Shown here in pieces: positions 1 through 64,000 of a stretch of DNA of 64,000 nucleotides. Source of the stretch: Platerodrilus igneus (lineage: Eukaryota > Arthropoda > Insecta > Coleoptera > Lycidae); NCBI GenBank assembly GCA_036346225.1, contig JARFIW010000899.1, forward strand, positions 434,001 through 498,000, given 5' to 3'. The first letter of the stretch is position 1. Each line of letters starts with the position of its first letter. Position numbers and translations under genes: made by a program. The notes below the pieces were generated by a model that did no database searches, was not told the DNA's origin, and saw only the letters and a list, made by a program, of their open reading frames with translations.

Positions 1-502
1 GGAATTAAAGACTGTAGTATTTAGAACCAGAGATAGTTAAATATGCAGAGAAGTTACTAGATCACTGGAAAACAAGAAAAAAGACAAATGGCATGCATAA
101 TATTTTGAATTTTTTAATGCAATTCAAAGTAGAGGTATGAAGAAAGTTAGAGAATAGCCAAACAGAAATAGCAAGAATAGGAAACAAATTGTAGATAATG
201 TTAAAAGGAACCAGATGGAGGTGGTAAATAGAACCAAAGACATTAAGAGAGCAATTCAACAGAATTTTGACAAATTTAGGATCCATATAAATTAACAGGC
301 AGGCTCGAAAATAGAATTATATAATCAAAAATCTTTTCCGGAGATTATACAGGCATGACAAGAGATTGAAAAGACACAAAAATTATTATAAGAGGATTGA
401 GGAAAAAACCAACAAAATAATTCTAGATTTAAAACAGATATTTTTGAGTGATTTTTAGTCACTTGATATGACAATCAGGAGTTGAAAACCAGAAGACCGT
501 TT
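1..502 (+). repeat. Duplicated arm sequence with remnant of a coiled-coil ORF
   Basis: This block matches 11290-11950 and 13215-13870 in the same orientation and 6838-7370, 10515-11060 and 12411-12990 in inverted orientation, by eye with frequent small differences. In better preserved copies the plus-strand-type reading gives a lysine- and glutamate-rich, coiled-coil-like protein (for example ELYNQKILQEFV and KPKIEET-like stretches). Here it is broken by stops. It ends near 502, where the LINE homology shared with 21957 begins. I do not recognise the protein family. Confidence 0.6.
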
Positions 503-2912
503 AGCTGAGTAAACTTTCAAATGGGGGGTGGCTACTCATTTTCATTTACTGGTATCGCAAATAATGCTACGGTTTAAAAAACCAGGTGGCGCTTACAAAC
601 AAATTTAATTTAAGCTTTCCATGATGTCATTACACATGTTTTTACTTAAATTTGATCAGTTGACAAAATCAATAAACGATAGTTTTTTCTCCATGACTAT
701 CCAGTAATGCATTTCATATGCATTTAAGAATGGGTCAATAATAGTACTCATTATTATGGAACTGTATATGAATTCATAATCCAGCAACTTTAACCAATCA
801 GGAACATCCAAGACGTAAATTATGATAATAATTCAATGCCTCTGACCAATCAGTACAAACCTTCATTTTTCATAATCCACTAGGTATAATTTTCGTATCA
901 TGCGAAGTAGGTTGTTAAACTTTGACAAATAAATTTTTGCTCGTCAGTGTTTGCGATATTAGTTTAAACATTTAGAAAATATCTGATAATGAAGATTTGT
1001 GTAGTTGTTTGAAAAGTATAGTATTTCATCCGCAAGTTATGTCGTGAGTCCGTCAGTGCAAACATTCCGAATGAGTATTGGCTATCATAATTCGCTTGTT
1101 CAATAATATACTATCCTTATATTAACAAATTTGTAACTGTAGACTTTTTGTCTAAAGCCACGTTGATTCTCTATGATTATATTACTAAATATGCTGTTTA
1201 GTTTAATTGTAATCATTTTTTCAAACAATTTGGGTATAGCACTGCTCACACTGTTTATATCTCCATTTTTAAAGATAGGTGTGACAGACTTGTTTTTGAA
1301 TAATCAGGAAAATGTCCTTTTTTTGGTGATTTATTGAATAAAATATACTGAGACTTTTACAATGCAAAAGTACAGTTTTTAAGGAGCAACAGGTGAATCA
1401 AATCAGGCCCAAGACCTTTTTTAATGTTTATTGCAAGTGATGAGTCAAGATTTCACATAAGGTTAATGCTATAGTGGATTCATTTACAGTTTACCGATAT
1501 GCAACATCAATGTTAGGAGGATCTGTTTCATCGTAAACTGATTCAAAATAGGGTGAAAATAATTCAGCTATTTCTGCACATTCCACTTTAAATTAACAAA
1601 GCCCCAAAATGTATTGGAGTTCTGCACAATATTTTCTTGTATACGATTTATATAATCATTATAACATTGATTTGATAACAATTTGCATTCCAAACTTAAC
1701 TTAGAAAAATTGCAATAGTTTTCATGGCTTTGAAAAAGCTTACATTGCTTATGGGCTTCTTCTTTTGCTGAATTTTTATTCTTAAATCCTTATTAAACAA
1801 AATCGGAGATGTGGTTGAAAAAACTTTCGTTTTTGGAACATACTGTTCTATAACCAAATATAAGTAGTAATAAAACATATCCAAACAATTGATTAAGGTT
1901 TTATTCGAAAATGCCTGTGCTCAGTTTATAGTACTCAACAAGTAATTAATTTGATAATAATTAACAGTTATAAAGTCATAAGCCACCGTATTGTAGACAA
2001 TACTTTTAATAAAGCTTATTTTAGGTAATTTACTTCTACTGCAGGATGATATACATCTAAGGGAAGCAAAACATCAATAACTTTTTCTACACTATCATCA
2101 TCAATATTACTAAAAGCTGGATCCAAGGTTACCTGGTTATGATTGGGTATACACTTGAAATAAATTTAAAAAAAAAAACAAAATTTGACGAAATTAAATT
2201 TATAGCATCAGTTTCTTTTAAACTACATTTGATTTTAGTTTCTACTTCCGATCCATGGTTCTCCTTTAACCACTCAGCATTGTAATCACCAAAAAGTAAA
2301 ACAATCGCTGTAGGATTATCTTCTACAATGGTTACCATATTAGATGTGCTTTGTATAAGAGTTCACTGCAGATGATAGTGGTATATAAGTAGTACCTAAA
2401 ATAATTCATCAATAGGATTTCAGTGCTAGAACTGGTTGAACTAGTACCTCCATTATTTTCTAAAATAATTATATATTTTTTTGCTTGCACCTTCACAAAT
2501 ATCTGCTCCATTAGCACGTATGATGGTATTAAACAACTAGCACAATCTTTACGTACAACAATTAATACACCTCCATCTCTTGCATACCTCCTACTACCTA
2601 TATACCTATTTGTTCTATACAATACAAAATCTACAATCCCTAGTTCAGCATCATTTATGCTATTATTAACCAGGTTTCAGTTAGTATTATGATTTTATTA
2701 TTAGAACATGCAACAGCATTTTGAAGAAGTAATAGCTCTGTACATAGATCACATACGTTTTAATAATAAATGTAAGCATTATTATTGCAGGCTCTTACAC
2801 TTTTTTTAGTTCTATATCTGTATGAAGTAGTCAATCCAGAAGGTTCCCTAAAAATCGTTTGCTACTATCATTTGGTAAATGAAATACTTAGAAGTATTCA
2901 AAAATTTATGTA
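503..2912 (-). pseudogene. Decayed jockey/CR1-like LINE (endonuclease and RT parts)
   Basis: Reading the minus strand gives, in order, an ILTETWL motif (about 2680), a DGGVLIVVRKDC endonuclease stretch (2332-2622), FGDYN (2129-2338; the AP-endonuclease 'GDFN' box) and, after a linker, RT N-terminal text of the GPD..LLLKNC.FALSK type (about 1400-1270). Many stops and frameshifts interrupt it, and no YxDD catalytic box is visible. The same sequence lies in the opposite orientation at 15676-15990 and 19624-21957, so it is part of the inverted segmental duplication. The exact LINE clade cannot be settled by eye. Confidence 0.65.
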
Positions 2913-3765
2913 AAATTTCCAAATAAGTCAAAAAATTTAAACAGAAAATATATGGTTTGAGGCGAAAAAGTGTTTTAAATCATATTTATGGAATCAATGC
3001 ATGAATCACCACAGTCTGATACACTTAATTATTTATGCTGATATCTTCAGAACAAACGAAACGAAATGTCATTTTATAGTGTCTTTTCCACAATAATGCT
3101 AAACCTCACATAGCACAACAAACAAAATCAAATACAAATGGAGCACCACAGTGTCCAACCCAACTACAAGTAATTTTCGTTTGTTTCGTAAACCCAAGAA
3201 TTGATTAAAACAGCAGTTTGCCATTAATAAGAAATATAATCTATCATAAGTTGGTTGAAGCAGATCGCAGTAACTTTTATGACGAAGGCATAGAAAAAAT
3301 TATAACGTTAAATACGATATGAATTTATTATGTACTTAAAACTAATCTAAATGTGTACTACACCAAGCTAGTGATGCGCCTGTATTAACAATTGCATGAA
3401 GATAACTTATTTACTGTGTGGTTCGGTTACATAATGGAAAAGTAAAGTGTCAGCAATTTTGCTGCAATAAACAGTTTACAGGGTGATGTAACTGTTTAGC
3501 AGCACTCAGTGATTATCCAGCCGCACAACATAATTGTCTAGCAACGGAACATAATGTCTGGTAGTCACATCCGTGGAATTGTGGAGGCAATGAAAAATGC
3601 ATTAAAAAATAATAAAAATGTGGGTAAAGAATAATAGAAGGTGAACGTCAGAAGAAAGCAATGTGTTGGAACCATTTCAATAGATTTTATCTGGGTTTAG
3701 TTTGGCTGCTGCACATTTACGGGAATGCCCTGATTCTGAATATATTTCTTTTAATTGAGCCAATT
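2913..3765. other. Segment present beside F-box copy 1 but missing beside copy 3
   Basis: At copy 3 the LINE homology (ending near 15676) joins almost directly to sequence matching 3766 onward. In copy 1 these about 850 bases lie between. Either this is an insertion in copy 1 or a deletion in copy 3. No clear terminal repeats were seen. It contains the short ORF-like stretch described at 3553-3860. Confidence 0.5.
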
Positions 3766-3860
3766 GATGATCAATGGTTTGTTCGACGTGTATTAATGAA
3801 ACTAATGGTCGTTGCTTTACTATACCAATACAAAATGAGTATTTTTATGCTACAAAATTG
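3553..3860 (+). pseudogene. Possible decayed GADD45-like ORF
   Basis: From an ATG at about 3553 one reads MSGSHIRGIVEAMKNALKNN, then a possible GT donor. Further on, in another frame, comes a stretch FSLAAAHLRECPDSEYISF, followed in a third frame by EPIDDQWFV. The order (alpha helix, then LxxAAxxLRExPDS, then an acidic loop) recalls the L7Ae-like fold of GADD45 proteins. The frame breaks mean it cannot be a working gene as it stands. The resemblance is from memory of the family pattern and is weak. The 3' half is shared with the region upstream of copy 3 (15560-15670). Confidence 0.22.
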
Positions 3861-4752
3861 ATGGAAGTGTCTTTGACATTATGCTAGTTACACTACTTGT
3901 CAATGCTTTTATCGCATTCTACAAAATCAATAGTAACAATAATATCGATGTGCGCACCTATGCGTTAACAACTAACTAAAAAATATAATTTGTGTATATA
4001 AATAATATTAATTGACTGAACAGTGAATATGAGGCCATTCAAGATCGAACACGGTGCAAGATTACTCTTGCATCGTAAAATAACCTCCGATAGTAATTAC
4101 ATTTTTATTTCATTTTAATGTGCCGATTAAGCATGCTTGAGTTAAATTAATTTCGTGCAACTAGGGATATCTGAATGGAAGTTTCAGAAGCGAAATCGCT
4201 CTCCACTTCTACAGGATATAATCGAAGAAGACGTGCAACAAGGATAAAGACTAAACAGTATTAGATGCTAGATAGTAAATTACATTATTAAGTGTAGCTT
4301 AGGGCCCTTTTGCATAAAACTTTTGGCCCAGAGATTTAGGTAAAAAAACACAAAAATTGTATTCTTGCAGCTGGTGTTGTAAAAATAGGTTTTGTAAAGT
4401 ACTAAAACTAGAAAAAGAAATTGTTTAATTAAAGCAAATTTTTTAGATTAGCAGAGATTTGTGTACTGAAGAAAGGGAAAGTACCAACGAATATTACAGT
4501 CTTATGATAAATACCTTAATCACAAAAGTGATTATAGTATAAAGTAGCATAAAAATGTAGTTATTGTTTATAATTAAAACATTTCCAAACTTAACTTTTG
4601 TTTTCATTTGTTTATCAAACCATAAAGAATATCTCTAGTAAGAAATTAATAATATTAATTCATCCGAAAGAACGAATAAAACAATAAGCAATCAACCAAA
4701 ACCTCACACTTCATTAATCTGTAACGGTTCTGGATCATTAATTTCGCCTGTG

Positions 4753-4788
4753 TATAAGTAGTGTAGTTCTGACACTTAAGCTTCAGTT
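4753..4788 (+). promoter_or_regulatory. TATA plus initiator core promoter of F-box copy 1
   Basis: TATAAG at 4753-4758 is followed by TCAGTT at 4783-4788, placing the initiator A about 32 bp downstream of the TATA box. This is the textbook arthropod spacing. Both elements and their spacing are kept in copies 2 and 3. The ATG at 4801 leaves a 5' leader of only about 16 nt. Confidence 0.7.
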
Positions 4789-4800
4789 AAATCAAGCAAA

Positions 4801-5230
4801 ATGTTGGACTTCTTTAACTTTGCTGTTCCAGTGATCTCCATACTACCTGTGGAAATGCTGGCAAATATTTTGAGGTAAATAGTATTTTTTTTATTCCTTT
4901 TTATTAATTGTTTGTATTTTTAGATATTTGGATCCTAAATCTTTGATAAGTGCCGTCTTCTCTAGCAAGCACATAATGCAAGTTTGCAGAGGTGATCCTG
5001 TACTACGTAAACGTGTTTGTGCTAAATTAATATTAGACAAACAGCTATTTAAACATCGATTTGGAATTGATATGAAATTAATGAAAGGAAGACTTCATCG
5101 TGCTGATGAGCGCAACATACCCAAAGTACACAATTTTACAGTTAGAGTTAATAATAGAATTCCAAGAGTAGGAAAAGTAAAAACAAAACATGATGTTAGA
5201 AATGTACTCTATAGACATATTAGATGTTAA
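4801..5230 (+). CDS. F-box protein, copy 1 (two exons)
   Basis: Exon 1 is 4801-4874, the intron 4875-4923 (49 nt, gtaaat...ttttag) and exon 2 4924-5230, giving a 126-residue protein. Residues about 14-45 form an F-box: ILPVEMLANILRYLD, then a second helix with SAVFSSKHIM. F-box domains bind SKP1 and recruit substrates to SCF ubiquitin ligases, so that is the likely role. The rest is short, very basic (IPRVGKV and R/K-rich) and ends in RHIRC. There are no leucine-rich or WD repeats, so the substrate-binding part is unusual or lost. Start choice: first ATG after the initiator, and conserved in all three copies. Copies 2 and 3 differ by only a handful of residues. An AATAAA signal lies at 5298-5303. 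The product's target is unknown. Confidence 0.8.
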
Positions 5231-5608
5231 GAAATATTCATTGTAAAAGTTTATTAAATATTGACAATAACAATTTTATTTTGTAAATATAATTAATAAT
5301 AAATATTAATCTGACAATATACGTTTTTGTAATTATTGATAATTGATAGAACTAATACTCATATACCTAAAACCTATCACAAGTAAAATTATCTTAAAAT
5401 GGTATAACATTTTCCTATTAATTGTTATTTATTTACATTTCCCCAAACATTGTTCAATAAATATTGCCATTGATTCTCCATACATTCTATAATTTCTCTG
5501 TATTTTCCATGAATTCTGTATTTTAATTCTTCCATCTCATTTTTCACTATGTCATCCGATGCATCTAAAAATACATTAGGTTATTCCAATATTTTTCTTT
5601 TAAACCTC
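5231..5608 (-). pseudogene. 3' flank of F-box copy 1, with C-terminal end of a convergent coiled-coil ORF
   Basis: Reading the minus strand from about 5605 gives one long frame with a single stop, containing NVFLDASDDIVKNEMEELKY and ending at a stop near 5430, close behind the F-box gene and convergent with it. Homologous stretches follow copy 2 (10268-10510), the truncated copy (12190-12410) and copy 3 (13870-14040, plus), some with a one-base frameshift. The segment therefore seems to carry the end of a second, unidentified gene. The frame continues into the 'arm' repeats (6838-7370 and others). Confidence 0.4.
5298..5303 (+). terminator. Polyadenylation signal of F-box copy 1
   Basis: AATAAA lies 67 bp after the stop codon in an A+T-rich 3' flank. 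The neighbouring sequence is conserved after copies 2 and 3. Confidence 0.5.
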
Positions 5609-6837
5609 TGTTACGTTCCAATTTTGCTTTTAAAATTTCCTTGGTTAATTCAATATCCGCTTGAATAAATTCCTCAACTTAAATCTAGTTGCTTTGAAAC
5701 GACGCCTTTATGCTATAATTAAACAGTTTATATCCTGTTTTAGGTACCCGTTATCTTGGTATACATTACGATCGCGTATAATAATTTTCTGTATTGTTCC
5801 AATGTAAAGACTTGTTGAAATAAGGTCGCGTACTATCCGATAAAACCCGGGTTTTCCAATTTCAATCGCGCTTCGATAAGCAAGGGTTTGCAGTTCGAAT
5901 TCGTGTTATTTGAACCATTGTTGAATTTGCTTCTACAGCTTGTCCGTCGAAATATTTTCTACATTATTCATCACCGTATTTCAAAAGCAATGCTCGTTTG
6001 TTCTTTTCTGTTCGAGTAGGAGGTGTCTTGCATGTATTGCTTTTTTAGCTTTAGGCCAAATGGGTTCTTTCTTTCTGTAGACCAACTGTTTTTGTCCATA
6101 AACCGCTGCTGCAGTTATGGTGGCAGGGTAAATAGATCCTGACGACCATGGCGTTGCTGTGCTGACTCACCCCTGACGATTTGCGAGCTAAGTATCCGGA
6201 CACCTACAGGTATGCAACTCGTTTTCTTTTGTGTGTGTCAATGGCATATTCCGTATCCACGGTTGATATAGTTGTCTGATAGGAGGTTTGATATTGTAGA
6301 ACTATTGTTCATTGCTGCTAATCGATATTATCGCTCTACAGGTGTGATGTACCTTTGTTAAAAATGTTGGACAGAAACACGCTTATTCCTTTATACTGAT
6401 AGGTTTATTTTACAAACGGTACTATGTACGATTTAAATGATATCTGACAAAAGCTCCCATGCATTAATTCCTTCCTAGTAATTACTTATTTTACAAAAAA
6501 TATTAGGTAAAATTTTAAAAACGCTTGACAAAAGCACTCGCAGGTTTATTTACTGCTTATTAATTTTATTTTGTGTGAAATACGAGATGCGCACTTCGTA
6601 TCTAAATTTCTAAATTGTCCATACAATGTAATTGTTTGCTGTGAAATAATAACACTTAATTTATTTTCTTTTTGCTCGTTTGTACATAATCCTTTATTTA
6701 TTTTTATGTGTTAATAGATAATCGTGAGTGATGTGTTTTTTTGTTTCTTTTTGGTATGTAGGCGAATCACCTCACCATCCGCATTTGATAGTTAACCTGG
6801 TATTTATTTTTTTCCGGCTACGTCTAGGTATGTAGCA
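5609..6837. mobile_element. Candidate solo LTR (1229 bp) with 4-bp target duplication
   Basis: The block starts TGTTACG and ends GTAGCA. It is flanked by CCTC on the left (5605-5608) and CCTT on the right (6838-6841). In the homologous places at 10515 and 12411 the sequence runs straight through (aacctcgactatgaat and a close variant), so the empty site is visible in this window and shows exactly one CCTC. No coding frame of note lies inside. Internal retroviral-type sequences are absent, so a solo LTR left by recombination is the simplest reading. The family is not assigned. Confidence 0.6.
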
Positions 6838-7370
6838 CCTTGACTATGAATCTTTCCCTAGTTGAATTCTGTAAGCATTGGCATATGACATACTACAAAC
6901 CTGTTCTTACGTTTTCATATTGTGCTAACTTAATCAAAATTGTTATTCATCAACACAACTTTCCTGCTAAATTCATTATCTAACACCAAATCTTGTTTTC
7001 CAACTACTAATTGTCATATCAAGAGATTCAAAAATATCTCTTTTAATCTAGAATCATCAAATTGGTTTTTCTCATTGCTTCTTCATTCCTTTTATAATTA
7101 TGCTTTTTTTGTCTCTTCAATCTTTGGTCGTGCACATACAAACTCCTGCAAAATTTTCTGATTATATAATTCTATGTTTGTGTCTGCCTGCTCATTTATC
7201 TTAATCCTAAACTTGTGAAACTCTCTCTTAATGCCTTTCGCTCTATTTGCCTTTTTTATCTGGTTCCTTTCAACTTTATTTAAAATTTGTTTCCATTTTC
7301 TTATCATTTTCAGTTGGCTATTTTCTAACTTTGCATATACTTCTACTTTGGATGTCGTTAGAATTCAAAA
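6838..7370 (-). repeat. Arm repeat (minus orientation) with coiled-coil ORF remnant
   Basis: This is the continuation of the copy 1 flank after the solo LTR. It matches 10515-11060 directly and 11290-11950 inverted. The minus strand holds the best-preserved piece of the unidentified ORF (7098-7370), with REFHKFRIKINEQAD and ELYNQKILQEF. It is strongly charged and has no recognised domain. It stops at 7370 where the BEL/Pao fragment begins. Confidence 0.55.
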
Positions 7371-8339
7371 TCCCACACCAACGATGGCAGATATACCATC
7401 ATTCCGTGTACAAGAAGTTAAGGCATTTATGCACACTGGGGTAGACTACGCTGGTTCCTTCAACATTACGCTCGCATGCAGACGAGGTCAGCATTCTCAA
7501 AAGGCATATCTTTGTATATTTGTTTGTCTGACTACTAAAGCTGTCCATATAGAGCTGGTTTCTGATTTATCCGCAGACACCTTTTTAGACTCATTTAAGC
7601 GTTTTTTGTCAGGTCGTGGTCCAGTATCTTGTATTTATTCCGACAATGGTACAAATTTTATTGGAGCCAAGTCCAAATTAAATAAAATTCATGACTTGAC
7701 CATATCTCATAATGTCAAAATGTTTTAAATTTAGAATTAAATAATCGACACATTTCCTGGAAAATGATTCCACCCCATGCTCCCCATTTTGGTGGAATTT
7801 GGGAATCTACCGTAAAATCTTTTAAACGCATCTCTATCGTATTGTTGGTGGTCACTTACTTACGTATGAAGACCTTTTGACTGTTTTGATGCAAATTGAA
7901 ACACTCCTAAATTCAAGGCTCCTCTGTGTGTTGTCTGAGGACACTTATCCAGAAGTACTCTCTCCAGCACATTTCTTAATGCAAACGCCGGTGCAATTTT
8001 TACCTGCTTCCGACATGTCAAACGAGCGCTTGACAGTGTGTGACCGTAAAGCCTTACTCAATTCGTAGTTCAATCGTTTTGGCGCAAATGGAGAACTGAG
8101 TATCTGCATACCTTACAGGTAAGAAAAAAGTGGTGCACACCCGATAATCCGGTAAAGATCGGATCAGTTGTTCTTCTAATGCAAGACGACGTTCCACCAT
8201 TAAGGTGACTTTTGGACGTCATTGAAGAAGTGTATCCTGCGACTGATGGAGTTGTCCACGTGGCTCTGATTAGAACCAGAACTACTAAATTTAAATGTCC
8301 GGTAGTTAAATTATGTCCAATACCTAATCAATGATCAAC
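7371..8339 (+). pseudogene. BEL/Pao retrotransposon integrase and C-terminal domain, truncated
   Basis: The 5' part of the element is missing. What remains is the integrase core: VDYAGSF (first Asp), SDNGTNFIGA (second Asp, near 7640), and after a frameshift PPHAPHFGGIWE (Glu, about 7768-7805). Next come ETLLNSR (about 7900) and SPAHFL, then in another frame FWRKWRTEYLH-type text and a DUF5641-like C-terminus with KIGSVVLLMQDD and VHVALIRTRT, ending at about 8332. That order (DDE integrase plus DUF5641) is typical of insect BEL/Pao polyproteins. At least two frameshifts and a TGA in place of a Trp (about 8204) make it non-functional. Confidence 0.85.
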
Positions 8340-8453
8340 CGGTTTGTTCATTTTTTATTTATTTGTTCCGCAACATAAGTTTTGTCTCCTTTAATTCAGT
8401 TTTAACTGTTTTTAGTTAATCAAAAGTTCTACCAACTTTCAAGGCGGGGAGAA

Positions 8454-8909
8454 TGTTCGTGCCGCAAGGTTGTTGGGTTTTGACATCTGCCAGCTTGATG
8501 GTGCTAGTACATGCGGTGTCTCACCTCGACGCCCTGTTGCTAGTTGCCATCAACTGCTACAAAAAGTAATGGCGTCGCTTTGGACAAAAAAATAGAATAT
8601 GTTTGAAGTTTCTAAACTGTCATGTATAAAAAGTGTAATTTTACCTTTTGTTGTTAAATCATATAAATAACTACTACAGTTATCAGTGCTCTCAATTCAA
8701 CATGAGTGTCATCAATCACCATCCACCAGAACAAGCCTGCAGTAGTGCTTAGAGAAAACAAAGTGAGGTAAGTACCAGTAGCTTTGAGTTTTGCAGTGTT
8801 TCAATTCTGGTGTCTTGTGGTCCGACATTTCACGCTATTGAAGGTCGCATTTCAATTTAAGTTAGAACCATCACGCTTTTGGGGAAACCAATTCGTTTTC
8901 TGCTTCCCC
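8454..8909 (+). mobile_element. 3' LTR of the BEL/Pao element (right end approximate)
   Basis: A purine tract (aaggcggggagaa, 8441-8453) directly precedes TGTTCGTGCC, the expected polypurine tract and LTR start. The right end is placed where homology to F-box copies 1 and 3 resumes (cctatgcg near 8913). The last bases before it read CCCCA. There is no 5' LTR in the window, so the end cannot be confirmed by comparison. Confidence 0.55.
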
Positions 8910-9722
8910 AGCGCCTATGCGATTACAACTAACTAAAAAATATTGTAATTTGTGTACATAAATAATATTAATTGACTGAACAATGAACATGACACATTTC
9001 AAGATCGAACATGAAGCAAGAATACTCTTGCATCGTAGAATAACCTCCGATAGCAATTACATTTTTATTTCATTTCAATGTGTTGACCTAAACGTGCTTG
9101 AGTTAAATTAATTTCGTGCAACTGTGGCTATCTGATTTGGAAGTTTCAGAAGCGACATCGTTCTCCACAGCTACAGGATATCATCAATGAAGACGTGCAA
9201 CAAGGGCAAAGACTAAACAGTATTAGATGTTAAATAGTAAATTACATTATTAAGCGTAGTTTAGGGCCTTTATGCATACAATTTTTGGCCCAGAGATTTA
9301 GGTAAAAAAACAAAATTGTGTTCTTGCAGCTGGTGTTGTAATAATAGATTTTGTAAATTACTAAAACTAGAATTCAGCAAAGAAATTGTTTAGTGAAGAC
9401 AAATTTTTTAGATTAGCAAAGATTGATCAAGTATTAAATATTCGTGTACTAAAGAAAGGGAAAGTACCAGTGACTATTACAGTCTTGTTACAATAAATAT
9501 CTTAATCACAAAAGTGACTGTACTATAAAGTAGCACAAAAATGTAGTTATTGTGTATAACGTTTGTTTTCATTTGTTTATCGAACCATAAAGAAGGAATA
9601 AAACAATAAGCAATCAACCAAAACCTCATACTTCATTAATCTGTAACGGTTCTGGATCATTAATTTCGCCTGAGTATAAGTAGTGCAGTTCTGACACTTA
9701 AGTTTCAGTTGCATCAAGCAAA
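8910..9722 (+). repeat. 5' flank of F-box copy 2 with TATA/initiator
   Basis: This matches 3955-4800 and, inverted, 15480-14623. The core promoter is conserved: TATAAG at 9675-9680 and TCAGTT at 9705-9710, again 32 bp from TATA to the initiator A. The breakpoint at about 8910 marks where the BEL/Pao LTR cut off the upstream part that copies 1 and 3 still share. Confidence 0.65.
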
Positions 9723-10156
9723 ATGTTAGACTTCTTTAACTTTGCTGTTCCTGTGATCTCTATACTGCCTGTGGAAATGCTGGCAAATATTCTGAGGTAA
9801 ATAGTATTTTTTTATTTTATTCCTTTTTATTAATTGTTTGTATTTTTAGATATTTGGATCATAAATCTTTGATAAGTGCCGTCTTTTCTAGCAAGCACAT
9901 AATGCAGGTGTGTAAAGGTGATCCTGTACTACGTAAACGTGTTTGTGCTAAATTAATATTAGACAAACAGCTATTTAAACATCGATTTGGAATTGATATG
10001 AAAATAATGAAAGGAAGACTTCATCGTACTGATGAGCGCAACATGCCCAAAGTACACAATTTTACAGTTAGAGTTAATAATAGAATTCCAAGAGTAGGAA
10101 AAGTAAGAACAAAACATGATGTTAGAAATGTACCTTATAGACATATTAGATGTTAA
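9723..10156 (+). CDS. F-box protein, copy 2 (two exons)
   Basis: Exon 1 is 9723-9796, the intron 9797-9849 and exon 2 9850-10156; the protein is 126 residues. It shares the F-box (ILPVEMLANILRYLD) and basic tail with copies 1 and 3. Differences from copy 1 include His for Pro after YLD, Lys for Arg in the CKGD stretch, Ile for Leu in DMKIM, Thr for Ala in HRTD and Pro for Leu near the end. Splice sites, start and stop are intact and the promoter is conserved, so it is probably expressed. The role is inferred from the F-box only: SCF adaptor, substrate unknown. Confidence 0.8.
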
Positions 10157-10514
10157 GAAATATTGATTGTAGAAATTTATTAAATATTGACAATAACAAA
10201 TTTATTTTGTAAATATAATAAAAATAAATATTAATCAGACAATGTATGTTTCTGTAATTATTGATACTTGATAGAACTAATACTCGTATATCTAAAACCT
10301 ATCATAAGCAAAATTATCTTAAAATGGTATAACATTTTCCTAATAATTATTATTTATTTACATTTCCTCAAATACTGTTCAATAAATATTGCCCTAGATT
10401 CTCCATACATTCTCTGCATTTTCCATGAATTCTGTATTTTAATCTTTTTTCTTTTTTCACTATATCGTCTGGTGCATCTAAATATACATTAGGTTGTTCC
10501 AATATTTTTCTTTT

Positions 10515-11950
10515 AAACCTCGACTATGAATCTTCCCATAGTTGAATTCTGTAAGCATTGGCATGTGACACACTACAAACCTGTTCCCATGTTTTCATAT
10601 TGCGCTAACTTAATCAAAGTTCTTATTCAGCAACTCAATTTTCCTGCTAAATTCATTATCTAACACCAATTCTTATTTTTCAACTACTGATTGTCATATC
10701 AAGAGATTAAAAAATATCTCTTTTAATCTAGAATCATCAAATTGGTCTTTTCTCAGTGCTTCTTCATTCCTTTTATAATTGTGCTTTTGTCTCTTCAATC
10801 TTTGGTCATGCACGTACAAACTCTTGCAAAATCTTCTGATTATATAATTCTATTTTACAATTTATTTCCGTTTCATTGTAATTTTTGGTTGGCTATTTTC
10901 TAACTTAGCACATACTTCTGCTTTAGATTTCGTTAAAAATTAAAAATATCCTGCATATAACTTGTCTTTTTTACTTTTTTTCCTGTCACTACCTTGTCAG
11001 AATATGTAACTACATTTGGTTCTAAATACTCCTCTCTTCAATCTTTTTAATTGTGACTCGTAAACGGCTTGATAAAAAATTTTAAAATTTGCACTTGCAA
11101 TCCTCTAATATTATATTATAAAATATTCGCAAAGGACGATGTACAAGGATTTATCGTGAGAATGGCCACAACCTCTATACTAAAAAATTTTTTTAGCTCC
11201 TAAACGACTTGCTAAAAAAATTCATACTTTTCATATGCAATGCTTAATAGTCTATTAAGCATTGCATATGAACATTTACGTTTACGAACCACAATTAAGG
11301 AGATTGAAGACAGGAGTATTTAGAAATAGAGGTAGTTACATAATCTGACAAGGTAGTGACAGGAAAACAAGAAAAAAAGACAAGTTATATGCAGGATATT
11401 TTAAATTTTTTAATGAAATCTAAAGCAGAAGTATGTGCTAAGCTAGAAAATAGCCAACCGAAAATTACAAGGTAACGGAAATAAATTGTATATATGGTTG
11501 GAAGAAACCAGATCAAAATGGCAAATAGAGCCGAAGGCATTAAAGGGTAATTTTTACAAGTTTAAGATAAATCAGCAGGCAGACACAAAAATAGAATTAT
11601 ATAATCAGAAGATTTTGCAGGAGTTTGTATATGCATGACCAAAGATTGAAGAGACAAAAGCACAATTATAAAAGGAATGAAGAAGCACTGAGAAAAAACC
11701 AATTTGATGATTCTAGATTAAAAGAGATATTTTTTAATCTTTTGATGTGACAATCAGTAGTTGAAAAATAAGAATTGGTGTTAGATAATGAATTTAGCAG
11801 GAAAATTGAGTTGGTGAATAAGAACTTTGATTAAGTTAGCGCAATATGAAAACATGGGAACAGGTTTGTAGTGTGTCACATGCCAATGCTTACAGAATTC
11901 AACTAGGGAAAGATTCATAGTCGAGGTTTAAAAGAAAAATATTGGAACAA
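10515..11950. repeat. Long inverted repeat 1 with palindromic centre
   Basis: The left arm (about 10515-11058) is the reverse complement of the right arm (about 11278-11950), with scattered differences. Between them is a loop of about 220 bp holding a perfect 39-nt palindrome at 11232-11270 (CATATGCAATGCTTAATAG, one T, then its complement). The arms carry the coiled-coil ORF remnant seen at 1-502 and 6838-7370. Homology even continues past the arms: 11951-11978 is the complement of 10470-10514. Such a structure could extrude as a hairpin. Confidence 0.7.
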
Positions 11951-11980
11951 CCTAATGTATATTTAGATGCACCGGACAAT

Positions 11981-12050
11981 TTCAAGAGTAGGAAAAGTAA
12001 GAACAAAACATGATGTTAGAAATGTACCTTATAGACATATTAGATGTTAA
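11981..12050 (+). pseudogene. 3' scrap of a fourth F-box copy
   Basis: This encodes only the last 22 or so codons of the F-box protein (RVGKVRTKHDVRN..., ending RHIRC and stop 12048-12050) and is followed by the same 3' flank as copy 2 (12051-12410). It begins abruptly at the end of inverted repeat 1. It marks the start of the second unit of a roughly 1.9-kb tandem duplication (10087-11980 and 11981-13870). Confidence 0.75.
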
Positions 12051-12410
12051 GAAATATTGATTATAAAAGTTTATTAAATATTGACAATAACAAATTTATT
12101 TTGTAAATATAATAAATATTAATCTGACAATGTACGTTTCTGTAATTATTAATACTTGATAGAACTAATATATCTAAAACTTATCACAAGCAAAATTATC
12201 TTAAAATGGTATAACATTTTCCTATTACTTGTTATTTATTTACATTTCCCCAAATACTGTTCAATAAATATTGTCCTAGATTCTCCGTACATTTTATAAT
12301 TTTATTGCATTTTCCCTGAATTCTGTATTTTAATCTCTTCCATTTCAATTTTCACTATGTCCTCACATTTAAATATACATTAGGTTGTTCCAATATTTTT
12401 CTTTTAACTT

Positions 12411-13870
12411 CGACTATGAATTTTACCCTAGTTGAATTCTGTAAGCATTGGTATATGACACACTACAAACCTGTTCCTACGTTTTCATATTGTGCTAACT
12501 TAATCAAAATTCTTATTCACCAACCCAATTTATCTGCTAAATTCATTATCTAACATCAAATCTTGTTTTTCAACTACTGATTGTCATATCAAGAGATTCA
12601 AAAATATCTCTTTTAATTTAGAATCATCAAATTGATTTTTTCTTTTTACTTTATCATTACTCTTATAATTATGTTTTTGTCTATCAAATCTTTGGTCATG
12701 CACATACAAACTCTTGCACAATCTTTTGATTATATAATTCTATATCTTAATCCTAAACTTGTCAAAACTCTCTCTTAATGCTTTTCGCTCTGTTTGCCAT
12801 TTTTATCTGGTTCCTTTCAACTTTATTTAAAATTTCTAACTTTGCACATACTTCTACTTTGAATGTCGTTAGAATTCAAAATATTCTGCATATAACTTGT
12901 CTTTTTTTCTTGTTTTCCTGTCACTACCTTGTCGGAATATGTAACTACCTCTGGTTCTAAATATTCCTCTCTTCAATCTCCTTAATTGTGGCTCGTAAAC
13001 TGCTTGATAAAAAATTTTTTAAAATTTGCACTTGCAATCCTCTAATATTATATTATAAAATATTCGCAAAGGACGATGTACAAGGATTTATCTTCAGGAT
13101 GGCCACAACCTCTATACTAAAAAATTTTTTTAACTTCCAAACGACTTGCTAAAAAATTCATACTTTTCATATGCAGTGCTTAATAGTGTATTAAGCAGTG
13201 CATATGAACGTTTATGTTTACGAGCCACAATTAAGAGATTGAAAACAGGAGTATTTAGAAATAGAAGTAGTTACATAATCTGACAAGGTAGTGACAGGAA
13301 AACAAGAAAAAAGGACAACTTATATACAGGATATTTTAAATTTTCTAATGAAATCTAACGCAGAAGTATGTGCTAAGTAAGAAAATAGCCAACCGAAAAT
13401 AACAAGGAAACGGAAACAAATTGTAAATAAGGTTGAAAGAAACCAGATAAAAATGGCAACTACAGCCGAAGGCATTTAGAGAAAGTTTTGACAAGTTTAG
13501 GATTAAGATAAATTAGCAGGCAGACACAAAAATAGAATTATATAATCAGAAGATTTTGCAGGAGTTTGTATGTGCATGACTAAAGATTGAAGAGACAAAA
13601 ACATAATCATATGAGAAATGAAGAAGCAATGAGAAAAAAGCAATTTGATGATTCTAGATTAAAAGAGATATTTTTGAGTTTCTTGATATGACAATTAGTA
13701 GTTGAAAACAAGATCTGGTATTAGATAATGAATTTAGCAGGAAAATTTTGATTAAGTTAGCACAATATGAAAATGCAGGAAAAAGTTTGTAGTGTGTCAT
13801 ATGCCAATGCTTACAGAATTCAACTAGGGAAAAATTCATAGTCGAGGTTTAAAAGAAAAATATTGGAATA
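12411..13870. repeat. Long inverted repeat 2 with near-palindromic centre
   Basis: The left arm 12411-12990 and right arm 13215-13870 are inverted copies, and the loop 12991-13214 is a direct copy of the loop of inverted repeat 1 (the ggacgatgtacaaggattta stretch occurs in both, same orientation). A near-perfect palindrome sits at about 13168-13205. The right arm runs straight on into the 3' flank of the inverted F-box copy 3. Confidence 0.7.
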
Positions 13871-14187
13871 ATCTAATGTATTTTTAAATGCACGGGACGA
13901 CATCGTGAAAAATGAGATGGAAAAGATTAAAATACAGAATTCATAGAAAATGCAGAGAAATTATAGAATGTATGGAGAATCTAGGGCAATATATATTGAA
14001 CAGTATTCGGGGAAATGTAAATAACAATTAATAGGAAAATGTTATACCATTTTAAGATAATTTTGCTTATGATAGGTTTTAGATATATTAATTCTATCAA
14101 GTATCAATTATTACAGAAACGTACATTGTCAGATTAATATTTATTTTTATTATATTTACAAAATAAAATTGTTATTGTCAATATTTC

Positions 14188-14622
14188 TTAACATCTAATA
14201 TGTCTATAAGGTACATTTCTAACATTATATTTTGTTCTTACTTTTCCTACTCTTGGAATTCTATTATTAACTCTAACTGTAAAATTGTGTACTTTGGGTA
14301 TGTTGCGCTCATCAGTACAATGAAGTCTTGCTTTCATTATTTTCATATCAATTCCAAATCGATGTTTAAATAGCTCTTTGTCTAATATTAATTTAGCACA
14401 AACACGTTTACGTAGTATAGAATCACCTTTACACACCTGCATTATGTGCTTGCTAGAGAAGACGGCACTTATCAAAGATTTAGGATCCAAATATCTAAAA
14501 ATACAAACAATTAATAATAAAGAATAAAATAAAAAAAATACTATTTACCTCAGAATATTTGCCAGCATTTCCACAGGCAGTATGGAGATCACAGGAACAG
14601 CAAAGTTAAAGAAGTCTAACAT
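14188..14622 (-). CDS. F-box protein, copy 3 (two exons, inverted)
   Basis: On the minus strand exon 1 is 14622-14549, the intron 14548-14495 and exon 2 14494-14188, giving 126 residues. The F-box is identical in its core (ILPVEMLANILRYLD). Its own changes include SI for PV in GDSIL, Glu for Gln in DKELF, Ala for Gly in MKARL, Cys for Arg in HCTD and Tyr-Asn for His-Asp near the end. It is the most diverged copy yet remains fully open. The promoter is kept: TATAAG is the complement of 14665-14670 and TCAGTT of 14635-14640. It is divergent from copy 2, with two inverted repeats between them. Role as for copy 1. Confidence 0.78.
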
Positions 14623-15675
14623 TTTGCTTGATACAACTGAGGTTTAAGTGTCAGAACTGCACTACTTATACCCGGGCGAAATTAATAATCCAGAACCGTT
14701 ACAGATTAATGAAGTGTGAGGTTTTGGTTGATTGCTTATTGTTTTATTCATTCTTTAGAGTTAATTAATATTATTAATTTCTTACTAGAGTATACTTTAT
14801 GGTTTGATAAACAAATGAAAACAAAAATGAAGTTTGAAATGTTTTAATTATAAACAATAACTACATTTTTATGCTACTTTATAGTATGGTCACTTTTGTG
14901 ATTATGGTATTTATCGTAACAAGACTGTAATATTCGCTGGTACTTTTCCTTTCTTCAGTACACAAATATTTAATATGTGATCAACCTCTGCTAATCTAAA
15001 AAATTTGCCTTCACTAAACAATTTCGTTACTGAATTCTAGTTTTAGTAATTTACAAAACACCAGTTGCAGCAATACAATTGTTTGCTCCTTTACCTAAAT
15101 CTGGGCCAAAAATTGTATGTATAAAGGCCCTAAATTACGCTTAATAATGTAATTTACTATCTAGCATCTAATACTGTTTAGTCTTTGCCCTTGTTGCACG
15201 TCTTCTTCGATGATATCCTGTAGCTGTGGAATTCGATGCTGCTTCTAAAACTTCCAAATCAAATATCCCTAGTTGCACAAAATTAATTTCACTCAGGCAC
15301 GCTTAGGTCGACACATTAAAATGAAATAAAAATGTAATTACTATTAGAGGTTATTCTACGATGCAAGAGTACTCTTGCACCGCGTTCGATCTTGAATGGC
15401 GTCATGTTCACTGTTCAGTCAATTAATATTATTTATGTACACAAATTACAATATTTTCTAGTTAGTTGTAAATGCATAGGTGAACGCATCGATATTATTG
15501 TTACTACTGATTTTGTAGAGTGCGATAAAAACATTTTCAAGTAGTGTAACTAGCATAATGTCAAAGACACTTCCATCAATTTTGTAGCATAAAAATACTC
15601 ATTTTGTATTGATATAGTAAAGCAACGACCATTAGCTTCATTAATTCATGTTCAACAAACCATTCGACTTCCGTA
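14623..15675 (-). repeat. 5' flank of F-box copy 3
   Basis: This is the inverted equivalent of 3766-4800 and of 8910-9722 and contains the conserved core promoter. It keeps about 200 bp (15480-15675) in common with copy 1 that copy 2 lacks. No separate gene is seen. Confidence 0.6.
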
Positions 15676-15990
15676 CGTAAATTTTTGAATACTTTTAGGT
15701 ATTTCATTTACCAAATGGGGCACAACTCCAGCATGATAGTAGCAATGGATTTTTAGGGAACTCTCTGGATTGACAGTAGTCAATCCAGATATAGAACTAA
15801 AGGAAGTGTAGAAGCATGCAATAATAATGCTAACATTTATTATTAAAACTTACATGGTTTATGTACAGAGATATTAATTCTTCAAAATGCTGTTGCATGT
15901 TCTAATAATAAAATTTTAATACTAACTGAAACCTGGTTAATAATAGCATAAATGATGCTGAACTAGGGAATGTAGATTTTGTATTGTATA
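15676..15990 (+). pseudogene. LINE endonuclease fragment (inverted partner of 2640-2912)
   Basis: The plus strand reads NKILILTETWL near 15910, matching the minus-strand LINE at 2640-2912. The LINE is interrupted at about 15990 by the hAT-bearing block and resumes at 19624. Confidence 0.6.
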
Positions 15991-16015
15991 TAAAAAAAGA
16001 GAACAAAATAACCTT

Positions 16016-18708
16016 TTAAAAACATTCTCTTCTTGCCTTTTTATAGGCAAAATCTTTAATTAATTCGCCGAAAGGAAGGGAATTCATAAGATCATTTTCT
16101 ATAGATATAATTGATAAATTGATGTGTCTTTCCTGAGCTATACTTGATCTTAAAAAGTTTTTATTAATTTCAGTTTTGAGAAAGGTTTTTCCCCTGATGA
16201 TATGGACACTGGTAGCGTTAAAAAAATTCGTATAGCTACTGCAGTATTTGGAAATGTTGAAAAATAGATTCTCAAACATGTATTCGAGAATTGACTTGCG
16301 TCTAAATCCTTTTGCTCTGATAAGTGACATTTTAAGCATTTAATTTCATCAAATAATTTGTTTGTGTCAATATCTGATTCTCTGCGTGATTCATCTTTTT
16401 TACATGTACTGATAAACATTTTCTCAATTCTTCTTCAGTTAAGTTAAACATTTTCTAAATAAATCCAAAAATATTATTAAATTGCTCCAACCCCTTGAAT
16501 CTTTCATTAACAGACGATAAGGTTTGATCTAATATGGAGAAGAACACATTTACCTTATTATTAATTTTCGGTTCTATTATTGATTCGTCATTGCTTTTAT
16601 TATCCAACTGTTTTTTCTTTTTTCTTTGACAAACAATATGTGTAGATAAAATATTGGGCTCAATTTCTAATTCTTCTGCTAGTTATCTCGCACCGACAAG
16701 AATTTCCTTAAATTCCTTATCGTTTCTTAAGCCCGTGAAGAAAGTTTTTATATTGCTTATGCAGTCCACACAAGTTTTTAGATTTATACTTCGATTCTGC
16801 ATTAATTTACTAATAGAATTGATTTTGAACAATATATTATACCAAATTACTACAGAGCATAAAAATTTGTAGTTTTGAATTTTTGTTGCTAGCGATCGAG
16901 CCTGGTGTGAGGTAGTAAAATCTTTTGAAGATGCGAATGCTTCCACTACTTTGATGAGAGCATCATAAACTTGACCAATCTGATATCTCAAAGGTTTTAT
17001 TGCGTCTATACTATTGGACCAGCGTGTATCAGATAGTGGTTTTAAAGTTAAATCTGAAATGCACATTTTTATAACTGACCATAGTTTTGTTGACGCAGAA
17101 AAAACACATATATCTTTTGAACAATATTAAAAAATCCCGACAGTTCAAAAAATTTTTTTGCAGCGTCATTAACAACTAAATTTAGTGACTGTGCTAAACA
17201 AGGAACAAAAAAATGCACGCAAGTTTATATCTAAGATATCTTTTTGTAAGCCACTATGTATCCCACGCATATTTGCCCCATTATCATAGCCTTGAGCACG
17301 CATGTTGTATATACTTAAATTTAATTTTACTAACAAATCTGTCACATAGTTACATAAGCCAGCACCAGTAGAATCAGTTATAGGACAAAATTCAATGAAA
17401 TGTTCACGAATTTCAACTTTTTTCATAGGCTCGTTCAATAAAACAAACCTCAAAATGGCATGTAATTGTTCAGTATGAATCACATCTGGTGTTCAGTCGA
17501 GGATTATAAAGTAATATTTATGTTTCCTTACCAGATCTAAAATAGTGTTTTTGATTTTCAATTCAATCAAATTTTATTAATTAACTTTGAATCTTATCGC
17601 CCAAATAGTTTTTCGTAACAATATCACTGCTTTGATTTTTATGTGTGCGGCGAACATGCTCATCCATTACAGAATCAAATTTTGAAAACGTTTCTATTAA
17701 TTTAAAAAAAATTCCATTATTTTTGTCATATAGTTTGCCAAATGTACCACGTACAACTAGACATTGGTGACATAAAAACTGTATTGTTGAAATTACTTGT
17801 TGAATGATACGATACCAGTATTTCTTTTCTACATTCAATGAACGTAATTGACTTTGATTCAAGGCAACTCTCTTAGATATCATAGTTGACTAATTCAATC
17901 AAGCTCCGATATTATTTTTATGTGAGTTACACTCTTCGTGCCTATTTAGCACTATAGTGCTTTTAACGAACAGATTCAGTAATTAAAATAATAAGATATG
18001 CTTTAGTTGCGCAGTACAAACTGAGCACAAGCCTAATTTACAACAAACAGATTTATACATTGCGGAACTAGAAGTACGTTTGAAAAAGTAATTGAAATGT
18101 GTAGATTAGCAATACAAAAATTTATTTGTGGGAGGAGCGCTTACTGAATCTGTTCGTTAAACGTACTATAGTGACAAATGTTTCCAATCAGAACACCTGT
18201 CGTTATTAGACAAGTTAGTTAAAGACTAACCAAAAACTATACAAGAGAAACAGTAAACCGCATCTTTTGACATAGAATAAATCAACCACTCTCTTCTTAC
18301 TTTTTCTTCATTAGCGAGGTGCCAGTAAAAATAACTAGCAGAAAACTTTAGTCCATGTGAGTTTATTGAGTAAATCCAGTTCGTCATTTGCCGCATTCCT
18401 TTATCTGTTAAATATCTTGCGTCTGCGGATGTAATTATTTTTGGGTCATTAGATAGTAAGGTGGAAAGTACACTTGCTGGAACATTTTCAGTATGCACGA
18501 GTGTCGTATTAGAGTTCTCTACCGTTTCAACAATATTAGAAAAAACATCAACCTCAGTATTTTCTTTAATATGATCCAGGTTAACATTTATATCAGTATC
18601 GAGAATCAGGGATGACATAATCGATATTCTCAGAAAAAAAATTGATTCCGATGGCTTGTCCTTCAAGTATTTTTTCAAAGTATCAGTTAATCTTTTTTTA
18701 GCTTCCAT
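16016..18708 (-). pseudogene. hAT transposase, ZMYM1-like (TTF finger, DUF4371, dimerisation)
   Basis: Minus-strand pieces follow the order known for the zinc-finger MYM-type 1-like hAT family. First is an N-terminal segment and TTF-type zinc finger (FYWHLANEEK..., WLIYS, AVYCFSC) at 18708-18226. Then come DUF4371-like text (YWYRIIQQVISTIQFL, GTFGKLYDKNNGIF, DSVMDEHVRR) at 17883-17581, HTEQLHAILRFV plus RAQGYDNGANMRG at 17483-17169, LKPLSDTRWSNSIDAIKPLR at 17066-16683, and the C-terminal dimerisation region at 16419-16016. Frameshifts, stops and a MITE inside make it dead. The insertion block runs about 15991-19623 relative to the LINE. Terminal repeats were not found. Confidence 0.85.
17950..18173. 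mobile_element. 224-bp MITE with ~33-bp TIRs, inside the hAT
   Basis: The left end CACTATAGTG... and right end ...CACTATAGTG are inverted repeats extending about 33 bp (both include AACGAACAGATTCAGTAA), with three or so mismatches. There is no coding capacity. It separates the zinc-finger part from the DUF4371 part of the hAT transposase. Flanks (tttag / acaaat) show no clear target duplication, so the superfamily is open. Confidence 0.7.
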
Positions 18709-20675
18709 TCTCTGCTATGTTTGTTGTCGGTACTGGTGGCCTGTTTTTCGCTTTCTTTTTCTGTCCTTAAGAAATCAAAGTTGGTAATCTTAAAACCAAT
18801 ATTGTATAGTTACTTATCATTTTTACAATCAATGAATTCACTTTTAAATCACTGCACTTTTCTGAATACTAAACTGAAAAATGAAGGCCAATAAACTGAA
18901 CAATTAACATGGACTTTCTCAAGTGAGTTCTTTTCAACTAACTGTAAACTTGAATACTAGCAAGCATCAACTGTGTACAAATTAGCTGTTAACGGAATGC
19001 CTTTACCATACAACTACCAAGAAATTGGTCAATAATAACATATTCTAGGAAATTCTTAAATAAATCTTAAAACTGGTGTAAGGGTACATTATAACAACAC
19101 AACTGGCTCTATATAAATATATTAAAATGTATAGGTTCTCTTTTAAATACACAATAGAAGAACAGACAGGGGATCGATAGGTACACACTATTAACTAAAT
19201 ACATTACTTTCTCTGAATTCAGGGGATGAGGATTCTATGCTGTGCTGTACTGTTTAAATAAACAAAGGATTATTCTTTGTTTTAAGATAAATCTTGTTCT
19301 AACCATCCTAAATATCTAAAGTAGAAACTCGCGAATAAAGTTACTTAATTATATATTTAAAATGATTGATTTTTCTTCCATTAACGGAAGAAAAAGGAAT
19401 AAAACTACGGATTTTGCTACTTCTACCTTTGTTTTTGGTGCCTACCGGTATCTACTTTTTAGTATGTACACGTGCCAGCATCTCCATCGACAAATAGCAT
19501 AATTTATGTTGTTTGTGGTTGTTCGTACCGAAGAAGTTGAAATCTTAATGTAGCTGTTTCGCAGCCCTTTCATTTGGCCGCCTGTGTTTTTTGCACACAT
19601 TCGCCACATAGTCGGCGCGGCCCTGCTTATGACTTTAAAAATGTTAATTATTATCAAATTAATTGCTTGTTGAGCACTATAAATTGAGCAAAGGAATTTT
19701 CGAATTATACCTTAATCGATTGTTTGGATATGTTTTATTACACTTATATTTGGTTATAGAGCAGTATGTTCCAAACAAAGAAAGTTTTTTCAACCACCTC
19801 TCCGGTTTGGTTTAATAAAGAATTAAGAATAAAAATTCAGCAAAAGAAGAAGCCCATAAACAATGTAAGCTTTTTCAAAGTTATGAAAACTATCGCAATT
19901 TTTCTAAATTAAGTTTGGAATGCAAATTGTTATCAAATCAATGTTATAATGATTATATAAATCACATACAAAAAAATATTGTGCAGAATTCCAATATATT
20001 TTGGGGGTTTGTTGATTTAAAGTGGCATGTGCAGAAATAACTGAATTATTTGCACTCTATTTTGAATCAGTTTACGATGAAACGGATACTCCTAGCATCG
20101 ATGTTGCATTTTGGTAAAATGTAAATGAATCCACTATTGCATTAACCTTATACTAAATCTTAAAAACATTACTTGCAGTAAACGTTGAAAAGGTCCTCGG
20201 CCTGATTTGATTCGCCTATTGCTCCTTAAAAGCTGTGCTTTTGCAATGTCAAAGCTTATTTATATTTTATTCAATAAATTACAAAAACAAGGGTATTTTC
20301 CTGATTATTCTAAAACAAGTCTGTCATACTAAGCTTTAAAAATGGAGATATGAGCAGTGTAAGCAGTGCTATACCCAAATTGAATATTGATTACAATTAA
20401 ACTAAATAGCATATTTTGTAATATAATCATAGGGAATCAACATGGCTTTAGACAGAAAAGCCTACAGTTACAAATTTGTTAATATAGGAACAGTATATTA
20501 CTCAACGAGCGACTTATGATAGCCATTACTCATTCGGAAGGTTTGCGCCGCGAGCCCTAACGTTCTCACGACATAACTTGCGAGTGGAATACTATACTTT
20601 TTAAACAACTACGCAAATCTTCAGTATCAGATATTTTCTAAATGTTTAAACTAATATCGCAAACACTGACAATTA

Positions 20676-20964
20676 AAAATTTATTTGTCAAAGTGTAACA
20701 GTACACTTCGCATGATATGAAAATTATACCTCATGGATTATGAAAAATGAAGGTTTGTATTTGTTAAGTCTTTTATTAATCTTAGTTTCAATTTATATTT
20801 TGCATTGTATAGCTGGTGTTGTTGAAAACATTGTGGGAGTGGGAATATATAATTTTATATATATTATTTAAGGGAGCAAAAATTTATTTGTCAAAGTGTA
20901 ACAGTCTACTTCGCATGATACGAAAATTATCCTCATCGATTATGAAAAATGAAGGTTTGTACTG
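20676..20964 (+). repeat. Direct repeat, 87 bp, 202 bp apart
   Basis: 20676-20762 and 20878-20964 are about 93% alike (both with tttgtcaaagtgtaacagt and ttatgaaaaatgaaggtttg). Arm 1 (850-940) has the sequence once, so this is a local duplication with about 115 bp of extra sequence between. Confidence 0.65.
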
Positions 20965-21043
20965 ATTGGTCACAGGTGTTGGATTATGATCATAATTCAC
21001 AACCTAGATATTCCTGATTAGTTAAAGTTGTTGGATTATGAAT

Positions 21044-21675
21044 TGTTACATGCCGAAAATCGGCTATGTAAACATTTTTGATTTTAGTTTGAAATATGTG
21101 ACTGAAATCGCGCCAATATTTTAAAAAGTAGACTTGTGCGTGCATTTCTGTCACTTTAGACAGTTGCGTCGGCGCCAGAGAATGCGCAGACGCGGAGTGT
21201 GGAAGGAAGTGCGCGTTTTCCGTCACGACAGGGACTAGTCAACGAGACGTCGAACAGTGAGGTTAATTTGTATCGTCTTTTTATCTTGTTTTCTCTTTCA
21301 GATAATGTAGGTTTCCTGTATCGTACCTTTTATCACTCGCTACCTTATTCCTATCGTATCGCTACAACAAAAGAAGAGGGAAGACAATTTAATTTGGCTT
21401 CGACGAGGGCGAAGGCCGACCCACGCCCAACTAACGCCGAGATCCTGCCGCCAGAATAGCTGCAATGTCGTGAAGGGCTCCACATTTTGCGTGAGTACAT
21501 TTTATCTTTTTCTTTTGTATGTGATACAAATTTAAGACGCAAGAATGACGTAATACCTTGTTGCGCAATATTATGTGTGTGTTTATTATGTTGCCAACTG
21601 TCGTAGTGGCTCTTATCAATTACGCCAAGACTTTAACGGTTATACCTTAGACGTTTACAGTCCTAGACTATAACA
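21044..21675. mobile_element. Solo LTR (632 bp) with GAAT target duplication
   Basis: It begins TGTTACATGCC and ends TATAACA, flanked by GAAT on both sides (21040-21043 and 21676-21679). The homologous empty site on arm 1 (about 768-784) reads ggattatgaattcatat on the complement, with a single GAAT. The inside is richer in G+C than its surroundings. There is no coding frame. TG...CA ends and a 4-bp duplication fit an LTR retrotransposon; the family is not identified. Confidence 0.7.
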
Positions 21676-21957
21676 GAATTCATACACAGCTACACAATAA
21701 TGAGTACTGGTATTTATCCCATTCTCTTAAATGCATAAGAAATGCATTACAGGATAGTCATAAGGCAAAAACTATTGTTTATTGATTTTGTCAACTGATC
21801 AAATTTAAGTAAAAACATGTGTAATGGCATCACGGAAAGCTTAAATTAAATTTGTCTATAGGCGCCACCTGGTCTTTTAAACCGTAGCAATATTTGTGAT
21901 ACCAGTAAATGGAAATGAGTTGCTACCTCCATTTTAAAGCTTACTCAACTAAGCACA

Positions 21958-23000
21958 CACAGGTCCTGTTTGCCGTGGCACCAATCGCACAAATTTAGTC
22001 GGGAGCATGAGACTTGCACATCTATAGCCAACACTTAACTTCACAATAAATCTAAATATAATAGCTACTTACATGCCAAGCTCTGAAAGTGATACTTCAC
22101 AAGGCCAGCATGTGGTTTTCAGAGTGATGCCGTAATCTTGTGTGGCATATACAAAATTTTTGTGCAACCACAAATACTTTGACAATAAAAAAACTATAGC
22201 AATATTTAAATTTTTAAATAATTTACAAACTTGTAACAATTAATTCACAAGAACTTACTGACAGATAAAAACAATACTGTCATGGCCACTGACATATCAT
22301 GCCTACTTTGTTTTTAATGTAATTGTTCACAAATGAGCTCGGCAATCTTTTTTCCAAGCTCTCGTATCACTTTTTGACCTCTTACGTCATTTCACTGATC
22401 TAGCTTGACAATAATGTACTTTCTGAACTAAAAAGTGATCCAGAACATGCATTTTCTATATCGACCACACAAAAAGTTATTTTCACATTTGCATACAAAT
22501 GCATACAAATTTACATTCATATTTTTGAAGATATTCTCTTAAGTTTAACAACATTTTTCCTGGTTTTTAATAGGATAAGACAAAATATGATGCAGTAGCG
22601 AAAACGTTAAGTTAACAAATTAGCCAGTGCTACTGCATTTATGATGCATAATTTTCTTAATCCTACCCTAAGGTGTAAGTTAGCTTTCTCACCTTCCAAT
22701 AATAAATCCTACCTTTAATCATTAATACAAAAGTTTGGAACAATAAATAGATAAAATAGTATCTTAAAAGCATTGCACAATGAGAAAGATATAGATAATT
22801 TATTTACTTTAAGGTCCACACAAGATAAGATAATATGTGAGAGATAATTGCAGAGAGAAAGATAAATACCTAAACATTTATGGGATGAAGTATTATTTAA
22901 GATACGATAAAATCCCTGAGATATTTTCAGAAAAATTTAACCAGTTATGGTCATATATTAATTAGATAAAATAAAATCCCTAAGATAACTTCAAAGAAAA
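21958..23000. other. Non-coding stretch, nothing recognised
   Basis: There is no supportable gene. An imperfect inverted repeat lies at about 22573-22668 (aggataag...gatgcagtag against ctactgcat...cttaatcct). Several ataagata-like motifs occur at 22790-22985. Confidence 0.4.
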
Positions 23001-25331
23001 AGATACGGCCCACGGGCCACTTCTGGCCCCGGTCCGTATCAATACGGCCCAATGTGTCACAGAAAAAAGAATCATGTTTTTTAGAGCTTTTAAACCTCAC
23101 TTGATTCCTCTACAGAAGTTTTAAAATGCGAACACTACATTTATAAGTAATTTCAAGGGCAGCAGAAATACCCTATTATTTTTGTTGTGAACAATAATAT
23201 CTTCACGCGCTTCGAGTCTAGACTAGAATCTTCCTTATCGATATAAAAGAAGTGCGTCGGCGCGACGTGAGTCAGTTGAGTCGCGTAATCGAAGCGATAC
23301 GGTTGGAAATTTTTTTTATTTGTACTGCGAAGTAGTGACTGTGAAGTCTAGTAATTGTGAAGGTATTGTGCATTTGTTTGTGTCATGCGAGTGTGATATC
23401 TAAATTGTTGTGTCGAGTTCCATAATTGTTATGATTTTGGCATAATGTCACGAAAACGTAAAGTTGATAGTGAGTGCAGAGTTTTTCAATCTAAATGGAA
23501 AATTGCATATTTTTTCATAGAATCGAAAGGTAAACCACTGTGTTAGATTTTGCAATCAAACAGTTACTGTTTGTAAGGAGTTTAACTTGAAGAGACACTA
23601 TGATACGAATCGAAATCAAAATTCGATTGTTACACTGAAAAAATAAGAATGGACACCTTGTCATCTTTAAAATCTAAACTTCAAGGTCAACAATCGATGT
23701 TTACTAAAGCTAGTACTAAGAGCGAAAATGCCCTGAAATCAAGTTTTATTATTGCACTAGAAATCGTCAAGAGATCAAAACCTTTCACTGATGGTGATTT
23801 TATTAAAGACTGTATGTTGAGAGTTGCCGATGTTTCATTTCCATTTCAAAAGTCGATAATTAAAAATATTTCGCTGTCAAGAAACACTGTTGCTTTAAGA
23901 ATAAACGATTTATCTCAAAATTTGATTCTTCAACTGAAGGAGAAAATTAAGGAATTTACAAACTTTTCACCGACTGTTGACGAGAGCACCGATACTGTTG
24001 ATACAACTCAACTTGCTGTTTTTATACGAGGTACCAACAATAACTTTGAAATAACTGAAGAACCGTTAAAGTGCATTCCATTGACAGGTATTACAACAGC
24101 AAATTATATTTATTCTGCAATTGAGCATTTGTTAGCAGAACATTAGCTCGACTGGAATAGATTTAGCAGCACAACTACGGATGACGCTCCTGCGATGTCT
24201 GGCAAGCGTTCGGGCTTTGTAACTAAATTAAAACAGAAAACATCAGGGAATTTTGTGGGATTTCACCGTATAATTCATCAGGAATTATTGATATCCAAAC
24301 ATTTAAAAATGGACCATGTCATGCAACCTATTATTAAAATAGTAAATTTCATAAAAAGCAGAGCACTAAATCACCAACAGTTCAGGCAGTTTTTACAAGA
24401 TTTGGACGAAAACTTTTCTGATGTCCCTTATTTTACCGAAGTTCGTTGGCTCAGTCAAGCTATCATGTTAGAAAAAGGCAACCCAATTGATTATGACAAT
24501 GACTGGTGGTTTGATTGTGCATTTTTGGTAGATATGAATAAACACTCGACCGATCTGATTGTCACGCAAATGTATTCATGTATTCAAGCCTTTGAAACAA
24601 AGTCGAGGCTGTGGAAAAATCAAACTTTGGATCATTTCCCTCATTTAAAATCATTTGGCATAGTGAACAAAAAAAATTGGATCAATATTCTCAACTTCTG
24701 CAAAATCTGATCATGAAATTCAACAATTGTTTTGAAGACTCTACAAAATGAATGAAACGGAATTCCAATTTTCAACAATCCATTTAATTTTGAAGCTTCA
24801 TAGGCACCGGTTCATTTGCAAATGGAGTTGATAGAGCTTCTATCGGACAGTGTTTTGAAAGAAAAATTTGAAGAGGTTAACGCTGTTACATTTTATACAC
24901 AATATTTTAAGAGTTTGGAAAACTACCCGGAATTAAAAAAGCATGCAGCACGCATTCTGTGCATGTTTGGTAGCACCTATTTATGTGAGCAGATGTTTTC
25001 CGTCATGAAAATAAATAAGAACAAACATCGCACAAGGCTTACGAATGAACATCTCCAATCAATTCTTAAAATAAGTACAACAAATATGATAACCTGACAT
25101 CAATGAGCTTGTCAAAAATAAGAGAAGTCAGGTATCTGGATCATCGAGCTCAAAATAATTACCCTCTTTTATAACTTTGACATGATTTTTAACAACCGTA
25201 TATTATACTATAAAATTAAATAAGTAAAATGTTCTAATAATCCAGTAATTTTTTTTTTATTTGTATTTGACCCGCATACACATTCTAAATTTAATATATG
25301 GCCCTCTGCAAAATTGAGTTTGACACCTCTG
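23001..25331 (+). mobile_element. hAT transposon, GTF2IRD2-like family
   Basis: The right end reads gagtttgacacctctg (ending 25331), whose complement CAGAGGTGTCAAACTC is a typical hAT terminus. An untranslated stretch rich in ggccc occurs at both ends (23006-23050 and about 25300). A matching left CAGAGG terminus was not found, so the left limit is approximate and the 5' tip may be lost. The transposase pseudogene is listed separately. Confidence 0.65.
23445..25097 (+). pseudogene. hAT transposase (BED-like finger, hAT catalytic core), broken
   Basis: From the ATG at 23445 (MSRKRKVDSECRVF) comes a zinc-finger region with FCNQTVTV and LKRHY after one frameshift. From 23649 it continues with QQSMFTKASTKSENA, SKPFTDGDFIKDC, NISLSRNTVALRI and the first catalytic block TVDESTDT, with DTTQLAVFIRG. 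An in-frame TAG at about 24146 precedes TTTDDAPAMSGKRSG (second catalytic block). VPYFTEVRWLSQ and the C-terminal dimerisation block (FGSTYLCEQMFSVMKINKNK, about 24967-25030) follow. The order and wording match the GTF2IRD2/ZBED-like hAT transposases. Several frameshifts and stops make it inactive. Confidence 0.87.
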
Positions 25332-27210
25332 CACTAAACATTTATGATTTAACCCAAATACTAAGATAAGATAATGTATTAAGAAATTTTTTTTAAAAGA
25401 TAACAAAACCTAATTTTGGTTCGGATGCCTTATATTTGTCAAGTGACACAGCCCGTCCTATAAATGTAATAACAAGAAAGAATGGGAACTCCCAAGGGAG
25501 TAGAGTGATCCCGTAGGAAATTCAAAGGGGGTTTTTCCCCGCCTCTAAAAGGAGAAGTTCCGTGAAGCGGTACTTGTTTATACGAACAACATGAGGAACC
25601 AGTAGAAAGGGGAATATAATCCCTGCATTCCAGCTTCAATTAAGAGAAGATAGGAACACAGGCCAAATCAAATAACAAATTCACTGTCGATGAAAGTAAC
25701 GTACATCAGTAAGACAGTGACGATACACAGCTAGACGGAAGTTCCCCATGACCACCATGCAATGTTATGAAGTAATAACCTTTTAACTATGCAGCGACTT
25801 CGAAAATAAATGAAAAAGTAGAAAATAAAGAAAAGATAAAACAGGGAGGTGGGAGGTTTGGAGTTTTATAGCAACCGGGTGGAAGAGAGAAGAGGAAAGG
25901 CTTGTGTTGACCAATAGTGCTAGAGAAAACTGTGGATAGCGAAGCACTACTCAACCAGCCAAAGTGTAGTTAGGAGACCGAGTGGGTGAATACCACCCTT
26001 ATGTGATGGGCGATTGTCTCGGAACTAAGACAGGCCCACCAAAGGAAAAATTAAAGTTGAAAACGGAGACAGAGAGGTAGGAAAAGTAGAGTTTTCAGAT
26101 AAGCATCCTAAAGAAGTAATTGAGTAGAGAATGTCCCTATTAAGACAGATTGGTCTAAAGGACAACATGCAATGTTAACGATAAGATAAAACCTAAACCA
26201 CCACGTAGATACTTAAAAACAACTAGCTCCAAATGAGACCTAGACAAATCATCTTCCTACCAAGTGCATCCACAGTGATAGAAAAGTCAAATAAAAGTAA
26301 CATAATCAACGTTAATATACACACACAACAATTTCAAAGACATAATTACAACGGATACTGCAGTAATTGTATGACAGGCAGTTAATTGAAGATAATAAGA
26401 AAATTCAATTCAGCAACAGCATAGGAATAATATTTGAAATGACAAGGGTGACAGCATCTCACCAACACGTTCAGAAAAACAAAAAAAAATGCATTGGCAT
26501 TCCTATAATATAAAACGATTGATAATAGAAATTATAAAAAAATGATCGAAGTATATGCGTAAGAAAACACATATAATAGAAATTTCTTGTATTCGTAACT
26601 ATGGAAACTGAATTTTTATTACAGAGGCATAAGTCGTGCTCCTATATGTAGCGAATGAAAAGCACAACACAGACATCAGCTAGTACAACTCCTGAAGATT
26701 CGCTAGATTGTTCCGACAAAAAATATGTCAACCACAATATTGGATTGTGGATTAATAACAAAATAGATGAAAATTTAAAAGAAATAGAATTTATTTGCCT
26801 GTAATGACCACTATAAAAAATTTATAACTGCTAATTGTACTGAATAGGAAATAATTCGATCTCATTTTCCGTTTGTATAATAACAAAAGTAATTTTTAAG
26901 GTTATATTAATTTAGCAGTAAAAGCGAAATTAAATGTATTGTTTATCATTTTTAAGCAATATTTTTAAAATATGGATAATTAATACAAAACGACACCATA
27001 TGTAGAAAAACTAAAATACATACTAGAAAAAACGTTAGGTCTTTACCAAATCACTCGAGAAAAATGAAAATAAAATACGAAATATTTATGCATGCGTAAG
27101 GAGGATATTAAACCGTTAATCTAATCAACAATTTGAGAATAAAATCTCACAAATTTATTAGAAGAAAAAGTAAATTTTACTTAAGGTTATGTACACACAA
27201 ATAAGTAATG
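25332..27210. other. 1.9 kb without recognisable gene
   Basis: 25440-26100 is unusually rich in G and purines compared with its surroundings, with runs such as gggaggtgggaggtttgg near 25847. No ORF, repeat ends or RNA gene could be supported. It may be an untranslated or LTR part of an unrecognised element. Confidence 0.35.
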
Positions 27211-27433
27211 ACCGAGGGGTAAACCGCTGAGGAAGTTTAGTATACAAACCTTAGGAAGTACACGGAAGTACGGGAACAATCAAGGAAGTATGGGAAGTAT
27301 CAAGGAAGTATAGGAAGTATCAAAGAAGTATGGGAAGTATTAAGAAAGTACACAATACTTCCTTGGAAGTACAGGAAGTATATACTTTTTGGGAAGAGTG
27401 TACAACATTTGGGTCAGCGGTTTTCCCCTCGGT
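27211..27433. mobile_element. 223-bp TIR element with internal GGAAGTA repeats
   Basis: The ends are ACCGAGGGGTAAACCGCTGA (27211-27230) and its near-perfect complement (tcagcggttttcccctcggt, 27414-27433; one mismatch). The interior is a run of about ten GGAAGTA/GAAGTAT units with a roughly 20-bp higher-order period (gggaagtatcaaggaagtat). A second, left-truncated copy is at 42441-42623. There is no coding capacity. Flanks atttaagt/ttaac give no clear target duplication. Confidence 0.7.
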
Positions 27434-29404
27434 TTAACCTTAAAAGGTCCGATCTTATCCAAATCAACAAAATATTTAAAACATTAAAGAAAACTGACAT
27501 TAAATTATAATTAGCACGAATCGAGATGCTGCAGAACCTTTAATGAAGTCCTAACATGCTTAAAAAAATCGATAAATTTGAGGTTCAGTACTTTAGTTGT
27601 CTTATGTATTCAAAACCACATGCTGTTAGTAGTATTGTAGCAATTTTATTTTCTACCTCCTATATATATCTGTATAATCAATCCTTTTATTAAATATTAA
27701 ATAATATAACACATTATAATGTAATCCAATCCACTTAATATAATTATATCTATTGTCCAATAAAGAACTAGTATTTAGTTCATGTTAAAAGTTGAATTCT
27801 ACGGAGACAAGATAAAAGCTTTTGTTTGGTATCTTTCCTGGATCCCCTTCCACTCAGGAATCGTAACGTAACTTTGTTACTGGGCAGCAACAAGCCGCCA
27901 GGTCACTTCCAACACAGCTGGGGTTCAAGCAGGTCGAAAAGTTGTTCTTAGGAGCGATGTCCGTGGTTGATTTTTGCTGTTGGAGGCGTGCACGATGGAA
28001 AATTGCCCGTGTATGCTATTAGGAACATGTAACTTTGGAAACTAATAAATTTAAAACATGTAACATTGGAGATTATTAAATTTGAATTTAAATTATATTG
28101 CAACGTAGATTGTGAATAAGCTCTTTTCTGAATGGTATTCATTCGAAGTTGATGGAAAACAATTGTATCTTTGTATAATATGGAATTACATATATAAAGT
28201 TGTTCGGATCAATTACAGACAACATTTGCTTTCTTATGGTGTGAATTCTTGAAACGCAGTTAGTGGAAGCCAAATGACGGTTTTTCAGTAAGCGGCGCAG
28301 CTGTTTGTTTAGAATGGAATTTTCCGTTGTTCAAACATATGTCAGCATTCACGCAAGTATATAGGTGCAAATTGGAACTCTGGTATGTACAAAAAATTAT
28401 GTTCGTATGTTGTCTGAACTGTCGACGTAGTAACGAGATAAATTTTGCTGTAATCGACTTGTGTTAGCCTTAAAACAGGTCAAGGCCAGACCTCAGTTAT
28501 ATTTTTCGTAGTCATACGTTATGAATCTGTAATTTGTTTCTACAAATTCTTTTATTAACTCAAAGAAACATCAGAAGATGTCACTATTAATTAGATAAAT
28601 TAAATTCTCATAATTTTAAACCTTTAGAAATTGAATCTTTACATTTGATATTTTATGAACAATTAGCTGTAATTATCTACTGTGAAATTAAGGTAAATTT
28701 ACCATAATTAACTCTTTCTTTAAATAAGCAATTTTATGCTTTGTCAATTTGTCATATAAACTTCATTAAATAGTAAGTGGTACGGATACTTTCAGTACCA
28801 TTGTAATTAACTCTTTCTAATTTAAATTAACTTATAAAGGAAGACATATTTTTTGTAAACGAAAATTACCTTATTGGATACCAAAAGAATAGATTCTTAT
28901 TTTCGGACTAAAGATTATCTTTTATTTAAGAGGAATGAAAGTCGATTCTGATAGTGTTTAATTATTTTTGAATTTGAATGCACAAACAGTGCCTTTCTTT
29001 GTTTAATCTGTTCACAGGTGCAGTGCAGGATTGCTAAGGTCAAGGTCGAACCATAAGGTAAGATACTTCAAAGATTAGGAGGTCTTTAAAAATTATGTAG
29101 CGGTTATAGAAAATAGGTTTCCGCATTAGCCTTGTACAAGGGACTTGTTTCAGGTCTTCTCAGTATAAAAAAATACGGTGGCGCCTTATTCTTATTATTA
29201 GTGGTTGCAATTACACCCCGACCCACAGCTCATTCTCTACCCAGAGCATATAGTTCGACTAGCCGCTTGCCTTTGAGATTTCCTCAACTTAGAGCCACCT
29301 TCCATCTTAATTTGCCGTGGGCTTCATTTCTAATTATCGGAAATTCTCGTTAAACGAAAATCAGGAAGTAAAAGGCTACAGTATCATTGTTGTATATGTA
29401 TACA
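27434..29404. other. 2 kb without recognisable gene
   Basis: A+T-rich sequence with no supportable coding region. A 73-codon frame at 29132-29353 has no recognisable domain and I do not call it a gene. Confidence 0.35.
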
Positions 29405-30143
29405 GCGTGTCCCAGACTTGACTTCCCATGCATATAACATCCTTATTTTAAAAAATCACTATAATGAACCATATATATATTTGTAAATCGGCGGAAATTT
29501 TCCGTAAGATGGCGTTAAAAAAATTCAAAATTTGCAGGAGTATGAAGGCAGCGATTTTCATTCTCATTAAAACCTGTATTTTTTCGAGCTTTTATAATAG
29601 ATTTTGTTTGGTTTTTAAACATGTATACAATAAAGCAAATTTTCCAAAAAAAAATGAAATATAGGTCTATAATATTACTGTCTAGTTCATGATGGGCGAC
29701 AAGCGCGATTATTTTATTTTTCGATTTTAGAGTAACATATAATTAATATTATAAAAATTGCTCAAAACTTTTATAATATTATTAATTATTTGCTATCCTA
29801 AAAATGAAATAGAATAATAACAACGCTTGTTTCCATCATGAACTATAGATATTTATCATAAACCTATATTTCAATTTTGTTCGAATATTTGTTATGTAAC
29901 ATCCATATTTGTATACATGTTTGAAAATGGAACAAAATGTTCTATTATAAAGCAAAAAAAAATAAGGTGTAATTTAAAAAACACAAATGAAAATATCTGC
30001 CTTTATACCAGTGCAAATTTTGAAATTTTTTTTAACGTCATCTTACGGAGAATTTGCGCCCATTTACAAATATATAATTGTGGTTCATTATTATTATCTT
30101 TCAAAATAAATAAGTTATCTGGGGAGTTAAGTTTGCGACACCC
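29405..30143. mobile_element. 739-bp foldback element (near-complete palindrome)
   Basis: The left half from GTGTCCCAGACTTGACTTCC (29407) is mirrored by the right half ending ...gcgacaccc (30143). Pairing runs almost the whole length (atgaaccatat/ggttcatt, ttttccgtaagatggcgtta/taacgtcatcttacgg) to a centre near 29770. There is no coding capacity worth calling. This is a non-autonomous foldback/MITE-like element with long terminal inverted repeats. Confidence 0.7.
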
Positions 30144-30714
30144 AATATATATTTTTGTACTTCACAACATTTCTATGTAATAAACCACACATGTAGTACC
30201 AGAATTGAATTATTGTTATAATAATAGAATAAGTTCACTTATACGATATTCGTGGCACAGAAATCTATAATGTACACTGAATTTGAAAAAAGCTAAATGT
30301 AGGGCCGTACAAGGCGATTTAGTGCTTTGTAAAACAATTGAAATTTATTCAATTCCAAGCAAATAAAATTAAAATTAGAACATATCTGATATTAACAAAC
30401 AAAATCATGAAAAGTAAAAGCCGTAAAAGCTTACCAATACCAAAAACAAAACTGCAACAAAATATTTACAGTAAATTAAATACTCGATTTAAAAGTCACT
30501 CATTTTAAACAAAGGTTGGCTCTGAATTCAACTCTGTTTACTGCTCTCTGTATATCTCGTCTGCAGATCGATTCAAATGTATTAACAATCGTAAGTTTTA
30601 GATCTTTAATATTATTAGTTTTTGATAGTACTGCGTTGTGTCTTCGATTCATCAGCTACAAGCACTCATACAACACACTAAACCACTTCACAGTAGGTCG
30701 CTGTTAAACAAGAT
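30144..30714. other. Non-coding stretch
   Basis: Nothing recognisable was seen on either strand. It ends at the microsatellite tail of an RTE-like LINE fragment (atcatcatta at 30720). Confidence 0.35.
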
Positions 30715-31194
30715 GAATTCATCATCATTAGGTCTTCAGTCCTGGAACTGGTTAGACGCGTACCATCATTGTTTCCTATTCTAAACTAACCTACAGATTT
30801 CCCTGAAATTTGCACAGTCTGCATCTATCACTATCTGATCTAGGTCTACATCTACCTCTTTTTTCCTATCTCTGCTTGTAACATATCCCATACTATTCCC
30901 CAAAAATGCCTTAGTACGTATTCCGTCCTTCTATTTCTCTTTTTCCCCAGATATCCTTGTTCCCCAACTATTTCTATAACCTATTTGTTATTATCTTTGT
31001 CTGTCCATGCTATCGTCCTCATACATCTGAAGCACAGCATTCCAAAAGGCTGCTACCGTCTTTCTGTCTGCGTTTCAGACTGCCCGAATTTCATAGGCAT
31101 ACTGTGCTGTGCTCCACACATATGCTTTCAACAATCTTCTTGTTCTATGTTTGTTGTCTTTCCTCATAGGCGCTGTTCTTTCTTGTTAGATGCA
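30715..31194 (-). pseudogene. RTE-like LINE 3' end, decayed
   Basis: On the minus strand the last part of the family's ORF2 can be traced (text corresponding to the R.RGR.R / LA..RN.WR region near 30780-30870). The element ends in the trinucleotide tail atgatgatgaattc (30712-30727 complement). The same tail type closes the fragment at 63000-63146. Stops are frequent. Confidence 0.5.
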
Positions 31195-31730
31195 GTTCGG
31201 TCACCTTCTATTGTTTTACAGTTATATACCCTAATTCTCCGACCTTCAGTGATTGTGAAGGGATGGCGTCGCCGTGGATCAATGTAGTAAGCGTAAGACT
31301 ACAGATCCCAAGGTCCCGGGTTCAAATCCCGACACGGTCGACTGCTTGAAAAATGACAGGTGAGCATTTTTCACAAAAATTACGCCCTCGTTCGGATGAG
31401 AGGTTAAATGGAGGTCCCGTGTGTGAGTGTTGCCACGCACGTTAAAGATCCCTACCTTGCCTGGCACGGCAAGGGTTCGACAAAATTCTAAATTTCCAGA
31501 CAAGAAAAAACTCGCCTCCTGGCCAATGTAGTACTTACTGGTGGAGCATTGGGAAAGTAAATGAACGGTTGTGAAGGGAGGTAAGCAGCCTGTGGCTGCC
31601 AAGTTCCCCCAACACTTAACCATTAACCGATATAATATATTTTCCAATATATATTTTCGCACAGTCAACATTAGTTGCAGATATTTCGCAACCAACAACT
31701 AGTTGTTTATACTAATCATCAGATTTATCT
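31195..31730 (-). repeat. Penelope-like 3' UTR fragment split by a SINE
   Basis: 31195-31261 and 31569-31730 together match the 3' untranslated part of the Penelope-like copies (acctgtggctnccaagatcccccaaca block, also at 31905-31960, 32895-32945, 35462-35512 and, inverted, 36880-36930). The SINE at 31262-31568 sits exactly inside. Confidence 0.55.
31262..31568 (+). mobile_element. tRNA-derived SINE, 307 bp, with 9-bp target duplication
   Basis: The first 77 bases contain a tRNA-like head (31271-31338): CCGTG at the start pairs with CACGG at the end, and the B box GGTTCAAATCC lies at 31319-31329. A body follows that includes cacgttaaagatccct (31438-31453), reminiscent of conserved SINE central domains. 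The element is flanked by TTGTGAAGG (31253-31261 and 31569-31577), a perfect 9-bp duplication. Transcription would be by RNA polymerase III. The LINE partner is unknown. Confidence 0.75.
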
Positions 31731-31734
31731 GCGC

Positions 31735-32060
31735 TTATTTTTTCGTCATTAGGTTTTCCGTCTCAAAACTAGTTGGACACGTACCTGCACTTATTTATAT
31801 TCTGAGCTAGCCTACATAGTTCCCTGAAATTCTCACACAGCATGTGTATACAGCTCGTTCCCCTTTTATTGTTTTCTAATTTTATGCCCTATTTCACCAC
31901 GATTCAGTGAAGGGCGTTAAGCAACCTGTGGCTTCCAAGATCCCCCAACACTTAGACATTTGCCGAAATAATGGTTTTCTAGTAAATCCTTTCACACACT
32001 TAACATTATTCGAGAATATTGCCCAACCAATTCTTGTAGTTACTTATAATAATCATCATG
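31735..32060 (-). repeat. Short RTE 3' fragment (31735-31861) plus Penelope-like 3' UTR (31862-32060)
   Basis: 31735-31861 repeats the RTE-like 3' end (cgtcattaggttttccgtct, as at 32078 and 30725). 31862-32060 repeats the Penelope-like 3' UTR block. The pair duplicates the arrangement at 30715-31730, so this may be a tandem duplication of a joined unit. Confidence 0.45.
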
Positions 32061-32077
32061 TTTAAGCACAGTTATTT

Positions 32078-32430
32078 TTTCGTCATTAGTTTATCCATCT
32101 TGGGATTGGTTGGTTGCGTACCTCCATTGATTTCTATTCTGGGCTAGCCTACACATCTCCCTGAAACCCCTACAGCCTACATCTTTTACTATCTGTGTGC
32201 AGTAGTCTAACCTAGATCTGCCTCTTCTTCTCTTTTTTCCTATCTCTGCTTCTAATATATTCCGCACTATTCCCTCATGCCGTAGTATGTGGCCTATCAT
32301 CTCATCTTTCCTATATTTTACCGTTTTCCACATATTTCTTTCTTCCCCTACCATTTTCAGTACCTCTTCGTTCTTAAGTTTGTCTGTCAATGACATCTTC
32401 ATCATACGTCTGCAGCACCACATTTCAAAG
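32078..32430 (-). pseudogene. 3' end of RTE-like LINE A (C-terminal RT tail)
   Basis: The minus-strand frame 32423-32091 reads MWCCRRMMKMSLTDK, MIGHILRHEG, RRGRSRLDYCTQIV, LAQNRNQWRYATN. This is the conserved C-terminal tail of arthropod RTE-like endonuclease-reverse transcriptases. It is the continuation of 38440-37335: the Glu-Ala codons at the break (VEA) occur on both sides of the Penelope-like insertion as an 8-bp duplication GCTTCTAC. Confidence 0.8.
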
Positions 32431-33083
32431 GCTTCTACATTTCTTGTAAATACTCCCTGTATGTTTGTTGTGGTTTGTTTAGCATTCTTCTTAAGCTTCT
32501 TTGGGAATTAAACCACTCATAGTTTTTAAAATGATCTTTATTTACGTTTCGATCCATGACCTAGGATCGTCGTCAAAATAATAAAAACTTCAAGTTTGAC
32601 GTTTATGACATAAATTGAAGGTTACTTTGATTTATTGATGTTTAAAATATTTGGTTTGAGTACACTAAGCAAAAATTTTTAAAGTTTAAAAGAATGTTTG
32701 CCTTCAATTTGTGTTGCGACCTGGGATCGACTTTCTTATGGTAGCCAATACGCTTAACGTGAAATCAGCTGATTAATTTTTATTGGTGAATTTTATATAA
32801 ATTCAATAATTTGGGAATTGGAAAACATTTTTTAACATGTTTCTATTTATACAATTGCGAGATTTCTAATTTTATGTCTTATTTTACCGAGATTCAGTGA
32901 AGGGGGTTAAGCAACCTGTGGCTACCAAGATCCCCCAACATTTATAATTTGCCGAAATAATGGTTTTCTAGTTAATATGCTTATTGTTATGTAATTAGTT
33001 ATTGTATGTATAGATAGAAATCATGTATGTAGGCTGTATTTCATGTTAATATCGCAAGGAAAACCCAGGAAAAACTTGCAATG

Positions 33084-33957
33084 CTACCTAGATATTGTGG
33101 ACATTTGATCTTCATTTGTTATTTCTGTTGTTATTTCTTTTAGTAATGGAATCCATTGTTTACTGAAAGTCACGGATTCGTTTGCAACGCAGTTATTTTT
33201 ATTTAGGGTTATATAGGCAGCTTCTTTGATTTTGCGTTTTTGGTTGTTTTCTTCTTTGTCGATAATTTTTGCGTCTTCCCATTTTATTTTATGACTAGAG
33301 TCCCATGCATGTTGGCAAATCATGGATTTTTCAAATTTTCTATTTTTATATATGATTTATGTTCTCTTAATCGAACTTCAAATGGTCTGGAACTTTCTCC
33401 TATATAAAACTTATTACATTCACGGTATTTTGTAGATACAGTTTTTGAACTTTGTATTGCGTTTTGGGTTTTGTTTTTGTTAATTGTGCTCTTAGTGTAT
33501 TGTTGGTTCTAAATACTGTTCTAATTCTAAATTTGTTTCCTATTCTTTGAATTTTTTCAGAGAATCCTTTTATGTATGGTATTGATAGTATTTTGTGGTG
33601 TGTATCGTTGTTTTTGTTTTCTTTTTCTTTATTTTTAGGGTTTTATTCATTTCTTTCTCTATTATTCTTTTAGGATATTTGTTTTCTATTAGTGTACATC
33701 TGATTAGGTCTTTCTCTTTCTTTAAGATTTCTTCGTTTGATGATATTAATTTTGCTCTATCATACATGGTTTTGATAATTCCTCGTTTGACACATTGTGG
33801 GTGGTTTGAATCGAAGTTTAAGTATCTGTTTGTGTGTGTTGGTTTTCTATATACCGATGTATTAATTGTTGTATCGTTTTTGCTAACTAGAATATCTAAA
33901 AACGGAAGTTTTCCATGTTGTTCTAATTCATATGTGAATTTAATAGTTGGTTCTATT
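33084..33957 (-). pseudogene. Penelope-like C-terminal part, block (a)
   Basis: The minus strand reads RT palm-side text (KLPFLDILVSK-type, TSVYRKPTHTNRYLNFDS), then a GIY-YIG region and a tail SVTFSKQWIPLLKE ending at 33084. Frameshifts break it. The GIY-YIG endonuclease is the hallmark of canonical Penelope-like elements. Confidence 0.7.
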
Positions 33958-33986
33958 TCGTTATTACTTACATTTGGCTTTATTTT

Positions 33987-35378
33987 GTGATTCTTTTCTA
34001 TTTCGATTTTACATCGTATTCTAAATTCGTAAGCTCCATAGATTCACCATGCCATAATTTAGCAAAATTTCTACTAAAAATTATAAATCCATTAGCAGGC
34101 AAACCTGATTCTTTCATTAGAAACAACCAACACTTTTTAGAAAAACTATCAAACATAAAAATTGAAAATACACACACAATGGTAAGCTTTCATGTAGTAA
34201 ATCTCTTCACAAATGTCCCTATAAACAAAACGCTTAATATTATAAAAACAAACTAGAAAAAGATGACAATCTTAAAGAAAGAACAAAACTAATTATATCA
34301 TTGATTATGGAATTACTTGGTTTTTGCGTAAATACCACATATTTTCAAATTAATGATCAATTTTACAAACAAAGCTTCGGAATGGCAATGGGAAGTCCAC
34401 TATCGCCAATCTTTAGTAATATATTCATGGAGGAATTCGAAAAAGATGTAATATTCACACAAGAATTGAAACCACTGATCTGGTGGAGATACGTTGATGA
34501 TATTTATGCTATTTGGCCTTATAATATAGAATTAATTAAAAACTTTGTACAGTCAATTAACGAAATAGAACCAACTATTAAATTCACATATGAATTAGAA
34601 CAACATGGAAAACTTCCGTTTTTAGATATTCTAGTTAGCAAAAGCGATACAACAATTAATACATCGGTATATAGAAAACCAACACACACAAACAGATACT
34701 TAAACTTCGATTCAAACCACCCACAATGTATCAAACGAGGAATTATCAAAACCATGTATGATAGAGCAAAATTAATTTCATCAAACGAAAAATTTTAAAG
34801 AAAGAGAAAGACCTATTCAGATATACACTAATAGAAAACAAATATCCTAAAAGAATAATAGAGAAAGAAATGAATAAAACCCTAAAAATAAAGAAAAGAA
34901 AACAAAACAACGATACACACCACAAAATGCTCTCAATACCATACATAAAAGGATTCTCGGAAAAAATTCAAAGAATAGGAAACAAATTTAGAATTAAAAC
35001 AGTATTTAGAACCAACAATACACTAAGAGCACAATTAACAAAAACAAAACCCAAAAACGCAATACAAAGTTCAAAAATTGTATCTACAAAATACCGTGCG
35101 AATGTAATAAGTTTTATATAGGGAAAGTTCCAGACCATTTGAAGTTCGATTAAGAGAACATAAATCATATATAAAAAATAGAAAATTTGAAAAATCCATG
35201 ATTTGCCAACATGCATGGGACTCCAGTCATAAAATAAAATGGGAAGACGCAAAAATTATCGACAAAGAAGAAAACAACCAAAAACGCAAAATCAAAGAAG
35301 CTGCCTATATAACCCTAAATAAAAATAACTGCGTTGCAAACGAATCCGTGACTTTCAGTAAACAATGGATTCCATAAT
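33987..35378 (+). pseudogene. Penelope-like RT plus GIY-YIG, block (b)
   Basis: Plus-strand text includes PLAGKPDSFIRNNQHFLEKL, then FGMAMGSPLSPIFSNIF (RT motif B, about 34378-34428) and WWRYVDDIYAIW (motif C, catalytic YVDD, about 34480-34516). KLPFLDILVSK and TSVYRKPTHTNRYLNF follow. After frameshifts come a spacer and the start of the nuclease (YKIPCECNKFYIG-like, about 35080-35125, damaged). It stops at the codons for the conserved TMDS/WIP tail (35378), where block (c) begins. The YVDD and GIY-YIG combination identifies the family. There are several frameshifts. Confidence 0.85.
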
Positions 35379-35857
35379 TTGGGAATTGGAAAACATTTTT
35401 AACATGTTTCTATTTATACAATTGCGAGATTTCTAATTTTATGTCTTATTTTACCGAGATTCAGTGAAGGGGTTAAGCAACCTGTGGCTACCAAGATCCC
35501 CAACATTTATAATTTGCCGAAATAATGGTTTTCTAGTTAATATGCTTATTGTTATGTAATTAGTTATTGTATGTATAGATAGAAATCATGTATGTAGGCT
35601 GTATTTCATGTTAATATCGCAAGGAAAACCCAGGAAAATCTTGCAATGCTACCTAGATATTGTGGACATTTGATCTTCATTTGTTATTTCTGTTGTTATT
35701 TCTTTTAGTAATGGAATCCATTGTTTACTGAAAGTCACGGATTCGTTTGCAACGCAGTTATTTTTATTTAGGGTTATATAGGCAGCTTCTTTGATTTTGC
35801 GTTTTGGTTGTTTTCTTCTTTGTCGATAATTTTGCGTCTTCCCATTTTATTTTATGA

Positions 35858-36513
35858 CTAGAGTCCCATGCATGTTGGCAAATCATGGATTTTCAAATTT
35901 TCTATTTTTATATATGATTTATGTTCTCTTAATCGAACTTCAAATGGTCTGGAACTTTCTCCTATATAAAACTTATTACATTCGCACGGTATTTTGTAGA
36001 TACAGTTTTTTGAACTTTGTATTGCGTTTTTGGGTTTTGTTTTTGTTAATTGTGCTCTTAGTGTATTGTTGGTTCTAAATACTGTTCTAATTCTAAATTT
36101 GTTTCCTATTCTTTGAATTTTTTCAGAGAATCCTTTTATGTATGGTATTGATAGTATTTTGTGGTGTGTATCGTTGTTTTTGTTTTCTTTTTCTTTATTT
36201 TTAGGGTTTTTATTCATTTCTTTCTCTATTATTCTTTTAGGATATTTGTTTTCTATTAGTGTACATCTGATTAGGTCTTTCTCTTTCTTTAAGATTTCTT
36301 CGTTTGATGATATTAATTTTGCTCTATCATACATGGTTTTGATAATTCCTCGTTTGACACATTGTGGGTGGTTTGAATCGAAGTTTAAGTATCTGTTTGT
36401 GTGTGTTGGTTTTCTATATACCGATGTATTAATTGTTGTATCGTTTTTGCTAACTAGAATATCTAAAAACGGAAGTTTTCCATGTTGTTCTAATTCATAT
36501 GTGAATTTAATAG
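35858..36513 (-). pseudogene. Penelope-like C-terminal part, block (c), longest open frame
   Basis: One uninterrupted minus-strand frame holds PFLDILVSKNDTT, RKPTHTNRYLNFDSNH, KRIIEKEMNK, FSEKIQRIGNKFRIRTVF and then the intact nuclease start CIYKIPCECNKFYIGES plus RPFEVRLREHK. Tyr-Ile-Gly and the downstream Arg and His are in place, so the GIY-YIG fold is best preserved here. It lacks the RT motifs A to C and so cannot move by itself. Confidence 0.8.
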
Positions 36514-37334
36514 TGGGACTCCAGTCATAAAATAAAATGGGAAGACGCAAAAATTATCGACAAAGAAGAAAACAACCAAAAACGCAAAATCAAAGAAGCT
36601 GCCTATATAACCCTAAATAAAAATAACTGCGTTGCAAACGAATCCGTGACTTTCAGTAAACAATGGATTCCATTACTAAAAGAAATAATAATAGAAATAA
36701 CAAATGAAGATCAAATGCCCACAATATCTAGGTAGCATTGCAAGTTTTTCCTGGGTTTTCCTTGCGATATTAACATGAAATACAGCCTACATACATGATT
36801 TCTATCTATACATACAATAACTAATTACATAACAATAAGCATATTAACTAGAAAACCATTATTTCGGCAAATTATAAATGTTGGGGGATCTTAGTAGCCA
36901 CAGGTTGCTTAACCCCCTTCACTGAATCTCGGTAAAATAAGACATAAAATTAGAAATCTCTCAATTGTATAAATAGAAACATGTTAAAAAATGTTTTCCA
37001 ATTCCCAAATTATTGAATTTATATAAAATTCACCAATAAAAATTAATCAGCTGATTTCACGTTAAGCGTATTGGCTACCTTAGGAAAGTCTATCCCAGGT
37101 CGCAACACAAATTGAAAGCAATAATTCTTTTAAACTTTAAAAATTTTTGCTTAGTGTACTCAAACCAAATATTTTAAACATCAATAAATCAAAGTAACCT
37201 TCATTTTATGTCATAAACGTCAAACTTGAAGTTTTTATTATTTTGACGACGATCCTTGGTCATGGATCGAAACGTAAATAAAGATCATTTTAAAAACTAT
37301 GAGTGGTTTAATTCCCAAAGAAGCTTAAGAAGAA
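36514..37334 (+). pseudogene. Penelope-like tail and 3' UTR, block (d)
   Basis: This starts in the middle of the nuclease region (WDSSHKIKWEDAKI-like text) and runs through the C-terminal WIPLLKE to a stop near 36735, then about 600 bp of 3' UTR. It is the inverted counterpart of 33310-32486 and carries the ribozyme-like motif noted at 37240-37275. Confidence 0.7.
37240..37275 (+). other. Hammerhead-ribozyme-like motif in the Penelope-like terminal repeat
   Basis: The sequence tttGACGA followed by a stem CGATCC/GGATCG around ttggtcat, then GAAACG, resembles the CTGANGA-stem II-GAAA core of the small hammerhead ribozymes known from Penelope-like elements. The first core base differs and the cleavage-site strand is not convincing. 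The same motif occurs in the inverted repeat at 32535-32575 (minus), so the hairpin is kept in both ends. Confidence 0.35.
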
Positions 37335-38440
37335 GCTTCTACCTTTTTCTTGTCCGCTTCTCCTACTGTCCAGGCTTCACAGCCCTACAGTGCTGTGCTC
37401 CACACATATATTTTAAGCAATCTTTTCCTTGTTTCTATGTTTGTGGTCTTTGAGCACAGTAGTTGCTTTTTCTTGTTAAATGTAGCACGACCTTGTGCTA
37501 ATCTTTGTTTTATATCTTTTGTGCTTTTCCCATCTTGCGTTATTTGGCTTCCTAGGTAGCAGAAATTTTTAACCTCTTGTAAGTTCGTGTTACATACTTG
37601 TATTCTTGTTTTTGATTTATTTTCCCCACCTTTGCATACTAGAACTATAGTTTTAGTTTTGTTAATTTTCATACCGTATCTCTCTGTTAGAACCGTTTCC
37701 ATTTCATTAAGAGCAGCTTCTAACTCTTCCTTGCTAGATGCTAATACCGCTATATCAATATCTAAGCATATCAATTTTTTGTCTCTGCATAGTAATTCCA
37801 AATGTCTTCCTGCATTTGACAGTATTCATTGCCTCTTCTATGTACAAGTTAAAAATCAATGGGGATAGGGCACATCCCTGTCTCACCCCTTTCCTAATGT
37901 TTACTTTTCTACGTTCCTGCTCTAATTCTATTACTGCTGTTTGCTCTTTGTATAAGGTATGTACTATTTTTTTCCAATTTACATTGTCGAATGCTTTTTC
38001 CAGATATACAAAACCTATATACACGCTTTCCCTTTTTTATATTGTTTTCTCCATTATTACTCTCGGAGCTAAAATAACCTCCCGTGTTCCTCTGTTTCGC
38101 CTAAACCCAAATTGGTCTTCTCCTAGTATTTCTTCCGCCCGTTTTTCCATTCGTCTTTGTACAATTCTAGTTAATATTTTTGACACGTGTGCTGTCAAAC
38201 TTATTGTTCGAAAATTTTCACATCTATCCGCACCTTTCTTTTTCGGTATAGTTACTATGATGCTACGTTTGAAATCTTTGGGTATCTCGCCTGTCTCATA
38301 CATATAGCTTACAAGTTGGAAGAGACGTTCTGTTACTGCTTGTCCAGCAGCTTTTAGAGTTTCTGCTTGCACCTTATCTGTACCTGGCGCCTTACCATTT
38401 TTCAGACTCTTTAATGCTAATTCAAACTCATCTTTTGACT
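37335..38440 (-). pseudogene. RTE-like LINE A, reverse transcriptase part
   Basis: Minus-strand text in order: ETGEIPKDFKRSIIVTIPKK and ENFRTISLTAHVSKIL (38372-38160), EDQFGFRRNRGTRE, YLEKAFDNVNW (38010), GVRQGCALSPLIFNLYIEEA (37900-37840), then the catalytic region. The YADD box is lost: after LRY about five bases are missing, giving frame disruption at 37770. ERYGMKINKTKTI, FCYLGSQIT and KRLLKIYVWSTAL follow, then TVGEADKKKVEA up to the insertion point. It continues at 32430 beyond the Penelope-like insert. Confidence 0.85.
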
Positions 38441-39774
38441 ACATAAAAATTTTGAAAATTAAAAATGAAAATTTGTCGGAAAAATTTGATATTTAGGAAG
38501 TTTGAGTGATTTGTAACAACTTTTCTTAATACTTTTTTGTTGTATCTTAATCGCTACTTTTCATTTTAATCATAGGTGGCCTGATTTTGAGTTTAGAAAA
38601 ACCGAAATCACTCATAAAGATGTCCTGTCGTGGTCTACACAACTAATAAAAAATTTTGCATTGATTACTTTAAAAATAAAAAAGTTATTTGGGTGTCCTT
38701 ATGAAAAGTGAAACACGCATTTTCTGGGGAAGTGTCATATATACGACGTAGTTAATGCAAAATGGATTTCCGTACCTTTTTTTAATTTACTATTATAAAC
38801 TAAGTATACTGTTTTTGGGTCAATAGATCTTACGGTTTAAACCACGTCATTTTCTTATGGTTTAAAGCCGATTCTTACGTTTAAAAACGTCGATAAATAC
38901 AGTTAAAAAGTTCATAAATACATCGCGCAAAAGCGATGAAAAAGCGATGCCACGGAAGGTGGTAGCTCCACGCTTACACAGGCTTTAGCGCGGCCATCTG
39001 TCAATGACGTCACCAATGCACAAAATTAAGACGCGATAATCGGAAACATATAACTTTAAAGACAATTGATTATATCCGCGAACAAATTAAACTATGAAGT
39101 ACTCACATAATAGGTCCAGATTCCCACGAAGTACGCCAATCGTCCTTCAGGATAGGTTAAGACGGAGTCAGCACGTCCATAAGGGCGGCATGCTGGCCCG
39201 TATTAGGCAGTTAAAGATGGTACTGCTCCGGTGCTGTCGGCGGAACAGGGACATCCGGCTCGTCTAGGATCGTGCAGTACGGCTGCAGATTACCTACCTA
39301 TGCAGGGAAAGACGGGAACATGGTAAAGGTCGACAAACAAAGACAATCAGGCAAGGAAAACTACATAGGTAAAGATAAGGCACGATACGATACCTGACAC
39401 GACCACACTCCTTGAAGATCAAAGGCAAACAGCCACGTTCAAGCGTCTAGCGAAACCTCTCACCACTTTGTCCCTACTCCACTCGCGTCGCGCGATCTGG
39501 CGAAACGCACTGTGACGTAACGGAAATGCGCGCCCCCAGTCTTTTAAAATTGTGGCGCGAAACTTCCGTACATCAAAATTAACCTAAAACAATGTTTAAG
39601 GGCCAATTTGATTGGCACATAACATAGAGCAGACGTAATATTGTGTCAAACATCATAGATAATCTGTAGATACAATAATTTTACTTTGCTGTAATTAATT
39701 TATATTTTGTGATTTATGTAATACGACTTGTTATCCGCCTTCCAAAGAGATTGTAGTTAAGATCATTATTATTA
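38441..39774. other. Non-coding stretch including a G+C-richer block
   Basis: No gene is supported. 38930-39560 is clearly richer in G+C than the surroundings, with cgcgcgatctggcg-like text. It could be the promoter/5' leader or LTR of an unrecognised element. Confidence 0.3.
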
Positions 39775-39960
39775 TTTTGTTTTCGACCTTACTTAAGGTC
39801 GGTTTGACGCAGCTCTAGCTTCTTCTCCATTCTGTGCTAATCTAAAAAGCTCTACATACCCTTCACAACCTAAATTTCTAATAGTTTGACTAATATAGTT
39901 TGGTCTAGGTTTTCCTATATCCTTCTATCTTTTTCCTATCCAGCTGACTCTACATAGATA
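39775..39960 (-). pseudogene. 3' scrap of RTE-like LINE B
   Basis: The same 3' end as 40185-40330 (tcgaccttacttaaggtcggtttgacgcagctcta and the following 120 bases, about 85% alike) occurs here alone, upstream of the longer copy. It represents a separate short insertion or a duplication of the end. Confidence 0.55.
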
Positions 39961-40184
39961 TTAGCAACCTGATGGTTGTTAAGAACTCTAACATGTTTAC
40001 ATGATTACCATTTATAAGGAAATGAAATATAACCTGGTTATCCGCTTCAAAAAGGAAAAGTGTTAAATTATACGTTATGGTAAGGCTTAAGCAACGAATC
40101 GCTGCCAACATGCCGGACCGCTAACTAATTGTGAGTTATGTCATGGTGACATTTAGTTACCTGATTTTTATTTTTTTTGTTTTG

Positions 40185-42020
40185 TTTTCGAACTTACTTA
40201 AAGACGGTTTGACGCAGCTCTAAATTCTTGTCTATTCTGAGCTAGTCTAAAAAGGCCTGCATACCCTTCACAACCTAAATCTCTAATAATTTGACTAATA
40301 TAGCTTTGTCTAGGCCTTCCTACTCTATTTTTATTTGGTAGTCTATAATCTAAGACTTTACTAAATAGTCCCTCATGTCTTAACTGGTGCCCTATCATTC
40401 TATCTCTCCTGACCTTCAATTGTTTCCACATACAGGGTTCCTCATCTATCTTTCTATAAACTTCCTCGTTTGTTACTCTATCTGTCCAGCTAATCTTTAA
40501 CATTCTCCTATAACACCAAGTTTCAAAAGCTTTTATCTTTTCTTATCTACTTCTTTAATTGTCCAAGTCTCACTACCGTATAGTAGAACGCTCCACACGT
40601 ACGACTTTAAAAAACTTTTTCTATTATCTAAACTAATACTATTCTTTTTTAAAAACATTTTTCTAGCTTGAGCTATTCTAGCTACTATATCCCTTCTGCT
40701 ACGTCCATCTTTTGTAATTATACTACCTAAATAGCAAAATTCATCTACCTCCTCTAACTCGGTATTACCTATTTTTAATTTTGGTTTGGAACTAGGCTGT
40801 AACTCACTTGTCATTATCTTTGTCTTTACTGAGTTAATTCTCATACTATAGTTACTCTGTAGTATCTCATCTAAAATATTTAAAAACTCTCCTAACTCTT
40901 TTCTAGACTCTGCCATAATGGCTATATCATCTGCAAAACGTAACATGTCTACTTTCTGTCCCTGTACACTAATACCTATCTCTTTTCTCTCTCTAACTAA
41001 GTTTAAAGCTTCCTCAATATAAACATTAAAAATCAAGAGAGACAGTATACAACCCTGTCTAACACCATTTCTAATCTTAGCTTCCTTTTCTATTTCATCA
41101 AATCTAATTACAACACTTTGGTTTTTATATAGACTGTAAATAATTTTCCTATCCCTATGAGAGATTCCTATTTTTTGCAAAACCCTGAACATAACAATCC
41201 AATTAACCTTATCAAATGCTTTTTCTAAATCTACAAATGCGAAATGAGTCTTTTTATTTTTTTATAACCTTTTTTCGATAATTACCCTAATCATTAGTAT
41301 CGGTTCTCTAGTCCCTCTGTCTTTACGAAAACCATATTGGTCTTCGCCTAAATAATTCTCGGTCAAAGCTTCTACTCTATTTTTAATTATTATTGTTAGT
41401 ATTTTGGAAGCATGAGAAGTTAAACTAACCGTTCTAAAATTCTCACACCTATCAGCTCCTGACTTTTTTGGGATTGGGATAATAATATTTTTTTCGAAAT
41501 CTATTGGAACCTCGCCTGTGTCATATATTAATTTTACTAGTTCATATAATCTATCTAAAGTTTTCTGACTTGCATATTTTATTAATTCTGCGGGGAATAT
41601 CGTCTATCCCTGGCGCTTTGTTTAGTTTAAGATTCCGAACAGCTCTATCAAATTCCTCTCTTAATATTGAGAACCCTATTTCTACATCCTCTTCTTGGTC
41701 GTTCTCTAACTCATCCATATCGTCTCCCTTATATAAATCTTCTAAATATCTTTTCCATCTATCTGCTACCTCAACTTTATTTATTAGAAGCTCATTATTC
41801 TCGTCTCTAATACCATTATATTTTTTCCTATCTTCCCCAAAAAACTTTTTAACTGCCCTGTATGCCCTGTCTGTCTTACCTACTCTCAAATCATCTTGTA
41901 TTCCCTTACAATTCTCCTACATCCATTTATTTCTAGCTTTTCTACACTCATGTACTATCTTATTTCTAACTGTGTTATATTTTTGCTTACTTTCACTATC
42001 CACTTCTCTGAAAGTTAAGA
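40185..42020 (-). pseudogene. RTE-like LINE B, RT and C-terminal tail
   Basis: Minus-strand pieces run from about 42018: a linker (AYRAVKKFFGEDRKKYNGIR, NKAPGIDDIP at 41889-41590), TGEVPIDFEKNIIIPIPKK, CENFRTVSLTSHASKIL, EDQYGFRKDRGTRE, FVDLEKAFDKVNW. From 41192 one long frame has GVRQGCILSLLIFNVYIEEA, catalytic FADDIAIMAES (about 40935), FCYLGSIITKDGRSRRDI and YVWSVLLYGSETW. The tail MLKISWTDR, MIGHQLRHEG, RVGRPRQSYISQII, FRLAQNRQEFRAA ends at 40198. FADD is intact. The N-terminal endonuclease is missing (5' truncation), with a few frameshifts. Confidence 0.87.
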
Positions 42021-42440
42021 TCAATTGTGATTATTTTTTCGGACATTAACTAAAGAACATCCCAGATGTAGTAAATATAAATATAGCAAAAATTGTAAAT
42101 AGAGTAGTATTTTATTAAGATTTTTGTAATCGATGGACTAGATAAAAAACTTAATCGATTAAATTTTGTCAAAAGTGACCTAACTTTGAAGAGCCTTGCA
42201 GACCTGATAAATTCACTTATCTATGATACATACATGTTATAGGTTTGCAAAATTTGAGTTAAAGTTACTTAACTTGATTGTTTCTAATGAAATCTTGGCA
42301 AAAATAACATCATTTTAAAGCAATATATCATCGCCTAGGTAAAACCTATTTTACTTTTGAAGAGTTTTACGTTATAGGTTTATTTGTTTAATACATAAAG
42401 AACTATCATATTTGATTTTGAGATCGTACATCAGCAAAAT
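42021..42440. other. Non-coding stretch
   Basis: Nothing recognisable on either strand. Confidence 0.3.
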
Positions 42441-42623
42441 ATGCAGGTAGTACGGGAAGTGTGGGAAGTAACAAGGACATATATGAAGTATCGGGAAGTA
42501 CGGGAAGTATCAAAGAAGTACGAGAAGTATCAAGGAAGTATACCATACTTCCTAGGAAGTACCGGAAGTATATACTTTTTGGGAAGTAGTGTACAACATT
42601 TGGATCAGCGGTTTTCCCTCGGT
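42441..42623. mobile_element. Second, left-truncated GGAAGTA TIR element
   Basis: The right end tcagcggttttccctcggt and interior GGAAGTA run match 27211-27433; tatactttttgggaag and tgtacaacatttgg are shared. The left terminal repeat is missing or replaced. Confidence 0.65.
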
Positions 42624-43059
42624 AATGACATTCAATTAAAAACACATTTCGTAATTAAGAATGGTTCTGTAAATACGCAAATTTAAAGTTAGCATTTCCT
42701 ATTTTAAGAGACGTTATTTATAAAATACGAGTAATTAACGCAAAAATTGCGGATTGTTAATTAGGTTTTTCTTTTAATTGACAGCTTTTCAAGAAAAATG
42801 AATAAAAACTATGATGTATTAGATATTTTAAACAACAATTAAATAATAATTACTGCTTACCTTAGATATTGTAAATTAAAACCAAAGTAGCAAAGATTTC
42901 TCGGTAATTCGATACAACTAAAAACTGCGCCATGTAACGGAAAATTCATCACAGCACAAATTTTTAGATCATAAGCAGTGTCACCAATACTGACAGCACA
43001 ACGCCCATTTCGCTAAAGTTTCAGAAGTGGGTTGGCAGATGATCGTTTACAATTTCAAC

Positions 43060-43130
43060 ACTTGCTAGTTTTGTCAACTGATCCAGTTTAAGCAAAAACG
43101 TGTGTAATGGCATTGAAAAATGTAAGTTTT
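43060..43130 (+). repeat. Short dispersed fragment shared with the LINE segment
   Basis: ttgtcaactgatccagttta and gtgtgtaatggcat match 21783-21835 and the complement of 615-670. Confidence 0.5.
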
Positions 43131-43736
43131 ACATTACAGAGACAGACAGTGTTGTGGAAATGATTTTAGCACAAGAAGATGCCGAATGTATGCAAAACGG
43201 TAATTTACAATCCGATAAAGGACTATGTCCCATTGTTATCATTTGTCTTTAGATACTATTTTTGAAATCAGTTTGGTAAATGCATTGTTTAGAGAGCAAA
43301 CGGCACATACAGATACCTCAATCGAAAATTCAACTCTGTTAGAACCAGTACTGGGTCCAAATAAGTAGCAGCCCTCAGACAAAATTCCACTCGAACTCGA
43401 CAATGAAACTATAAGCTGGGATTATACAGTGAACAGGAAATGGTAGTCTACAGCTAATTTTAAAGGGCAATCCTAATTTGTAAGTATTAGACTTTTTCTT
43501 AAATCATAAGGGTCCCAAAAGTCTCATACGTGCTATGATTAAAATGCAATAAAAAAACGAAATAAATATTTAAATTATACATGTCTATAAGTAAATTATC
43601 CTCTTTTTCATACCTCCATTATCGAAAATATAAATTATAACAGTTTTAAGACTGAAGGCGGCTTATTATACCTCTTAAACTAATAGTAGATGTAACTATT
43701 TTAAATTTTACCGTTATATGTACTTGTTCTAGGTTC

Positions 43737-44353
43737 GTGCTTTGCAGTTTACAGATGGTTGATCAACTGGTATTTTTAGTATTAAGAACATATGATTCGA
43801 TGGAAGAAAAATTCAATTCAGGCAAGCAAATGCACAAGAAAATATGGGAAGAAATTTCAAAGGTTTTAAAGAAAAATGGATGTGATACGTTTTTGGACCA
43901 CGACGTGCTGCTAAGCTTCACAGCCTTAAAAAATCGTATAAAGCTATAATGGATCACCATGCCAAATTAGGCAATGATAAAAGAATTTGGAAGTGTAAGT
44001 GGATTTTTAATGTATTGTGTTTTTAGATTATGGAAGAACAGCTTGAAGTGAACTCTTGCCTCTTCATCAATTGGGCAAGAAAATAAAGAAAACGGTAGTA
44101 GTAGTACATCAACAACAGTGAATATGCAATTGGTATTTATTTATTTTTATTAGAAATTACATAAATGTAGTCTGAACATTTGATTTGATCCCTTTTCTAG
44201 AATGGTTAAAATCCAAAACAATTTAGCCACAGTTTTGTAAGTGGCTAAACCAAGAACAAAAGCACGAAGAATCGAGGTCTCAAAAATACAACATAAAATT
44301 GAAATGGACCAAAAATTCCTTACTGTACTAGAAAAGCTGGCGGAAAATAAATG
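43737..44353 (+). pseudogene. PIF/Harbinger Myb/SANT-like protein remnant
   Basis: The frame 43737-43949 reads LRTYDSMEEKFNSGKQMHKK, IWEEISKVLKKNG, then a C-terminal helix with FTALKNRIK. This is a trihelix/Myb-like DNA-binding domain of the kind encoded by PIF/Harbinger transposons beside the transposase. After intron-like A+T-rich breaks, the C-terminal part KIQHKIEMDQKFLTVLEKL ends at a stop near 44353. It lies divergent from nothing and convergent with the transposase remnant at 44723-45500. Confidence 0.6.
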
Positions 44354-44722
44354 ATTGCTATTAATTATTATATTGTATGTGTTTAGTGTTTGTTTATTAT
44401 TATTGTGTTAAGATCAATTAACATTTATGTTTGCAGTAATATTTTTTATCTTAAGTGGACTTTGATATTCTAATTAATATACATGCACGCTAAAATTAAA
44501 AGCAATTTTATTTTGTTGAACATTTAAACTAAAGTTTTTAATTATTATTTAATTATTACAAAATTACATTCAATATTTTCATACAATAAAACTAAAATGC
44601 CTACCTCGTATAGTTTTAATTTTGGAAATTTCCCAATATCATATTTCTTTCATAAACTCCAGCCTGATTTCGCATCGCTACAGGAAAAACATCTTCATTT
44701 GTTTCTGACATTAAAACAATAT

Positions 44723-45520
44723 TTATAATTTCCTTATGTATAGGACATATATTGTAGAATATGCAGTAAGCAACAATATATTCAGCAAACTTCTCATTCT
44801 ACCTTTCAGCAATCCAACGCATCTTTCTACAACCATCCTTGCTGATGAATGATGATAAATGTACAGGTTTTGTCTCTCAGTCAAGTGGCAATTGTCTCTG
44901 AAAGTAGCGAGCAAATGCTATTGCAATTTACATGCAGAATCACCCAATATATGTCTATCTGCAAGAAACTTATTGTAATAATTTAAATAATCTGAAACAT
45001 GAAATTGTCGAAAGACTCTGACCATGCACTGATCCAGGATACCCAGTATAATAGTGAACTATTAATGTTATGTGGTCACACGATCTGAAATAAGGCATAT
45101 GCAAAATAAATCATTTACGTTGCAATGCTGTATTTTCTACGAACCTGCAATTGAATTGAATGGGACCATTTGTGGTTCACATAATCAGCTGGATTATTCG
45201 TTAGTACATCAATTTGAATGTGAGTTCCGCCTACAGCTCCCATCGTATTCACAAACCCACTTACTGCAAATCCTTGAATCATTGTATGGACTTTATCTCT
45301 AATCTGTCGTTGTATAAATCAATTACATTTTCTAAAACAGCACTGGTGACTCTTTGCACAGACCTAACTGATGCAGCCTGTCCTATATTAAACAGACATA
45401 AAATTAGAAACGATTAATTACTTCTATGATTGTGCATAATCTGTACCTATATGAAGCATTTGTGGCCATTTACCAAATCGCAATCAATAATTGCTGACAA
45501 GATAGAATTATAAGACAACC
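44723..45520 (-). pseudogene. PIF/Harbinger transposase remnant
   Basis: Minus-strand text from about 45420: IGQAASVRSVQRVTSAVLE, MGAVGGTHIQI-like (about 45220), HSIQLQV-like (about 45120), YTGYPGSVHG (about 45040), LADRHILGDSACKL (44960) and FRDNCHLTERQ (44890). ARMVVERCVGLLKGRMRSL (44835-44790) closes the series. This is the order of the DDE_4-type Harbinger nuclease: GGTHI with D, GDSAY with D, and E in the VERxxGLLK block. Frameshifts between blocks show decay. Terminal repeats were not found. Confidence 0.8.
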
Positions 45521-45589
45521 CTTACTTTCAAACTAAATCCTCGCCTATGATTTCAAATACAAATTCGAACATAACCCTTGTCAATCTGA

Positions 45590-45960
45590 AGCATGTGCGA
45601 AGTTGGAATGAACACTATACAATTTTTAAAACAAGTATATACAGTTCGTTTGTGCCGCACAGTGCCAAAAATTCAGTGTTTGTGCTCAAAAGTTATGCAA
45701 GTTATTCGTGATTTAAAGTGGTCAATCCAACTTTGCAGGAGTTGGAATTGCCACGACGAAAATTGAAACTTTTTAACTTTTTTTTATTGCGTACGTTTGG
45801 TACTCCATTGGTGTTGCGTAGTACTAAAAATTCTGCGTTTGTGGTCAAAAATTGCGCAAGTTATTCGCGATTTAAAGTGACCAATGCAACTTCACGTGGA
45901 GCTGGAATGACCACCATGAAAAATTGGAAATTGTATTACTTTTTTTAGTTCATTTATTTG
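45590..45960. repeat. Terminal region of the DDE/USP-like transposon with 157-bp tandem repeat
   Basis: 45640-45780 and about 45797-45945 are two copies (tatgcaagttattcgtgatt against tgcgcaagttattcgcgatt, followed by ttaaagtg...caacttc). The outer end (agttggaatgaacactatac at about 45604) also occurs, inverted, at 56255-56280 next to the second copy of the transposon. It is therefore a terminal, non-coding part of that element. Confidence 0.5.
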
Positions 45961-47128
45961 TGCTTTCGTTTATGTCGTGGGGTGTGAATAATTCACAATT
46001 TTTAAAAACTCTTTAATTCATATAAGGTAATACAAATTGAAAACAAATATAATTTAATAAGATACATAAAACAATAGATGGGGTTGCACAAAATCAGTGT
46101 GTTTTTATCTTAGATGATAAATCATCAAAAATCTCCCACTCATTAGATGATCGTTGAATATGACACAGACAATGCCCACAATAATTAGCATTAACAGGTC
46201 ATATGAAATCGATATTCGAAACGATAATTTTTGTCTAATAATTGAACAGTACGTGGAATTTCGCATAATTTAACTTTAAAAGTACCACCAGTATTTGTTC
46301 CATCTCGATTAAAGATTTAAAAAAAATTATATTCTGAATGTTATACTGAATATTCATCTTTACTGATTTTTTATGATCAATATTGGTGCATGCTTCAGTG
46401 ATTCGAAAATTAATAATTGCTTCTTGCAATGACTGTAAACCAAACATTGATAGTATGTTATAGTTTAGCGGAATAAATGATGCATATTTACTGACGTTGA
46501 AGATGTAGAATTATAGTACGTCCTTGATTCACATCTTTTTGATTTTGTGAAACTAGGAGAAAAGTCGCAAATCACTTTGTTTACAATATCGGAAATATTA
46601 CAATCACATTTAATCTTTTTATAGTTGCTTTTCTCTTCATAACTTGAAAATATTTTATCCAAAATTTTGACACGAAATTTATAGACGTGCTTCAAATTTT
46701 TATCATGACACAGAGAAAAAAGAAGGTTACAAAAGTCAAAATCAACTTGTTTTTCATCAATTAACGTCTTAACTTCAGTATGATCTATGTAAAGAACTTG
46801 AAATGCATGTGCTATTGCATCAAATGCACACGTGTTTTCAACAAATATTCATGTTTTCTTTAAAACAACTGGTGGTCTTAATTGACTGTTTTGCAAAATA
46901 CGACAATTAGTATTAGTAATTGGTTTACATTCAATACTCCAATCAGGTTGGATTTTTAAATAAGATTTACAATTACCCTTTTTAGTATTTAACCCTTTCC
47001 AGTTTTCCTCCTCACTTGGTATAGTTTGAAATATCGATTCCTTACTGAAGGCAGTGTTATGGGATTTATTTTCTTTTATCTTCGAATTGGTGAACGTATT
47101 GCTATGTGCAATTTTTAACTGACCGTTA
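45961..47128 (-). pseudogene. USP-like cysteine-protease module of a DDE transposon (copy A, 3' part)
   Basis: The minus strand from 47128 reads ALNGQLKIAHSNTF, then KTxIFVENTCAFDAIAHAF (Cys box, Cys codon near 46828), FQVLYIDHTEVKTL, DFDFCNLLFSLCHDKNLKH and KIKCDCNISDIV. FGLQSLQEAIINF and TNTGGTFKVKLCEIPRTVQL follow in shifted frames, then NANYCGHCLCHIQR and WEIFDDLSSK (His box and Asp, about 46190-46090), ending at a stop near 46082. NTC...(about 200 residues)...GH...W..fDD is the layout of ubiquitin-specific proteases (peptidase C19): Cys near the start, His then Asp near the end. A Cys replaces the usual Tyr after the His. A few frameshifts exist. It is the downstream half of the transposase ORF at 53667-54180. 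Confidence 0.6.
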
Positions 47129-47719
47129 AGAGCATCAATTGAATTGAATTGAATTGAAACGTCTTTATTATTAAATTAAATATACATTATGAGATATAAA
47201 CTTTTGGTACAAACTGCATAAAGCGTGATTAGGGCCATCAGGCCCTGTCTTACACCTAACTTGCATGCCTCAGTACTCTTGAATAAATAATTAATAATTA
47301 CTACACACATGCACACACCCTCACACAAACGCACCCTTCTCCCCACACATGCACACACAACACACATACACACACAACCCTCTCTCACACATACAAACCC
47401 ACGCACACACTCATCAAGCATCAGTTTAGGAAAATGCACTTGCCTCTACACCTGAAAGTTTAAAAGATGTTCCTGCAACAGTTTACGAAAATGTTGCACA
47501 GTCCGAGCCTGCCTAATATCAGGAGGAATAGTATTCCACAAGAGGGAACCGGAAACAAGAAAAGATAAATGGAATGTATGAGTATGGTGTATGGGGATAG
47601 ATAGCAAGTCATCTCGCCTAGTGTTATAGCGGCGATTTGAAAGAAAAAAAATTTTGGCTTAGGTAGAACGGTTTTCGGTTAGAAATAAGTTTATAGACAA
47701 GCACTGCCAAGTGAAGTTT

Positions 47720-50315
47720 TCACCTATTGTTTAGTTTAAGCCACGACATTCTTGTGTAAAATGGGGTGACTCTTTTCCAATATTTTAGTTCGAAAATAAA
47801 CAGTACACAACTATTTTGCGAGCGTTGTACACGTAAACTTAAACTAGATGAAAGATTGGTATGTAATGCATCACAATAATCAAAATGTGGAAGAATTAAT
47901 GATTGTACTAACTTTAACTTTAATTTAGTCGGTATAAACCGTTTTGGACGCTTGATACCTGATCTTTCCATCTAAGGTTTGGATCCAACAGGATACCTAG
48001 ATTTTTAATTATAGGTAAAAAGTTTATGTTCAATTTTCCAAGCATTAGCATGGGAAGATCCACGGACTGAACTTATCTAATTAAATTGTGTGTTCCCAGA
48101 AGCAAAGCCTGGCATTTGGCCGGATTTACGGTTAATAAATTATTTTTACACCAAACATTAACTGCCTGGAACGCTTCAATTATTTCTGTTGGAAAAAAAT
48201 GGAAATAAATCTGGACGTCATCTGCATAGCAGTGGTAACGACAAAACTTCAATGTTGTGTAAAAGTCTTTACTGTACAAGCTAAACAAAAGGGGACCGAG
48301 TACACTGCTTTGAGGTACGCCTGTGACAAGATTAACAGATTGTGAGATGTGACCATTTTCATTTTTAACTTGCTGCATGCGTTGTGTTAAGTATGATTCT
48401 ACCCCAGAGATTGCTGACTGAAAAATTATTTAAACATTTTAATTTAGTTAAAAAAATGTTGATGTCAACACTGTTAAACGCTGCACTGAAATTTAATAAA
48501 ATCAATAAAATTAGTTTTTGACAATCCATAGCCTTTCTGACATCATCAGTTACCCGCAGAAGCGCAGTACATGTACTATAATTCGCACGGAAACCCGATT
48601 GGTATTTGTCTAGTAATGTATACTGTTTTAAAAATAACAACATTTGATCAAGTGCTAAGTATTCAGCGGATTTTGAAAGTGCTGGTAAAATGCTAATCGG
48701 ACGATAATCTTCTAGACCTAAAGGGTTTGCTTTCTTTGGTAATGGCCTAATTATGGAGTGTTTCCATACTAATGGAAAACGAGCAGTGCTAAAAGATGTA
48801 TTAATTATACTTGTTAAAGATTCTAGAGCAATTGGGCAGATTTGTGTAAGCATTGAGCTCGATATTTTATCAAAACCCACAGCTTTTGATTTAATGTGCA
48901 GAACAGACTTGTGGACATCATCGGTTGACACTTCAGTAAACACAAATTGTGGAAATGAAGGGGGCGGTATACTGATTAAGCCTTTGATAGTATCCAGTTT
49001 AGCTGTATTGTTTTGCATCATTAATGCAGAAAAATTCGATTCAGCATATCTAAATGTATGCTTTAAGGAATCTGCAATAATGGTTTTCCTATACCAGCTT
49101 TCTTTAAAGCAGCCCAAGTCTTTCGGGAATCGGTATATGAAGCTATAAAATGATAATATTTTAATTTACAGTTTCTGATCAACTGCTTGGTCCTATTACG
49201 TATACTTTTGTAACGGTCATAATTCAATGCAGTGTTAACTTTCTTATAAAATGCAAGTGCACTGTCTCTCATTCGTCTCATTTCATTAATTTTAGGGGTT
49301 AACCACGGAGATTTTGGTCTAGTTACCCTAACTGTTTTAAATGGAGCATGAATGTCAAAAATATTGTTAACGAGTGTATTGAACTTGTGGAGTTTAGCAT
49401 CAACATCTGTTTCTTCATCGATTTCATCCCAGCTCGCACGTTCCATATCTGTCTGTAGAAGTTCAAAATTAACACTCTTAAAATCCCGGTAAGTAACTAA
49501 TTTAGGTTGAAATTTATATGTTTTAAGTGAATATGATACAAAAATAAGATCGTGTTTAGAGATTTCTAATATCGGTATTTGTCCAAAATTTAGTGCTCTG
49601 TCCTTATTCAAAATTATGATATGGTCAATGTTGAAAAGGGTGCATGGCGAGTGGGTTCAAGTGGTAAAATGCTAAGATTACATGCATCCATCATAGTCCA
49701 AAAATAACGAACCTTGGAAGTATCATTCAGTAGATTGATGTTCCAGTCTCCAAGCACGATTATATCTGTGTAATGTGAGTCATACTGAAAAATTACCTCC
49801 TCAACATCAACCAAAAATCCAATTTTTGGTGGCTTATAAACAACTCCAACTAGAACTTTAGCCTGCACAGCTACAATCTCAAGAAAAAGAAATTCCGGAC
49901 GTGCCTTATACATGGAGGTGGAAGATGCAATAAATTTACAATTAAGATCATTACGAACATAAAGAGCCACCCCTCCACCACTTTTCCCTGTTCTGTCGTT
50001 TCGTATAATTTTATATCCTTCTAACTTGACTAAGGAAGCAGACAAGGTTGGTTTCAGCCACGTTTCTGATACAGCAACACAGTGTGGAAGACAGAACTCA
50101 AAAAGGTAAAGAAACTCATCTAAATAAGAAAGTAGTGAGCAGGCATTAATATGACAGCATTGAAACGATTTCGGATGAAGAGAGAGTGATTGACAAAGGA
50201 GAGCGGAACAAGACGGGACAGGTGGCAGGGAGTAGGGTTGTTCTAGATCAATACCAACAACTCTTTCAGGAAAATCCAACTCAATTAAGCATAAATCAGA
50301 AAAATGTTCAGCCAT
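47720..50315 (-). pseudogene. LINE ORF2: endonuclease and reverse transcriptase
   Basis: From 50315: endonuclease with AVSETWLKP, NDRTGKSGGGVALYVRNDL, GVVYKPP and IVLGDWNINLL (50300-49614). A linker follows, with KSPWLTPKINEMRRMRD (49611-49063). The RT has VGFDKISSSMLTQ, WKHSIIRPLPKK, YRPISILPALSK, YQSGFRANYST (49117-48400) and TGVPQSSVLGPLLFSLY (48320). Catalytic CYADDVQIYF lies at about 48250-48220, and the C-terminal LVQSLILPHFDYCDA at 47900. Frameshifts at about 49612, 48380 and 48000 break an otherwise complete protein. The catalytic YADD is intact. Confidence 0.88.
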
Positions 50316-50590
50316 TAATAAATTTCACCCAGAAATAGAAAAATAAGTATTTAAATATAGGATAAACCACATTACCAAACAGTATAAAGCAATGCACCCC
50401 TGTAGCTAAGCTCGAACATTCACACTTATACACATACCTGCACACATTCTTAACTACAAACACTAACCATAACAAACGCTTAATACTAAACCTAATCACA
50501 ATAATAAACAGACAAGTACAAACAAATAAGCACAAAACAAATAAGTGCCAAAAACAAAACAAGATATAAAGGGAGCCAGCTGATACTATA

Positions 50591-52433
50591 CAGGGTGGTC
50601 CGGTTTTCATTAGCCAGCGTATATTTTCTGAACTATGCAAGATATAGAAAAATTTCACAGGAAAAAGTTGTTTGAATATATTTTCTCTACAAACATAAGG
50701 CATTAAGTATTTTTCATGGCCTACTATATTTGAGCAATAATTTGTCACTTTGGTTTTTTAAATAGAACACCCTGTATATTTTTTTGAAAAAATACTCTAC
50801 TTGAAATTGTCTTTATGGCAATATACCACAACCAATGAGTTCTTGTTAGAATGCACTAAATAACTCAAATAATAGAATTCCAATAGGAAACTGTGATTAT
50901 TGTTTATTTACTGTATAAATTAATAAATTGAAAATTTTTTTATACATACATCTAAAAATAATAGCTAACAAGAAAACTAATTATCTTAGTAAATGTTCAA
51001 ATTGTTCACCATGACATTCTAAACATTTATTAATTCGAATAATTAAATTTTCTAGCATCTTACAGCATGACCGGGTAATTAACACTAAGCTGCTCTTATT
51101 TTGCAATTAACTCTTCAAGATTTTGAAAAGGGTAGAATTAGAATTACACTCGATCTTTCAAAAACCCCCAAACAAAAAAATCAAGAACTGACAAATCAGG
51201 TGATCGGGGAGGCCACAAAGTCGGTCTCTTATTATCGATCCAGTTCTGAACAAACTCATTATTTAAATAATTTGTGTCATTGATTCCATTATGTGGTGCA
51301 GCGCTATCGTGATGAAACCATAAGTTTCGCCCGATAACTAGGAAAATATCATCTAAGAAATCTTGAAACGAAGTTTGCAAAAACATCAAATATCTATTTT
51401 GGGTTAAACTACCATTAAAGAAATACGGACCCGGTATGCGGTCACCTACTACACTTATCCAGACATTCACTGAAAATCGTACTTGTGAACGGCTTTCAAC
51501 AAATTGCAAAGGATTTCTATCATTCCAATAATGTGTATTTTTTCTGTTAAAAATACCATTTTTATGAAATTTAGATTCATCAGTCCAAATAATACTGTCC
51601 AAAAATTCTCTTCCCATACATTCAATATCCATATACAAAAACCAACTCGGCTGTTGGCATAATTGGGATGTAATGTTTGAACCAAACGCATCTTAAATGC
51701 TTTCATTGAATGATGCCTCAAAACATTAAAAATCTGTCGAAACGTTTAGTTCAGCTACAGCTTGTCTCGGATAAACTTTAGGATAAGGTCTAAAGTAAGC
51801 CAAAATAATCAATTTATGTTGTACTTGATTTCTGGTGATAGTTAAAAAGCTACCATTAGACCTTAAAGAATTTTCTAAATTCTTAAATGTATTTATATTT
51901 GGTTGTCTACGGTCAGGATATAACTTTCGATAAAAAACTGCAGCTTGACGTTTATTGTTGTTTGATCTATGAAGACAGCATAACATATCAACTTTTTCAT
52001 TGTTTGAATAATTTATTTCCATTATTTTGCGTGAAACAACTATTAAGAACACAATAATACTTTTACTTATTTATGTGACAGATAATTGTGAATAAACAAC
52101 TGAAATACTGCAATGGCATTTGTTAACAGAAATAATCAGATTGAAATTCTATTATTTAGGTTATTTAGCGCACTTTGAATCAAAATCATTGATTGTGGCA
52201 TATTCCCGTAAAGACAATTTCAAGAAGAATATTTTTTCAAAAAAAAATACAGGGTGTTCTATTTAAAAAACCAAAGTGACTTATTGTTGCTCAAATATAG
52301 TAAGCCATGAAAAATACTTAATGCCTTATATTTGTAGAAAAAATATATTCCAAAAACTTTTTCCCATGAAATTTTTCTATATCTTGCATAGTTCAGAAGA
52401 TATACGCTGGCTAATGAAAACCGGACCACCCTG
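50591..52433 (-). mobile_element. Tc1/mariner-type element, 1843 bp, with long TIRs
   Basis: TA duplications flank it (50589-50590 and 52434-52435). The ends begin CAGGGTGGTCCGGTTTTCAT, and about 235 bp at each end are inverted repeats (catggcctactatatttgag against ctcaaatatagtaagccatg; the inner limit is near 50825 and 52205). It lies in the spacer between ORF1 and ORF2 of the LINE, so it arrived later. Confidence 0.88.
50985..52025 (-). pseudogene. Mariner-type transposase (DUF4817 HTH, DDD), two frameshifts
   Basis: It starts at MEINYSNNEKVDML (52022), a DUF4817-type helix-turn-helix with YRKLYPDRRQPN, and runs to PRQAVAELNVSTDF. After a frameshift (about 51735) comes NVLRHHSMKAFKMRLVQTL and FCIW. 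A second shift (about 51640) leads to the catalytic domain: WTDESKFH (first Asp), VNVWISVVGDRIPGPYFF, WFHHDSAAPH (second Asp) and WPPRSPDLSVLDFFVWG (third Asp, 36 residues after the second). The C-terminus has INKCLECHGEQFEHLL (about 51030-50985). Wording and order match the insect DUF4817-containing mariner-like transposases. It is nearly complete but inactive. Confidence 0.85.
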
Positions 52434-52591
52434 TATAGTTAGCGTACAAAATCAAAATCAATAGCAAATATCAAATAACAGTAACAAATACAAATGTAGT
52501 TGAAAAGAAACGTCAGATTATATAATATTATAGAGCACCATATCATATCATATAGCTATCAAAATAAGGCGGTAGATACCAGGCATACAAC

Positions 52592-53233
52592 TTAGTTACT
52601 TTTACTTTGACTTCGAGTACTATATTTAACTCGTTTAATTGCGGTCTCATTCTCACAAACTTGAATGCAAGAATTTAACTGTGACAAATTGATAACACTC
52701 TTTATACTGTTATTAGGCAGGTGAATAAAAATTCGTCCGTCTAATGTCCAAACTTTTGATGCGCCAAAGTGTTTTTTAGCAGTATTATACGTCAGAAGTC
52801 TGCGCATAGTTAATGATTCCGTAATTATGAACGGTTTTCCTTTTAACAGTTTTTTATTTATCTACACTTGATGACGATATTTATGACACCATTTTTATTA
52901 TTATAGGTCGTGGTTTGTTGCTGGTATCTTTACGAATGGGACCAAGTCTATGACAATGGTCAATCATAGAATCCGGGTAATCAGGAAGTCCAAGATAAGA
53001 TTTTATAAAATCCAAAGCTAAGCTACGAGTGTCTTCACCAGTGCTATCTTTAATCCTGCGAATTAAGAGGCAATTACAGCGTGAATAAGCCTCAAGTTGA
53101 TCGATCTGATCTCCAACGTTTACAATTAGGTTTTTAATGAGTCAAAATTGCGCCTTTGAGGCAGCTGCAAGTTTAACTTCAAACTACTGCATAGTTGAAA
53201 GAAATTTTTTTCAAGCCTATCAAAGGCACTCAT
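52592..53233 (-). pseudogene. LINE ORF1 (L1-type RNA-binding protein)
   Basis: It starts at MSAFDRLEKNFFQLCSS (53233). After a frameshift comes DQIDQLEAYSRCNCLLIRRI, then GLPDYPDSMIDHCHRLGPIR, KPRPIIIKMVS, KKLLKGKPFIITESLTMRRL and VWTLDGRIFIHL, ending near 52592. The RRM-like part followed by HRxG, PRPIIxK and LT..R is the layout of L1/CR1-type ORF1 RNA-binding chaperones. An in-frame TAA after KMVS shows decay. Confidence 0.75.
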
Positions 53234-53641
53234 TATATATTTTAAAATTATATCTTAGAGATAGCAATAGCAGTCATTGAAATGAAACTAGTTGCATCTA
53301 CAGTATTTTAAATAAATGTATGATATCTATATCTCAGTTTGAACGCCGATTAATGTAATGTAATATAATTTTAGTCTAAGTACATACTACTTGTTTAACA
53401 CATGGTGATAAAATATGCACTAATAGACTATCAATACGAGTTTAATTAACATTTAGAGTTCACTTTTGTACCATCAAATTGCATAAGCAAACTACAAAAG
53501 TACCGGCCGGTCTGAGCGGATGATCAAAATGACACGTTGAAAGTTAATACGGGTCATGAATACACATTTGCTAAATAAACTATCAAACTAGAACTAAATG
53601 TATAAATTATAGAATTATAATAATAATTACAGAGAGAGCAT

Positions 53642-54180
53642 GTTTAAATACGTCTGTTCACTTCGACTACAACTCGCTATCAATGTGTTTCATTAAAAAG
53701 ATGCCTGTTCGAAGAGGCAACATGTTATTAAACATTAAATGCTTAATATCCTTAAAATAACTTTCAATTGAAGCAGTTGTGCATTTCGTATTTGCATATT
53801 CATAATAAACCGTCATAATAGCACTCAATGATATTTTCCAACATATGTTTCTTAAAACTGGAATAATTTCTGGAAGACTGTACATGTTGTTTAAGCCAAT
53901 TTCAAAATTTCTCTTGCTATTTATAGATGACTGTGCCTCATTCTGTGCGGAATTATAAACTGTTTCAAACCAGTGGCAATTTAACTCTACTTCTGTTTCT
54001 ATTTCTTTTTTTCGGTTTCTTCATCATTAAAGTCTTGAATAATTAAACTTCCTTTCGAAACGAATTCAATGATGTTATTTTTAAATCCTTACAGATATTG
54101 GTTTCATATTTTGATAATACTACAATCAAAATATCTTTTATGACCAACTTTACTATATCAAGATGCAGAAAACGAAATAA
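53642..54180 (-). pseudogene. Transposase part of the DDE/USP-like transposon, copy A (5' truncated)
   Basis: The minus strand from about 54170 reads DIVKLVIKDILIVVLSKYET, then EFVSKGSLIIQDFNDEE and ELNCHWFETVYNSAQNEAQS in shifted frames. EIIPVLRNICWKISLSAIMT and TASIESYFKDIKHLMF follow (ESYFKDIK near 53760, a candidate place for the catalytic Glu), then MKHIDSEL. Frame reading continues across the LINE site into 47128 (the codons from TDVFKHAL run on). It is cut off at 54180, where copy B starts head to head. Confidence 0.65.
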
Positions 54181-54579
54181 AGTGTAAGATACATTTAGCT
54201 ACTGATGTATGGGACACAATTAAGCCACAGTACGTTTATGGTAGTCGAAATGAAAAACAAAGACCCAATTTAATATTTAAAAGAATGAAAATTCTGCCAA
54301 AAGGAATGTGGATCATAATGATAAAAAGATAAAAGGTCCATGCACATGGATTTTTAAAATAGATAATATAAAAACAATTTATTGTATAGGAAAATGTAAA
54401 CAATGTGAAACGATACTTCAATGTGATATGAATGAAATCCAGTTCACGAAAACGTTGAACTAGTATGCACAATAAAAAACTTAGTTAAGAACTTTATCCA
54501 TAATCAAAAAATTAAAAAGACATTAGCATGTATCAAGTGCATAAAAATTGCTCAAGAACTAAAATATAAATCAGTTTCT

Positions 54580-55505
54580 TTGTTAAGAAAGGAATTGGCA
54601 GATAGACTCATGAAGTATGGAAAACCTGAACCTCCCAATATACCGTCAGATATTGTTCTGAGAAAAGTGAAAGAACAAAATAGGAATGAGGAACGCTTGC
54701 ATTCTGATCCACTGCTAAGGATCTGGCTGTCCAAATATGCTATGCCATATATGGGTACAATTCGTCATATTGGTTTGGATCCGTTCCTTGTGCATTATTG
54801 GACTAACTTCCAAATTGCATTTTACAAAGATTATATAAAAAGAAATAAAATTTATTCCATCGCAATTGATGCTACGGGCAATGTAGTTAAAAGTATTAAA
54901 CTAATTCCAAAGTCTAATGGATTATTCAAACAAAAACCTACCTTTCTATATTCCGTAGTAATAATTACTGACAAAAAAACCATTTCAAAATATCATATGT
55001 TCTCTCAAGAACATACTACAAATGCAATTGCACACTGGTTAAAAAATTGGTTGAAAGTATTGAAAATCGAACCACCGCAAGAGGAAAGAACTGACGCATC
55101 ACTGCACTAATTAATGCTGTGGTTGAAGTTTTTATTACATTTAAGAAACTGGATGGCTATATTAACTACAGTCTCAGATGTTTGGAAACGGGCGAATGTA
55201 TAGACGATTGCTTTATAAGATTAGACAAAAATAATCATTTTATTAAAATGATTTCAGCGTGGAAGTGCTTTAAGGATAATAAGAGGTTAAAAAAATTTTA
55301 TTGTCATGCACTTGGTCTATTGGTTGATGAAACGTCATTTGATATCGTAAAGTTAGTCATAAAAGATATTTCGATTGTAGCATTATCAAAATACGAAACC
55401 AATATCTGTAAGATTTCGAAAGTAACATCATTGAATTCGTCATATTTTGCAAAACGGTCGTTTAAGACCACCAGTTGTTTTAAAGAAAACACGAATATTT
55501 GTTGA
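54580..55505 (+). pseudogene. DDE-type transposase core of copy B
   Basis: Text in order: LADRLMKYGKPEPPNIPSDI, VLRKVKEQNRNEE, MGTIRHIGLDPFLVHYWTNF, YSIAIDATGNVVK (candidate first Asp, about 54864), TFLYSVVIITDKK, SQEHTTNAIAHWLKNWL, RTDASL (candidate second Asp, about 55094). A 1-base loss at about 55108 leads to LINAVVEVFITFKKLDGYIN, CFIRLDKNNHFIKMISAWKC and FYCHALGLLVDETSFDIVKL. I know this pattern from uncharacterised insect proteins. The IDATG and TDxxLxxLxxAV spacing is MULE- or KDZ-like, but the superfamily is not settled. Confidence 0.6.
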
Positions 55506-55519
55506 AAACACGTGTGCAT

Positions 55520-55756
55520 TAGAATAGAATAGAATAGAATAGAATTTATTCACCATTATGGTACATAACATTGTACATAATATGGAAAGTCAATGGATAA
55601 TATGTAATACAGTTTTATATATCTAAAGCTAAATATATGATCACATTGTGACTAGTTAAAATTTATTGTTAAAACTTAAAAATAATATATTTTAGTTATA
55701 TAATAGAGTATTTAGTATATAAAAATAATATTAATATCACTTAAATCACTTAAATT
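55520..55756 (-). mobile_element. 5'-truncated LINE tail with (TTCTA)n end
   Basis: About 237 bp split the protease Cys box of copy B; in copy A gtgtgcatttgatgc is continuous. It starts with four to five TAGAA units (the complement of a TTCTA tail), followed by a unique A+T-rich part. This is the mark of a CR1-like LINE insertion in minus orientation. Confidence 0.6.
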
Positions 55757-56295
55757 TGATGAAATAGCACATGAATTTCAAGTTCTTTACATAGATCATA
55801 CTGAAGTTAAGACGTTAATTGATGGAAAAAAAAGTTGATTTTGACTTTTGTAACCTCCTTTTCTTCTCTGTGTCATGATAAAAATTTGAAGCACGTCTAT
55901 AAATGTCGTGCCAAAATTTTGGATAAAATATTTTCAAGTTGTGAACAGAAAAGCAACTAAAAAAAGATAAATGTGATTGTAATATTTCCGATATTGTAAA
56001 CAAAGTGATTTGCGACTTTTCTCCTAGTTTCACAAAATCAAAAAGATGTGAATCAAGAACATGCTATAATTCTACATCTTCAACATCAGTAAATATGCAC
56101 CATTTATTCCGCTAAACTATAACATACTATCAATGTTTGGTTTACAGTCATTGCAAGAAGCAATTATTAATTTTCGAATCACTGAAGCATGCCCCAATAT
56201 TGATTGAATTTTTGGCACTACGCAGCACAAACAAACTGTATTTATTTGTTTTAAAAACTGTATAGTGTCCATTCCAACTCCACACACGCATTTTG

Positions 56296-57172
56296 AAAAT
56301 GTAATTTGAAAGATAATAAAATATATACTTATCGCATAAAATGGCTTTTGAATTCATGATCCAGATATTTTTTTACAAAAGCATATATCCTAAAATTCGA
56401 GGATGTAGTTCTTGCTTCTTTCTTGCAAAGAAATTTTTCAGTCTTCAGAACTTGAACGTTCAAAACTATTACTATTATTTCAAAAAAATGTAATCGAATT
56501 AACAACCTAATTTTTTTTTATGGAAAATGTTACCAAAAAGTCTAAACATAAGATTTTGTGGTTAACTTTCAGTTAGCAGCCAAGCAGCTAGTCCACTTAA
56601 ATGACAGACCACGATTTATTTGAAGTAGAATGGTAAAACCATGGTCTTGATCGTGACAATCGTTAAATCGAACGTAACCCAAAAGTTTCAGCATAGTACC
56701 TCTACAAATTTAAGAAAACTATTACTTGTGGGTGCCGATGGGTTAATAATAATAATTAATCATGGGCTTATACATATTAGTTTGAAAAATGTTTTATTTA
56801 ATTTTTTAAAAGATGGCTAAAAAGTAAGCTGTACATTTAAATGCTTACTAACCAAAAATGGATTATGACACAACACATTTCCGTAATAATATTAGAATCC
56901 GCGTCGAAGATTAAATAATGGAAATAGCTGAACGTATACAGAAAAGTTGCTGCATGGCTTTTATTTTATAATCATAAGATACCTACAATAAATATCCTCA
57001 TCTAGAACAAACTATTATAAAAATTTATAAAGGTAAACACAAGTTAACTCCTTGCAGGATAGTAATATTAATATGCACATCCTAGAAAAAAATTAATCCA
57101 AATTAAAAAAAAATAACAGAAACTTATAAACGATTTATTAAAGGCATACAAAATATGCAACACAAGAACTAT
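56296..57172. other. Intergenic stretch
   Basis: No gene, repeat or RNA could be supported. It includes the eL13 polyadenylation signal (57134-57139, complement of AATAAA). Confidence 0.35.
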
Positions 57173-57841
57173 TTATTTTTTAGATTTTTTAGGTTCTTTT
57201 GGAGCCTTAGTCACATCATCTGCATTTTCAGCAGCATCCTTCTGTCTCTTTGCACGAATACCAACAAGACGAGCATCAGCACGTGCTTTTCTCAAAGTTG
57301 TATAAGCACTGAATTTCTTTTCGTCTTCAGTAACCACACGAGCCTTGATTCTAGTACTAGCTTGTTTAATCGGTAGTACTTCACCGACCAATTGAGTGGC
57401 CAATTTACATTCTTCTTCGGTTGCTTCACCAGCACGCAACTTCTTTTTATTATGGATTGGGAACAAAATCAACTTGGAACGATACTCCTTAAGACGTTGT
57501 GCATTAAGTTGAATAGATTCAACAGATTTGTTTCGTCGTCTGTAATCAACAGAAATTCCAATCGTACGGGCAAATGCGGCATGCAATCCAGCTGCTTTTA
57601 ATTCTTGTAGGGTGAATCCACGCCCAGCACGTACCTTAGTATGGTATCTAATGGTCGGGCATCTTACAATAGGTCTGAGTGCTCCTGCTGCTGGTCTAGG
57701 GGCAATCGATCGCGCCTTTTTTATGCGGTTTTGTTTCCTTCTAAATTTACGAGCGGGCTGGTTGAACCAAGTTTTAACGAAACGTTGCCAATCCTTATGG
57801 AAATGGCCATTCGGGATCATATTATTACCTTTCGGTGCCAT
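57173..57841 (-). CDS. RpL13: Large-subunit ribosomal protein eL13
   Basis: A single open frame of 222 residues from ATG 57841. It is a component of the 60S subunit in the cytoplasm. It begins [20 protein letters not shown], followed by [14 protein letters not shown] and [67 protein letters not shown] and a lysine-rich end with PKEPKKSKK follow. The length is near the usual 205-220. The frame is open for 26 more codons upstream, but the leader there carries a pyrimidine tract, and eL13 starts at MAPK in other animals. No intron interrupts it. No poly(A) tract or target duplication marks it as a retrocopy, and a leader and AATAAA (57134-57139) are present, so it is probably the working gene. 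Confidence 0.95.
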
Positions 57842-57889
57842 TTTGCAAAAGGATAGCACTAAACACGAGGCACACTTTGACAACGATAT

Positions 57890-57904
57890 AAAAAAGAAAG
57901 AGGT
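57890..57904 (-). promoter_or_regulatory. TOP-like pyrimidine tract upstream of eL13
   Basis: The complement reads CCTCTTTCTTTTTT about 50 bp before the ATG. This fits a 5' terminal oligopyrimidine start typical of ribosomal protein genes, under TOR-dependent translation. No TATA box is obvious just upstream. Confidence 0.5.
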
Positions 57905-58041
57905 TACAGCGTATTTCATAACGCGTGCGCTGGCGAAATTGTGTTCAAATAATAATCACTGCAATGGCGCTACCGTGGATTGATTGAACTACACCAAAAA
58001 ATAATAAAAAATTCGATTTATGTCATGTGGCATCAACTGTG

Positions 58042-58673
58042 TACAAAACATTTTGTTGCTAATGTACATCATGATTATATTTTTAGATATGATTTTATTT
58101 TAAACGGTGTGCAGCTATAACATTTCCTAAAAGTTATACTAAACCGAGTTGAATACAAATGCTCCTAGATATATTTTATTATCACTCGAGAATATTAACT
58201 GAAGATGAAAGCTGTAAGAATTATTAAAATAAAAACACGTGCACATTGTATATGGATATTTATTTGTTTATAAATTCTCTATTAAGTATGGTTAGTTTTG
58301 CATATTTTAACACGTTGACTAATTATTTGTATTTGCAGTAAAAAATTATAAAGTCTAGCAATAACCTTGTAACATTCCAAAAATAACTTTACCTGTTTTT
58401 GCACTAACCGTGCCATTACTAACTTTCTCTATAAAAATTAGCTTTATACATGTTTTTAATAAAATGAGTTGAAATTATTTTTGATGAACTAAAAATAAAA
58501 TAGAAGTCCTACTGCAAATCTTGTAATCTACTGCATATACTCCTAAAGGGGTACAATTTGCTCAGATTTGAATGCTATAAGGGAAGGTTATATCACTTAC
58601 CCATGAAAATGCGTGTTTTGCCACGACAATTACTAGCTCGATTAAAATCATCATTTAGGCTTTGCCACAAAAG

Positions 58674-58676
<3 letters not shown>
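58042..58676. other. Non-coding stretch
   Basis: Nothing recognisable; A+T-rich. Confidence 0.3.

Positions 58677-58740
<64 letters not shown>
58677..58740. repeat. (TA)n microsatellite
   Basis: About 30 uninterrupted TA units. Two open frames running through it are artefacts. Confidence 0.95.
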
Positions 58741-58742
<2 letters not shown>

Positions 58743-59526
58743 GATAACGCCGTATTTGGTGTTCTGACGTTTTTACTTAACGCCACCACTCTGTGTTCTC
58801 ACTTCAAATTTAATCTTACTAGTTTTATTATTATTATTATTATGCCACGGCTAGCCCTTTTCAACCTACACAGAGTGCACAACGTTACGATGATCAATTT
58901 TTGTCTTCTCCACTCCTTTATGATTACCTATTTGTTTGAATTGATAAAACGAAGGCGATTAATTTCATATAATGAAAAGAAATATTATTTACAATTTTCG
59001 AAAAATATTTAAATACACCCTTTAATCAATCAATATCATATGTATCAATTATCCCAAAATTTATATACTGTGAATTCAATCTAAAGTCACCAAAAACTAC
59101 CTTTTTTATCAAAGAAACCTGGAACGTTCTATACCCCTCTATACTATATTACGTAAGTTTAACGTATGCAATGTTTGTTGTTGACAGCTTCACAGTTTAT
59201 ATAAATTGAATAAATTGAGTATTGAAATTTAAATAGAAAAATATCTTAAAATTAAATAGATCTGACCTGCTACTGGTTGTTCGTGTTGTGGATCAACACC
59301 CTTTGTTGTCCTCATTTGTCGAACCAGTGTTTGAGTACAGTTACTCCTCGTTTTCCAAAAATTACTTCTTGCTTCTTTGTTTTATATGCCTTGAATCTCG
59401 TCCCTTTAATGCTTTCGATGCAAATCAAAATTGTACCAGAATTGTACCAAAAATATAATTGTCGACGCTGATTTAAAATATTATATTGACCCAGATTTGA
59501 ATTATTCTTATCAACGCATACATGAT

Positions 59527-59632
59527 TTATTCAGAAATGTACCACAAATTCGAAATGTTATATCACAGATTCGAATTATTATATCACAGATTCAAAGTAT
59601 TCAGAAATGTACCACCAATTCGAAATGTTATA
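59527..59632 (+). repeat. Short tandem duplication
   Basis: ttcagaaatgtaccacaaat and ttcagaaatgtaccaccaat occur about 68 bp apart, each followed by tcgaaatgttatatc. A further partial unit lies between. Confidence 0.55.
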
Positions 59633-60261
59633 TCGACCAAAATTGGAATTATTGTCATCAACACATTCACAGCTTCGAAACCGTTAAACGGCAAAACAAA
59701 TCTTTGTAATCGTTGCACTTTATCACTGTAACAGACACTTGATGTTCTATTAAATATCAAATTACACGTGACTTTCTGGTTAGCAGTGACGCAGCTTCGC
59801 CCTGCACGAGTTGTGAACTGACCCGTTTTATCATTGCTCTGTGTTAATATAGACTCTTCCCACTTACATGTGGGCTGGGTTTTCAAGCAGTCTTGCAGAG
59901 ATCTCAACCAACAAGGTCGTTAATATTTCCTGCATTTTAAAGTTGTTTTTGATGTAATTTCTTCGGTTTTCCATGTCAGGTTTATTTGCTATAGACACCT
60001 TGTTATCTTTGCCAGACGTTGTTTTGTTTAGATATCGCCTTTTGGATAATTGAACAAAATAAATGATGTAACTTCAATGCTGCTTTTGTTTATGTATTTT
60101 TATGCGTGTTTGAAACTGCGTGTTCTTATCAAAAATGTTTATTATTTGAGCGTAATTGCATAAAGCTTTGTTAGGTTTTATCTCTTATGTTCGTATTTGT
60201 TTTATAACTAATTAGAACACTTCTCAATGCGTGTTTAATTACATGTACTATAATTTCTTTT

Positions 60262-60500
60262 GAATACGCGTACTTTTGTTGAAGGATATGCTCACTGGCA
60301 TTACTTAAAATTAATAACGGTCTATATACAGAGTGTTGAATGCTTGCTATTTACATAATGTATGAATTACCTATGTTTCCGTTAAATACGCGTTCTATTG
60401 TTGTAAGATATGCTTACTTGCATCGCTTAAAGCTAATTACGGTCTATATACAGGGTGTTAAATGCTTGCTATTTACATAATGTACGAATTACTTAATTTT
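60262..60500 (+). repeat. Tandem repeat, period 122 bp, two copies
   Basis: gaatacgcg...cggtctatatacagagtgttgaatgcttgctatttacataatgta (from 60262) repeats from 60384 with about 88% identity. Confidence 0.7.
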
Positions 60501-60597
60501 CTGCTAAATAAATGCAGTTTTCTGATTCCTATTGCAATTTATGGTTACTACACGACCCTTGCTACTCAATACACCCCTAAATAACCCCATATCACAG

Positions 60598-60600
<3 letters not shown>

Positions 60601-60630
<30 letters not shown>
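60601..60630. repeat. (TA)n microsatellite
   Basis: Fifteen TA units, left of the nested hairpin element. Confidence 0.9.
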
Positions 60631-60634
<4 letters not shown>

Positions 60635-60681
60635 TGCAGAATTTGTGGGTTATAGGTCTCTAATAAAAGTATACTATTTTT

Positions 60682-60925
60682 ATACCATCTGAATTTTCGA
60701 GTTTATTTTTACTCTTGATCACAGATTTCTAGAAATTCCACGTTGTACAAACAGATATCTTAAAACGAATGTATACTTACAATATTTGAGAGTAAAATTA
60801 ACTAGCATGTGTATAATAAAACATTTAAAAAAATTTTTCTCTGAACCGAACACTGACTGGCAAATACATATATAAAATTAAACGTATTTGCCAGTCAGTG
60901 TTCGGTTCAGAGGAAAAATTCAGAT

Positions 60926-60930
<5 letters not shown>
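60682..60930. repeat. Nested foldback element with perfect 29-bp hairpin
   Basis: The outer inverted repeat ataccatctgaatttt (60682-60697) is complementary to 60915-60930. Inside is a perfect 29-bp stem (60839-60867 and 60884-60912, starting CTCTGAACCGAACACTGACT) with a 16-nt loop, extended after a one-base bulge by seven more pairs. (TA)n tracts lie on both sides. Confidence 0.7.

Positions 60931-60970
<40 letters not shown>
60931..60970. repeat. (TA)n microsatellite
   Basis: About 20 TA units directly after the hairpin element. Confidence 0.9.
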
Positions 60971-60974
<4 letters not shown>

Positions 60975-61106
60975 GAAATAATTTATTTTCAATTATTTAA
61001 GTGTTATGCTGTGATAATGTGAATAAATTTCACGAAACGTCGCATACAATTCAAGTTTTTAATTTTTAATTTTTATACTTCGGTCCTCAGTAACCGTAAT
61101 CAGTTT

Positions 61107-61109
<3 letters not shown>

Positions 61110-61152
<43 letters not shown>
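61110..61152. repeat. (TA)n microsatellite
   Basis: About 20 TA units. Confidence 0.9.
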
Positions 61153-61155
<3 letters not shown>

Positions 61156-62640
61156 TTAAAGATCCACTTCTTCAAATATTTTATTTAGTACAGCATTAAA
61201 GGACTCTCCTGCTCGAAGAAATTAGCATATTAACCTTTACTAAAATTTTTAAATTACAAATATTTACTAATAATAATAATATAGAGAATAATGAAAATCA
61301 GTGCAGTATCAAACACATAGAAAATATAAAAAAAGTACCGAAGTTTCAAATTGCATCCAGAATAATCTTACGTTGAACATTTACCATCAGAGTAGACTCT
61401 TACTACCGTACTTACTCTTTTTACAAACGATACCTTTTATCAAAAACACGTATAAATTGCGCTTTGTTATATAAATAACTTTCTAAGCGAATTTTTGAGT
61501 TAATTAAACCTTAAAGTTGTTATTTCTTATGATAAAACTAATAAGTAGTAAATGCTGATTTAAATATTTTTATAAGGTCTTCACACAGAAATATGCACAA
61601 ATCTTAAAAACTAATCCAAACTTTGATTTCTGGTGCCATGAAACAATTTCTGACCTCTCAATTCTCAATACTTTAAATTTTACAAAACTTTCTTGGTAAC
61701 ATGATCGCTTCTTGAATAAAATTACACAAGACTTTTCCAACACAAAGCCAAAAGCTAATTGGCAACGAGTTTAATTGCAGTAAAATTAAATCAAACAGAT
61801 TTTAATTAAAATAGCATAAAATTTGAACAGGATTTGGTCTTAATTTGAAGAGAATTTGAACTAGGATTAGAAATTAAATCAGTATTTGAAGTAGAACAAA
61901 GATTTCTGGATAAACCAAGATTTGAGGCCCTACAACAAATCTTATTACCTAAGTAATTTAAATATGCAGGTCTACTTACGATTTCTTAGAATTGGCGAAA
62001 ATTAAACTAATTGCAAGATACTTTTGACTCACAATATTTCACTTGTACTAAATTTGATTGAACGCAGTAATTTTTAAATTACTTCACTAGTTTGCAGAAT
62101 AACCGTAATATTAATTTTAAAGTTGCTCTATTTGTATATTTAACTTCTTAATCAGATAAATCTCGCTATCTTCAAAAAATTCATTATATGACCCAAATTT
62201 GAAACTTGTTACCAGACACGTAATTTTGACCAATAACATTTAATTTCATAACGAGGCATCTCATTCATTGAACACTCTCTTCAATGCAAAATCAACATGT
62301 TTTACGATACGTAAATTCCAATAGTTTTATACATTAATCGCTCCAAATATTTACTTTATAAATACAAAATTTGTTTCAATATTGGTTCTTAACATGCAAA
62401 TGTTGGCTTTTGTTAAACGGAATAACGAACAAGTACGTGCATATTTCCTTGTGGTACTTTATATTGAGAAGTAATGCAAATTTTAAGAAGAATAGGTAAA
62501 AACTTTTGTTTAGATACTGAGCGAATAATGTGAGTAAAATGTTCATCCATTTAGCAAAACGCCATGTTAGGTCGACATTTTTTGTCACTTGTATACATGT
62601 TTAAGTTTTTAATATATTTTAACAATTTATCGTGTTTGTA
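61153..62640. other. 1.5 kb without recognisable gene
   Basis: A+T-rich with no coding signal on either strand. A 70-codon minus frame at 62376-62588 has no recognisable domain. Confidence 0.35.
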
Positions 62641-62643
62641 TTT

Positions 62644-62672
62644 GTGTGTGTGTGTGTGTGTGTATGCGCGCG
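62644..62672 (+). repeat. (TG)n microsatellite
   Basis: About ten TG units followed by tatgcgcgcg. Confidence 0.85.
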
Positions 62673-63039
62673 TAGATTATATTTGAAGTTGCCGATCATG
62701 AAATAACTATGGTCTAGTATGCCGTTTGCACTTGTAACAGTAAAGACGCTCTTGCTAAAAAGGAACTACTGAACTACTGGAATAACTGTTCTTTAGCAAG
62801 CAAACAATGATTAGGGACAGATGTTACACAATTGTTATTACGATAACAAATTTCAGTTGTTCGAAAATAGAATAATTCATTGATTGATTATATTGTTTTA
62901 GATTTTTGAAGGATTCGCAGTGACAGAACTTGTGCCATCACCATTATCACCACCGCTGGTTAAAGCCTGCTGGGATTGGGTTCCTCAATAGAATTAATTA
63001 AATACAACCCTGAAAATCATCGTACTTAAATATCCAGGC

Positions 63040-63147
63040 TGCGGGAGTTTCAGAAAATGTGTAGGTTAGCTAAGTATAGAAATCAATGGAGGTATGCGTC
63101 CAACCCGTTTTAGGAATGAAAACCTAATGATGATGATGATGATTATA
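63040..63147 (+). pseudogene. RTE-like LINE 3' end with (ATG)n tail
   Basis: The plus strand reads MCRLAKYRNQWRYASNPF, the last residues of the same RTE-like ORF2 as at 32091-32140. A short 3' UTR and a tail of five GAT/ATG units (63121-63143) follow. Confidence 0.65.
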
Positions 63148-63280
63148 GTGTTTTCATTAATTCTAGAAGATAAGAATTTCAGAGCCAATAAAACTAATTA
63201 GACGACAGTCGATTAGAATCATTGATCATGGCATTTTTATTCACTCCTAACCCGGGAGCTTCAATCATCCGCACAGCAAT

Positions 63281-63307
63281 ACACACACACACACACACTC
63301 ACACACA
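63281..63307 (+). repeat. (AC)n microsatellite
   Basis: acacac run of about 27 bases. Confidence 0.85.
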
Positions 63308-63654
63308 TCCCTATTTCTGCCTCTGTTGTTGTTACAACTTCAAGGATGGTTTAAGGTATTTCGCACCCTTCCTCAATCTTAACTATTTCAGTAAAGTATA
63401 ACTTGTAGTGTAACCGACCTGAAGGCTGACCCAAACGCCCTCTATAAACGGCACACCGGGCTCAATGATCTAACATGTAGTGGCAGTGGCTCGACGACTT
63501 CTACATTGTGTTGTTGTAATGTAACCCAAATTCACACTGAGGAAGATGGCGTTAAGGCGGGAAGGTTTGAAATAAAACTACAGAATTTACCTAACTTGAC
63601 TTTTAATCAAAATAATAACCACTAGATAGGTCATTGACATGAAAGCATAGAAAA

Positions 63655-64000
63655 TTGACAATCAAAGCAAACAGTGCCGTACTCAACCTGGGCGATTGGG
63701 AAAAGAGCACGGCAGAGGAAACCCCAAACTACTCTCATACATCCAACTGCATTTGGCACATCTCGACAAGGATGGGTAACGTACAAGTACCCAGATCACC
63801 AACACTGAAATTGAAGGGATATCAACTGTTACCCTGATATACCATACATGACAACTGAAGAAACGATAGTGTAAAGCAGCTAGTCTTTTCTGGTAGGTAC
63901 TGAGGTCGGCTAGGCCAATACTACCCAGCTGAAGTTGAAGTAGGGGGATACTACGAAGATGACCTGCACCTTGACTACCAATGTTCCTCCCCGCACGGAC
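63655..64000 (+). other. Possible 5' leader of a LINE (runs off the window)
   Basis: The text (gcagaggaaaccccaaacta, aaggatgggtaacgtacaag, ctgaagaaacgatagtg) has the look of the conserved 5' leader of arthropod endonuclease-RT LINEs as I remember it. It is richer in G+C than the neighbouring DNA. The small frame 63655-63837 has no known domain. No ORF2 is reached before the window ends. Confidence 0.3.

Follow-up and report, generated by a model that had tools for sequence, protein, structure and literature searches.

A C19-like protease domain joined to the transposase in relatives of two decayed NOF-FB-type elements from Platerodrilus igneus

Layout of the locus

The 64-kb window (the whole stretch of DNA that was analysed) contains two broken, partial copies of one element, which are mutually inverted and together span 45594-56304 in BLASTN comparisons with another copy, L043 (Table 1). 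This extent is wider than the interval 45961..54180 which the earlier note had given as the limits of the element.

Table 1. Positions of the two element copies, their motifs and the insertions that interrupt them
Feature	Position	Strand	Remark	Basis
3' terminal region	45594..45995	-	tandem repeats of about 159 bp	repeat structure, BLASTN to L043
Minus copy, second piece	45594..47139	-	linker, C19-like domain, 3' terminal repeats	BLASTN to L043 4291-6461
His/Asp half of C19-like domain	46097..46198	-	GHCLCHIQRSSNEWEIFDDL	motif, family copies
Cys half of C19-like domain	46468..46848	-	begins IFVENTCAFDAIAHAF	open frame
Presumed catalytic Cys codon	46828..46830	-	NTC at 46836-46828	Cys in 19/19 relatives compared
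LINE within minus copy	47140..53678	-	includes the mariner-type element	junctions vs L043
Mariner-type element inside LINE	50585..52439		300-nt inverted ends	inverted ends
Minus copy, first coding piece	53679..54161	-		BLASTN to L043 3808-4296
Third catalytic residue, Glu (ESYFKDIK)	Glu codon 53765-53763	-		ORF 53667-53885
Plus copy	54160..56304	+	begins within the coding region; internally deleted	BLASTN to L043
First catalytic Asp, IDATG	54868..54870	+	plus copy	translation
Second catalytic Asp, TDASL	55093..55095	+	plus copy	translation, relatives
Foreign insertion with (TAGAA)n	55524..55753	+	interrupts the plus copy's Cys box	homology gap 55523 to 55754

The plus copy aligns to L043 in the blocks 54160-55440, 55439-55523, 55754-56204 and 56205-56304. 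Its IDATG motif recurs in L051 and in most of the relatives. Its reading frame breaks directly after TDASL, and the foreign sequence in its Cys box looks like the 3' end of a LINE. The LINE that splits the minus copy (about 47140-53678) is flanked on either side by ATTGAT; its endonuclease ORF matches PF03372 in Pfam (25.9 bits for a cut-off of 24.5), and by its appearance it also carries an RT ORF, while the mariner-type element inside it scores 27.1 bits with DDE_3, slightly under the cut-off of 28.6.

The earlier note had read all transposase and protease motifs in one minus-strand ORF. Three of these motifs are where it saw them: NTCAFDAI is found on the minus strand from 46836, the string described as GHCLCHIQR..WEIFDDL is GHCLCHIQRSSNEWEIFDD, on the minus strand from 46177, and ESYFKDIK lies on the same strand. 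The single ORF itself is not there: the Cys half and the His half are read in different frames, a stop codon separates the linker from the Cys box, and frameshifts occur as well. IDATG and TDASL, supposed to lie upstream on the minus strand, are in fact on the plus strand, in the second, inverted copy, and ESYFKDIK and NTCAFDA, taken as parts of one ORF, are separated by the LINE, the unsplit order being seen in L043. The Tyr of the GHY motif is replaced by Cys in the window copy; other copies of the family have GHY.

As a control for chance, 400 sequences of 64 kb were simulated with the dinucleotide frequencies of the window and searched with patterns that had been composed after the finding was seen: they contained the Cys-box pattern 12 times and the His-box pattern twice, and never the pair at the right distance. 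A second NTC-like match in the window, at 24092, has no His box, is in a frame rich in stops, and is consistent with chance.

Transposon class and the single-frame fusion

The same genome (2.7 Gb) holds 56 matches to the Cys half, including the window's own, and three or more families that agree in their domain order, which we label A (that of the window, with L046 as a distant member), B and C; among 20 larger loci, L031 and L050, which have no DNA match to family C, were excluded. Target-site duplications of 9 bp flank all three family-B copies for which both ends are available (L033, L035 and L037), and one of 9-10 bp was read by eye in a family-C copy (L032). Family B has units of about 157 bp at both ends, in inverted orientation; family A has units of about 159 bp at its 3' end, and L049 has an inverted counterpart on the upstream side of its coding part. 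Foldback elements have long ends composed of tandem repeats. The transposase is homologous to two ant proteins, P0012 and P0023 (from Harpegnathos saltator and Camponotus floridanus; E 1.1e-125 and 6.1e-84), which their source names "120.7 kDa protein in NOF-FB transposable element, partial". The 9-bp duplications, the inverted ends made of tandem repeats and this source name point to a Foldback-type MULE, so that, as a transposon, the family is of an already known type; the earlier note had named no described insect family with this pairing. The Pfam MULE transposase model (PF10551) reaches 17.5 bits in P0004 and 16.2 bits in P0016, below its cut-off of 27.6, and does not appear among the matches of the remaining 7 of 9 relatives or of a further 6 that were scanned; no solved relative of the family-B transposase was found. 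The patterns of the first Asp, the second Asp and the Glu are recognized in 13, 14 and 14 of 18 proteins, some of which are truncated or spell a motif otherwise.

Full-length relatives are single proteins of about 1020-1120 residues, in which an N-terminal region that contains conserved Cys pairs, and which we infer to be DNA-binding, is followed by a DDE transposase core and then by a C-terminal domain of the C19 type (ubiquitin-specific protease-like, USP-like) that has two CxxC zinc knuckles. The idea that transposase and protease are two adjacent genes, the single ORF being an artefact of decay, fits the window, whose parts are apart and in different frames, and the family-B copies L034 and L035, where the two frames are about 174 bp apart. 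It is refuted by L051, in which one uninterrupted frame of 863 aa includes D, D, E, Cys, the two CxxC, His and Asp; the frames of P0002-P0004 are also continuous (1040-1091 aa), and family A has, in L048, a single 225-aa frame that spans the Glu box as well as the Cys box. We therefore give separate genes next to no credence, and the joining of a transposase to a C19-like protease, as first proposed, is borne out by these relatives.

The C19-like domain is present in 18 of 31 protein relatives. The other 13 end before the Cys, which is residue 625 of L051: they reach L051 residue 615 at most and continue for no more than 19 residues beyond, so that every relative that reaches the position of the domain possesses it. 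Of 15 splits, 11 are common to the trees of the transposase and of the protease (1000 label shuffles gave a mean of 0.3 and a maximum of 3), which makes the fusion look old and stable. It could be argued that the protease is a passenger, a fragment of a host USP captured by one element and without function for the transposon, since MULEs (Pack-MULEs) are known to carry pieces of host genes, according to passages of PMC8277862, and many copies in this genome are decayed. A passenger is improbable in view of the presence of the domain in all 18 relatives that extend that far, of the agreement between the two trees and of the retention of the catalytic residues. At the level of sequence, these comparisons establish that the two parts are fused, that the fusion is conserved and that the protease has diverged together with the transposase.

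Identity of the C-terminal domain

The match to C19 that the earlier note had proposed to look for in the C-terminal part is returned by Pfam UCH, by a PDB profile search and by hhalign, and in all three (local alignment in the case of hhalign) it comes chiefly from the His half. The Pfam UCH cut-off (23.9 bits) is passed by the His halves of four of the five genomic copies scanned (L040, 33.5; L032, 30.8; L042, 27.5; L012, 26.0 bits) and by one of nine whole relatives, P0004 (24.5 bits), for which the protein collection already gives PF00443 as a precomputed label. L051 (19.3-22.4 bits), L033 and P0024 (17.5 bits each) are under the cut-off, UCH is absent in 7 of the 9 whole relatives, and the Cys half alone gives no UCH match in any piece scanned with Pfam.

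With a query profile built from nine relatives, the PDB search returns USPs in 49 of 59 rows, including all of the first 40 (best E 4.6e-5), many rows being the same protein; the matches are mostly at profile positions 187-259, and the Cys box scores -2.8 bits against USP46. Against two solved USPs, hhalign gives 90% in local mode, for 41 columns of the His region only, and 88% when the alignment is forced end to end, with the Cys, both CxxC and the His aligned. Searched alone against the PDB, the C-terminal part of L051 finds no USP, and the His half of L042 finds yeast Ubp8 at E 0.032, alongside 11 unrelated PrfA rows. The decayed sequence of the window itself gives no UCH match in Pfam, where its pieces return only weak unrelated rows, no match in the PDB, in 5.8 billion proteins or in viral contigs, and 1.5% at best with USPs in hhalign; AlphaFold2 models of two window fragments have mean pLDDT of 40.3 and 42.6. 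No match to L051 was found among viral contigs or among contigs of prokaryote genomes.

The Cys is kept in 18 relatives and in L051, the His in 12 of 12 and the Asp in 10 of 10 relatives whose sequence extends there; the His is 15 residues ahead of the Asp in L051, and the second residue of the DD pair is Gly in P0006 and P0022. Each CxxC pair is intact in 18 of 19 sequences (P0028 breaks the first, with C-G, and P0026 the second, with C-K), and decayed copies of families A and B, including that of the window, have only one clear Cys in some pairs. Across eight proteins whose domains are only 21.5-70.7% identical, the catalytic residues are invariant, which argues that catalysis has been selected.

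Other identities were set aside: OTU and Ulp1 gave no Pfam or PDB match, Ulp1 having its Cys last, and VTDs differ in motif order, the Asp-x-His motif being absent here. Another possibility is that a USP-derived domain no longer acts on ubiquitin, and is instead an isopeptidase of the SUMO type, comparable to USPL1, or a protease that cuts the transposase polyprotein of which it is part. USPs such as USP7 have an oxyanion Asn five residues before the Cys. This Asn is found in none of the 18 relatives, which also have Asp in place of Asn three residues past the Cys. Both features count against the C19 reading; the absence of the oxyanion Asn would suit a domain that has left ubiquitin, as would the spacing of His, Trp and Asp in the window, which is that of USPL1 (H-x11-W-x3-DDL), and the scores of Peptidase_C98 (PF15499), which are 20.2, 22.8 and 22.8 bits in 3 of 10 pieces, below the cut-off of 27, with E 0.014 in one of nine regions. 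However, ordinary USPs outscore USPL1 in Pfam, USPL1 appears in none of the 59 PDB profile rows, and hhalign gives 19% for USPL1 against 90% for a USP. A change of substrate or of role seems rather unlikely. We favour, with a probability of roughly 0.8, the interpretation that the window contains two broken NOF-FB copies whose relatives encode a transposase and a C19-type isopeptidase, probably acting in cis.

Proposed role and comparison with known systems

If the transposase-isopeptidase reading is correct, the transposase would cut and paste the element, leaving the 9-bp duplications, and the C19 domain would strip ubiquitin, or a ubiquitin-like tag, in cis. The likeliest substrate would be the transposase itself, or chromatin or repair proteins at the site of excision or insertion, and removal of the tag would spare the transposition complex from clearance or stalling; the earlier note had conjectured a role in shielding the transposase from turnover or in evading silencing. 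This selfish DNA may therefore bring its own enzyme for editing host ubiquitin tags. Since the catalytic residues are invariant across diverged relatives, the need of the transposon for a deubiquitinase could be tested by changing a single residue. A bolder proposal, which we make tentatively, is that Foldback/NOF MULEs are obligate transposase-deubiquitinase fusions, in which the C19 domain is an ancestral component of the transposition machinery, selected for its catalysis, and which cannot transpose without editing the ubiquitin of the host at the donor or target site.

OTU and Ulp1 domains in transposons, and VTDs in Helitrons, are read as cases of mobile DNA manipulating ubiquitin and SUMO; a C19 domain stably fused to a Foldback/NOF transposase would add a further class of protease as a fixed component. 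No description of NOF/FB or MULE elements that carry a C19 domain was found in the titles, abstract openings and passages of the open-licence literature, which leaves Repbase reports outside and is weak evidence of absence; the terms sought do not occur in PMC6446971.

The closest known system is NOF-FB (Foldback) itself, with its homologous transposase and long tandem-repeat ends, but the two NOF-FB ant proteins are partial and terminate before the C19 region. Tm1, a Mutator/Foldback family of root-knot nematodes, is similar in its composite inverted repeats of variable length and its 9-bp target duplications, and differs in its putative transposase of 496 aa, as described in passages of PMC3169594, the main text of which has no occurrence of protease, ubiquitin, SUMO or Ulp1. 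Ginger1, in the portions of PMC2836005 that concern it, likewise combines a transposase with a cysteine protease at its C-terminus that belongs to the ubiquitin/SUMO pathway, but the transposase is of the integrase type and the protease is OTU or Ulp1, not C19; the same paper mentions one Trichomonas vaginalis protein with transposase_11 and Peptidase C19. The VTDs are also deubiquitinases encoded by transposons, and have been assayed biochemically, according to excerpts of PMC9741609; there the motif is Asp-x-His and the carriers are rolling-circle Helitrons, whereas here the His precedes the Asp with the spacing of USPs, and the transposase is of the DDE type. Last, the order of the Cys box, the two CxxC and GHY...W..[FY]DD is that of human USP46, USP12, USP15 and USPL1 in the PDB rows, and the present domain differs from human USPs in having NTCxFDS in place of NTCYMNS, in the missing Asn ahead of the Cys, and in being fused to a transposase.

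Two broken copies in the window

Between 45594 and 56304, the window contains two incomplete copies belonging to a single transposon family, arranged head to head with their junction at 54160/54161 and delimited by BLASTN to L043, an independent copy from the same assembly. The earlier note had described one minus-strand ORF (45961..54180) joining a DDE transposase to a C19-like (ubiquitin-specific-protease, USP-like) protease. The motifs on which it relied are real, but the single ORF is not: IDATG and TDASL, assigned to the same minus-strand frame as the protease motifs, both sit in the plus copy. The latter has lost the parts containing the Glu box (ESYFKDIK-type) and the His box (GHY/GHC-type). 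A LINE, with ATTGAT at both junctions, interrupts the minus copy; L043 has the uninterrupted sequence. A frameshift after the Cys box (NTC-type) is common to both window copies and absent from L043, and over the 452 positions that align after this box the two agree at 96%, so that they go back to a single ancestor that was already damaged.

Among 400 simulated 64-kb windows matched in dinucleotide frequencies, there were 12 occurrences of the Cys-box pattern, two of the His-box pattern and none of the pair at the right distance; the patterns were composed with the finding in view, so that this is a plausibility check only.

L044, another locus, matches L043 in inverted orientation (2-941 to 4898-5857), and thus also has an inverted neighbouring copy of the window's family; it may be that head-to-head pairs are common for these elements. 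An intact 248-aa ORF, which we take to be ribosomal protein L13-like, lies some 0.9 kb away from the plus copy; since it is one open frame, it would be a retrocopy or else a gene with a single exon.

Features of the window and of two family B loci
Feature	Sequence	Position	Strand	Remark
Minus copy	window	54161-53679 and 47139-45594	-	BLASTN to L043
Plus copy	window	54160-55440, 55439-55523, 55754-56204, 56205-56304	+	BLASTN to L043
LINE	window	about 47140-53678		splits minus copy; endonuclease PF03372, 25.9 bits
Mariner-type element	window	50585-52439		inside LINE; 300-nt inverted ends
IDATG	window	54868	+	plus copy
TDASL	window	55093	+	plus copy
ESYFKDIK	window		-	minus copy
NTCAFDAI	window	46836	-	minus copy
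GHCLCHIQRSSNEWEIFDD	window	46177	-	minus copy
L13-like ORF	window	57173-57919	-	248 aa
Fragment	window	44723-44914	-	presumably PIF/Harbinger-type transposase
Transposase and protease frames	L034	6338-7807 and 4842-6164	-	family B
Transposase and protease frames	L035	5883-7343 and 4905-5708	-	family B

Fusion and copies in the genome

The joining of transposase and protease in one frame is nevertheless borne out at other loci. In L051, a single 863-aa frame holds IDATG, CDFDRAL, AAVESEF, NTCGFDS, CQSC, CIKC and GHYTAYIRNNAKWIQYDD; compared with the related protein P0002, about 170 residues are missing at its start. Single frames also run from the Glu box to the zinc fingers in L042 (585 aa, with the His box in another frame) and through the Glu and Cys boxes in L048 (225 aa). 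In L034 and L035, about 174 bp separate the transposase and protease frames; this gap may be an intron or a frame break common to both copies.

With the Cys half, a search of the assembly of the window (2.71 Gb, 1723 contigs) gave at least 56 matches (this figure counts both copies in the window, and several matches at some loci); the family C His half gave at least 146 (scored: 150 of the 555 candidates from a first look) and a family B transposase at least 90 (87 of 762 scored). These lower bounds count matches, not copies. The 51 loci retrieved, several of which overlap, include at least three families with the order transposase, Glu box, Cys box, His box in common: A, the window's own (for example L002/L043 and L009/L048), B (L033, L034, L035 and L037) and C (L032, L036 and L038-L042). 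No DNA match to family C was found for L031 and L050, which were left out. Most copies are damaged; other family A copies have GHY where the window copy has GHC. The family B copies are about 97-99% identical over long aligned stretches and vary in the number of their terminal repeat units, which suggests that this Foldback-type element has recently been active in this genome.

Identity of the protease domain

The window pieces alone match no known domain or PDB sequence (Pfam, PDB), and AlphaFold2 models of two window fragments have mean pLDDT of 40.3 and 42.6. The proposed C19 identity is supported by the related copies: Pfam UCH (cut-off 23.9 bits) is passed by L040 (33.5), L032 (30.8), L042 (27.5) and L012 of family A (26.0), while L051 (19.3-22.4) and L033 (17.5) fall under it. 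Among nine whole relatives, P0004 passes (24.5), P0024 is under the cut-off (17.5) and seven have no UCH line. C19 regions were also scanned in isolation, nine in all, and seven of them hit UCH with E no higher than 1 (best 5.2e-6). A profile built from the nine regions, searched against 177,635 PDB sequences at E up to 10, gave 59 rows: 49 USPs (USP18 counted; many rows are the same protein), which include all of the first 40, two of the deubiquitinase TssM and eight unrelated. The best E is 4.6e-5, with 12 rows at E up to 0.001, and most alignments span the His half only. In single-sequence PDB searches, the L042 His half weakly matches Ubp8 (E 0.032), and L051 found no USP. Against two solved USPs, hhalign gives 90% locally (41 columns, His region; maximum of 100 column shuffles, 0.95%) and 88% in a forced end-to-end alignment (225 columns), in which NTC, the two CxxC and GHY line up; values of 96-98%, from a set including a typed consensus and USPL1, were not counted. 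The sequence-based C19 match is carried by the His half.

Invariant in the nine regions are T, C and D of the Cys box, both CxxC pairs, GHY, W, the first D of DD and, elsewhere, A, R, L, S and A. Unlike plain USPs, which we take to have Asn five residues before Cys, none of 18 relatives compared has it, and the third residue after Cys is Asp, not Asn.

Type, age and possible function of the element

L051 matches 31 proteins, two of which, from the ants Harpegnathos saltator and Camponotus floridanus, are named "120.7 kDa protein in NOF-FB transposable element, partial" in their source. The C19 profile matches 18, eight of which it itself included; the remaining 13 align to L051 residue 615 at most, with up to 19 residues beyond, the Cys being residue 625. 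Seven relatives span the whole (P0002, P0003, P0004, P0006, P0016, P0020 and P0024; 1023-1119 aa). Among sequences reaching each position, Cys is kept in 19/19, His in 12/12 and Asp in 10/10; P0006 and P0022 retain Cys, His and the first Asp of the DD pair, the second being Gly.

Family B copies show 9-bp duplications (CCAAAATAT, TTAAGTAAG, TGGAAAATG) and long inverted ends made of about 157-bp tandem units, and the terminal motifs are alike by eye in the three families (GTGAAGTTGG/GTGAAGTTAG in A and C, TTAAGTTAGACCCCC in B). For the Pfam MULE domain, two of nine proteins score under its cut-off, and none of six further pieces has a hit. Based on terminal structure and homology to the source-named ant relatives, we class the element as a Foldback/NOF-type MULE.

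Separate transposase and protease trees, built for L051 and 17 of the 31 relatives (18 proteins), have 11 of 15 splits in common (1000 label shuffles: mean 0.3, maximum 3); of the shared splits, three are supported at less than 0.3 in one tree, and four other splits with support above 0.8 conflict, two per tree. Eight full or nearly full proteins are on average 37% identical in the transposase part and 29% in the protease part. The agreement of the trees, and the conservation of Cys, His and Asp despite this divergence, suggest that the protease was acquired once, early, and then selected for catalysis.

DDE transposases cut and paste, and USPs remove ubiquitin; the protease could act in cis on the transposase, or on chromatin or repair factors at the site. 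An action on SUMO, or processing of the transposase itself, is a less likely alternative; hhalign gives 19% against the SUMO protease USPL1 (shuffle maximum 3.9%). What is directly supported, at the level of sequence, is the fusion, its conservation and the terminal structure.

In the open-licence literature searched, we found no description of C19 as a fixed component of the Foldback/NOF lineage. Previously reported are Ginger1 elements bearing OTU or Ulp1 domains, with a single T. vaginalis protein that combines transposase_11 with Peptidase C19 mentioned in the same paper (PMC2836005), and VTD deubiquitinases carried by Helitrons (PMC9741609), so that a transposon with a ubiquitin-pathway protease is of an already known kind.
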